A stretch of DNA of 39,519 bases from the NCBI GenBank assembly GCA_019695095.1, contig JAIBAQ010000039.1:1-39519 (forward strand). The letters run 5' to 3'. The translations under genes were made by a program, and so were the position numbers. The notes below the pieces were generated by a model. It ran no database searches. It was not told where the DNA came from and was given only the letters and a program-made list of their open reading frames with translations. This document shows positions 1 through 39,519 of the stretch, one piece after another. The stretch is from Candidatus Hydrogenedentota bacterium (lineage in GTDB: Bacteria; Hydrogenedentota; Hydrogenedentia; Hydrogenedentales; SLHB01). Every line of letters begins with the position of its first letter. Position 1 is the first letter of the stretch.

Positions 1-1
1 A

Positions 2-121
2 CCCTTGATGAAGACGGGAGGCTTTATCCCCAGCGTTGACCATCAAACGCCGCCGGGGGTGTCTCTGGGACAATACCGCGTCTATCTGCGCTTGCTCGAC
101 GAATACACGCGATTGGGGTAG
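2..121 (+). CDS. Uroporphyrinogen decarboxylase family protein, 3' end only
   Basis: Frame 2 is open from the left edge to a TAG at 119-121 and encodes 39 residues, including the stretch GGFIPSVDHQTPPG, followed by a short helix rich in Leu, Tyr and Arg. That stretch is typical of the last segment of uroporphyrinogen-decarboxylase-like proteins (URO-D / MtaA-type corrinoid methyltransferase family), where the final strand of the TIM barrel carries a conserved His near the active site. Only the C-terminus is present, so substrate and start cannot be judged. The stop lies 3 bp before a MITE-like repeat. A separate full-length member of the same family lies at 15648-16820, so the genome has paralogues. 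Confidence 0.72.
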   Translation, partial: PLMKTGGFIPSVDHQTPPGVSLGQYRVYLRLLDEYTRLG

Positions 122-124
122 TCG

Positions 125-285
125 CTACTGGAGTGACTCGTACTGATGGCATCTTATTTTGGGCGGAAAGCAGGGACAGACACGTCTCCGCTTCGCTGCG
201 CTTGTGTCAGTCCCTGTATTCCGCCGCTATTGACTCTTCCTTGGGTCAACCAATAGGTTGCCTTAATTACGATTCACTATTCTAG
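125..285 (-). mobile_element. MITE-like repeat, copy 1 (161 bp)
   Basis: The reverse complement of this stretch matches 32151-32313 along its whole length at roughly 85% by eye. Read on the minus strand it begins CTAGAATAGTGAATCG and ends at CTAC, so the ends resemble the CTAG-bounded inverted ends of copy 2. The centre holds a 22-bp-arm hairpin (162-225). It has no open reading frame. The size, inverted ends, hairpin centre and dispersed copies fit a non-autonomous element (MITE). CTAG at the ends would suit an IS5-like target, but no transposase is in the window. The edge coincides with the stop codon of the neighbouring acyltransferase gene. Confidence 0.7.
162..225. repeat. Hairpin repeat A (inside MITE copy 1)
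   Basis: Arms 162-183 and 204-225 are near-perfect reverse complements (ends GGCGG / CCGCC). The 20-nt loop contains AGCGCAGCGAAGCGGAGAC on the minus strand. The same loop and arms recur at 31407-31468, 31485-31548 and 32211-32274. Confidence 0.8.
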
Positions 286-1490
286 ATTCGGAGGAAGATC
301 TTCCGCCGATACATCCAATGCAGGATCAGCCAGTACACGAGCAGCACGGCGGCTCCAAGCAGGAACGGTTCGTACGCATCGCCGGCGATTTTGAATATGC
401 TTTCGCCGAGGTGGATCGTAAGGTTCTTGTGCACGAATTCGCCGAACAAGTGGGCGATGCAATAGGCGGCGATGGAATTAACGCCGATGATCATGAGCGG
501 GAACGACCACTTGCTCACGCGCGCCCAATCGATGACCGCGTAGAACGCCGCCATCAACAGGAAACACCAGCCGCCGCTGAAGAGCACCCAACTTGGCGTC
601 CAGATGCGCTTCACCACGGGGCAAATGCCCAATGCACCCAGCAGCCAGCCCGATGCAAGTCCGATAATGCCCGCGATTACCAGCCAACGGACCTTCTCTT
701 GGGGGGTCCGCGTGGTGTTCAGCACATTGCCTGCGAGCAGACCGAGGATCATCGTGGCCAAGGTGGGAATGAAGCTCAGCGTTGAATATCCGCCTCCGTT
801 GCTTGTGAATGGTTCTTCTCTCGGGAAGAGATTCATGAACCACGTATCGAAGGCCCATGCGAAGTTCGTGTTCTTGTTCCAGTGCGCGGCAAAGCCAGCC
901 AGATTCTGAGGCCAATCCGCGGTCACTTTTGAGGCCGCCCAATTGAACTCGGGGCCGGGCAGCGGATACAGCGCAAACGCCGCCCAGTATCCCACCAAGA
1001 TGGCGACGAGCGCGGACCATTGGGCGCGCGGCGAACACCAACCGAGAAGGAAGAGAAATCCGTAACCAAGACCAATTTGAGACAAGGTATCTTCAAAGGT
1101 CCAGCGGGTCATATCGGCATGGGTTGAGCGCAGAAACACGCCAAGCAGCACCAGAAGCAAGGCGCGCCAAAAAGCGTGCAGCGACATTCGTTGTTTGGAC
1201 TGTCCCTTTGCGAGGCGCGCGGCCATCGAGAAGGGCAGCGCCACGCCGACGATGAACGAGAACGACGGTTGTATCAGATCGTGCAACGAACATCCCACCC
1301 ATTCGACGTGAGATTGGTGATGACCGAGGAATTGCCACAACTTGCTGGCGGGGCGTGCGGCAGCCACGGCGCTCAAGTGCAAAACTTCCGCCATCATCAG
1401 GAACATGACGAAACCTCGATAGGCGTCGAGCGAATGCAGCCGTTGCACGATGGACATCGAGGGGGTGGTGGAATTGACATCGCTGCTCAT
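282..1490 (-). CDS. Membrane acyltransferase, DUF5009 / heparan-alpha-glucosaminide N-acetyltransferase-like
   Basis: A 402-residue polytopic membrane protein. Near the N-terminus it has the family signature [13 protein letters not shown], then a [19 protein letters not shown] segment, followed by about ten hydrophobic helices and a typical short basic tail (YRRKIFLRI). Relatives are the bacterial DUF5009 proteins and the HGSNAT family, which move acyl groups across a membrane onto sugars. The bacterial substrate is generally unknown and is not visible here. The start is supported by GAGGAAG about 8 nt upstream of ATG. The stop codon TAG is formed at the very edge of a MITE-like repeat (125-285), but the protein has family length and a normal C-terminus, so it looks intact. 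It is followed on the same strand's upstream side by a small membrane protein gene. Confidence 0.85.
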
Positions 1491-1589
1491 AAAGGTACTT
1501 CCTCAAACGATTGACGTATCGCACTAGCATAAAGACGCAGCCGAGCAATATCCAGAAGAGGCTATGCACCCCCAGGAAACGTGCAGCCG

Positions 1590-1943
1590 TCAGGAATCAT
1601 CGGAGTCTGTATCGAGATGGAATCGATGAATGATGCGATGGAAAGGGGGCGCGACAAGGACTGCAGCCGAGGTCAGGAAGACAATCCCGCTGAAAAGGGC
1701 ATACGCCGAGGCGAACAGCTTGCTCAAGTTGGTCGGCATGGGGCTAACGGGGCCCATCCCCGTCAGAATCATGGATGCATTGAGCAGGGAATCCACCCAT
1801 CCGAGATTGGCGAGATAATGGTACCCGATTACGCCCAACCCCAACGAAACTCCGAGCAGTAACCCCGCAAGGGCCGTGAATCGTAGTTGTCGCAGCAAGA
1901 AGTGCTTGCGAGAAAGGAGGGCATCGTCACGTTGCTCGAACAT
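1590..1943 (-). CDS. Small two-helix membrane protein with a channel-like pore loop
   Basis: A 117-residue protein. I chose the ATG at 1943 because AGGAGG lies 8 nt upstream; the open frame continues upstream to 2048 but without a better ribosome site. A basic N-terminal stretch precedes hydrophobic helix 1 (about residues 20-40), a loop with ILTGMGPVSP (about residues 55-65) and hydrophobic helix 2 (about residues 75-95), and the tail is His-rich. The helix-loop-helix layout with a Gly-containing loop resembles the pore module of two-helix ion channels, but the loop reads GMG rather than the potassium filter GYG or GFG, so I do not call it a potassium channel. It lies 99 bp upstream of the acyltransferase gene on the same strand and could be co-transcribed. 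Confidence 0.6.
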   Translation of the reverse strand: MFEQRDDALLSRKHFLLRQLRFTALAGLLLGVSLGLGVIGYHYLANLGWVDSLLNASMILTGMGPVSPMPTNLSKLFASAYALFSGIVFLTSAAVLVAPPFHRIIHRFHLDTDSDDS

Positions 1944-2255
1944 GGAAGGTACCTCCTGATCCGTAATGCGGCGACGGCCATTGACTACCTCGATACTATG
2001 AATGAGGGTGGCAAAGCTGCAAGTTTGCCCAGCTTTTGAAGGGAGCATTCTGTACTATCGATGTGAGTATCCGGGTCTTTGAATGGCAGCGTTTACTCAA
2101 AGTAGACTAGTATCAGTTTGTCGTCCCAATGGACTCTGGGGATTTGGGGCGGTGTGTCGACGGGGGAATCCACTATTCCAATTGGACTGCGGCGACCGTA
2201 GAAGCGGGGAATTCATATCCTCGGGATGGAAACCGGCCGCAGAGTAGGGGGAATC

Positions 2256-3830
2256 ATGTACCGCAAGCTATCCGGAGTGTTTCGTGTCTGCGCGCTCGTC
2301 GGCGTGACCTGTCTGCTTTTGACGGATCTTGCCCGGGCGGACCTGCAAAACGTGCAGGTTGGCGGGGAATTGCGCATGCGCTACCGCTATTACCGGAACG
2401 TGTTCGAGCAGGACTTCAGCAGAACCGTCCGCGTGCCTGGCGATTTTCTTTTCAAGCGGCCCATCGGCGCGTCAGACGTCTTTTCTATTTTTGACTGGGA
2501 TGCAGAAGGTCCCGATTGGCATTTTGCGGAGAGCGCGATTCTGCTTAACGTTCGCGCGGACCTCACGGACAATGTGTCCGGATACATCGAGCTATACGAC
2601 TACAACGTTTGGGGCGAGGACTTCCGTTCGGACTACATTACCGGCGCGGATTTCCGGGCTTCCACAAGCGAAGACGTCGAGATTAATCAGTCCTATATAC
2701 AGCTTGATTCCGTGTGCGATTTGCCGCTTCGGGTTCGGATTGGCCGTCAAGCCCTCGTGATGGGTAAAGGTTGGCTCGTAAACGAAATGCTTACGCCAAC
2801 GCAGCGCCTTTCATTCGACGCAGTCCGCGCCACGTATGACACGGAGGACTTTTCCGTGGATGCTTTCTGGGCCAAGCCCTTTGAGGGTGGCGTGGGTGAG
2901 CAAGACGGCGATGTCGATTTTTACGGTGTCTACGCAACATACAAGGCGTTGAAGCCCGTGGACATTTCGGCCTATTGGTATTTCCTGCGCGACGGGCGCA
3001 GCCGCAATGACACCGATTACGACGCGTTCAGCGAGTGGGTGGAAGATGCCATTGGCCGCGACAACTATGACCCGACCACGCTGCACACGGTGGGCATCCG
3101 TCTCAATGGGGCATTGGGCAACTGGGACTACGACTTGGAAGTCGCGTACCAGTTTGGCGAAGCCGACAGCCTTGGTTCGCGCTTTGTGCCCATCGGCATG
3201 ATGTACGGCGACGACGACGCGCGGTACGACAATATTGGCGCGGATCTGAGAACCGGCTACACCTTTGACGTGACGTGGAAGCCGCGCGTGTCCTTGATTG
3301 GCGCCTATTTCGAAGGGCAGGACAACCGCGACCTGAGTTTTGCGCAGTGGCTTAACCCGCTGTACCGGCCGGATGCCAGTGTATCGTTCAACCGGCTGTT
3401 CGCCGACTACAACTACCTGCCCGTGGTGAATGACAACGGTTGGTTGTCCAACTTTTACATGGTTGGCGGCGGCGTTGACCTGCATCCTTCGGAGCAGGTG
3501 TTGTTGCACCTGCAATTGGTCAAGGCGTGGATCGATGCGCCCTTCGACCAGCCGGCCTATTGGGAAGTCGGCGATTGGCGCATTCCCCTCGCGCCGAACT
3601 TCTCGTTCTGGACCAACGAAGGAAGTAACGACATCGGTTACGAAGCATCGTTCTACGTGAAGTACAACTACTCCGAAGACCTGTACTTCTTGTTGTACTA
3701 CAGCCACCTGTTCGCGGGTGACGGTCTTACGGATGGAGGTTACTTCCAGTTCAATGGGACTGCATTTAGTGGCGGCTCCGACGACCAGGATGCCGACTAT
3801 GTGTTCTTGATGTCGGTATTGAAGTTCTAG
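2256..3830 (+). CDS. Alginate-export-type outer-membrane beta-barrel protein
   Basis: A 524-residue protein with a signal peptide (basic MYRK..., hydrophobic core, cleavage probably near ARADLQ). The rest is rich in alternating aromatic and polar strands ending in a phenylalanine (LMSVLKF), as outer-membrane barrels do. It begins with GGELRMRYRYYRNVF and carries RIGRQALVMGKGWLVN and YWYFLRDGRSRND, characteristic of the alginate_exp (AlgE-like, PF13372) family, whose founding member exports alginate. Most homologues are porins of unknown substrate. The start at 2256 is preferred over ATG 2226 because AGGGGG lies just upstream and the signal peptide begins there. It stands alone, with a strong terminator directly downstream. 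Confidence 0.82.
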   Translation: MYRKLSGVFRVCALVGVTCLLLTDLARADLQNVQVGGELRMRYRYYRNVFEQDFSRTVRVPGDFLFKRPIGASDVFSIFDWDAEGPDWHFAESAILLNVRADLTDNVSGYIELYDYNVWGEDFRSDYITGADFRASTSEDVEINQSYIQLDSVCDLPLRVRIGRQALVMGKGWLVNEMLTPTQRLSFDAVRATYDTEDFSVDAFWAKPFEGGVGEQDGDVDFYGVYATYKALKPVDISAYWYFLRDGRSRNDTDYDAFSEWVEDAIGRDNYDPTTLHTVGIRLNGALGNWDYDLEVAYQFGEADSLGSRFVPIGMMYGDDDARYDNIGADLRTGYTFDVTWKPRVSLIGAYFEGQDNRDLSFAQWLNPLYRPDASVSFNRLFADYNYLPVVNDNGWLSNFYMVGGGVDLHPSEQVLLHLQLVKAWIDAPFDQPAYWEVGDWRIPLAPNFSFWTNEGSNDIGYEASFYVKYNYSEDLYFLLYYSHLFAGDGLTDGGYFQFNGTAFSGGSDDQDADYVFLMSVLKF

Positions 3831-3858
3831 ACCGTCAAATTATCAGTCAGTTTTGCCT

Positions 3859-3893
3859 ACAGCGCCTGCCCTCGCGGCGGGCGTTGTGCTTTT
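3859..3893 (+). terminator. Rho-independent terminator after the porin gene
   Basis: A 12-bp stem (3859-3870 with 3876-3887, two G-T wobbles) and a 5-nt loop are followed by GCTTTT, 29 bp after the porin stop codon. Confidence 0.7.
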
Positions 3894-3986
3894 CGCGGGA
3901 CGAAAGAGAACCGGCTGGTCCTCAAGTTAGATCACAGGCGCACGACGGTACGACACGGCTTGAATCTGAAGGGAAAATGGGGAAGA

Positions 3987-4072
3987 TGGTGCCGGAGAAG
4001 GGACTTGAACCCCCACGGGCTTGCGCCCACATGGTCCTGAACCATGCGTGTCTGCCATTTCACCACTCCGGC
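3987..4072 (-). tRNA. tRNA-Leu (anticodon CAG)
   Basis: On the minus strand the 7-bp acceptor GCCGGAG (4072-4066) pairs with CTCCGGC (3997-3991), followed by discriminator A and an encoded CCA (3989-3987). The anticodon stem CATGG/CCATG encloses TTCAGGA, giving anticodon CAG, which reads CUG leucine codons. A long variable arm (TGGGCGCAAGCCC region) and the T-loop GGTTCAAGTCC are present, as expected of a class II tRNA-Leu. It stands alone between the porin and an aldolase gene, with its own promoter upstream. Confidence 0.96.
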
Positions 4073-4101
4073 ACGAAGGTAGAAGCGGTAAAGCGGGGGA
4101 G

Positions 4102-4131
4102 ATCATAGCGCACGGCGGAGTCGCGGGTCAA
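4102..4131 (-). promoter_or_regulatory. Sigma-70-type promoter of tRNA-Leu
   Basis: On the minus strand TTGACC (4131-4126) and TATGAT (4107-4102) are separated by 18 bp. Transcription would start near 4095, about 23 nt before the mature tRNA 5' end. Confidence 0.65.
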
Positions 4132-4261
4132 ACGCGAGGCGACGATGGAAAGACTCGAGCAAAGGACGGCGGTCAAGAGCCGCGTGTACCGAAGCCTTAT
4201 GCGTGGCGTTCCGAGGTGGTAGAATCGTGCCGAACAACGAGGACCTACGAGGGAGTGTGCG

Positions 4262-5176
4262 ATGGAACCAGTAGATGATCTGCGCGGCATCATCACGGTG
4301 CTTAACACGCCGTTCACGTCGCATGACCGTATCGATACGGAGGGCTTGCGCAAGAATGTGTCGCGGGCTATTGACGCTGGCGTGGTGGGGTTCCTGGTAC
4401 CTGCGATGGCCTCCGAGGTGGGCAAGCTCAGTGAGACCGAGCGCGAGGAAATGGTGCGCGAGGTACTCGATGAATGCCGTGGGCGAGTGCCGGTAATTGG
4501 CGGGGCATCCGCGGCTGACGGAGTCGCGCGGGTCCGCGCGGCGAAGGCTCTCATTGACTTGGGGTGCGATGGAGTGCTTGTGAGCATTCCCTATGAGGAC
4601 GATGTCCAGTATACGCAAGCGGTGCGCGAGGTGGCCGATCTCCGGCCGCCCTTCTTGATGCTGCAGGATTGGGACGCTGCCGGCGGTGGAGTGCCGGTGC
4701 GGTTGATAGCCCGGCTGTTTGAGGAGATAGATTCGTTTCGTTGCCTGAAAGTGGAAGTTGTGCCCGCGGGCGTCAAGTATTCGGCGGCGCTTGAAGCGAC
4801 GGGCCGCCGCTTGCACGTGTCTGGCGGCTGGGCGGTAATGCAGATTATCGAAGCGCTCGATCGCGGCGTTCATGCATTCATGCCGACGGGGATGCACGCA
4901 CTCTACACGCGCATCTACGGTCTATATGCTAGCGGCCGGCGCGACGCTGCGCGCGCCCTGTTTAACCGTCTGCTGCCCGTGCTGGCCTTCTCCAACCAAC
5001 ATCTTGACATGTCGATCCACTTCTTCAAAAGGCTACTGCATAGGCAAGGCGTGTATGCCACCGATCGCGTGCGGCAGCCGATTATGCCGTTTGACGCCCA
5101 TCACGCGCGGATCGCGGACGAGCTTATCGAGTACGCGATTGCGTTGGAGGATGAAGCAGCGTCAGCTCCCCTTTAA
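4262..5176 (+). CDS. Dihydrodipicolinate synthase / N-acetylneuraminate lyase family aldolase
   Basis: A 304-residue TIM-barrel protein of the DapA family, whose members join or split pyruvate and an aldehyde through a lysine Schiff base. Visible landmarks are GIITVLNTPFT at the start, the VPVIGG strand, and the Schiff-base lysine at residue 163 in RCLKVE, matching K161 of E. coli DapA. The usual tyrosine motif YN(x)P(x)R around residues 131-137 is replaced by LMLQDWD, so this is unlikely to be the housekeeping lysine-pathway DapA. It is probably a catabolic aldolase or a divergent relative of unknown substrate. GAGGGAG precedes the ATG. Its 3' end overlaps the convergent SDR gene by 53 bp. 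Confidence 0.8.
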   Translation: MEPVDDLRGIITVLNTPFTSHDRIDTEGLRKNVSRAIDAGVVGFLVPAMASEVGKLSETEREEMVREVLDECRGRVPVIGGASAADGVARVRAAKALIDLGCDGVLVSIPYEDDVQYTQAVREVADLRPPFLMLQDWDAAGGGVPVRLIARLFEEIDSFRCLKVEVVPAGVKYSAALEATGRRLHVSGGWAVMQIIEALDRGVHAFMPTGMHALYTRIYGLYASGRRDAARALFNRLLPVLAFSNQHLDMSIHFFKRLLHRQGVYATDRVRQPIMPFDAHHARIADELIEYAIALEDEAASAPL

Positions 5177-5990
5177 GCCTTTCCGCGGAGAACCCAACTA
5201 GCGCGCGAACGGCAGCCGGGCACAGTCGGTTGAGGTAGTAGAGGAGCCTCGATTCAATCGTGACGGGGACAATCGCCTGGTTCCGATGTATGGCGCGGAC
5301 GATGGCCCGTGCCACGCGTTCAGGCCCGAAATTGCGCTTTGCGTACGTTTTTTCGACGCGGTCCCGTGCCCGTTCGTGTTCGACAACGCCGCGGATGCGC
5401 GTCGCTTGAAGTATGTTCGTTTTGACCACCCCCGGGCAGATGATCGAGACACCGATTCCATAGGGCTGAAGGTCCGCGCGCATGCTCAGTCCCAGGCCAA
5501 AAGAGCCAAACTTGCTTGTGACATACGCGGTGGTGAAAGGTGTGGCCACATAACCCAGCATGGAAGATACGTTGACGATATGGCCGCCATGACCATGCTC
5601 CGCCATCTTCGGCGCGAACAGGTGGCAGCCGTGGATTGTCCCCCAAAGGTTAATGCCAAGCAGCCACTTCCAGTCATCCATGGTCGTGGTGAGAATATCG
5701 CCGATGACCGCCACGCCCGCGTTATTCACGAGGATATCCACGCAAGGAACGAGTTCGTGGACGCGGTCCGCGAAGGCGCGCATCTGCTCGAAATCCGCAA
5801 CGTCTACGCGCTCGGCCAGCAGGCATTCGGAGATGGCGCTCAGTTCAGTGCGTAGTGCAGAGAGGCCCTCATCATTCACGTCGCAGATGATGATCCTCGC
5901 GCCCTCCTGCGCGAGGGCCAATGCCGTGGCGCGTCCGATGCCGCTTGCCGCACCGGTCACGAGCGCAACTTTGCCTCTTATTTCGCGCAT
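5124..5990 (-). CDS. Short-chain dehydrogenase/reductase (SDR)
   Basis: A 288-residue classical SDR: the nucleotide-binding TGAASGIG motif at residues 12-19, NNAG at 89-92, catalytic Ser at 142/143 in NVSSMLG, and Tyr156/Lys160 in AYVTSK. ICDVND at the end of strand 2 (an Asp) suggests NAD rather than NADP. The substrate cannot be told from sequence. A C-terminal extension beyond residue 250 contains a hydrophobic, basic stretch, as in membrane-associated SDRs. Its 3' end overlaps the convergent aldolase gene, and the upstream GH5 gene on the same strand ends 27 bp before its start, so both may share a transcript. Confidence 0.85.
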   Translation of the reverse strand: MREIRGKVALVTGAASGIGRATALALAQEGARIIICDVNDEGLSALRTELSAISECLLAERVDVADFEQMRAFADRVHELVPCVDILVNNAGVAVIGDILTTTMDDWKWLLGINLWGTIHGCHLFAPKMAEHGHGGHIVNVSSMLGYVATPFTTAYVTSKFGSFGLGLSMRADLQPYGIGVSIICPGVVKTNILQATRIRGVVEHERARDRVEKTYAKRNFGPERVARAIVRAIHRNQAIVPVTIESRLLYYLNRLCPAAVRALVGFSAERLKGELTLLHPPTQSRTR

Positions 5991-6017
5991 GAGTTCATCC
6001 CCGCACCAAGTGCGTTT

Positions 6018-7367
6018 TCAGCCCGGCTGGGACCATTCGATATGAATCGTCTGTTTCGTCCCCGCGCCACCCACATTGGGAATCGACAGATAGCGAGAGA
6101 TATTGTCGTACGAGATTGCCTGCCCATTTTGCCATACCTGTACCGATGCGAGGCCCATTGGGACGAAGATGACGGTCGGCGCGCTGGAATCGTTGGCGGT
6201 GTAGGTGAGGTCGAAGCTTTGTTCTCCAAGGCTCCACTCGGGGTCGTCTCCGGCAATGCGCTGGGGATACATGCGTACAATGATCTGCAACGTTGTGGTC
6301 TCGTCGCCATTGTCGTCAATAAGACCGTAGCCACCTTCATGCGCCACATCGTAGGACCAGTAGGCCCAACCGATCTGATAGTAATCGAAGAGTTCCAGCA
6401 GGTCATTGAGATAGTTGTAGTCGGAATCGGCGGTTCCGTGGATGCCGAACTCTCCAAAGAACAACGGCGTACCGAAGGCGCGTGCATCGTCCACGCGCAT
6501 TTTCACCGCGCGCTCCGTCCACAGCTTGGAGGTCTCCGGATAGCCCAATCCGAACTGGCTGAGCAATTCGTAATAGTGCGGCGCGTAGACGCTGCCTTCC
6601 TGCGGATTGAACGCAAGGTTGGTCTTCAGGCCGCCGGACGTAAGAATACGCGGCTCGAAGTACAGGGGCGTATCAAAGCCGTTTTCCGTGTGCATGTCCT
6701 GCACGTCCCGATAGAACCGCGACAGGGTGGTCTGCTCAAAATGGACATCATCCGCACCGTAGGGTTCGTTCATGATATCCAGTCCGATCACGTTGGGCAG
6801 GTCATCGACTCGATTGAGCAAATGTTCAACCATGTTCACGTATTTTGCTTTGAGGGCGTCACTGGCCCAGAAGTTGTTGAAGCACGCGATGACCGCAGGC
6901 TGCAGGTAGTTAAGATTCCACGGCTCTTGCGGGGTGAAGGGTTCTCCGTTGTCGTTGATGGCCCAGTCGGGAAACCCATCGCCGCCGTACCTGCCGCTAT
7001 ACAGGTCCTGGTGGAGGTCGACAATGACGTCGATGCCAAGCTCTTCAAGCCAACCGATACGCTCAACGGTCGCGTCCAGGTACTCCTCATCATAGACGCC
7101 TTCCTGGGGCTCGATGGCTTCCCAGAAGACGAGATAACGCACGACGTTGAAGCCCCAGTTGTTTAGCCGCGCAAAGTCGTCTTTGGTCTGCCAGGGCAAG
7201 AAGTCGGCGCTGTACTTCGAGTAGTTGGAAACGTTGACGCCGTGATAGATGACGATCCGGTTGTCGGCATCGCGCAGGTGTGGCGCGCGGAGAGGCTTTT
7301 CGCAGCCAAAGACGAGAATTGTGCAAACGGTGCACGTGAACGCAATACGGAACAGGCGGATCGTCAT
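6018..7367 (-). CDS. Glycoside hydrolase family 5, endoglycoceramidase-like, exported
   Basis: A 449-residue enzyme with an N-terminal signal sequence ending in VFGC (possible lipobox, weak). The GH5 barrel follows: GVNVSNYSKYS near the start, WEAIEPQEG, VDLHQD, the acid/base Glu201 in DIMNEPYG and the nucleophile Glu306 in FFGEFGIHG. Family GH5 enzymes cleave beta-linked glycans. The opening motif and a beta-rich tail after about residue 360 resemble endoglycoceramidase-type members with the GH5 C-terminal domain, which act on glycolipids, but the substrate is not proven by this. It is divergent from the alpha-mannosidase gene, with 143 bp between starts, so the two may be controlled together. 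Confidence 0.83.
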   Translation of the reverse strand: MTIRLFRIAFTCTVCTILVFGCEKPLRAPHLRDADNRIVIYHGVNVSNYSKYSADFLPWQTKDDFARLNNWGFNVVRYLVFWEAIEPQEGVYDEEYLDATVERIGWLEELGIDVIVDLHQDLYSGRYGGDGFPDWAINDNGEPFTPQEPWNLNYLQPAVIACFNNFWASDALKAKYVNMVEHLLNRVDDLPNVIGLDIMNEPYGADDVHFEQTTLSRFYRDVQDMHTENGFDTPLYFEPRILTSGGLKTNLAFNPQEGSVYAPHYYELLSQFGLGYPETSKLWTERAVKMRVDDARAFGTPLFFGEFGIHGTADSDYNYLNDLLELFDYYQIGWAYWSYDVAHEGGYGLIDDNGDETTTLQIIVRMYPQRIAGDDPEWSLGEQSFDLTYTANDSSAPTVIFVPMGLASVQVWQNGQAISYDNISRYLSIPNVGGAGTKQTIHIEWSQPG

Positions 7368-7451
7368 GGCGCGTTCCCCCCAGTGCGTTTAGGCTTTGGT
7401 AAAGTCTAGCATATCGGATCGTGCGAGAGTCACCAGTTGACCGCGAGCAAT

Positions 7452-7480
7452 TTGCGCCTGTTCAAGCTGAGAACTATGAT
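7452..7480 (+). promoter_or_regulatory. Candidate promoter of the alpha-mannosidase unit
   Basis: TTGCGC (7452-7457) and TATGAT (7475-7480) are spaced by 17 bp, ending 30 bp before the mannosidase ATG. Confidence 0.45.
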
Positions 7481-7510
7481 CCGCGCGGTTGAATTAACGA
7501 GAGGAGCACC

Positions 7511-9952
7511 ATGTCTGAGTTGAGCAAGAAGACTGTACATATGATTGGTCATGGCCACATCGATCCTACGTGGCTGTGGCGTTGGCCGGAAGGGTACGAA
7601 GAGGTGCGTGCGACGTTCCGCAGCGCCTTGGACCGCATGAACGAAACGCCCGAGTTCACGTTTACGGCGAGCAGCGCATGTTTCTACGCGTGGGTTAAGG
7701 CATGCGATTCGGAGCTTTTCGAACAGATTCGCGCCCGCGTGAAAGAAGGACGTTGGGAAATCGCGGGCGGATGGTGGATTGAACCGGACTGTAACATTCC
7801 CTCCGGCGAATCGTTTGTCCGTCAGGGTTTGTATGCTCAGCGTTTCTTTGAGAAGGAGTTTGGCGTGCGCGTTACCGTCGGATTCAATCCCGACAGTTTT
7901 GGACACGCGGGTACCTTGCCGCAGATCTACAAGAAGTTGGGAATCGACAGCTACGCGTACATGCGCCCGGACGCTCTAACCGAGATGCATTATCCGGAAG
8001 GCACTACGTTTTGGTGGCAGGCCAACGATGGAACGCGCATCCTTGCGACCCTGATTCTTGAAAGCTATAACGCCGACGCGGAAACGCGCGAGCGCATTGA
8101 ACGTTTGGCCAAGAACGTTCATCTGAACGAAGGTCAGAAAGAGATCTTGGGATTCTACGGCGTGGGCAACCACGGCGGCGGACCTACGAAGCGGGCGATT
8201 GCGCAGATCCAGGAAGCGCAGAACGACAAGAAATCTCCCAAGGTGTTGTTCTCCACGCTGCGGGATTATTTCGACGCCTTTTTGAAAGATACCGATGAGA
8301 AAGCGATTGCCACGATTTCGACGGATCTTCAGCATCATGCCCAGGGCTGCTACACGACGCATGCCGACATCAAACGCCTGAATCGTTCGACCGAACACGC
8401 CTTAATGGCCGCGGAACGGTTCGCCACGGCTGCGTGGCTGACCCAGAACCACTCCTATCCGCAAGACGTGTTGGAGAAGGCTTGGAAAGACCTTCTGTAC
8501 AACCAATTCCACGATATTCTAGCGGGCACAAGCCTGGAGTCATCGTACGAAGATGCGCGCGATCAGCTTGGCGCGGCGCGCCACGCGGCGAATGTGGTGC
8601 GCAATGAGTCGATTCAGGTGATTGCCCGCGCCGTAGACACGACACCCGAGGGCAACACGCTGATGGTGGTGAATCCGTTGCCGTGGCCGGTCCGGCAGGT
8701 TGTTACTGCACCTCCCATCGCGGCACGTACGCTCGAGACGCCGATTCATTTTGTTGATGCGGAAAATGAACCGACCCTGAGTCAGCCTGCTCTCGACGAA
8801 CGTATTGGTAGTGTGGCCCACGTGTTCACGGCCGAAGTGCCTGCGCTCGGATACCGCTGCTATCACGCGCGATCGGGACACAAGAAGGTCAAGCAAGACG
8901 GCAAGCTCAAAGCCGGTCGCGACTTTCTCGAAAACAAATGGTGGCGCATCGAATTCGACCCGTATCAGGGTCACCTATGCAGGCTCTACGACAAGAAGCG
9001 CGAGATAGAAGTGCTGAACAAAGGCAACGTGCTTGCGGCGATAGTCGACTCGTCAGACACGTGGGGCCACGACTTCCCACAGTATCGCAACGAGGCAGGA
9101 CGGTTTGGCAATGCCGAGTTGAGCGTCATTGAGGAAGGCCCGGTTCGCGCGACGGTTCGCGTGCAGTCCCGGTACGGAAAATCGCACGCGGACACATTTG
9201 TGTCGCTTTACCGGAACGACGATACGATAGACTGCGTGTTCAAGATCAATTGGCAAGAGCGCTACACGATGCTCAAGCTCGGGTACGAGACCCGCATCGA
9301 GCAAGGCGTCTCGACCTACGACACGGCCTACGGGTGTCAGGAACGCACCACCAACGGCAACGAAGAGCCTGGGCAGAAGTGGATCGACTTGTCCGGCGAA
9401 GTGGATGGAGATCGCTATGGACTTGCCGTACTGAACGACTCCAAGTACGGATTCGACATGAGCGGCGGCACCATGCGTGTTACGCTGCTGCGCAGTCCGG
9501 CCTATGCGCACCACGATCCCGCCCGATATGATTCGTCGCAACCGTTCGCGATCATGGACCAGGGTTGGCATACGGTGCGCATCCGACTGGCGCCGCACGG
9601 AGGAACGTGGAAGACGGCGGGTGTCTGCCGCAAGGCCTGGGAACTGAATGAGCCGCTGTTTGTCCACGTGGAGTCGGCGCATCCGGGGCGTTTGGGACCG
9701 AGCATGTCTTTCCTTGATACTGAAGCGCCGAACGTACTCTTGACCGTCTTCAAGAAGAGTGAGGATGGCGAGGACATTATCGTGCGCGGCTACGAGACAG
9801 CGGGCAGAAAGACCGATACCATTATCCGGCTGCCTAACAGCGACCGTTCCGCGCGTGTGACCTTTGGACCGCATGAAATAAAGACGGTGCGAATTGGACG
9901 CGAGCATGGAAATGCCGTGGAAGTGAATCTACTCGAAGAATCGATGGAATGA
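7511..9952 (+). CDS. Alpha-mannosidase, glycoside hydrolase family 38
   Basis: An 813-residue cytoplasmic-type GH38 enzyme (no signal peptide). These zinc enzymes remove alpha-mannose from glycans by a retaining mechanism. Landmarks are HMIGHGHIDPTWLW (zinc ligands His and Asp, residues about 11-24), GFNPDSFGHAGTLPQ with the nucleophile Asp near residue 128, YMRPD, and NHGGGPT. The middle helical domain holds LYNQFHDILAGTS, and the C-terminal beta domains occupy residues 370-813. GAGAGGAGCACC precedes ATG. It is the first gene of a tightly packed unit: the next ORF starts inside its stop codon (ATGA), so the three proteins are probably made together. Mannose released could feed the mannose-phosphate pathway that uses the manC gene at 22149. 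Confidence 0.92.
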   Translation: MSELSKKTVHMIGHGHIDPTWLWRWPEGYEEVRATFRSALDRMNETPEFTFTASSACFYAWVKACDSELFEQIRARVKEGRWEIAGGWWIEPDCNIPSGESFVRQGLYAQRFFEKEFGVRVTVGFNPDSFGHAGTLPQIYKKLGIDSYAYMRPDALTEMHYPEGTTFWWQANDGTRILATLILESYNADAETRERIERLAKNVHLNEGQKEILGFYGVGNHGGGPTKRAIAQIQEAQNDKKSPKVLFSTLRDYFDAFLKDTDEKAIATISTDLQHHAQGCYTTHADIKRLNRSTEHALMAAERFATAAWLTQNHSYPQDVLEKAWKDLLYNQFHDILAGTSLESSYEDARDQLGAARHAANVVRNESIQVIARAVDTTPEGNTLMVVNPLPWPVRQVVTAPPIAARTLETPIHFVDAENEPTLSQPALDERIGSVAHVFTAEVPALGYRCYHARSGHKKVKQDGKLKAGRDFLENKWWRIEFDPYQGHLCRLYDKKREIEVLNKGNVLAAIVDSSDTWGHDFPQYRNEAGRFGNAELSVIEEGPVRATVRVQSRYGKSHADTFVSLYRNDDTIDCVFKINWQERYTMLKLGYETRIEQGVSTYDTAYGCQERTTNGNEEPGQKWIDLSGEVDGDRYGLAVLNDSKYGFDMSGGTMRVTLLRSPAYAHHDPARYDSSQPFAIMDQGWHTVRIRLAPHGGTWKTAGVCRKAWELNEPLFVHVESAHPGRLGPSMSFLDTEAPNVLLTVFKKSEDGEDIIVRGYETAGRKTDTIIRLPNSDRSARVTFGPHEIKTVRIGREHGNAVEVNLLEESME

Positions 9953-11058
9953 GTTCAACGCCCGAAATAACGCTGCCGGATGCAAGGGCGGAAGGCCCGA
10001 AGGCACGAAAAGAGCGCGTCAGAAAGGCCATGAAGCGCTTTCTCGGCAACGCGCTCCTGCTGGCGCTCTCGATGTCGCTGGTGGTTGCTTTGGGCGAGGC
10101 TGTGCTGCGCCACCGGTATGGGCATATGTTGTACAGGCCGCGCACCGAAGTGGCTGCCATTCAACAGTACTTGACGTTGAACGACAGCATCGGTTTTACC
10201 TGGAAGCCCGATATCGATTTTGGCAAGCACATAGTGCTCGCGAATTCCGACACCGAGCTGGACCCGTTGTCGACAGATGAGTTCGGGTTCTGGAATCATC
10301 CCGAGGCGATTGCCGCGCGCCGATCCGGGCAGCCGGTCGATGTTATCGGCCTTGGCGATTCGTTCATGGAAGGGGCGGCATTCTCCTTCTACACGATGTT
10401 TCGTGAGCACGGTCTCTCATACTACAGCATGTCGATTCATCGACAGTGCCCGGCGCAGTACTACACGATTCTCAACGATTACGCCCTAATCAACAAACCC
10501 AAGTGGATTGTGCTGGGTCTGTTCGAGAACGATTTCTCCGAGATTACGGACTATGACGATTGGCGGCGAAGCGATCTCGATTGGTTTGCGTATCATTCAG
10601 GGACATGGTGTGGGCCGCCAATCGGCGTGGACTGGAAAGAACGTTTCGTAAAGACCTACTTGAAAGGATGGAATGCCTTCTACCGGGTCTTGTATGCCAA
10701 GGTGCGCGGAGAACGCATGACCGTTGGAGGACCTACCGCATACGAATTGGGCCGTGTTCAAGAAAGCGTGTTGCAGGCGGTCGTTTCGGCGCGCGCCAAC
10801 GGCGCGCAGCTCGTCGTTGTGCTGATACCGAGCAAGCAGTCTACGCTCCACGGCGCAACCAAGGAAGCGGAAGGTTACGACGAAGTGATGTTGAATCTTC
10901 GCGAGTACTTGATTCCGACGGTAGACTTGCGGCCCGTGTTTCGTAATCACGCGAATCCCGCGAGTCTTTACTACGAGAAGGACGGTCATTGGAATCGCGA
11001 AGGGGTTCGCATCGCGGGTGAAGAAATACTCAAGAGATTGGAAGCGCCACCCACATGA
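9949..11058 (+). CDS. SGNH/GDSL hydrolase-like protein with one membrane anchor
   Basis: A 369-residue protein with a basic N-terminus, one hydrophobic segment at about residues 33-48 and a large, probably extracytoplasmic domain. The domain has the block I motif GLGDSFMEGA (nucleophile Ser, about residue 133) and, near the C-terminus, KDGHWNREG with the Asp-x-His pair of SGNH hydrolases. It resembles the AlgJ/AlgX-type acyl-transfer and esterase proteins that O-acetylate polysaccharides, but no specific substrate can be assigned. Its ATG overlaps the mannosidase stop (ATGA at 9949-9952), and its own stop overlaps the next start, showing translational coupling. Confidence 0.72.
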   Translation: MSSTPEITLPDARAEGPKARKERVRKAMKRFLGNALLLALSMSLVVALGEAVLRHRYGHMLYRPRTEVAAIQQYLTLNDSIGFTWKPDIDFGKHIVLANSDTELDPLSTDEFGFWNHPEAIAARRSGQPVDVIGLGDSFMEGAAFSFYTMFREHGLSYYSMSIHRQCPAQYYTILNDYALINKPKWIVLGLFENDFSEITDYDDWRRSDLDWFAYHSGTWCGPPIGVDWKERFVKTYLKGWNAFYRVLYAKVRGERMTVGGPTAYELGRVQESVLQAVVSARANGAQLVVVLIPSKQSTLHGATKEAEGYDEVMLNLREYLIPTVDLRPVFRNHANPASLYYEKDGHWNREGVRIAGEEILKRLEAPPT

Positions 11059-11498
11059 TTCTCGAAGACATCGAACAGAAAGTGCTCAGCTACCTGAAAC
11101 AGGTGAGCCGCGCCCTGGTTCCTTTTGACCAGTTGGTTTCTTACCTGCGCAGGCAGAGCGACTTGGGGCCATTTGACGAGCGTGACCTTCTAGACTTTCT
11201 ACGCAAACACGAGCTTTTCCAGGTCATCGATTCGCCTTTCGGCGCTCTGGATGCGGAGACAGTCAAAACAATGGAAGAGGGCGGTTTCAGCGTGGGACCG
11301 TCAGTAATTCTGGTGACGCGGATTCCGCCCGCGCACGAACTCGCCCAGCAATTCGATGCGCAGATTGCCGTGTTGCTGAATGCCCTTGGCAATGCGTTGC
11401 AGGAAGCTCGGGCCAGCGGAGATGAAGCACGCGTCCGCGAAGCGGAGAGCATTATTGCCCGCGCGGAGAGGTTGAGGGAGAAGTTTCAGAAGTTCTAG
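11055..11498 (+). CDS. Small helical protein of unknown function
   Basis: A 147-residue protein, not recognised. The N-terminal 70 residues look like a compact helical, winged-helix-like fold (IEQKVLSYLKQV ... LLDFLRKHELFQVID). A short beta segment follows (VGPSVILVTRIP), then a long charged C-terminal helix (residues about 95-147) likely to be a coiled coil. There is no signal peptide or membrane helix. Its start overlaps the stop of the SGNH-like gene (ATGA at 11055-11058), and it is the last gene of the mannosidase unit, so it is probably a real, co-translated protein. Confidence 0.6.
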   Translation: MILEDIEQKVLSYLKQVSRALVPFDQLVSYLRRQSDLGPFDERDLLDFLRKHELFQVIDSPFGALDAETVKTMEEGGFSVGPSVILVTRIPPAHELAQQFDAQIAVLLNALGNALQEARASGDEARVREAESIIARAERLREKFQKF

Positions 11499-11545
11499 CG
11501 CGCTCGGACCTCAATCGCGTCGATGCAAATGGCTTCCATGCGAGA

Positions 11546-11812
11546 CTATCGAGGACGGTTTCGGCCAACTTTCCGTTCCCCTGACAGTCCTTCGGACTTC
11601 TTGTGCGCCGTCCACTCTTCGGAAAGGGGCTTGGTGTTGGGGTCATGCTTGAGGATACCGTGCAGTCTGGCAATGGCCCGGCGGGAAATCGGCTTGATAA
11701 GAATGCCTTCGGGAGTCGCTTGAACGATTGCCTTGCTTCCTGCCTCGGTTTCGAATTCCCTTCGCAACCAGACGGGGATTACAACTTACCCCTTTGCCGT
11801 GAAGGAAATCAT
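11546..11812 (-). pseudogene. AbrB/MazE/VapB-type antitoxin, broken by a nonsense codon
   Basis: From ATG at 11812 the minus strand reads MISFTAKG, then TAA (11788-11786), then continues in the same frame VVIPVWLRREFE...GILIKPISRRAIARLHG. The family motif is KGQVVIP, so TAA stands where a glutamine codon (CAA) belongs: one C-to-T change. AbrB-fold antitoxins bind DNA as dimers through this swapped-hairpin region. A downstream TTG (11767) could restart translation, but it would lack the first strand. The usual partner would be a PIN toxin downstream. Another frame there reads VLDSLAW, reminiscent of a PIN start, but it runs out within about 30 codons, so any toxin is gone. Confidence 0.65.
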
Positions 11813-11862
11813 GTTCCTGTTATGTTTCGGCGTATTCATAACTTAGACTACAACCTATCTTG

Positions 11863-13104
11863 TCAGGGGCCGCTCTTTCCGCGATTCCTGTACCACACCA
11901 CGTTGTTTGTAGACGCCCCCGCAACAAGAATATCGGGGTTGCCGTCGTTGTCGATGTCCGCGACCACTACGCCGGAGGCCGCCACCCCGCCTTCGTCTAT
12001 TGCGGCGCGTTGCCAATCGCGCGTCCCAGAGACGCTGTTGTAGAGATAGAGTGCGTAGGGCGCGCCGCGATAGCCTGCCACAATTTCGTCGTTGCCATCT
12101 TTGTCGAAATCGGCGACTGCCAAGGCATGCCCGTCGTTAAAGGTACTGTCAATCACGATGCGGCGCCAGGGATCCTCGACGTAGCGCACAGGGTCATATA
12201 CGACAACCTCGTTGCCATGCCACGGTTCGATGGCTGCCATGAAACGTCCGGGCCATTCCTTCCGATTGCCCATGCCTACTTCGCTGGAACCTTGCTTGGG
12301 TTGATCCATGCGGTTGCCGGAACCCAGCCGTTCCTTACCCCAGGTCTGAGTTTTGGGGTCATAGCGGAACAGATGTAGGCCGTCAAAGCTGGCGGTGAGT
12401 ATGTCGTCGCGCTCGTTATTGTCCCAGCGTACGACGGCCAAGCCGTGGGCAGTCGTCAGCTTCGAGTCGATTTCGAGTGCGGGCCACGCCTCTTCTTTCG
12501 GATTCTGGGGGACCCGATACGCCACGAAGCGCACCCCTGTCGTATGGTCCGGGGCTTTCGCGCCGACCCCGATGATGGGCAGCACGAGCAACTCGCGTTT
12601 TCCATCTCCGTCGATATCGGCCCAGCGAACTCGATGAGCGGTGGGGATTGCGTCAATTCTGTATCGCCTCCAATCCTGCTGCGCAGCCGGATCGCCAGGG
12701 TTATCCAGCCACTCGACGAGGCCACCTGCTGTGGAGTCATTGAGATCGAACTCCGACGCCAGCGCAACATCGACGTCTCCGTCTCCATCAATATCGGAGG
12801 GCGCCAGGTCTATATTCAGCTTGGTCTGGGTTGTGATGGAGAATCGTTCCCACGACGAATTGCGATACCACACCAACTGAGAAGGCGTGGTGGACAGCGC
12901 CAAGACATCTAGTTTCCCGTCGCCATCCACGTCCGCCGCGCTGACTTGATAACCGTTCTCGAACGCCGCATCGATCACCTGTTTCTCAAAAGTAATCGGG
13001 CTGGCGATGGGTGGGGGAGAGCTGGGGGTCTGTGCCTGGACCGCGGCATTGATGTATAGTGCCGCTAGCAGTGCGCACAGCAAGGAGACACGGTTTCTAT
13101 TCAC
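11863..13104 (-). CDS. Secreted FG-GAP / VCBS repeat protein
   Basis: A 413-residue protein from a GTG start with AAGGAAG upstream; the open frame extends to 13191 but without a ribosome site. A signal peptide (NRNRVSLLCALLAALYIN, cleaved near VQAQ) is followed by beta-propeller repeats with calcium-binding loops: DVDGDGKLDVL (about residue 58), DIDGDGDVDVA (104), DIDGDGKRELL (163), DFDKDGNDEIV (about 340) and DIDNDGNPDIL (about 385). Such integrin-like propellers are exported and may bind partners or ligands at the surface; no catalytic residues are visible. It diverges from the nitrilase gene. Confidence 0.82.
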   Translation of the reverse strand: MNRNRVSLLCALLAALYINAAVQAQTPSSPPPIASPITFEKQVIDAAFENGYQVSAADVDGDGKLDVLALSTTPSQLVWYRNSSWERFSITTQTKLNIDLAPSDIDGDGDVDVALASEFDLNDSTAGGLVEWLDNPGDPAAQQDWRRYRIDAIPTAHRVRWADIDGDGKRELLVLPIIGVGAKAPDHTTGVRFVAYRVPQNPKEEAWPALEIDSKLTTAHGLAVVRWDNNERDDILTASFDGLHLFRYDPKTQTWGKERLGSGNRMDQPKQGSSEVGMGNRKEWPGRFMAAIEPWHGNEVVVYDPVRYVEDPWRRIVIDSTFNDGHALAVADFDKDGNDEIVAGYRGAPYALYLYNSVSGTRDWQRAAIDEGGVAASGVVVADIDNDGNPDILVAGASTNNVVWYRNRGKSGP

Positions 13105-13208
13105 GGTCGGGCTTCCTTGTGTAAAGATTCCGGTTAGAACGAGTGTACACGGTATCTCCTGCGTGTGCACGCGGTGGATGTCTGCAGTCAATCACGATGA
13201 GGGGTTTC

Positions 13209-14102
13209 ATGAGAATTCGGGTAGCAGCCGTTCAGTACCACCTGCACGGCATCGATTCATTCGAGGCGTTTGCCGCGCAGGTCGAGCACTATGTCAAGAC
13301 AGCGGCCGAGTTTGCTGCTGAGTATGTGCTGTTTCCCGAGTTCTTCACGACTCAGCTTTTGTCCATACCTGGAGTCGGCGATCGAGGCGTGTCCGTTGAG
13401 GCGCTGGCTGGCTTCACCGGACGCTACCTGGAACTCTTCACGCAGATTGCGCGAGACGCCGGCATGTACATCGCCGCGGGTACGCACGTCGTACGCCGGG
13501 ACGACCGTCTGATGAATGTGGCCCACCTGTTTTACCCGGATGGGCGGGTTTCGGAGCAGCCCAAGCTGCACATCACACCGACCGAGCGAGACGAGTGGCG
13601 CATCTCGGGTGGAGATGCCGTCCATGTGTTTGACACCGGAAAGATGAAGGTCGCCCTGTTGACCTGCTACGACATCGAGTTTCCGGAAATCGTGCGCATG
13701 GCCGTGGGCCGAGGAGCGGACGTGGTCCTTTGTCCCTCCTGCACGGACGACCTGCACGGATTCTATCGTGTGCGCTATTGCTGCCATGCCCGATGCGTCG
13801 AAAACCAAGTCTACGTTGTAACTTCCGGCACCGTGGGAACGCTTCAGGCAGTGGATTTCATGCGCGCGAATACGGGGCAGGCCGCCATACTCGCGCCCAA
13901 CGACGTCTGTTTTCCGCCTCGCGGCGTCATCGCCGAAGGCGAGCTCAATCACGATATGGTTGTAGTAGGAGATTTGGACCTCGACCTGCTGCGCGAGGTC
14001 CGGGCGAAGGGCTCCGTGACGACTTGGCGCGACCGGCGCACCGATCTGTACCCTGACTTGGGATGTGGCGGCGCTTCTGCGGAAGGTCCGGGCGCATTCT
14101 GA
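13209..14102 (+). CDS. Carbon-nitrogen hydrolase (nitrilase superfamily)
   Basis: A 297-residue cytoplasmic amidase-type enzyme. The catalytic triad is complete: Glu44 in LFPEFF, Lys120 in QPKLHITPTE and Cys154 in LLTCYDIEFPE. I chose the ATG at 13209, preceded by GAGGGG, over in-frame starts at 13197 and 13143. Members hydrolyse linear amides or nitriles; the substrate is not evident. In many bacteria this enzyme type is fused to a GNAT acetyltransferase in one polypeptide. Here two GNAT genes follow on the same strand (99 bp and then 2 bp apart), suggesting the same functional partnership as separate genes. Confidence 0.87.
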   Translation: MRIRVAAVQYHLHGIDSFEAFAAQVEHYVKTAAEFAAEYVLFPEFFTTQLLSIPGVGDRGVSVEALAGFTGRYLELFTQIARDAGMYIAAGTHVVRRDDRLMNVAHLFYPDGRVSEQPKLHITPTERDEWRISGGDAVHVFDTGKMKVALLTCYDIEFPEIVRMAVGRGADVVLCPSCTDDLHGFYRVRYCCHARCVENQVYVVTSGTVGTLQAVDFMRANTGQAAILAPNDVCFPPRGVIAEGELNHDMVVVGDLDLDLLREVRAKGSVTTWRDRRTDLYPDLGCGGASAEGPGAF

Positions 14103-14201
14103 GCCTGCGCGGGCGAAACCCTTTCGCAATTCTCCCAATACTTGGTATCATAGGTGCATCGTGTAGCCTTGGCAGGGTAAAGAGAGGAACGTCCTCGAAC
14201 A

Positions 14202-14894
14202 ATGTATTCGAAGAAGATGTACCTCTTTGAGGGGAATCGACCGGTTCCGATTGTGATTCGCAACTACGTCCCCTCGGACTTCGACGCGCTCATTCGCGTG
14301 CAAGAAGAGAGTTTTCCTCCGCCCTTTCCGTCGGAACTGTGGTGGAATACAACCCAACTGACGAACCATGTCCGGCTCTTTCCTGATGGCGCGCTTTGTG
14401 CCGAGGTGGAAGGAGAGATAGCGGGATCGGTGACCGGTCTGCTGGTAACCTGGAATCCCGATGCCCCGGATCATTCATGGGCCACCATTACCGATATGGG
14501 ATACATCACGAATCACGATCCAAACGGCAACACGCTGTACGTGGTAGACATCAGTGTCCGGCCGGCTTACCGAAAACTCGGGATTGGCAAGGCGCTCATG
14601 TACAGTATGTATGAACTTGTTGTTGCCAAGGGGTTGGACCGGTTGCTGGGCGGCGCCCGGATGCCTGGATATGCGGCCCATGCGGGCGCGCTGACGCCGG
14701 AGCAGTACTTGGAGGAAGTTGTTAAGGGAACGGTGCAAGATCCTATCGTCACGTTTCTGATGCGGTGCGGACGTATGCCGGTTCGCGTCGTTCACGATTA
14801 CCTCGATGACGAAGAGTCGGGCGACTGTGCCGTCTTGATGCAGTGGCAGAATCCATTTCGCGCCGAGAGGGTGGCCTCCGGATTAAGGAATTGA
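14202..14894 (+). CDS. GNAT family N-acetyltransferase (nitrilase neighbour)
   Basis: A 230-residue acetyl-CoA-dependent acyltransferase of the GNAT fold: beta-strand 4 VVDISVRPAYR, then the acetyl-CoA pyrophosphate loop RKLGIGKALM. It shows an aromatic-rich central region and the ARMPGYAAHAG element seen in the acetyltransferase halves of GNAT-nitrilase fusion proteins. GAGAGGAAC precedes the ATG by 11 nt. The stop is followed after 2 bp by the next GNAT start. The acceptor is unknown. Confidence 0.8.
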   Translation: MYSKKMYLFEGNRPVPIVIRNYVPSDFDALIRVQEESFPPPFPSELWWNTTQLTNHVRLFPDGALCAEVEGEIAGSVTGLLVTWNPDAPDHSWATITDMGYITNHDPNGNTLYVVDISVRPAYRKLGIGKALMYSMYELVVAKGLDRLLGGARMPGYAAHAGALTPEQYLEEVVKGTVQDPIVTFLMRCGRMPVRVVHDYLDDEESGDCAVLMQWQNPFRAERVASGLRN

Positions 14895-14896
14895 GC

Positions 14897-15568
14897 ATGG
14901 ACTACGTTCGCATAACGTCCATAGACGACCCGTTGTTTAAGAGCCTGCATGAGTTGATGCAGAAGGTCTTCCCGCCGGAAGAGGTGCTTGCGTTCGATGC
15001 GTGGCGCGATCCGCTTGAGGATCCCGGCATACGTGTGTGCGCAGCCGTGCACGACAACGCCGTCGTGGGCGCCACCGAATACCGGTACTACGCCGATTTC
15101 TGCGTTGCCATGACCGATTTCACGATTATTGCGCGGCCGGGCATGGGCATTGGGCGTTTCCTTTATGTTCATCGGCAAGCAGACATTGAGCAGTGGGCGG
15201 AGCAGCAAGGGTCCGAGCCGCTGGGCATGTTCGCCGAGATCTACGATCCGTACCGTGCGGAAAAACACGCGTTCGGCGGAATCAAAGTGATGGACCCCTT
15301 CGTAAGGCGCGAAGTCCTGTCACATCTCGGATACAAGAGGCTCAATTTCCCGTATGTACACCCGTCGTGGAAGAACAACGGGCACGCTGTATCGGAATTG
15401 GACCTCTGTTTCTTGCCGGAAGACGAATCCCTAGAAGAATTGCCGACCGATTTGGTGGCCAATTTCTTGACACGTTACTATTCCGTATTGCCCAACAAAC
15501 CCGCGGAATGGCGGGCGATGCTGGTGCAGTTGCGGACGCGCGATACGGTGCCTTTAGCTCCACTATAA
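14897..15568 (+). CDS. GNAT-like acetyltransferase, divergent
   Basis: A 223-residue protein. I start it at the ATG at 14897 (AAGGAATTGAGC upstream), 2 bp after the preceding GNAT gene; the open frame reaches back to 14843 inside that gene. It shows the GNAT core FTIIARPGMGIGRFLYVH, with a G-M-G-I-G pyrophosphate loop, but otherwise departs from standard members, with a long C-terminal half (YKRLNFPYVHPSW). It is probably co-translated with the upstream GNAT. Acceptor and partner are unknown. Confidence 0.65.
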   Translation: MDYVRITSIDDPLFKSLHELMQKVFPPEEVLAFDAWRDPLEDPGIRVCAAVHDNAVVGATEYRYYADFCVAMTDFTIIARPGMGIGRFLYVHRQADIEQWAEQQGSEPLGMFAEIYDPYRAEKHAFGGIKVMDPFVRREVLSHLGYKRLNFPYVHPSWKNNGHAVSELDLCFLPEDESLEELPTDLVANFLTRYYSVLPNKPAEWRAMLVQLRTRDTVPLAPL

Positions 15569-15647
15569 TTTGAGGCACGCTGGCTGAGGGGGGAGTGCGG
15601 GGCGTTAACACGCGCTAACGCACAATTCAGGGGGGGAGTGCAGGCCG

Positions 15648-16820
15648 ATGTCGAGTGTCGAATCCAAGCGCAGGCGGGTACTCGCGGCATTGAACCACGA
15701 AGAACCCGACCGTGTGCCCGTGGGCGATTTCTTCTGGACCAATTTTGTTCGCCGCTGCAAATGCGAGTTGATGGACGAAACCGGGCATGCGATCGGCGAT
15801 CGATTCGATCCCTACGCCTACTGGGACCTTGACGTGTCTGTGGTCAATCCCAACATGGATCCTCACATCCAAGGAGTTCGCATAGTCGAGAACTCGGAGG
15901 AGCAGAAGGTTGTGACCACGGGGTTCGGCGCGACTATCGTTCGCAAATCGGTCCATCCGATGCCTTATTACGCCGATTTCACCTGGCAAAGCTTCGAGCA
16001 GATGGATGAGCTCGCATTCGACGATCCGAAGGACCCACGACGGTACTTCAATGCCATCGACGACCAGATCAACAGTGTGGGCGACGACCTTGTGCTTGGT
16101 TATCCGTCCTACGTTGACCGAGTCAACCACGCTGCGAAAACGTGTTGCGTATTTGGCAGCGTCTGTGAGCCGCACGAAATGGTGTGGCGCATCATGGGCA
16201 CCGAGAATGTGCTTATGAAACTCGCCGAAGATCCTGTTCGTATGGGCAGGATCCTTGAGCGTCTCGGGGACTTCCTGGTGGGAATAGTCGAGGCGCAGGT
16301 CGAGGCTGCGGGTGGATTGCTCTCGGGCATGTACGTGTGGGGCGACGTGGCTTACGACCGTGGGATGTTCTTCTCGCCCGAGATGTGGCGTGATTTGTAC
16401 AAGCCTCAGGTCAAGCGCATCTGCGATGCGATCCATGCTGCCGGGCTGAAAGTCGTCTATCACGGCTGCGGTAATGCTTCAGCGGTCTACGAAGACCTCA
16501 TTGAAGCGGGTGTTGACGCCTACAATCCGCTGGAAGCGAAAGCCGGATTGAACGTGGTCGATCTTAAACGGCAATTCGGCAAGCGCTTGGCGTTTGTGGG
16601 CAACATCGATGTGCGCGTTCTTGCCACGAACAATCGCGAGCTTGTGCGCCGCGAGATTCTCACAAAGCTCAACGCGGCAAAGGGTGGCGGTTATATTCTT
16701 CAGTCCGATCACTCCATGCCCGACAATGTTGAACCGAAGACCTATTCCTATGTGGTCGAATTGGCGCGGGAGTTCGGTGTGTATCCACTGAACTTGGGCG
16801 AGTTCGATCAACCGGTGTGA
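15648..16820 (+). CDS. Uroporphyrinogen decarboxylase family protein (URO-D/MtaA-like)
   Basis: A 390-residue TIM-barrel protein starting with RVLAALNHEEPDRVPVGDFFW, the hallmark of catabolic URO-D family members, and containing VYHGCGNASA, GNIDVRVLAT and the closing SDHSMPDNV loop. True HemE has a different N-terminal signature, so this is more likely one of the many corrinoid/methyltransferase-like or demethylase-like paralogues common in planctomycete-type genomes. The substrate is unknown. It is followed after 10 bp by a rhamnose mutarotase gene and then a fucosidase gene, so it is probably part of a deoxysugar-related operon. A second family member ends at 121. Confidence 0.85.
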   Translation: MSSVESKRRRVLAALNHEEPDRVPVGDFFWTNFVRRCKCELMDETGHAIGDRFDPYAYWDLDVSVVNPNMDPHIQGVRIVENSEEQKVVTTGFGATIVRKSVHPMPYYADFTWQSFEQMDELAFDDPKDPRRYFNAIDDQINSVGDDLVLGYPSYVDRVNHAAKTCCVFGSVCEPHEMVWRIMGTENVLMKLAEDPVRMGRILERLGDFLVGIVEAQVEAAGGLLSGMYVWGDVAYDRGMFFSPEMWRDLYKPQVKRICDAIHAAGLKVVYHGCGNASAVYEDLIEAGVDAYNPLEAKAGLNVVDLKRQFGKRLAFVGNIDVRVLATNNRELVRREILTKLNAAKGGGYILQSDHSMPDNVEPKTYSYVVELAREFGVYPLNLGEFDQPV

Positions 16821-16830
16821 AGGAGGCGGC

Positions 16831-17154
16831 ATGAGACGTTACGGAAGTGTGCTGCGTGTCCGGCCGGAGAAATTGGAGGAGTACAAGCGTTTGCACGCGG
16901 CGGTGTGGCCTGGAATCCTCGCTATGATTCAGGAGTGCAATATCCGCAACTATTCCATCTACCACAAAGACGGGTTTCTCTTCAGCTATTTCGAGTATCA
17001 CGGCGGAGATTTTGAAGCGGACATGGCCAAGATGGCTGCGGATCCCCTCACCCAGGAGTGGTGGGCCGTGTGCAAGCCGTGCCAGGAACCGCTGCCAACG
17101 CGCGCTGAAGGAGAATGGTGGGCGTCGATGGAAGAAGTGTTTCACTGCGACTAG
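16831..17154 (+). CDS. L-rhamnose mutarotase (RhaM family)
   Basis: A 107-residue protein of the RhaM/DUF718 family, which interconverts alpha and beta anomers of L-rhamnose and related 6-deoxyhexoses. The catalytic His22 (RLHAAVWPG) and Tyr41 (NYSIY) occupy the same positions as in E. coli RhaM, and the WW pair at 77-78 matches its conserved tryptophans. AAGGAGGCGGC lies just before the ATG. It sits 10 bp after the URO-D-like gene and 18 bp before the GH29 fucosidase gene, which fits conversion of a sugar freed by that enzyme; a fucose mutarotase role is therefore equally possible. Confidence 0.88.
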   Translation: MRRYGSVLRVRPEKLEEYKRLHAAVWPGILAMIQECNIRNYSIYHKDGFLFSYFEYHGGDFEADMAKMAADPLTQEWWAVCKPCQEPLPTRAEGEWWASMEEVFHCD

Positions 17155-17172
17155 TTCGCAAGGGGGGGATCC

Positions 17173-18459
17173 ATGCGTATCGATTCGCAAACCATGAATC
17201 GCAACGTCGTGCTCGTTTTGGTCTGTCTTGTCTTGAGCATGCCCGTATTCGCACAAGACCTTCTAACGGCAAAGCCGGAAGCACTCAAGTGGTGGCAGGA
17301 AGCTCGATTCGGGCTGTTCATCCACTGGGGGCCGGTCAGTCTCAAGGGTACGGAAATTGGCTGGTCGCGAGGCGGTGAACGTCGAGGGACGGGCGGCACG
17401 GGCGAGATCCCCGTGGATGTCTACGACAACCTTTACAAGGAGTTCAATCCCGTAAACTTTGACGCCCGCGAGTGGGTGGCGATTGCCAAGGCAGCGGGAA
17501 TGAAGTACCTCGTATTCACGACACGTCACCACGACGGCTTCTCCATGTTCGACAGCGCGCTCACGGACTATAAGATCACGAATTCGCCGTTCAAGCGCGA
17601 CGTGGTCAAGGAATTGGCGGATGCCTGCCACGAGGCCGGCCTTCCATTAGGTTTCTATTATTCGCCGCCTGACTGGCACCATCCCGACTACCGCACGGAG
17701 AATCACGCCCGATTCTTGGAGTACTTGCACGGCCAGGTGCGTGAGTTGTGCACCAATTACGGCAAGGTGGACATTCTCTGGTTCGACGGTTTGGGCGGGA
17801 CGGACAAAGACTGGGATTCGCAGAACCTGTTGCCCATGATTCGGACGCTCCAGCCGCAGATACTCATCAACAATCGCGCGGGGCTTCCAGCCGATTTCGA
17901 TACGCCCGAACAGACGATAGGCGCTTTCGAACGCAATCGCGCATGGGAATCGTGCATCACTATCGGCGATCAGTGGGCGTGGAAGCCGAACGACAACGTG
18001 AAGCCGGTCAAAGACTGTATTCAGACTCTAGTGCGTTGCGCCGGGGGAGACGGCAATCTCCTGTTCAATGTGGGTCCCATGCCGGACGGCGCAATCGAAC
18101 CCCGGCAGGTGGAACGGCTCAAGGCCATGGGAGAATGGCTGGCGAAGTACGGGGAGTCCATCTATGGGACGCGCGGTGGGCCCTACAAGCCCGGGAAGTG
18201 GGGAGCCAGCACCTGCGCCGGGAACACGGTTTATCTACACATTATGTCATGGCCGAAAGACACGTTGACCTTTGGCCCTCTTCCGGCCAAGGTCCTTTCC
18301 CACAAATCGCTTACTGGAGGCAAGGCGACGGTGAGCGCTAACGACACGAATCTTGAGGTATCGGTGGCGCCGGCTGATCGAAACGATATCGACACCGTCA
18401 TCCAGCTGCAATTGGATGCGCCTGCGCTGGAGATTCCGGTGATGGAAGGAATAGATTAG
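17173..18459 (+). CDS. Alpha-L-fucosidase, glycoside hydrolase family 29, exported
   Basis: A 428-residue enzyme with a signal peptide (basic start, VVLVLVCLVLSMPVFAQ). The GH29 catalytic domain opens with WWQEARFGLFIHWGP and includes FTTRHHDGFSMFDS, the nucleophile Asp205 in ILWFDGLGG, and GNLLFNVGPMPDG near residue 300. GH29 enzymes remove terminal alpha-L-fucose with retention. The acid/base Glu is not placed confidently here because it is poorly conserved in the family. A short beta-rich C-terminal domain follows. It is the last gene of the URO-D-like / mutarotase / fucosidase run, with a possible terminator near 18502. Confidence 0.9.
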   Translation: MRIDSQTMNRNVVLVLVCLVLSMPVFAQDLLTAKPEALKWWQEARFGLFIHWGPVSLKGTEIGWSRGGERRGTGGTGEIPVDVYDNLYKEFNPVNFDAREWVAIAKAAGMKYLVFTTRHHDGFSMFDSALTDYKITNSPFKRDVVKELADACHEAGLPLGFYYSPPDWHHPDYRTENHARFLEYLHGQVRELCTNYGKVDILWFDGLGGTDKDWDSQNLLPMIRTLQPQILINNRAGLPADFDTPEQTIGAFERNRAWESCITIGDQWAWKPNDNVKPVKDCIQTLVRCAGGDGNLLFNVGPMPDGAIEPRQVERLKAMGEWLAKYGESIYGTRGGPYKPGKWGASTCAGNTVYLHIMSWPKDTLTFGPLPAKVLSHKSLTGGKATVSANDTNLEVSVAPADRNDIDTVIQLQLDAPALEIPVMEGID

Positions 18460-18501
18460 CCGAGCCGGGCGTACTATGTGCGCGGGGGGGACAGCGCGGG
18501 C

Positions 18502-18523
18502 TCAGCCGGCTGACATTTTTTTC
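18502..18523 (+). terminator. Possible terminator after the fucosidase operon
   Basis: The short self-complementary TCAGCCGGCTGA is followed by CATTTTTTT, about 45 bp after the stop codon. The stem is short for its loop, so confidence is low. Confidence 0.35.
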
Positions 18524-18708
18524 TGTTGTCTTGCGGGGTGCGATTGAGTGAATATTTCCAGTATCGAAGGGGTGCCAGAACGTGCGGCCCTTTGGGAGAA
18601 CGCGTGGTCGCGATTTGGACCGCGTGTCGGCGGCTAGACACTTGGTCTTGCAGCAGGTAATACAAGCCCGCGCGTTGCGGGTAAGGGATAGAGAGTTTGG
18701 GAGGCACT

Positions 18709-19119
18709 ATGGGAACTTGGGGTAGCGGCATTTTCGAGAACGATGCGGCGGCGGATTGGGCATTCGGCTTGGAAGAGGCGGAGGACTTGTCCTACGTCGA
18801 GAATACTCTGGACCGAGTCATCCAGGCGGGGGACGAATACCTTGAAGCTCCGGACGCGGAAGAGGGATTGGCCGCCGTCGAGGTGGTCGCGCGCCTCAAA
18901 GGAAAATGGGGCATTAAGAGCCCCTATTCCGAACCCGTCGATATGTGGGTCAAGAAGATGAAGTTTAAGCCCAGTCCCGACCTCGTGAAGAAAGCCATCG
19001 CCGTAGTCAACCGCGTTGTTGTCGAACCCTCTGAACTCCTCGAAATGTGGACCGAGACGGATGAACTGGACGAGTGGAAGGACTCCGTGGCCGAACTGAA
19101 ATCCAGGGTTTCCGCCTGA
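18709..19119 (+). CDS. DUF4259 domain protein
   Basis: A 136-residue protein opening MGTWGSGIFENDAAADW, the diagnostic start of DUF4259 proteins, followed by an alpha-helical body with LDRVIQAGDEYLEAPDAE and a charged C-terminal helix. Function is unknown; these small cytoplasmic proteins are scattered in many bacteria, often near defence or toxin genes but also elsewhere. The ATG at 18709 has GGGAGG 6 nt upstream and gives the canonical first residues; an ATG 12 bp earlier has no site. It is followed after 34 bp by a flavodoxin-like reductase gene. Confidence 0.8.
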   Translation: MGTWGSGIFENDAAADWAFGLEEAEDLSYVENTLDRVIQAGDEYLEAPDAEEGLAAVEVVARLKGKWGIKSPYSEPVDMWVKKMKFKPSPDLVKKAIAVVNRVVVEPSELLEMWTETDELDEWKDSVAELKSRVSA

Positions 19120-19153
19120 CGCACGGCGGTTGATTCGGCCGGGAGCGGGGGAC

Positions 19154-19744
19154 GTGAATATACTCGTAGTACTGGGGCATCCGGACCCATCCAGTTTCAA
19201 CCATGCGTTGGCGGCGGCCGTGTGCGATGAACTGGCCGCAAAGGGGCATGAAGTTATCTTTCACGACCTCTATGCCGAACGGTTTGACCCATTCCTGCCT
19301 AAGGACGAAATCCCGGAGGATGGGTTCGTTCCCGCGTACATACAGAGACACTGCGACGTTTTGCGCAATGCGGACGGAATCGTGATTGTTCATCCGAACT
19401 GGTGGGGACAGCCCCCTGCTTTGCTCAAGGGCTGGATCGATCGCGTGATTCGGCCGGGAGTGGCCTACCGGTTTGAAGAAGGCGACGGAGGGGAGGGCGT
19501 CCCGATTGGTCTGCTCAAAGCCCGGACCGCGCTGGTGCTGAATACGGCCAACACGCCCGACGAAAGGGAACGTAGCGTCTTTGGCGACCCGCTTGAGACT
19601 ATCTGGCGCAATTGCATTTTCGGCCTATGTGGTGTTAACGATGTACGGCGAAGAGTGTTCAGCGTGATCGTCACCAGTTCCGAAGAACAACGTCGTGCGT
19701 GGCTGAGCGAGGCCAGGGAACTCGCCATCTCGGCGTTCTGTTAA
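19154..19744 (+). CDS. NAD(P)H dehydrogenase (quinone)-like flavoprotein
   Basis: A 196-residue flavodoxin-fold protein of the KefF/MdaB/NQO type: the N-terminal FMN/FAD loop LVVLGHPDPSSFNHAL, then HDLYAERFDP, and the family motif HPNWWGQPPALLKGWIDRV. Such enzymes carry out two-electron reduction of quinones or other acceptors. I prefer the GTG at 19154, with GGGGGA just upstream, over a TTG at 19130, because it puts the first beta-strand at the N-terminus. An NmrA-like redox-fold gene follows 17 bp downstream. Confidence 0.83.
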   Translation: MNILVVLGHPDPSSFNHALAAAVCDELAAKGHEVIFHDLYAERFDPFLPKDEIPEDGFVPAYIQRHCDVLRNADGIVIVHPNWWGQPPALLKGWIDRVIRPGVAYRFEEGDGGEGVPIGLLKARTALVLNTANTPDERERSVFGDPLETIWRNCIFGLCGVNDVRRRVFSVIVTSSEEQRRAWLSEARELAISAFC

Positions 19745-19761
19745 GTCAAGGAGAGAGGGGC

Positions 19762-20661
19762 ATGGGTAGTCATGTCGTGACTGGCGCGTTTGGCTACTCC
19801 GGCCAGGTTATTGCGCGCATGCTGCTTGAACGCGGGCACGAGGTGCGAACGCTGACCACGTCTTCCCGCGATCCTTTTGCCGGGCGGGTTCCGGCGAGCC
19901 CGTTCCATTTTGACCAGCCCGACAAGCTCGTGGAGTCACTGCGTGGTTGCGAGGTTCTCTATAACACCTATTGGATTCGTTTCAACTACGGCACGTTCAC
20001 GCGGGCTCAGGCGGTCAAGAATACGCTGACCTTGTTTCGCGCGGCACAGGACGCGGGGGTGCGGCGGATTGTCCACGTCAGTATTACAAAGCCCTCGTTG
20101 GAAAGCCCCTTCGAGTATTTCCGCGAAAAGGCCCGTCTCGAAGAAGCACTACGCAACTCGGGGATGAGTCATGCTATTCTACGTCCGGCAATCCTGTTTG
20201 GCGGGTCGGATATTCTAATTAACAATATTGCGTGGGCTACGCGGCGGTTCCCTGTGTTCGGCGTGTTTGGTGACGGGCGCTACCGGGTGCAGCCGATACA
20301 CGTGGAAGACTTTGCCGGGCTGGCTGTTGAACTGGGGGCATCGACGGAGAATGCCACGGTGGATGGCACCGGGCCGGAAGTATTCGAATTCCGCGAACTG
20401 GTTGCGTTAACGGCCAAGTTACTTGGATTGAAGCGGAAGATTGTTTCGATGCCGCCGGGATTGGCGCACTTCGCCGTATCGCTTATTGGAAAGGCGGTCG
20501 GCGACGTGATATTGACCCGCGACGAAATCGATGCTCTGATGCATGATTTGTTATGGACAGACGCCAAACCCACGGGTGCCACAGTGCTCAGCGAGTGGAT
20601 TCGCGATCATGCGGACACGCTCGGGCGAACGTATGCCAACGAAGTTGCCCGAAGGAGGTAG
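19762..20661 (+). CDS. NAD(P)-binding epimerase / NmrA-like protein
   Basis: A 299-residue extended-SDR protein. The nucleotide loop VTGAFGYSGQVIARML is at residues 5-20, and VHVSITKPS follows strand 5, where classical epimerases have the catalytic Ser/Tyr. No Tyr-x-x-x-Lys is clear: the region reads FEYFREKARLEEAL, giving Y-F-R-E-K. This is like the atypical SDRs of the NmrA or NDUFA9-like group, which bind NAD(P) and may act as reductases, redox sensors or assembly factors. GGAGAGAGGGGC precedes ATG at 19762. It is probably co-transcribed with the upstream quinone reductase and the downstream GNAT gene. Confidence 0.8.
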   Translation: MGSHVVTGAFGYSGQVIARMLLERGHEVRTLTTSSRDPFAGRVPASPFHFDQPDKLVESLRGCEVLYNTYWIRFNYGTFTRAQAVKNTLTLFRAAQDAGVRRIVHVSITKPSLESPFEYFREKARLEEALRNSGMSHAILRPAILFGGSDILINNIAWATRRFPVFGVFGDGRYRVQPIHVEDFAGLAVELGASTENATVDGTGPEVFEFRELVALTAKLLGLKRKIVSMPPGLAHFAVSLIGKAVGDVILTRDEIDALMHDLLWTDAKPTGATVLSEWIRDHADTLGRTYANEVARRR

Positions 20662-20669
20662 GTGAAGAG

Positions 20670-21137
20670 GTGAATGTGAACATTCGAGATTTCTTGCGGG
20701 ACGACACCGAAGCGATTGTCCGCCTGTACGTGGAGACGGTCCGGCGGGTAAACAGCCGCGACTATGCCCCGGAGCAGATCGCGGCCTGGGCGCCCGACGA
20801 CGTCAACATCGACGAATGGCAAGAACGTCTCGACAACCGGTACACGTACGTTGCCGAGATGGAAGGCAAGATCGTTGGTTTCATCGATCTGGAACCTCGC
20901 GGGTGTATCGACTGCATATACTGTCACGCCGAGCACCAGGGAGAAGGTATCGGGACAGCTCTCTTGGCGCGTTGCGAAAAACACGCAAAGGCCATGGGAC
21001 TCGGCCGTCTGTACACTGAAGCCAGCATCACTGCGCGGCCCTTTCTGGAGAAACATGGCTACACGGTGACTGAAGAACATGAGGTCACTCGGAAGGGCGT
21101 TCGTTTTACCAATTTTCACATGGAGAAGCGAATCTAG
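20670..21137 (+). CDS. GNAT family N-acetyltransferase
   Basis: A 155-residue single-domain GNAT: strand 4 and pyrophosphate loop CIYCHAEHQGEGIGTALL, then the LEKHGYTVTEEHEV ending typical of YafP/ElaA-like members. The start is GTG at 20670 or, less likely, GTG at 20676; AGGAGG lies 11 nt upstream, and the open frame further upstream overlaps the preceding gene. It begins 8 bp after the NmrA-like gene on the same strand. The acceptor is unknown. Confidence 0.82.
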   Translation: MNVNIRDFLRDDTEAIVRLYVETVRRVNSRDYAPEQIAAWAPDDVNIDEWQERLDNRYTYVAEMEGKIVGFIDLEPRGCIDCIYCHAEHQGEGIGTALLARCEKHAKAMGLGRLYTEASITARPFLEKHGYTVTEEHEVTRKGVRFTNFHMEKRI

Positions 21138-21345
21138 CCGGGACCTCTCGGGAACACATGCCAGTCAGTCTCGCAAACGGCGCCTGTGCGAGACCTGAAG
21201 CAAAGAGAGCCCCTTCACCATATCCTTGAAGTCTCGCACGCGAACCATTCACGCCGGCGCAAATTGCTTATCAACCGTGAAAGTAGCGCTCCCGGTGGCG
21301 AGCCTGCTACCCTCTGCGCGGTCATCGCTGCAAAGGAGTCTGACA

Positions 21346-22113
21346 ATGGTTTCGCCTTTCCGTGTTCGATTGTCTTTAATTGGCGCAATCCTCTCCATGA
21401 GTTTTATGGCAGGTTGCCCAGTTCCGGCGCCTCCCGCGGAGGAACCGGACCCCTATACGTTTGCCGACTATTGGCCCATGGCCATCGGAAATTCCTGGAC
21501 GTTTGCAGAGAAGACCCCGCACGGGAGTTTCGATTCCTTCGACGACGAGTTGTCGTACACGGTGGTCGATAGCGATCTGATTGGCGCGTATACCGTGTGG
21601 CATCTGGAGCGGAAGGACCTCAAGACCAACGCTACCTCCACATTCTACGTCTGCAATGTGGATGGTGTCATTTACAGCAGTGAAGACTTCGACGACTTTG
21701 GGTCGCTTCCCACGGTCGGTTCGGGCGCCACAGCTATCCAAGCTGACGAATACCCGAAGACACTCAGCGCGCTCAGCCCCATCTACTTACTCGTGCAAGA
21801 TTTTGACTTGTTCTATACGACGGGCAAGCTCAAGGATATCGGCTACATTGGATTCCTGGGGGCCACCCAAGAGGAAGACCAGCCTTTTGAGTTGAATGAC
21901 TTTCCGGTCGACGCCGACACATGGGTTGTTCAAACGCACGATCCAGAGACGCGTCTGGTGAACAACCAGCCGACTGAGGTGGAGTTTACGCGGACACTGT
22001 TTGCGTGGGGCGTGGGGCCTCTGTTCGATCTCATTCAGAGTCGCGAATTTGGCGCGTTGCACGCGCGTGTGCTTAGCAAGGCCCTCGTGAACGGAGTCAG
22101 ATACCGGCGTTAG
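21346..22113 (+). CDS. Predicted lipoprotein of unknown function
   Basis: A 255-residue protein with a type II signal peptide: basic start, hydrophobic stretch, lipobox MAGC with Cys24, followed by a Pro-rich linker (PVPAPPAEEPD). The mature part begins YWPMAIGNSWTF, a phrase common in secreted beta-rich proteins of this kind of genome, and contains mostly beta-strand sequence without catalytic motifs that I can recognise. AAGGAGTC lies 6 nt upstream of ATG at 21346; the upstream in-frame ATG at 21226 would bury the signal peptide. It is convergent with manC, 35 bp between stops. Confidence 0.72.
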   Translation: MVSPFRVRLSLIGAILSMSFMAGCPVPAPPAEEPDPYTFADYWPMAIGNSWTFAEKTPHGSFDSFDDELSYTVVDSDLIGAYTVWHLERKDLKTNATSTFYVCNVDGVIYSSEDFDDFGSLPTVGSGATAIQADEYPKTLSALSPIYLLVQDFDLFYTTGKLKDIGYIGFLGATQEEDQPFELNDFPVDADTWVVQTHDPETRLVNNQPTEVEFTRTLFAWGVGPLFDLIQSREFGALHARVLSKALVNGVRYRR

Positions 22114-22148
22114 TCAGCATGGTGCACGCGCGCAACGGAGCGCGGGCG

Positions 22149-23270
22149 CTAGATTTGCGTTCCGCCGCGCCGCTTAATCTCGGTGACCGCCTTGCGCACG
22201 TCTTGGGCGCGGTCCTTCGGGACCACCAGCACGCCGTCTTTGGTGACCACCACGACGAGGTCCTTTGCGCCGACGACACTTACCGCGACTGCCTCGGAAC
22301 CCGCGTCGTTGTAGACAATACATCCCTCGGAATCGACAAGAACTGGGTTGCCGACTGTCACGTTCCCTCGGGCGTCTTGGGGATAGCTGCGCTCAAGAGC
22401 AGGCCAGGAACCCACGTCGTCCCAGGGGAAGTCCGCCCTGACCATGACCGCCCGGCGCGCGTGTTCCATCAATGCGTAGTCGATGGAGATGTCTTCGAGC
22501 GTTTCGAAGATTGCGATCGCTTCCTGGTGTCGTCCGCCAAGCAGCGCATCCGTAATCTTGCGGATGGCCGAGGCCAACGCAGGCCGCGCGGTATCCAATT
22601 CCGCAAGAAAAGTTGACGCCCGCCAAAAAAACATGCCGCTGTTCCAGAAGTAGCACTTCGCCGCGATGAAGTCTTCCGCGCGTTCTTGGCTTGGCTTTTC
22701 GTGAAAGGCGCGCACGGAATACGTCGCCGGGGTACCGGGAGGCGTGGACGACAGCGCCTCGTCAATCTGGATGTACCCGTATCCGGTTTCCGGCCGCGTG
22801 GGAACGATGCCCAGGGTTCCCAATACGGTGTCCTTTTCAGCGGCATCCAGTGCCGCGCTCACCGTTTTGCAGAACAAGTCCGGGTCGCCGATTTGGTGGT
22901 CAGCCGTGATTACGGCCATGCTTACCTGCTCCGGAGTCTTGCCCTGATCGGCCAGGATTGCCGCCGTGGCGAATGCGAGCGCGCCCGAGGTGTTTCGCTT
23001 GCAGGGTTCGCCCAAGACGTTTTCTTTGGGGATGTTGACCCCCGATTCCCGAATAGGGGCTACGAGCCGCTGACTCGTGACGACATAGATTTGTTCCCGG
23101 GGGACGACTGGCAACAGACGGTTCACCGCCTCTTCGAGCATGGACTCGTGCTCGCTGGTCAATCGGAGCAGTTGCTTCGGTTTGTCTTGCCGCGACAGCG
23201 GCCAGAATCGTTCGCCTGAGCCGCCCGCCATAATAACGCCAACCCGAATCGTATGTCCTACGTACGCCAT
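22149..23270 (-). CDS. manC: Mannose-1-phosphate guanylyltransferase
   Basis: A 373-residue nucleotidyltransferase that makes GDP-mannose from mannose-1-phosphate and GTP, the precursor of mannose- and fucose-containing glycans. Signature features are IMAGGSGERFWPLSR (residues about 13-27, GTP-binding loop), DKPKQLL, TADHQIGD, FHEKPS and WDDVGSW. It ends after the nucleotidyltransferase and short C-terminal beta region; the isomerase domain found in bifunctional ManC/AlgA enzymes is absent, so phosphomannose isomerase must be encoded elsewhere. It is transcribed divergently from ftsH, with 169 bp between starts. The symbol is by family; manC and rfbM naming varies. Confidence 0.9.
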   Translation of the reverse strand: MAYVGHTIRVGVIMAGGSGERFWPLSRQDKPKQLLRLTSEHESMLEEAVNRLLPVVPREQIYVVTSQRLVAPIRESGVNIPKENVLGEPCKRNTSGALAFATAAILADQGKTPEQVSMAVITADHQIGDPDLFCKTVSAALDAAEKDTVLGTLGIVPTRPETGYGYIQIDEALSSTPPGTPATYSVRAFHEKPSQERAEDFIAAKCYFWNSGMFFWRASTFLAELDTARPALASAIRKITDALLGGRHQEAIAIFETLEDISIDYALMEHARRAVMVRADFPWDDVGSWPALERSYPQDARGNVTVGNPVLVDSEGCIVYNDAGSEAVAVSVVGAKDLVVVVTKDGVLVVPKDRAQDVRKAVTEIKRRGGTQI

Positions 23271-23348
23271 TCCCTATCCTTTCGACCGTTCGTATGTCGT
23301 TACATGGTAGACTCTTGATTCGGGCACTGCAAAAGCGTCGTTCCGGGA

Positions 23349-23377
23349 TTGTAGACCCCCTAGCCGTGTGTTATTAT
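23349..23377 (+). promoter_or_regulatory. Candidate ftsH promoter
   Basis: TTGTAG (23349-23354) and TATTAT (23372-23377) are separated by 17 bp, ending 62 bp before the ftsH ATG. Confidence 0.5.
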
Positions 23378-23439
23378 ACGAGACGCTTACACGAGCGGAC
23401 CTTTGATTTGCGCTGCAACATGAGGTAATTGCTTCACTT

Positions 23440-25404
23440 ATGAATGGCTTCCTAAAGCAGATTTCCCTCTGGGTCGTTCTCCTGATCATTCTTGTGCTGT
23501 TGTTGACCACGTTCTCCACCGGCCGGACGGGAGCGGAGAAACTCTACGTAGACGATTTCGAGAGTCAGCTTATCGCTGACAATATCAAGAGCCCGGTGCG
23601 CGTCACCAAGAATGAGAAAGAGATCTACGGTTTCAAGGCCGAATTCAAGCAACCGTACAAGGGCCAGAAGAGCATCGCCATCCAGAACGACACCTTCCCG
23701 GAGTCGTGGCGAAAGCTTCTGGACGAAAAGAAGATTACCTACGAGGTAGCCCAGGAAACGACAGTCTGGTTCGAATTGCTGACCAGTTTCGTTCCGCTAT
23801 TGCTCATTATCGGCGTGTTCTGGTTTTTCATGTTTCGACAAATGCAGGGCGGTAGTAACAAGGCCCTGTCTTTTGGGAAGAGCCGTGCGCGTCTCGTCAA
23901 TCACAGCGACAAGGTCGTCACCTTCGACGACGTGGCGGGTGTGGACGAGGCCAAAGAGGAGCTTCAGGAGATTATCGAGTTTCTGAAAGACCCGAAGCGC
24001 TTCTCCAAACTCGGCGGCAAGATCCCCAAGGGCGTGCTGCTTGTAGGCCCTCCGGGGTCGGGCAAGACTCTGCTTGCGCGCGCCGTCGCCGGCGAGGCCC
24101 ACGTGCCGTTTTTCAGCATCAGCGGTTCCGACTTCGTCGAAATGTTTGTCGGCGTTGGCGCAAGCCGCGTGCGCGACCTGTTTCAGCAGGGGCAGAAGCA
24201 CGCACCGTGCATTATCTTCATCGACGAAATCGACGCCGTGGGCCGTCAGCGTGGCGCTGGTTTGGGCGGCGGACACGACGAGCGTGAACAGACCCTCAAC
24301 CAACTGCTCGTGGAGATGGACGGCTTCAACACGAACGAGGGCGTTATCCTCATGGCCGCCACGAACCGGCCCGATGTGCTGGATCGCGCGCTGCTTCGTC
24401 CGGGGCGTTTTGACCGGCAGATTGTTGTGGCAAATCCCGATATAAAAGGCCGCGAGGCCATCCTCGGCATCCACATTCGCAACAACGGCGTGCCTGTCGA
24501 CGATACGGTTGTGGTGAATACGCTGGCGCGCGGCACGGCCGGATTCTCTGGCGCCGACCTCGCCAACATGGTGAACGAGGCGGCCTTGCTTGCGGCGCGC
24601 CGCAATCAAGAAAAGGTCACCATGATTGACTTCGAGGACGCGAAAGATCGCGTGCTCATGGGACCCGAACGGCGTAGCCTGATGCTTAGCCCGGCGGAAA
24701 AGCGCAACACCGCGTACCATGAGGCTGGACACGTCTTGGTCGGAAGGCTTCTTCCGAAGGCCGATCCCGTACACAAAGTGACCATCATTCCCCGCGGACC
24801 GTCGCTGGGGTTGACGAGCATGATCCCCACGGAGGACCGTCATAGCCTCGCCAAGGCGTATTGCTTGGCAACCATGCGGATGATGATGGGCGGCCGCGCA
24901 GCGGAAGAGATCATCTTCGATGAGTTTACGAGCGGCGCCTCCAACGATCTGAAGCGCGCTACCGAACTCGCGCACGCGATGGTCTGTCAGTGGGGCATGA
25001 GCGAACTGGGCCCCATCTCCTTCGGTTCGAATACGGAAGTCTTCCTGGGCCGCGATTTCGTGAAAGAACGCGACTTCAGCGAAGAGACGGCGTCCGCGGT
25101 CGACAAATCCATTCACAAGCTGTTGGAAGATGCATATGCCGACGCGAAGCGCATGCTTCAGGAGCACAAAGACATCCTGACGGCGATTGCCGAAGAGTTG
25201 ATCGAAAAAGAGACGCTGGATGCGGACGAAATCGACGACATCATTCGCAAGCACGGCGGCGATCATCTGCTTCCTCCGCCCAAAGAACAGACGCCTCCTT
25301 CGCCTCCCAAACTGCCTGCGCAGACGACGTCCACAAAGGTATTGCCTGCGGAGCCGGAAGTGGGTGATCTCGGCCCCGGACAGATTGTGCCTGGCACAGC
25401 CTGA
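23440..25404 (+). CDS. ftsH: ATP-dependent zinc metalloprotease FtsH
   Basis: A 654-residue inner-membrane AAA+ protease that extracts and degrades membrane and short-lived soluble proteins. It has transmembrane helix 1 (residues about 9-25), a periplasmic domain, helix 2 (about 113-132), Walker A GPPGSGKT (203-210), Walker [12 protein letters not shown], the second region of homology with RPGRFDRQ, and the zinc-protease motif HEAGH (427-431). The pore motif [10 protein letters not shown] is intact. The C-terminal tail is Pro- and Thr-rich, as in many homologues. A strong terminator follows, so it is probably monocistronic here, although folP and glmM lie downstream in the order seen in E. 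coli. Confidence 0.97.
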
Positions 25405-25432
25405 CGATAGAGTGACTTCTTGAGTTTGACGT

Positions 25433-25463
25433 CCCCCGGACTTCGGTCCGGGGGTTCTTTTTT
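25433..25463 (+). terminator. Rho-independent terminator after ftsH
   Basis: A perfect 9-bp stem CCCCCGGAC/GTCCGGGGG with a TTCG tetraloop is followed by TTCTTTTTT, 29 bp after the ftsH stop. Confidence 0.93.
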
Positions 25464-25488
25464 GCTGGAGGCGACGTGTCGAAAATCT

Positions 25489-25521
25489 TGCTATTTCTAA
25501 AGTGATACTTTATAAATAGCA
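25489..25521 (+). promoter_or_regulatory. Palindromic operator overlapping a promoter, DUF4143 ATPase gene
   Basis: The 15-bp arms (25489-25503 and 25507-25521) match at 14 positions around a GAT spacer. They coincide with a good sigma-70 promoter: TTGCTA at 25488-25493, 17 bp, TATAAA at 25511-25516. The palindrome ends 2 bp before the ATG and there is no ribosome site, so transcription would start at or next to the start codon (leaderless mRNA). This suggests a dimeric repressor, perhaps the gene's own product. Confidence 0.65.
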
Positions 25522-25523
25522 CC

Positions 25524-26690
25524 ATGAAATACATCCAGCGAACTCTCGAAAGTCAATTGAAGCTGGCCGCAAAGCAGTTTCCCTCTATACTTCTCACAGG
25601 TCCCCGTCGTGCCGGAAAGACGACTCTGCTTCGACATCTTGCACCGAAGGCGAGTCACGTGTTGCTGGAAAGTCCCGATGTCGTGGCCCAGGTCCGGTCA
25701 GACCCCAATGGGTTCCTGGATAGTCTTTCGTTTCCTGTCGTCCTCGACGAGATACAGAACACGCCCGAGCTGTTCGCGTACATTCGTGCGAGGATTGATC
25801 GGCAACCGCGCAAGATGGGACAGTGGTTGATCACCGGTTCTCAGGAAGCTCCTCTCATGCAGGGTGTCTCCGAGTCTATGGCTGGCCGGGCCGCCGTCTT
25901 TCAACTGCTGCCGTTCTCTCGCAGTGAGAGTCCCAGAGTTTCTGTATTCAGGGGTGGTTTTCCCGAAGTGATTCAGCGTCCCAAAGCGGCCGATATCTGG
26001 TTTCGGTCGTACATCCAGACCTACTTGGAGCGAGATGTCCGTTCGGTAACATCGATCCGCGATCTGTCGACGTTTCGGCGTTTCCTGGCGTTGCTGGCGA
26101 GCCGGTGCGGTCAGATTCTTAACAGAACCGACATGGCCGCGCCGCTGGGTGTTTCTGTCCCCACCATTTCTCAGTGGCTGAGCATTCTCGAGATCACCGG
26201 CCAGATACTGCTTGTTCCGCCGTTCTACGAAAATTTCGGCAAACGGATCATGAAGTCGCCAAAGCTCTACTTCATGGATACGGGACTTCTGTGCCATCTG
26301 TTGGGAATTGCCAATGAGAAGAGCTTGGGCGAATCGGTCTTTCTTGGCCCGGTTTTCGAGTCCTTTGTCGCCTCGGAAATTGTGAAACTACAGATTCATT
26401 CGGGGAGATCCAAATCACTGTATTTCTTTCGTGATCTAAAAGGCTTGGAAGTCGACTTTCTTGTCCCGCTCGGGGACCGTAGAGTGGTCCTACTGGAAGC
26501 GAAAGCGACCAAGACGCCGAATCCCAATATGGCTAAACCGGCGGATAGGCTCGCTGCTTCAATGAAAGGCTACGACGCTAAATCGTATGTCGTATGCAAG
26601 GCCCACACGAAGGAGAACCTTTATCCCGGATTGACGCCTCAGACTAAGATTGCAGCGCTTGACGATCTGGCAGATGTGCTAGGATACTGA
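25524..26690 (+). CDS. DUF4143 AAA ATPase
   Basis: A 388-residue protein: N-terminal AAA_14 ATPase with Walker A LTGPRRAGKTTLL (residues about 23-35) and Walker B VVLDEIQN (about 72-79), the sensor region ITGSQEAPLM, a central winged-helix-like stretch (LNRTDMAAPLGVSVPTISQW) and the C-terminal DUF4143 domain with LYFMDTGLLCHLLG. The last part, GLEVDFLVPLGD...LLEAKAT, has the spacing of a PD-(D/E)XK nuclease core. These ATPases are widespread accessory genes of unknown role. It is inserted between ftsH and folP, after the ftsH terminator, and has its own AT-rich palindromic promoter, which marks it as an independently regulated, probably acquired gene. Confidence 0.88.
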   Translation: MKYIQRTLESQLKLAAKQFPSILLTGPRRAGKTTLLRHLAPKASHVLLESPDVVAQVRSDPNGFLDSLSFPVVLDEIQNTPELFAYIRARIDRQPRKMGQWLITGSQEAPLMQGVSESMAGRAAVFQLLPFSRSESPRVSVFRGGFPEVIQRPKAADIWFRSYIQTYLERDVRSVTSIRDLSTFRRFLALLASRCGQILNRTDMAAPLGVSVPTISQWLSILEITGQILLVPPFYENFGKRIMKSPKLYFMDTGLLCHLLGIANEKSLGESVFLGPVFESFVASEIVKLQIHSGRSKSLYFFRDLKGLEVDFLVPLGDRRVVLLEAKATKTPNPNMAKPADRLAASMKGYDAKSYVVCKAHTKENLYPGLTPQTKIAALDDLADVLGY

Positions 26691-26732
26691 TCCCGGTGTG
26701 TGCCTTTGATCGAAGAGAGGAGGTGCGTTTCC

Positions 26733-27530
26733 GTGCCCGAGCCAGTCGACCTTCAATCGGAAGAAAGTGTTGCCTATGTCTTCCTCAATCGTCCTGAAGC
26801 CTACAACGCATTCAACCCCGAACTAGTCGAAGCGTTTGCGAAACAGATGATTGTGTTGGCGAGAGACCCTTCTGTACGTGGCGTTGTAGTCTCCGGGCGT
26901 GGAAGAGCTTTTTGTGCTGGGGGTGACCTGAAGTGGGCAGGAGCGTGTGCGCAGGGTCCCGCGCGGGGTTTTCACGAACTGGCGAGTCTGTTTCACCAAG
27001 CTATTCTCGAGATTCGGCGCATGGCAAAGCCGGTCATCGCGGCGATTAACGGTGTCGCGGCGGGTGGAGGCTTCTCCCTTGCGCTGGCATGCGACTTTCG
27101 CGTGATGGCGCGCTCGGCCATTTTGCGGCAAGCCTATACGTCCAACGGACTGTGTATTGACGGCGGCGGTACTTTTACGCTGCCGCGACTGGTGGGCGTG
27201 GCCCGCGCGCTGGAAATCGTCGCCTTCGATCCGGCTATTAACGCGGAGCAAGCCCTGGCCTGGGGTCTCGTTACGAAGGTTGTAGACGACGCGGACGTGG
27301 TGAACGAAGCCGGTTCGCTCGCCTTATCGATTGCGCAATCCTCTCTGCATTCCTTCGGTCTTTCGAAACAACTGTTCAACGATTCATTCAGTACCTCCTT
27401 GGAAACCCAGTTGGAGCGCGAGCGCCAGGGTATCTGTGCGTGTGCAGAGCATCCCGATGGAATCGAGGGTCTGCGTGCGTTCGCGGAAAAGCGTAAACCC
27501 GTCTATGAGAAGCAGGGAGCAAGCCAGTGA
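26733..27530 (+). CDS. Enoyl-CoA hydratase/isomerase family protein
   Basis: A 265-residue crotonase-fold protein. The first oxyanion-hole segment is SGRGRAFCAGGDLKW, the second INGVAAGGGFSLALACDFRV, followed by GLCIDGGGTFTLPRLVG, where the crotonase catalytic Glu/Asp positions lie. Members act on CoA thioesters as hydratases, isomerases or related enzymes; the exact reaction cannot be fixed. I chose GTG at 26733, with AGGAGG 9 nt upstream, over GTG at 26700. The 3' end overlaps the next gene by 4 bp (GTGA), so the two are coupled. Confidence 0.85.
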   Translation: MPEPVDLQSEESVAYVFLNRPEAYNAFNPELVEAFAKQMIVLARDPSVRGVVVSGRGRAFCAGGDLKWAGACAQGPARGFHELASLFHQAILEIRRMAKPVIAAINGVAAGGGFSLALACDFRVMARSAILRQAYTSNGLCIDGGGTFTLPRLVGVARALEIVAFDPAINAEQALAWGLVTKVVDDADVVNEAGSLALSIAQSSLHSFGLSKQLFNDSFSTSLETQLERERQGICACAEHPDGIEGLRAFAEKRKPVYEKQGASQ

Positions 27531-29014
27531 CGCCGACTATGCTGGACTCCATTGAAGAATACGTGCAGCTACGACAACGGTATTGGGAGACCAAGGATTC
27601 GGAGGAGTTCAAGGACGATTTGCGGGCTTTGAAAGCGAGCTTGCCGAAGGATGAAACCTGGGGAGCATACCTCGAAGGGCGTATCCTCTTTGAGGAACGC
27701 TGCTTCGAAGCCGCACTCGCGCACTTCGATAGGGTCTTGGCAATCGCCGACAAGCAACGGATACCGCTCGAGCTTGTCCTATGGTCCCTGTACAACAAGG
27801 CGGTGACCTTGAAGGAGCTGGACAGGACTGCCGATGCGCAGAGGGTCTTCGCCGAAATCATCGAAATGTTCGAAGACGAAAAGGGTTCCGAGTTCCTGTA
27901 CTACGTGAACCGTGCGCGCCTGAGTTGCGCAACCCGGCGCATTGCGGCAGGCGAGGTCTCTGCGGGCATGAATTTGTGCGAGGCCATCCTTCACGAAGCG
28001 TTGTCTTCCGTTGATGAGCGCCAATTCCCTCTGGCGGTTGCCGCGGCAATCAAGAAACTGGGCGCCCTGACCGATGCCGGAGCCGACAAAGAAGCGGACG
28101 ACTTCCTCGAACAAGTTCTTCCCAGTATCGCGCGCGAAGCCGACCGAACATATCTCTCCATCTGGCTGAGACTCTACCGCGCGCGTAAAGCGCTCTCTGG
28201 CGGAGACCTCGAATCGGTGCAGCAGGACTACCTGCAAATCCGCAGCGATTTCGCGGGGATGTGCACGCCCGAACACAGGGAGATAGCCAGATTAATCGCT
28301 TACGGAATGGGCAACGCCGGCTACGTCATGTATCAACAAGGCGAATACACCGATTCCATCATGGCGTGCGATGACGCGTTTTCCATACTCGACATCGCGG
28401 GCAAGACTGGGGAAGAGCCAGTGGCGGAGCCCTTCGCATGGCACGTTGCTTATGTCAAGTTCGCGGCGCTCGATAAGATCGGAGATGATGTGGAGGAAAT
28501 GCTCGCGCTGTGTGACGCGTCCTTGCGCAGACCGCGCGACATCCACTTTTCCGAGGAAGAGGTCCTCAAACAGCACCTGACTTGGGCACGATTGGCCATT
28601 GAGAAGTGTGACCTGGATTTGGCGTTGCGCAGTTGCGAGGCGATTTCATTGATGGGTATTGGGGAAAACTTCCACGGACCTCTATTCCTGACGCAGGTGA
28701 ACTCCTATGTGTTGCTTGCCCGCGCGTGTATGCATGCCAATGCCAACAGAATTCGCGAGACCGCCGACGTGTTCGGAGACTTGATCCAGTACCTCCGCTC
28801 TCGACACGTCATGGATTGGTCCCTTCTACGGCACGCGCTTGCCAGGAAAGCCTTCTACCTATACGCGCTGGGCGAACGTGACGAAGCGCGGGCCGTTTAT
28901 CAGGAACTGATTCGGCTGTGGTCGGACGATGAAGACACCGCTCAAGAGCACGAGGAAAAGAGAAGCCTGCAGAACTACTTCTGCAAGAAATATGAAGCGA
29001 TGGCCCGTGACTGA
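27527..29014 (+). CDS. Large helical, TPR-like protein of unknown function
   Basis: A 495-residue soluble protein, not recognised as a specific family. It is almost entirely alpha-helical, with paired-helix segments like tetratricopeptide repeats (for example FEAALAHFDRVLAIADKQ, SLYNKAVTLKELDRTADAQR, MYQQGEYTDSIMACDDAF, KAFYLYALGERDEARAVYQ), so it probably serves as a binding scaffold. No signal peptide, membrane helix or catalytic motif is visible. It starts with GTG overlapping the stop of the enoyl-CoA hydratase gene, or at ATG 27539. It ends 111 bp before folP. Confidence 0.68.
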   Translation: MTPTMLDSIEEYVQLRQRYWETKDSEEFKDDLRALKASLPKDETWGAYLEGRILFEERCFEAALAHFDRVLAIADKQRIPLELVLWSLYNKAVTLKELDRTADAQRVFAEIIEMFEDEKGSEFLYYVNRARLSCATRRIAAGEVSAGMNLCEAILHEALSSVDERQFPLAVAAAIKKLGALTDAGADKEADDFLEQVLPSIAREADRTYLSIWLRLYRARKALSGGDLESVQQDYLQIRSDFAGMCTPEHREIARLIAYGMGNAGYVMYQQGEYTDSIMACDDAFSILDIAGKTGEEPVAEPFAWHVAYVKFAALDKIGDDVEEMLALCDASLRRPRDIHFSEEEVLKQHLTWARLAIEKCDLDLALRSCEAISLMGIGENFHGPLFLTQVNSYVLLARACMHANANRIRETADVFGDLIQYLRSRHVMDWSLLRHALARKAFYLYALGERDEARAVYQELIRLWSDDEDTAQEHEEKRSLQNYFCKKYEAMARD

Positions 29015-29125
29015 GGACGGATGATCATTCTTTACCCAGCCGGTCGGAGAACGGCTTCTGCCTTGCTACCTTGAGGTTCCTTCGTTTCGACGCTACTCTT
29101 TTCTCACCAGGAACAGGAAATCCCC

Positions 29126-29950
29126 GTGTCGCTTACGGAACTTGGACAGAAGACCCTTGTTATGGGCGTGGTAAACGTCACGCCAGACTCGTTTTTCGAC
29201 GGCGGTCTGCACGATACCGAGGACGATGCCGTGCGGTACGCGGGGGACTTGGTGCGCGATGGCGCGGACATCCTGGACGTGGGAGGGGAGTCGTCGCGCC
29301 CTGGGGCAGCACCCGTCAAAGCCGAAGAAGAACAGCGGCGAGTCCTGCCGGTTATCGAGCGGATTAAGCGCTTCGGAATGCCGGTCTCTGTGGATACGTA
29401 CAAGGCGGACACGGCCCGCAAGGCGATTCGCAGCGGGGCAACGCTTGTGAACGACATCACCGCGTTTCGCGGCGATCCGGAGATGGTGGAAGTTGTAGCG
29501 GAAGCGGACTGTACGTACATAATGATGCACATGCAGGGAACCCCCGAGACGATGCAACTGCAGCCGAAATATGTGGATGTAATTGATGACATCTGCGCCT
29601 TCTTCGAGGAGCGGATGAATTTTGCGGTGAAACGCGGGGTCAGGCTGGAACGAATCTGGCTGGATCCAGGTTTTGGTTTTGGCAAGACGGTGTCGCAGAA
29701 TTTGGAGTTGCTGCGGCGATTGGGCGAATTCCGGGGATTCGGGCGGCCCATCTTGATCGGCACGTCCAATAAGTCCACCATTGGCAGGGTACTCAACTTG
29801 GGTGCGGAAGAACGTACCGAGGGTACCGCGGCCACCGTCGTGATGGGCATTGCGAACGGCGCGGACGTGGTGCGCGTGCATGATGTAAAGCGAATGGCTC
29901 GAGTCGCGAAGATGACCGACGCCATTTTGGGAAGAGGGAGCTATGACTGA
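29126..29950 (+). CDS. folP: Dihydropteroate synthase
   Basis: A 274-residue enzyme that joins p-aminobenzoate to dihydropterin pyrophosphate in folate synthesis. All family blocks are present: VMGVVNVTPDSFFDGG (Asn17, the pyrophosphate/metal loop), DVGGESSRPGA (pterin loop), VSVDTYKAD, LVNDITAF, LDPGFGFGK and, near the C-terminus, ILIGTSNKSTIGRVL, where the usual Ser-Arg-Lys reads Ser-Asn-Lys. It starts at GTG with AGGAA upstream. It overlaps glmM by 8 bp, the same pairing as in E. coli, so the two are translationally coupled. Confidence 0.95.
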   Translation: MSLTELGQKTLVMGVVNVTPDSFFDGGLHDTEDDAVRYAGDLVRDGADILDVGGESSRPGAAPVKAEEEQRRVLPVIERIKRFGMPVSVDTYKADTARKAIRSGATLVNDITAFRGDPEMVEVVAEADCTYIMMHMQGTPETMQLQPKYVDVIDDICAFFEERMNFAVKRGVRLERIWLDPGFGFGKTVSQNLELLRRLGEFRGFGRPILIGTSNKSTIGRVLNLGAEERTEGTAATVVMGIANGADVVRVHDVKRMARVAKMTDAILGRGSYD

Positions 29951-31289
29951 TCGACTTTTTGGCACGGACGGTATCCGCGGCGTGGCCAACGTGCCGCCGA
30001 TGACTGCCGAAATTGCATTGCGCGTCGGGCGCGCCGCAGGCTACATCTTCCAGCAGGAGGATCGCCAGCACACCATCCTTATCGGCAAGGACACGCGGCT
30101 CTCGGGCTATATGATCGAGACGGCGCTCACGGCGGGACTCTGTTCGATGGGCGTCAACGTGTTGCTGGTTGGTCCGCTGCCGACGCCGGGCGTTTCGTAC
30201 ATCATGCGCAGCCTGCGGTGCGACGGCGCGATCATGATCTCCGCGTCCCACAACCCGTTTCAGTATAACGGCATCAAGTTCTTTGGCCCAGACGGATTCA
30301 AGATTGCCGACGAAGTCGAGGACGAGATTGCCCGCCTCGTGCATAACGGCGAGCTGGACAGTCTGCGGCCCACCGCCGAGCGCATCGGCACGGCGCGCCG
30401 CATCGACGACGCGGTCGGAAGGTACATCGAATTCGCGAAGGCCACGTTCCCCAAAGGCATGCGACTCGACGGGCTCAAGATTGTCTGCGACTGCGCCAAT
30501 GGGTCCAACTACAAGGTCGGGCCCTTCTGCTTTTCCGAACTGGGCGCGGAAGTGATTTCGATACACTGCAAACCCAACGGCCGGAACATCAACGACAACT
30601 GCGGTTCGGTGCATCCCGAAGATATGCGCGCCACGGTGATTCGCGAACGCGCCGACCTCGGGATTGCGTTCGACGGCGACGGCGACCGCGTGGTCATGGC
30701 CGACAACGAAGGGCGCTTGCTGGACGGGAATGCCTTGTTGGCCGTGCTGGCGATCGATATGCTCGAACGCGACGCGCTCCCGCACAAGACCGTTGCCACG
30801 AACATCATGGCGAACGGGGGATTGCAGAAGGCCCTCAAGCCCTACGGCGGCAACGTTCTCTGGACCAAAGTCGGCGACCGCTATGTCGCGGAAGGCATGC
30901 GCGAGCAAGGGCTGCTGCTGGGCGGAGAATCCTCCGGTCACCTTATCCTGCTCGAACACAACGTAACCGGCGACGCGCTCATCGCGGCGCTTCAGATCCT
31001 CGCGACCATAATTCGACGCGACCAGCGCCTATCGACACTCGCTGCCGCGTACCAGCCCATGCCCGAGGCCCACGTCAGCGTGCCATTGGGAGACAAAGCA
31101 CGTCCCGCGGAAGAAGCGCTCAACGAGGTGCGCCGCACAGCCGAACAAGATCTGCAGAACGGGGGACGTATCGTGATCCGCGCATCGGGCACCGAGCCCA
31201 TCGTGCGCGTCATGGTCCAACACGACCAACTCAAGGCAGCCGAGGCCCTGGCCGACCAACTCGCCAAAAAGGTCGCCTCGCTCACCTGA
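29943..31289 (+). CDS. glmM: Phosphoglucosamine mutase
   Basis: A 448-residue enzyme that turns glucosamine-6-phosphate into glucosamine-1-phosphate for UDP-GlcNAc and the cell wall. Features are FGTDGIRGVAN at the start, the phosphoserine loop ISASHNPFQYNGIK (Ser near residue 101), the metal loop FDGDGDRV, the sugar-binding GGESSGH and the phosphate-binding RASGTEPIVRVM at the end. GGGAGCT before ATG lies inside the end of folP. A decayed gapless copy of its last 153 bp lies at 32377-32529, about 1.1 kb downstream. Confidence 0.96.
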   Translation: MTDRLFGTDGIRGVANVPPMTAEIALRVGRAAGYIFQQEDRQHTILIGKDTRLSGYMIETALTAGLCSMGVNVLLVGPLPTPGVSYIMRSLRCDGAIMISASHNPFQYNGIKFFGPDGFKIADEVEDEIARLVHNGELDSLRPTAERIGTARRIDDAVGRYIEFAKATFPKGMRLDGLKIVCDCANGSNYKVGPFCFSELGAEVISIHCKPNGRNINDNCGSVHPEDMRATVIRERADLGIAFDGDGDRVVMADNEGRLLDGNALLAVLAIDMLERDALPHKTVATNIMANGGLQKALKPYGGNVLWTKVGDRYVAEGMREQGLLLGGESSGHLILLEHNVTGDALIAALQILATIIRRDQRLSTLAAAYQPMPEAHVSVPLGDKARPAEEALNEVRRTAEQDLQNGGRIVIRASGTEPIVRVMVQHDQLKAAEALADQLAKKVASLT

Positions 31290-31406
31290 CACGTTGGAGA
31301 TTAGCCCTCGGAGATGACGGACAGGCAATCAATGGAAGCGCAAGCCGTAAAATATTCCGTTTACGAAGCCTTCGACAATCCGCAGGTCCGCAATCTGCAC
31401 CGAAGC

Positions 31407-31468
31407 GGCGGAAAACAGGGACTGACACAAGCGAAGCGAAGCGGAGACGTGTCTGTCCCTGCTTTCCG
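31407..31468. repeat. Hairpin repeat B
   Basis: It has the same arms and loop as the hairpin at the centre of the MITE copies (left arm starting GGCGG, right arm GTGTCTGTCCCTGCTTTCCG). It stands alone, without the MITE flanks. Confidence 0.8.
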
Positions 31469-31484
31469 GGGTCAAAACAAATGC

Positions 31485-31548
31485 GGCGGAGACCAGGGAC
31501 TGACACAAGCGCAGCGAAGCGGAGACGTGTCTGTCACTGCTTTCCGCC
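31485..31548. repeat. Hairpin repeat C
   Basis: A direct tandem copy of repeat B, 16 bp downstream, with a substituted left arm (GAGACC for AAAACA) and one change in the right arm (GTCACT for GTCCCT). The loop matches copies A and D. Confidence 0.8.
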
Positions 31549-31601
31549 CCATAAGTATGGGGCAGTTCGCCTGGCAGTTGCACCGGTTGTAGAGGGGTAA
31601 T

Positions 31602-31652
31602 ATGACCGAGGGACAAAACACCGAGTGGAGGGCGTCCTGTCGCGATGAGTAA
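31602..31652 (+). pseudogene. 5' stub of an AlbA_2-domain (RecG-like / DNA-binding) gene
   Basis: ATG at 31602 opens MTEGQNTEWRASCRDE then TAA. This closely resembles the conserved first residues of AlbA_2-type 'putative DNA-binding / RecG-related' proteins (pattern MTE-x-QN-x-EWK ... RDEYLKW). The stop stands where the family has Tyr, and the following sequence is instead the start of the RhuM gene, whose ATG lies inside the stub. It looks like a deletion junction between two neighbouring accessory genes. The call rests on a 16-residue match recalled from the family. Confidence 0.5.
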
Positions 31653-32154
31653 GAAGAATCAAGCCCTCTTGCCATCCGGTTCATTGCTGATCTACGAGTC
31701 CGAGGACGGACAGATCAAACTGGATGTGCGTCTGGAACGGGAGACCCTGTGGTTGACGCAGGCGGACATGGCCCGGCTGTTCGGTTGCTCCGCGGACAAT
31801 ATCTCCCTGCATCTGAAGAACATCTATCAGGAGGGGGAACTGGCCGTGGAGGCAACTGCCGAGGAATTCTCGGTAGTTCGAGCAGAGGGCGCGCGCAAGG
31901 TCGCGCGCCGTATCACGTTCTACAACCTCGACGCCATTATCTCGGTCGGCTACCGGGTGAAGAGCCTGATCGCCACGCGGTTCCGCATCTGGGCCACGCA
32001 ACGTCTGCGCGAATACATCGTGAAGGGCTTCGCCATGGACGACGAGCGCCTGAAACAAGCGGGGGGCGGCGGGTACTTCGAGGAGTTGCTGGCCCGCATC
32101 CGGGATATCCGCTCCTCCGAGAAGATTTTCTGGCGCAAGGTCCTGGACATCTAG
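31645..32154 (+). CDS. RhuM family protein, C-terminally truncated
   Basis: A 169-residue protein matching the N-terminal half of RhuM family proteins (usual length about 330): LIYESEDGQIKLDVRLERETLWLTQ, then the helix-turn-helix-like ADMARLFGCSADNISLHLKNIYQEGEL, EGARKVARRITFYNLDAIISVGYRV and RIRDIRSSEKIFWRKVLDI. The stop TAG is part of CTAG at the edge of the MITE copy at 32151, where the family normally continues IYA. The rest of the gene is missing, so insertion with deletion is likely. RhuM proteins are often found in restriction-modification or defence loci; their function is not established. Whether the half-protein is active is unknown. Confidence 0.82.
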   Translation: MSKKNQALLPSGSLLIYESEDGQIKLDVRLERETLWLTQADMARLFGCSADNISLHLKNIYQEGELAVEATAEEFSVVRAEGARKVARRITFYNLDAIISVGYRVKSLIATRFRIWATQRLREYIVKGFAMDDERLKQAGGGGYFEELLARIRDIRSSEKIFWRKVLDI

Positions 32155-32313
32155 TGTAGTGAATCGTAATTGGGGCAACATATTGGAAGACCCCAGGAAG
32201 AGTCAAAAGCGGCGGAAAACAGGGACTGACACAAGCGCAGCGAAGCGGAGACGTGTCAGTCCCTCTTTTCCGCCTCCCAAATAAGATGCCATCAGTATGA
32301 GTCACTCCACTAG
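32151..32313 (+). mobile_element. MITE-like repeat, copy 2 (163 bp)
   Basis: Bounded by CTAG on both sides. The left end CTAGTGTAGTGA and the reverse complement of the right end CTAGTGGAGTGA match at 11 of 12 positions, giving terminal inverted repeats. The centre holds hairpin D. It is the inverted counterpart of copy 1 at 125-285. Either CTAG is part of the inverted repeat, or it is a duplicated 4-bp target as made by IS5-type transposases. It has no reading frame. Its left edge ends the RhuM gene. Confidence 0.75.
32211..32274. repeat. Hairpin repeat D (inside MITE copy 2)
   Basis: Arms 32211-32232 and 32253-32274 pair at 21 of 22 positions, from GGCGG to CCGCC, around a 20-nt loop containing AGCGCAGCGAAGCGGAGAC. 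Confidence 0.85.
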
Positions 32314-32314
32314 C

Positions 32315-32369
32315 GGAGCGCGAATTGAAGCGCATTGGATCCGGGAACCGAGCCGGTGGGGGCGAACGA
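32315..32369 (+). pseudogene. Remnant of an unidentified gene end
   Basis: Directly after the MITE one frame reads AERELKRIGSGNRAGGGER and stops at TGA inside ATGA (32368-32371), where another short frame starts MSKPKTD and stops. The overlapping stop/start is like that in an operon, so this may be the last codons of a gene whose body was lost, possibly the RhuM gene itself. I cannot identify it from so few residues. Confidence 0.3.
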
Positions 32370-32376
32370 TGAGTAA

Positions 32377-32529
32377 GCCGAAGACAGACTGAAGAACGGC
32401 GGACCCATCGTCATTCGCGCATCCGGCGCCGAACCCATCCTGATCGTCATGATGTAACACGACCAACTCAAAGCAGCCGAGGCCCTCGCCGATCAACTCG
32501 CCAAGAGCGTCGCCTCGCTCACGTAACAC
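32377..32529 (+). pseudogene. Decayed copy of the glmM 3' end
   Basis: The 153 bp align without gaps to glmM 31140-31292 at about 80% by eye. In frame it reads NGGPIVIRASGAEPILIVMM, then TAA where glmM has CAA (Gln), then HDQLKAAEALADQLAKSVASLT and a stop at the same place as in glmM. The first half is not continued upstream, so this is an orphan fragment. Confidence 0.88.
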
Positions 32530-32532
32530 CCG

Positions 32533-32581
32533 TCTCCAAATGTGGGGCAGCCGCCCCCGGCTGCCATTCCGTAGCGCCCGG
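32533..32581 (+). repeat. Short direct repeat, left copy, with GGCAGCCG hairpin
   Basis: About 49 bp beginning TCTCCAAATGTGGGGCAG and ending GTAGCGCCCGG, matched by 38287-38332. The inside can fold as GGCAGCCG/CGGCTGCC with a CCCC loop. Confidence 0.7.
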
Positions 32582-32630
32582 TTTGGATCGTACTCGCGTG
32601 TATCTATGAACGGTAAGTAAGGCTTCTCGA

Positions 32631-35600
32631 CTAATAGAGCTTGAGTTGACTATGGGGAATCAGCAGGCGAACACGCTTGTTCTTTGCGCGGTATCGTTCA
32701 ACGACCTCACGTCTTTCGAGGACAGTAAGGCATCGCATCACCCGCTTCGCAAACTGCAATCGAGGATTACCACGCGTCAATATACGCAACTCCCTGAGGA
32801 CGCGCGCCGTCAACGATTTCTCCGTGCAAGATTGATTTGAACACTTCGAAAGAATACGAAGAATAGCGTCCTGAATTTCTGAGGATGCCACATCTTCGGG
32901 GCGATGTCCGGAAGCGGCTGATCTGCCCGAGAGATCATCGTCTTTGTCGTTGCGGTCTTCCTCTTCATCGCCTTCGCATTCTTCTTCTTCGTCATTTTCC
33001 TCAACAGCGTCAGAATCCTTGTCTTCACGTTCCCTTCTGTCCGATTCCTCTTCGTCCTTATCTCGCTCAAAGGGACCACAAGAGTCACCCCAATGGGGGA
33101 AAATAGACCGCTCTTCCAGCAACCTCCACAGACTCTTGAGTGCTTCATCTTTGTTTGAATAGAAAGCTGATTCCTTGACGCGGAAGAATTCCCACCCGCA
33201 ACGCTCAAGTTGCCTTTGCCGATTCATGTCGTCTTCATAACGGTCAGCGCCATGCCATCTGTCGCCATCGCATTCGACCGCGAGACGCGCCTGACCTCCC
33301 TCAACCACGAGATCTATCCGTTTCCCCGCAACTTCATACTGCGGAACGACACTGAATCCAAGACGGAGTAGTTCTAGCGCCACATCGACTTCAAACCAGC
33401 TTTCAAAGGGTTCTCTTGGCTTTTCAATCGTGCGATTAGCCTGAAATGCCAGTTGTTCCAGTTCGTCACGGCTAATCCCGGCTATGTGTCTTGGCTTCGT
33501 ATTTTCAAAGAACTCAAGCAGCCTTCGACGTAGACACGACGAACCGAGATCGTTGGAGGTGACGGAATGGAAGAGAATCATCATGTCTTGCGCACGGCTG
33601 GCGGCAACGTTAAAGCGTCGCTCGTCCGCTGCCCTCGTAAGCGAGCCGATTCTTTCATTACTGGCCGCGACGAGTGAAAGCAACATGATATTTCGCTCGT
33701 CACCCTGGAAACTATAAGGATTTCCGCAGATCAAGCGCCGCCGTTCCATTTCCTCTGCGCCCAAGCGTTCGAGAAGTCGGCTCTCGATCAAAGCCGCTTG
33801 CGCTTCACCTTGAAGAACAACAACACCCACAGACATTCCGTCATATCGCGAATTTCGACAGATTTCGACAACCCGTTGAACAATGGCGTCCGCTTCTGGG
33901 GGATTAGTTGCACGGCTGTCAGAACCCTCACGATATCCACCACTCACGAGGACATGTTCAAGTGGTGGCAATCTGTCTGGTCCATACTGCCGTAATGGTA
34001 TCAATGTGCCTCGGTAACAAAGATCATTGCTGAAGCGTATGATTTCCGGCATGCACCGGAAGTGCTCACGCAAGGTAATCTGGCGGGTGCCGTATCGAAG
34101 CTTAGCCTGATCGAAAAGGCTTGCATCCCTATGAAAAGCATCCTTGTGCTCGAAATCGTAAAGGAATCTCTCCATTAGTTGAAAGACTTCATCCCTATTA
34201 ATGAAACCTTCTTCTGGGCTGATCTGCTTGTCATCTCCAACAATAACGACCTTTTTGCCCAAATAAAAGAGAGGGAGTCCCTCAAGTCCACACTGAGAAG
34301 CTTCGTCAACAATGATGACATCAAAGATGCCCGGCGCGGGGTCCACCGTGTCCCAGACCCGGTGCAGTGGCATAACCCACGCAGGCACCGCCACGCGACA
34401 TTCGTTCAAGTGTTGCTGAGCTTCGCGTCTGTGTCGCGGCGCATGTCTTCCCGTCCCTCTTCCAAGCCGCTGCATGGATTGCTGCCAAGCTACCATGTGG
34501 CGGCGATGTTCTTCTTTGAGTCGCGAGAAACAGAATGACCAAGCATGAAGCGAAGCGAGTTTTGCGATATTTCGATTTATCTCGTCCTCGATCTGTTTGG
34601 CACGCTGGGTGAGTGCTGCAGCATCCTCCTGTCGGATGTAATCCTCAATCCAGTATCGCGCCTGAGCCCAATGCCAAGCGTCGTCAATATGCTCGATACG
34701 CGCCTCCCAATGTGGGTCATCACAAGTTTGTTTCAGGTAATCCGCGAATTTCGGATACTGGCGGCGTAAGTTTGAGAAATACGCATCCGCTTTCTGAAGA
34801 TGCTGTCGCCGTTCCTCAATTTCGCGAATTCTATCTAGACTCTGCGCAACCCCATTTATGTCACGGTCTCGAATCGCTTTGAGTAAATCACTCGTCACCG
34901 GATGCGCATTGTCTTTGCTGGCCACACGGGAAAGTTCACTCTCAATGCACTTGATTTCCCCGACAACCTGGCGCTTTTTAATACAAGCCAGTGAATGACG
35001 GCACGAGGAGATTACGCTTTCGACTTGGGATTCGTCGGCCCAAACGGGCTCGTCCATCGGCAAGCATTGCCTTATCGCTTCACGGCATTTGGAGATAAGC
35101 CCCACAAGTGACAAGGCATCCTCGAGTCCATCACGTAGAGACTTTAGCCCAGTCAGTTGAAGAGTATACGGCCCATGTACCTTGTCGCTTCTCCCCATCC
35201 AAAAAGACCATGCCTTTTCGCATTCAATGCGCACGTGCAGTGTGTCGGCAAGGGCTGAAAAATGCTCGACTGTAGTGCAAGGGCGGCCTCCTATCTTCAC
35301 TGACTTGATCACGTAAAGCCGCTCTCTCACCGCTCTCGGGCGGAAGAAAGACCAACCCAGTTTCCCGCCATTTTCCATGTAACCTTTTAGCTTACAAGCG
35401 TCTTCATGCAACGTCCTGATATCGGCACTATCCGGAAATTCGACACGGGTTCCGTCTGCGACGGAAACAAGTTTCTCGATGGACGAAATGACACCTTGTG
35501 TGACATGGAGATGCTCATCCCACATGCGAGTATTGCCGCCTAAGATATCGCGTACAGCAGAGTTCATCCATGAATACGGTGCCCTACGCAGCCTGCTGAG

Positions 35601-37529
35601 GGTGCTGCGGAAATCAGACAACGCATCTCGAATTGCCGCTATGGTCGTGGGATCGCTTTTTCGTATCAACATATCGACAACGCATTCATCGGATCCACTT
35701 GCCGCTCTACGCTCTTCTTCAATTGCATTTGTCTCATTCTCTACCAGATTGGCAAAGCGTTCGATGGGTAGATCCCCTTCGAGAAGGGCAAGGCTCATCT
35801 CTCTTCGCTTTTCTGGCGTGAATTTACGCAGGGTCATAAGGATGCCGCACAAGTCTCTTACGGATATGGGACATGGCTTATCCAAGGGGGCAAAGTCCAT
35901 GAACCATTCGTATTTAGCCCGATTACGGTTTACGGCTTCGGCAATTCTAGCGGCCGTCCCGCGATAGGTCCCTTCCGCAACAGATTGCGTATGCGTCTCA
36001 GATTCGCGAATAGTGCGGAGCCGCCTGTTTACTTCGGACTTCTCCTCGCGAAGTTCTCGGACACGGATTTCAAGTTCCTCGCACTCTTGCTTGTCACGCT
36101 TCTTGTTCCTTCTTTCATACTTGCCAAGAATGCCGCCAACGCTAGATTCGAGTGAACGGCGCTCATCCGGGCCATTGCCAAGCAAATTAATGCAGAGAGG
36201 ACGCAATTCATCTGGGACATGTCTTTCAAGGACCTGAAGTGCACGAGGCGTTTTGGCCGTAATCAGCGTTCGTTGTCCAGTTGCGAGAAGATGACAGATT
36301 AGGTTGGCGATGGTATGAGATTTTCCAGTTCCGGGCGGCCCCTGTACCAGTACGCCATTTGTCGTCTGAATCGTGTTGACTATGCGGCGCTGCTCATCGT
36401 TTGATGGTTTTGGAAAGAAAGTCTCTCCATCAAGCATCGCGCTCGGCTCTCTCGGCCTATCATCCCCTTCCTGGTCATCCTTAGCGCGAATCTCTGCAAG
36501 GTCACCAAATTCACCTGGGATGTCTTCGCCTCTTTCAATCTGTTCCTTGATCCGCTTCAACGCTTCGGTAAGACCTTTGGAGGAACGCTTTCGCAAAATC
36601 AAGGCAGGAGCATATTCGACAATTGGTCTTTCTGTCGCATGGATGACTTTTGACTCCAAGGAATCGTCATATTCTCCCTGGGAACTAATTGAACGCACCA
36701 AGATTTCGAGGGCCTCTTGGATACACTCTCTTTCCCATGGGTCGTCTTCGGCGGCATTCAACGACTCTTTCGCGGTTTCTTCAGCGCGTATTGGCTGTTC
36801 TTCGATGGTCAGCATATCGAGTTCCGGCCGGAGTCTGGCTCCCTCGGCATGAGGTCGAACGGTGAATCTGCCCAACTGCGCTTCAAATTCCAATGTGGCG
36901 TCAGCGACGATCAAGTGGCGCTGGACGTGTTGCCCAGTGGGCGTCCTCCAGGTAAGCAAACCCAAGCCGAGAATAAGCTCAAATTCTTCGCCGAGCCGCA
37001 ACTGCTCTTGATGAATGGCAAAGAGATCCGAATAGACCTTGTGTACTTCTTCCCATGCATCGTGCTCTTCCGTCCAAGGTAGCCACTTCTCTTCCAGATA
37101 TCTTTCCCATACTTGTTGGACTTCCGGATGCTCGTCAAGCCGTTCGGTTAGTGCGATGTATTCAGGCTGATCCGCACCTTCGTGCCAATCAGGGTTCCTA
37201 GACTGTCGGGTGATCTCTGGAGGGAGTTCGGGCAAATTGCCCTTTTCTCGTAGCAATGACAGATTCGCCCACTCCCTACATTGAGTAGGAGTAACGGGCA
37301 ATTTCGGTTCTGGCCGGTTCTGCACTTCTAACCATTCGGCAGCATCGTCCTCTTCACCATGTCCCCATGCTAGAGTGAAACAGCCCTTCTGGTGCGGAAC
37401 TCTGGAGAACCAGAGGACTCTAGCTTCATCGATACTACGAGTAATTTTCGCGCCTACACTCGACAAACGAATAAGGTACTCAACCAAGCGACCAGCTTTT
37501 TCTACAGATGACATTGGCTCTTGCCTCAT
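32631..37529 (-). CDS. Giant superfamily-1 helicase with C-terminal PD-(D/E)XK (Vsr/MTES_1575-like) nuclease
   Basis: A 1632-residue protein, the largest in the window. A family-specific N-terminal region occupies residues 1-380. The UPF1-like helicase core (AAA_11/AAA_12 type) has Walker A VQGPPGTGKSHT (Lys403), a long helical insert of about 650 residues, motif II IIVDEASQ (Asp1075, Glu1076), motif III VVIVGDDKQISPE and late motifs SFQGDERNIMLLS and RRFNVAASRAQ (about 1250-1310). Next comes a nuclease domain of the Vsr/DUF559-like type: KRIDLVVEGG (Asp1406) and LAVECDGDRWHG (Glu1419, Asp1421). A very acidic linker (about 1480-1550) and a small basic, winged-helix-like tail follow. The base composition looks more AT-rich than in its neighbours, suggesting transfer. 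Helicase-nuclease giants of this build occur in defence islands; its role against phages or plasmids is inferred. It may also start at ATG 37514. Confidence 0.88.
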   Translation of the reverse strand: MRQEPMSSVEKAGRLVEYLIRLSSVGAKITRSIDEARVLWFSRVPHQKGCFTLAWGHGEEDDAAEWLEVQNRPEPKLPVTPTQCREWANLSLLREKGNLPELPPEITRQSRNPDWHEGADQPEYIALTERLDEHPEVQQVWERYLEEKWLPWTEEHDAWEEVHKVYSDLFAIHQEQLRLGEEFELILGLGLLTWRTPTGQHVQRHLIVADATLEFEAQLGRFTVRPHAEGARLRPELDMLTIEEQPIRAEETAKESLNAAEDDPWERECIQEALEILVRSISSQGEYDDSLESKVIHATERPIVEYAPALILRKRSSKGLTEALKRIKEQIERGEDIPGEFGDLAEIRAKDDQEGDDRPREPSAMLDGETFFPKPSNDEQRRIVNTIQTTNGVLVQGPPGTGKSHTIANLICHLLATGQRTLITAKTPRALQVLERHVPDELRPLCINLLGNGPDERRSLESSVGGILGKYERRNKKRDKQECEELEIRVRELREEKSEVNRRLRTIRESETHTQSVAEGTYRGTAARIAEAVNRNRAKYEWFMDFAPLDKPCPISVRDLCGILMTLRKFTPEKRREMSLALLEGDLPIERFANLVENETNAIEEERRAASGSDECVVDMLIRKSDPTTIAAIRDALSDFRSTLSRLRRAPYSWMNSAVRDILGGNTRMWDEHLHVTQGVISSIEKLVSVADGTRVEFPDSADIRTLHEDACKLKGYMENGGKLGWSFFRPRAVRERLYVIKSVKIGGRPCTTVEHFSALADTLHVRIECEKAWSFWMGRSDKVHGPYTLQLTGLKSLRDGLEDALSLVGLISKCREAIRQCLPMDEPVWADESQVESVISSCRHSLACIKKRQVVGEIKCIESELSRVASKDNAHPVTSDLLKAIRDRDINGVAQSLDRIREIEERRQHLQKADAYFSNLRRQYPKFADYLKQTCDDPHWEARIEHIDDAWHWAQARYWIEDYIRQEDAAALTQRAKQIEDEINRNIAKLASLHAWSFCFSRLKEEHRRHMVAWQQSMQRLGRGTGRHAPRHRREAQQHLNECRVAVPAWVMPLHRVWDTVDPAPGIFDVIIVDEASQCGLEGLPLFYLGKKVVIVGDDKQISPEEGFINRDEVFQLMERFLYDFEHKDAFHRDASLFDQAKLRYGTRQITLREHFRCMPEIIRFSNDLCYRGTLIPLRQYGPDRLPPLEHVLVSGGYREGSDSRATNPPEADAIVQRVVEICRNSRYDGMSVGVVVLQGEAQAALIESRLLERLGAEEMERRRLICGNPYSFQGDERNIMLLSLVAASNERIGSLTRAADERRFNVAASRAQDMMILFHSVTSNDLGSSCLRRRLLEFFENTKPRHIAGISRDELEQLAFQANRTIEKPREPFESWFEVDVALELLRLGFSVVPQYEVAGKRIDLVVEGGQARLAVECDGDRWHGADRYEDDMNRQRQLERCGWEFFRVKESAFYSNKDEALKSLWRLLEERSIFPHWGDSCGPFERDKDEEESDRREREDKDSDAVEENDEEEECEGDEEEDRNDKDDDLSGRSAASGHRPEDVASSEIQDAILRILSKCSNQSCTEKSLTARVLRELRILTRGNPRLQFAKRVMRCLTVLERREVVERYRAKNKRVRLLIPHSQLKLY

Positions 37530-37770
37530 TAACAGATTGCCCCCCCTATTACTAAAGTATGAATTATGTACCTCCTCTCAATCAATTCCCTTTCTGATCT
37601 GAGAATGAGTAGATCGTAGGAATTTCATCTGATATAGCGGGTTAATTGTGCGGCTCATCTACATATTGCCATTTGCCCACTAAAGGCCATTTCTCAGGGT
37701 TTCCTCCTTCTGCCGGACAATTCCTGCGCGCAAGGCGTTATGACTCGTCAGTACTCTGGGCAGACGACTG

Positions 37771-37986
37771 TTACGTCCACGTCATCTTCAGATCGCGTTT
37801 GGTGGCGCGGCAATCCTGAAGATAGAGGTTGATCAGGGTCTGATAGGGGATGCCTTTCTTCTCGGCCTTCTCCTTGAAGTACTCGATGACATCCGGGTCG
37901 AGACGAAGCGTTATCTGCTTCTTCAATCGCTGCGCGTAGGGATTCTTCCGCGACTTCATTTTGGTCAAGTCATATTCGGCTTTCAC
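37771..37986 (-). CDS. CopG/BrnA-like antitoxin, no visible toxin partner
   Basis: A 71-residue protein. I chose GTG at 37986 because AGGAG lies 8 nt upstream and the protein then begins MKAEYDLTKMKSRKNPYA, the standard start of this CopG-type family; the open frame reaches GTG 38016. The body LKKQITLRLDPDVIEYFKEKAEKKG is a ribbon-helix-helix DNA-binding motif and ends in the conserved PYQTLINLYLQDC. Such proteins are antitoxins or repressors of type II toxin-antitoxin pairs, usually next to a BrnT-like toxin gene. None is recognisable within several hundred bases on either side, so it is an orphan. It sits between the helicase and a repeat-rich gap, on the same strand as the helicase. Confidence 0.8.
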   Translation of the reverse strand: MKAEYDLTKMKSRKNPYAQRLKKQITLRLDPDVIEYFKEKAEKKGIPYQTLINLYLQDCRATKRDLKMTWT

Positions 37987-38286
37987 GTCAAGAACTCCTA
38001 TAGAGTCTGGATTCACTTTCCGTACTACTATGTGAAAGAGTCTGTGCAGGCTTCGCGAATCTCGCCGTGTTCCCCGCGGTTTGAAGTTACTCGCGTAAAG
38101 TTGATTCTCTTATCGGAGTTCATCGGTGTGAATCGGTGGTTGAATCATCTTGGTCGCGGCGACATAACTACAATGTAACTACACGCTCCTTTCCGTCAAC
38201 CCTTCACATGGGCATGGCGGCTCACATTCCACTGGCAACCCGCGCCCGGCGTCTTGGTCGGCAACGCCTCGCTGATGCTGGCTCCC

Positions 38287-38332
38287 TCTCCAATGTGGGA
38301 GCCGCCCTCGGCTGCCATTTTGTAGCGCCCGG
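38287..38332 (+). repeat. Short direct repeat, right copy
   Basis: It matches 32533-32581 in the same orientation (TCTCCAATGTGGGAGCCGCC ... GTAGCGCCCGG), with a few changes and a 3-bp length difference. The pair brackets the helicase and antitoxin genes. Confidence 0.7.
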
Positions 38333-38468
38333 CACGGAGAACGGTCTACTTCTGTGCAGTGAAGACTCCAGATCGTTTTGCGTCAAACCGCAGAAGGAAT
38401 ACTCCTAAGAAACGGACCCTACAAGTTGCTTTCGCCATTACAGGGCTCCCGTTGGGAGGGGGCTGGTA

Positions 38469-38512
38469 CCTGGGGTTTCGATTCGCGTTGGTGACGCGAA
38501 TCTCACCCCAGG
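38469..38512. repeat. Imperfect inverted repeat (hairpin)
   Basis: CCTGGGGT and GATTCGCGT in the left arm pair with ACGCGAATC and ACCCCAGG in the right arm, with a small internal bulge and a loop of about 5 nt. No T-run follows, so it is not a typical terminator. Confidence 0.6.
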
Positions 38513-38881
38513 CTGGAGTCTGCCGTGCCTGCGGCACTCAAGAGAAAAGGCCGTCCGCTTTGCATCAGTTTCTACCACTGAAACCCGCGCTCGCGCGGTC
38601 CCCCGCTCAGGAGTAATTGAATTCGGAACCCCGCAAGTCCCTCGTTTCGCGAGCCGGTCTTATTCCGAGGAAGGCTCTGCGCTTCACGGCAGTGCAACGA
38701 ACTCGCCCATATATAGGAGGGACAACTTTCGAGGAGTGAACCATGCCCACCGGTGTTTGTACCGGTTGCGTCGCCCGGACGGCTGGGCGCGATAGCGCGA
38801 TCGTTCGGAAAGACATTTTCCCCGAGCAGAGCCACTCGCTCACCGCGCCTTCGCGGCTCTGCGCGATTTCGCATTTCGGGA

Positions 38882-38938
38882 CACCCCCTTGACTCGTCAA
38901 ATTACGTGGGGGGGGGGGGCACACCCCCGTCTCTGCGG
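38882..38938 (+). repeat. C/G-run repeat, copy 1
   Basis: CACCCCCTTGACTCGTCAAA is followed by a 12-G run and ACACCCCCGTCTCTG; it resembles 39050-39102. It contains the small palindrome TTGA-CTCG-TCAA. Confidence 0.55.
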
Positions 38939-39049
38939 CGAATTTCTGCGTCCGAAATCGGGATGAACCCTTTTGAGAAGTAGTGTAAACATACTAAGTA
39001 AAGGACTTAAGCTAATGGATAGTTCGCCATTCGCTTCGCGCTCCCGAAG

Positions 39050-39102
39050 CACCCCCCCCTTGAATCGTCAAAATGCACAGGGGTGCACCCCCCTGTCTCT
39101 GG
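39050..39102 (+). repeat. C/G-run repeat, copy 2
   Basis: CACCCCCCCCTTGAATCGTC is followed by AAAATGCACAGGGGTGCACC and CCCCTGTCTCTGG; it is a diverged copy of 38882-38938. Confidence 0.55.
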
Positions 39103-39142
39103 TCTCTCGCGCGAGGCCGACGGGGGAAGAAGGCGGTGAGTG

Positions 39143-39517
39143 TTAGTTGCTCTCGTGTTTGCGGTCGACGGTCACGATCTTGTTGTGCGCGTCGACGTGG
39201 ACGTTGATTGCGCTCCAGCCTTTGGCGGTCTTGGCGTCGACCATTGCGTAGGTCAGGACGATCACGATGTCGCCGACCTGGCCCAGGCGCGCGGCGGGTC
39301 CGTTCAGGCACACCACGCCGCTGCCTCGGGCGCCTTCGATGCAGTAGGTCTCGAACCGTTCGCCGGAGTGGACGTTTAGGACCTGAACCTTTTCGTAGGG
39401 CAGGATCTCCGCCGCCTCCATCAGGTCGAGGTCGAGCGTCAGGCTCCCTACGTAGTTCAATTCCGCTTGGGTCACCGTCGCCCGGTGTACCTTGCTCTTC
39501 ATCATTGTCAGGAACAT
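39143..39517 (-). CDS. panD: Aspartate 1-decarboxylase
   Basis: A 124-residue pyruvoyl enzyme that makes beta-alanine from aspartate for pantothenate and coenzyme A. The proenzyme self-cleaves between Gly and Ser in NYVGSLTLD (Gly24-Ser25 from the first Met), leaving a pyruvoyl group. KSKVHRATVT at the start, NVHSGERFETYCI and the closing GDIVIVLTYAMVD match the family, and the length is normal. Start at ATG 39517 or 39502; only 2 bases remain upstream in the window, so its promoter is not visible. It marks the right border of the variable locus that follows glmM. Confidence 0.95.
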   Translation of the reverse strand: MFLTMMKSKVHRATVTQAELNYVGSLTLDLDLMEAAEILPYEKVQVLNVHSGERFETYCIEGARGSGVVCLNGPAARLGQVGDIVIVLTYAMVDAKTAKGWSAINVHVDAHNKIVTVDRKHESN

Positions 39518-39519
39518 GT

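Follow-up and report, generated by a model that had tools for sequence, protein, structure and literature searches.

A 1632-codon gene in the 39,519-nucleotide stretch of Candidatus Hydrogenedentota DNA analyzed here (the window) is best explained as encoding a mobile single-polypeptide antiviral effector, in which a predicted UPF1-like motor is joined to a tethered Vsr-type nuclease (probability about 0.8, judged from sequence). That the gene serves in antiviral or anti-mobile-element defense of some kind is, on the same footing, very probable indeed. This reading is supported by the mobility of the gene, by the defense genes that adjoin its relatives, and by a cargo site in phages; the single-protein immune helicase-nuclease proposed in an earlier note on this DNA is thus well supported. 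Proteins that pair a UPF1-like helicase with a Vsr-type nuclease recur in defense systems, and the question they pose is how foreign nucleic acid is chosen without a modification partner.

The gene, its protein, and its surroundings

The gene is a single intact open frame present in one copy in its own genome, and random sequence of the same composition would contain such a frame with a probability of ~1e-35. The earlier note had read it as a UPF1-like helicase fused to a Vsr/MTES_1575 nuclease, and the frame, the Pfam families, and the residue numbers are all borne out. Pfam places AAA_11 at residues 376–513, AAA_12 at 1135–1319, and REase_MTES_1575 (PF18741) at 1379–1470, the last with an E-value of 4e-28 (97.8 bits vs. 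a cut-off of 38.2). In an alignment with 22 strongly diverged homologs (lowest identity about 20–25%), K403 of the Walker A motif, D1075 and E1076 of the DEAS box, and D1406, E1419, C1420, and D1421 of the nuclease are invariant, including the acidic residues that the earlier note had predicted to be catalytic. K403 and residue 1075 are 672 residues apart because a poorly conserved insert of ~470 amino acids sits within RecA1. Taken with the profile and fold matches below, the AAA_11 and AAA_12 domains identify the protein as a predicted UPF1-like SF1 helicase; the Pfam score and the D...E-x-D core likewise place its C-terminal part in the REase_MTES_1575 (Vsr-type) nuclease family (Table 1).

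Table 1. Predicted parts of the helicase-nuclease, with positions in the window
Feature	Positions	Strand	Basis
Whole gene, 1632-aa UPF1-like SF1 helicase and Vsr/MTES_1575 nuclease fusion	32631..37529	minus	
Residues 1–375, N-terminal region specific to the family	36405..37529	minus	Structure model
Residues 376–540, first half of RecA1 (AAA_11)	35910..36404	minus	Pfam, alignment
Residues 397–404, Walker A GPPGTGKS	36318..36341	minus	G397, G402, K403 invariant in 22 homologs; 404 is S or T
Residues 541–1010, large insertion of low conservation that separates Walker A from DEAS	34500..35909	minus	Alignment
Residues 1011–1340, DEAS half of RecA1 and RecA2 (AAA_12)	33510..34499	minus	Pfam, model
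Residues 1075–1078, Walker B DEAS	34296..34307	minus	Invariant in 22 homologs
Residues 1379–1470, REase_MTES_1575 (Vsr-type PD-(D/E)xK) nuclease	33120..33395	minus	Pfam, model
D1406, predicted catalytic	33312..33314	minus	Alignment
Residues 1419–1421, ECD, predicted catalytic (E1419, D1421)	33267..33275	minus	Alignment
Residues 1482–1541, acidic linker, low model confidence	32907..33086	minus	Sequence, model
Residues 1550–1623, predicted C-terminal winged helix	32661..32882	minus	Alignment, model

Two structure models, one of the N-terminal part and one of residues 1000–1632, were of middling confidence (mean pLDDT 70). The RecA2 part of the second matches the folds of SETX (the best match, E 1e-9), Sen1, Dna2, IGHMBP2, and UPF1, and PDB profile searches with the helicase return SEN1, SETX, UPF1, and DNA2. 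The nuclease (about residues 1379–1473) is predicted to run helix, three strands, helix, strand, helix, as in a PD-(D/E)xK nuclease, and its closest solved relative by sequence is 3hrl (E 5e-4). Beyond it the model has a disordered acidic linker and then a winged helix of three helices and a beta wing, which is missing from some homologs (e.g., L025). The N-terminal 375 residues are modeled as one 48-residue helix (135–182) followed by beta strands; a UPF1-type stalk and 1B barrel would be compatible with this model and is offered as a guess. Comparison of this N-terminal model with PDB folds gave no significant match.

As the earlier note had noticed, the gene is more AT-rich than its neighbors, with a G+C content of 51.4% compared with 56.3–58.9% in other 4.9-kb stretches of the window and a third-position G+C of 0.51 compared with 0.61–0.80 in the upstream genes. 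The genes beside it are glmM, a RhuM fragment, a BrnA-like gene, and panD, confirming its position between two housekeeping genes. Among the gene leftovers described around it, the RhuM-family fragment (31645–32154, 169 aa, which aligns with the first ~100 positions of a 252-position Pfam model) and a BrnA/CopG-type antitoxin-like gene (37771–38016) were found again; a test of flanking frames detected no AlbA_2. The best PADLOC match of the RhuM fragment is the candidate system PDC-S05. The BrnA/CopG-like gene is the nearest upstream gene, on the same strand and 242 bp away, and it may serve as a leader gene instead of being debris, because a helicase-nuclease relative in Variovorax is overlapped at its start by a small gene whose antitoxin-like match is weak.

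The repeats that the earlier note had seen around the gene are not specific to an island. The 80-nt palindromic repeats (three near the gene; 31400–31557, 32204–32283) belong to an interspersed family with 57 sites spread over the whole genome, and are ruled out as island boundaries. The region has been rearranged, given that 155 nt of the glmM 3′ end recur as a degenerate copy (83%) at 32376–32529, next to where the helicase gene ends, and that glmM, followed by pdxJ in 14 relatives, is separated from it here, pdxJ being on another contig of the same genome. Elsewhere in the window, an AAA_14/DUF4143 ATPase gene between ftsH and folP (25524–26690) is a relative of an ATPase near one homolog (L101).

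Mobility, phage cargo, and defense neighbors

Within the phylum, 10 of 68 genomes carry the gene (21 of 386 relatives overall), and it is missing from most genomes of its own phylum and family. Sequence identity does not track kinship, being 67% and 66% in genomes of other families and 64% in one genome of its own. A tree built on the core of helicase and nuclease pairs G366, from another phylum, with G003, from the window's own family, as sisters (support 98/93) and puts a Chthoniobacterales copy inside the same clade; two further copies from the own family (G009 and G014) fall in a separate clade (support 100/100). A scan of genome contigs, in which coverage of named organisms was thin, returned one close relative (the Chthoniobacterales MAG) and one distant one. 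Some copies are broken, by an in-frame TAG (G043) or, on a Deinococcus plasmid, by IS701. The chromosomal copies of the clade share no neighbor apart from a small HTH_17 gene that some of them have, and the survey of homolog neighborhoods proposed in the earlier note found no conserved housekeeping context. Judged by tree and distribution, inheritance is patchy and crosses phyla, and the gene family is mobile.

The gene is also carried by phages. A single-protein scan of viral contigs found no relatives; an alignment-based search of viral contigs found two, 65% (L129) and 70% (L130) identical to the window protein. Both are flanked by phage genes (tail sheath, neck, major head, minor head, portal, and D12 methyltransferase), and in both the helicase-nuclease lies between the minor head and methyltransferase genes, runs in the direction opposite to the structural genes, and has its start overlapped by an HTH_17 gene. 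Searching with the minor-head gene gave about 46 sibling contigs. In eight of them the site is empty, the methyltransferase following the minor head after 68–80 bases. When one empty contig (L166) is compared with a filled one (L164, the same contig as L129), the left flanks share 98.3% identity and the right flanks 98.6%, and about 5.2 kb replaces some 30 bases. The D12 methyltransferase belongs to the phage backbone, because it is present beside the empty site too, and it is ruled out as a modification partner on that ground.

In another sibling (L191), the interval is taken up by a related HTH_17 gene, at 63% identity, together with a methyltransferase of Type II (PADLOC 2e-195) and a restriction enzyme of the BsuBI/PstI kind (PADLOC 8e-157, Pfam 3e-61). 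Because this contig stops before the flanking methyltransferase and carries a longer minor-head variant whose frame is truncated at 519 codons, the cargo is placed in the same interval without being proven to the base. A part of the same restriction enzyme occurs in L173, and the cargo of L169 is a DUF4160 gene, which is not recognized as defense. The helicase-nuclease and a Type II restriction-modification (R-M) system are thus alternative cargo in the same phage interval, as seen in two contigs bearing the former and one bearing a complete R-M system. Closely related phages in which the site is empty, holds the helicase-nuclease, or (in a sibling) holds R-M are a natural experiment and a matched set for testing the protein. 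In many sibling phages (e.g., L175, 9001–13572) the same interval is filled by an extension of the minor-head (Phage_Mu_F) protein to 1523 aa, the extra sequence of which has no match in Pfam.

There are also signs of passage from phage to chromosome. In a genome of the window's own family (G006), a 71-codon minor-head remnant (69% identical) lies 22 bases downstream of the chromosomal copy, tail-to-tail with it as in the phages, and the same phage family occurs in three genomes of the phylum (sheath 62–64% identical, minor head 68%). The window copy retains no recognizable phage sequence and no HTH_17 gene. We tentatively suggest, at somewhat less than even odds, that these genes form an unnamed subfamily of single-protein, modification-independent restriction enzymes that travel as phage cargo, swap with Type II R-M behind a related HTH_17 gene, and enter chromosomes by phage decay. 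The phage site shows one entry route of such genes into chromosomes of a phylum that has been little studied.

Within the phylum of the window, the chromosomal copies mostly lie among ordinary genes. Relatives with defense neighbors are more distant (mostly 27–35% identical) and on plasmids. On Acinetobacter plasmids (L039, L043, L114) a distant relative ends a BREX operon, directly after pglZ-brxL and 63 bp past brxL. Other relatives adjoin Wadjet-type TIGR02678–TIGR02680 genes (Streptomyces), R-M and AbiE genes (Sphingobium), or Type I R-M genes (a fusobacterium), and csm genes lie near the one in G295. In a neighbor scan at 1e-15, 128 neighbor proteins met 73 PADLOC families and 125 control proteins met 25, mostly generic helicases and regulators; the controls were a small set of single 15-kb stretches of the same contigs with some genes omitted, and the PADLOC models are partly generic, so that the excess weakly supports the defense reading. 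In one subclade (L031, L042, L100, L135), a small PC4/YdbC-type gene adjoins the helicase-nuclease as a recurrent partner. On two virus-classed contigs (L131, L134), a 39% identical relative is found beside a protein that looks, by eye, to be of the PAPS-reductase type and beside other possible defense genes.

Relation to known systems

The best matches in profile libraries are all defense proteins: PDC-S37 (3e-55), MkoC (4e-43), and Hhe (1.5e-31) in the PADLOC search, and ProA (8e-63). The last (“anti-phage protein ProA”, NF058533), probably the Prometheus system, is likewise a giant single protein with a helicase followed by the same C-terminal region. However, the match reaches 212.5 bits compared with an equivalog cut-off of 1500, the profile is 1903 aa long, and its N-terminal part is unmatched; relatives of the window protein score 171–278 bits. 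PDC-S37, a PADLOC candidate and the best PADLOC match, agrees with it in order and spacing along about 1100 residues, at ~190 bits, but the first ~350 residues fall outside. The match does not span the whole profile, the best stretch being 868–1406 of 1550 (298–1435 in a near homolog), and all homologs scanned score just 161–252 bits. The literature library searched gave no paper on PDC-S37 and no mechanism paper on ProA/Prometheus. Hhe (NF042953), an SF1_Upf1 defense protein (PMC10925250), shares the UPF1-like helicase and its match runs on across the nuclease region, but at 133.6 bits compared with an equivalog cut-off of 2000; DUF4011, the N-terminal domain of Hhe, has no Pfam match in the window protein to E 0.1. 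Because the scores fall far short of the ProA and Hhe cut-offs and the PDC-S37 match begins only at about residue 350, the gene was not filed under any of them. It appears from these comparisons to be a distinct subfamily that would work like ProA, Hhe, and PDC-S37.

The kinship with Mokosh suggested earlier holds in part. MkoA and MkoC share a UPF1-like SF1 helicase within an anti-phage system, but closer relatives exist: PDC-S37 and ProA have higher scores, both (and Hhe) match the nuclease region too, and the Mokosh match ends at the helicase. Mokosh reportedly has a PLD nuclease; C-terminal to the helicase of the window protein Pfam has no PLD match, and MTES_1575 is found there instead.

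The different nuclease module proposed in the earlier note is not new, because fusions of UPF1-like helicases and Vsr-type nucleases have already been published (PMC3710099, PMC11090510). In CoCoNuT III-B, CnuH joins a UPF1-like helicase, in which a large insertion follows Walker A as here, directly to a Vsr-like nuclease, and has RNA as its predicted target (PMC11090510). Its wHTH is N-terminal, however, and the winged helix of the window protein C-terminal; CnuH also works with McrBC-type CnuB/CnuC and with CnuA, none of which is recognized beside the window gene, and no McrB-type GTPase was recognized among the genes on either side. The MTES_1575 giants, described in 2013, combine an SF1 helicase, the same Vsr-type nuclease family, and a C-terminal wHTH in one protein, and were proposed to act in modification-independent defense (PMC3710099). 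They differ in carrying HEPN and transglutaminase-like domains, for which the window protein has no Pfam match to E 0.1.

Mechanism and competing explanations

In the mechanism we favor, the UPF1-type SF1 motor would load on and translocate along invading nucleic acid, most likely ssDNA or processed phage DNA exposed in replication or transcription, and the tethered Vsr-type PD-(D/E)xK nuclease would then cut it, with the C-terminal winged helix helping DNA binding. Recognition may rest on nucleic-acid structure or context and not on methylation, because no methyltransferase travels with the gene. We infer both that the protein restricts phage and that its target is DNA rather than RNA, and give this detailed scheme, in which DNA is the likelier substrate, an even chance of being right.

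The nearest competitor is an RNA-directed or abortive-infection effector, with a motor that scans RNA and a nuclease that cuts RNA or host nucleic acid on sensing infection, as proposed for CoCoNuT. UPF1-like helicases work on RNA as well as on ssDNA, the best matches of RecA2 are the RNA helicases SETX and Sen1, and the CnuH of similar build has a predicted RNA target (PMC11090510). Dna2 and IGHMBP2 match RecA2 comparably, however, the winged helix suggests DNA binding, and the McrB-type partner was not recognized. Vsr-type nucleases are, moreover, usually DNases. We consider the RNA-directed alternative unlikely, if the most serious of those weighed here. It is a little less likely still that the gene is a solo variant of ProA/Prometheus, Hhe, or PDC-S37 and should carry that name: the shared helicase-nuclease order and overlapping matches over 400–1100 residues speak for it, and the low bit scores, the ~350 N-terminal residues outside the best PDC-S37 stretches, and the unmatched DUF4011 speak against it.

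The fold resemblance of RecA2 to Dna2, and the fact that Vsr is a repair nuclease family, could instead suggest a Dna2-like housekeeping enzyme of DNA repair or replication that is mobile by chance. This is very improbable for a gene that is absent from most genomes of its phylum and family, is inherited across phyla without conserved neighbors, is broken by a stop or an IS in some copies, and serves as optional phage cargo interchangeable with R-M. That same carriage, behind an HTH_17 leader gene and on the strand opposite the structural genes, together with the phage-gene remnant beside the G006 copy, would also fit a weapon that strikes competing phages during lysogeny or infection and is selected for the phage rather than the host. 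We doubt this explanation, given that most copies found lie in chromosomes or on plasmids that lack phage genes; it also overlaps with the preferred reading of an antiviral effector, inasmuch as prophage-borne defense protects the lysogen too.
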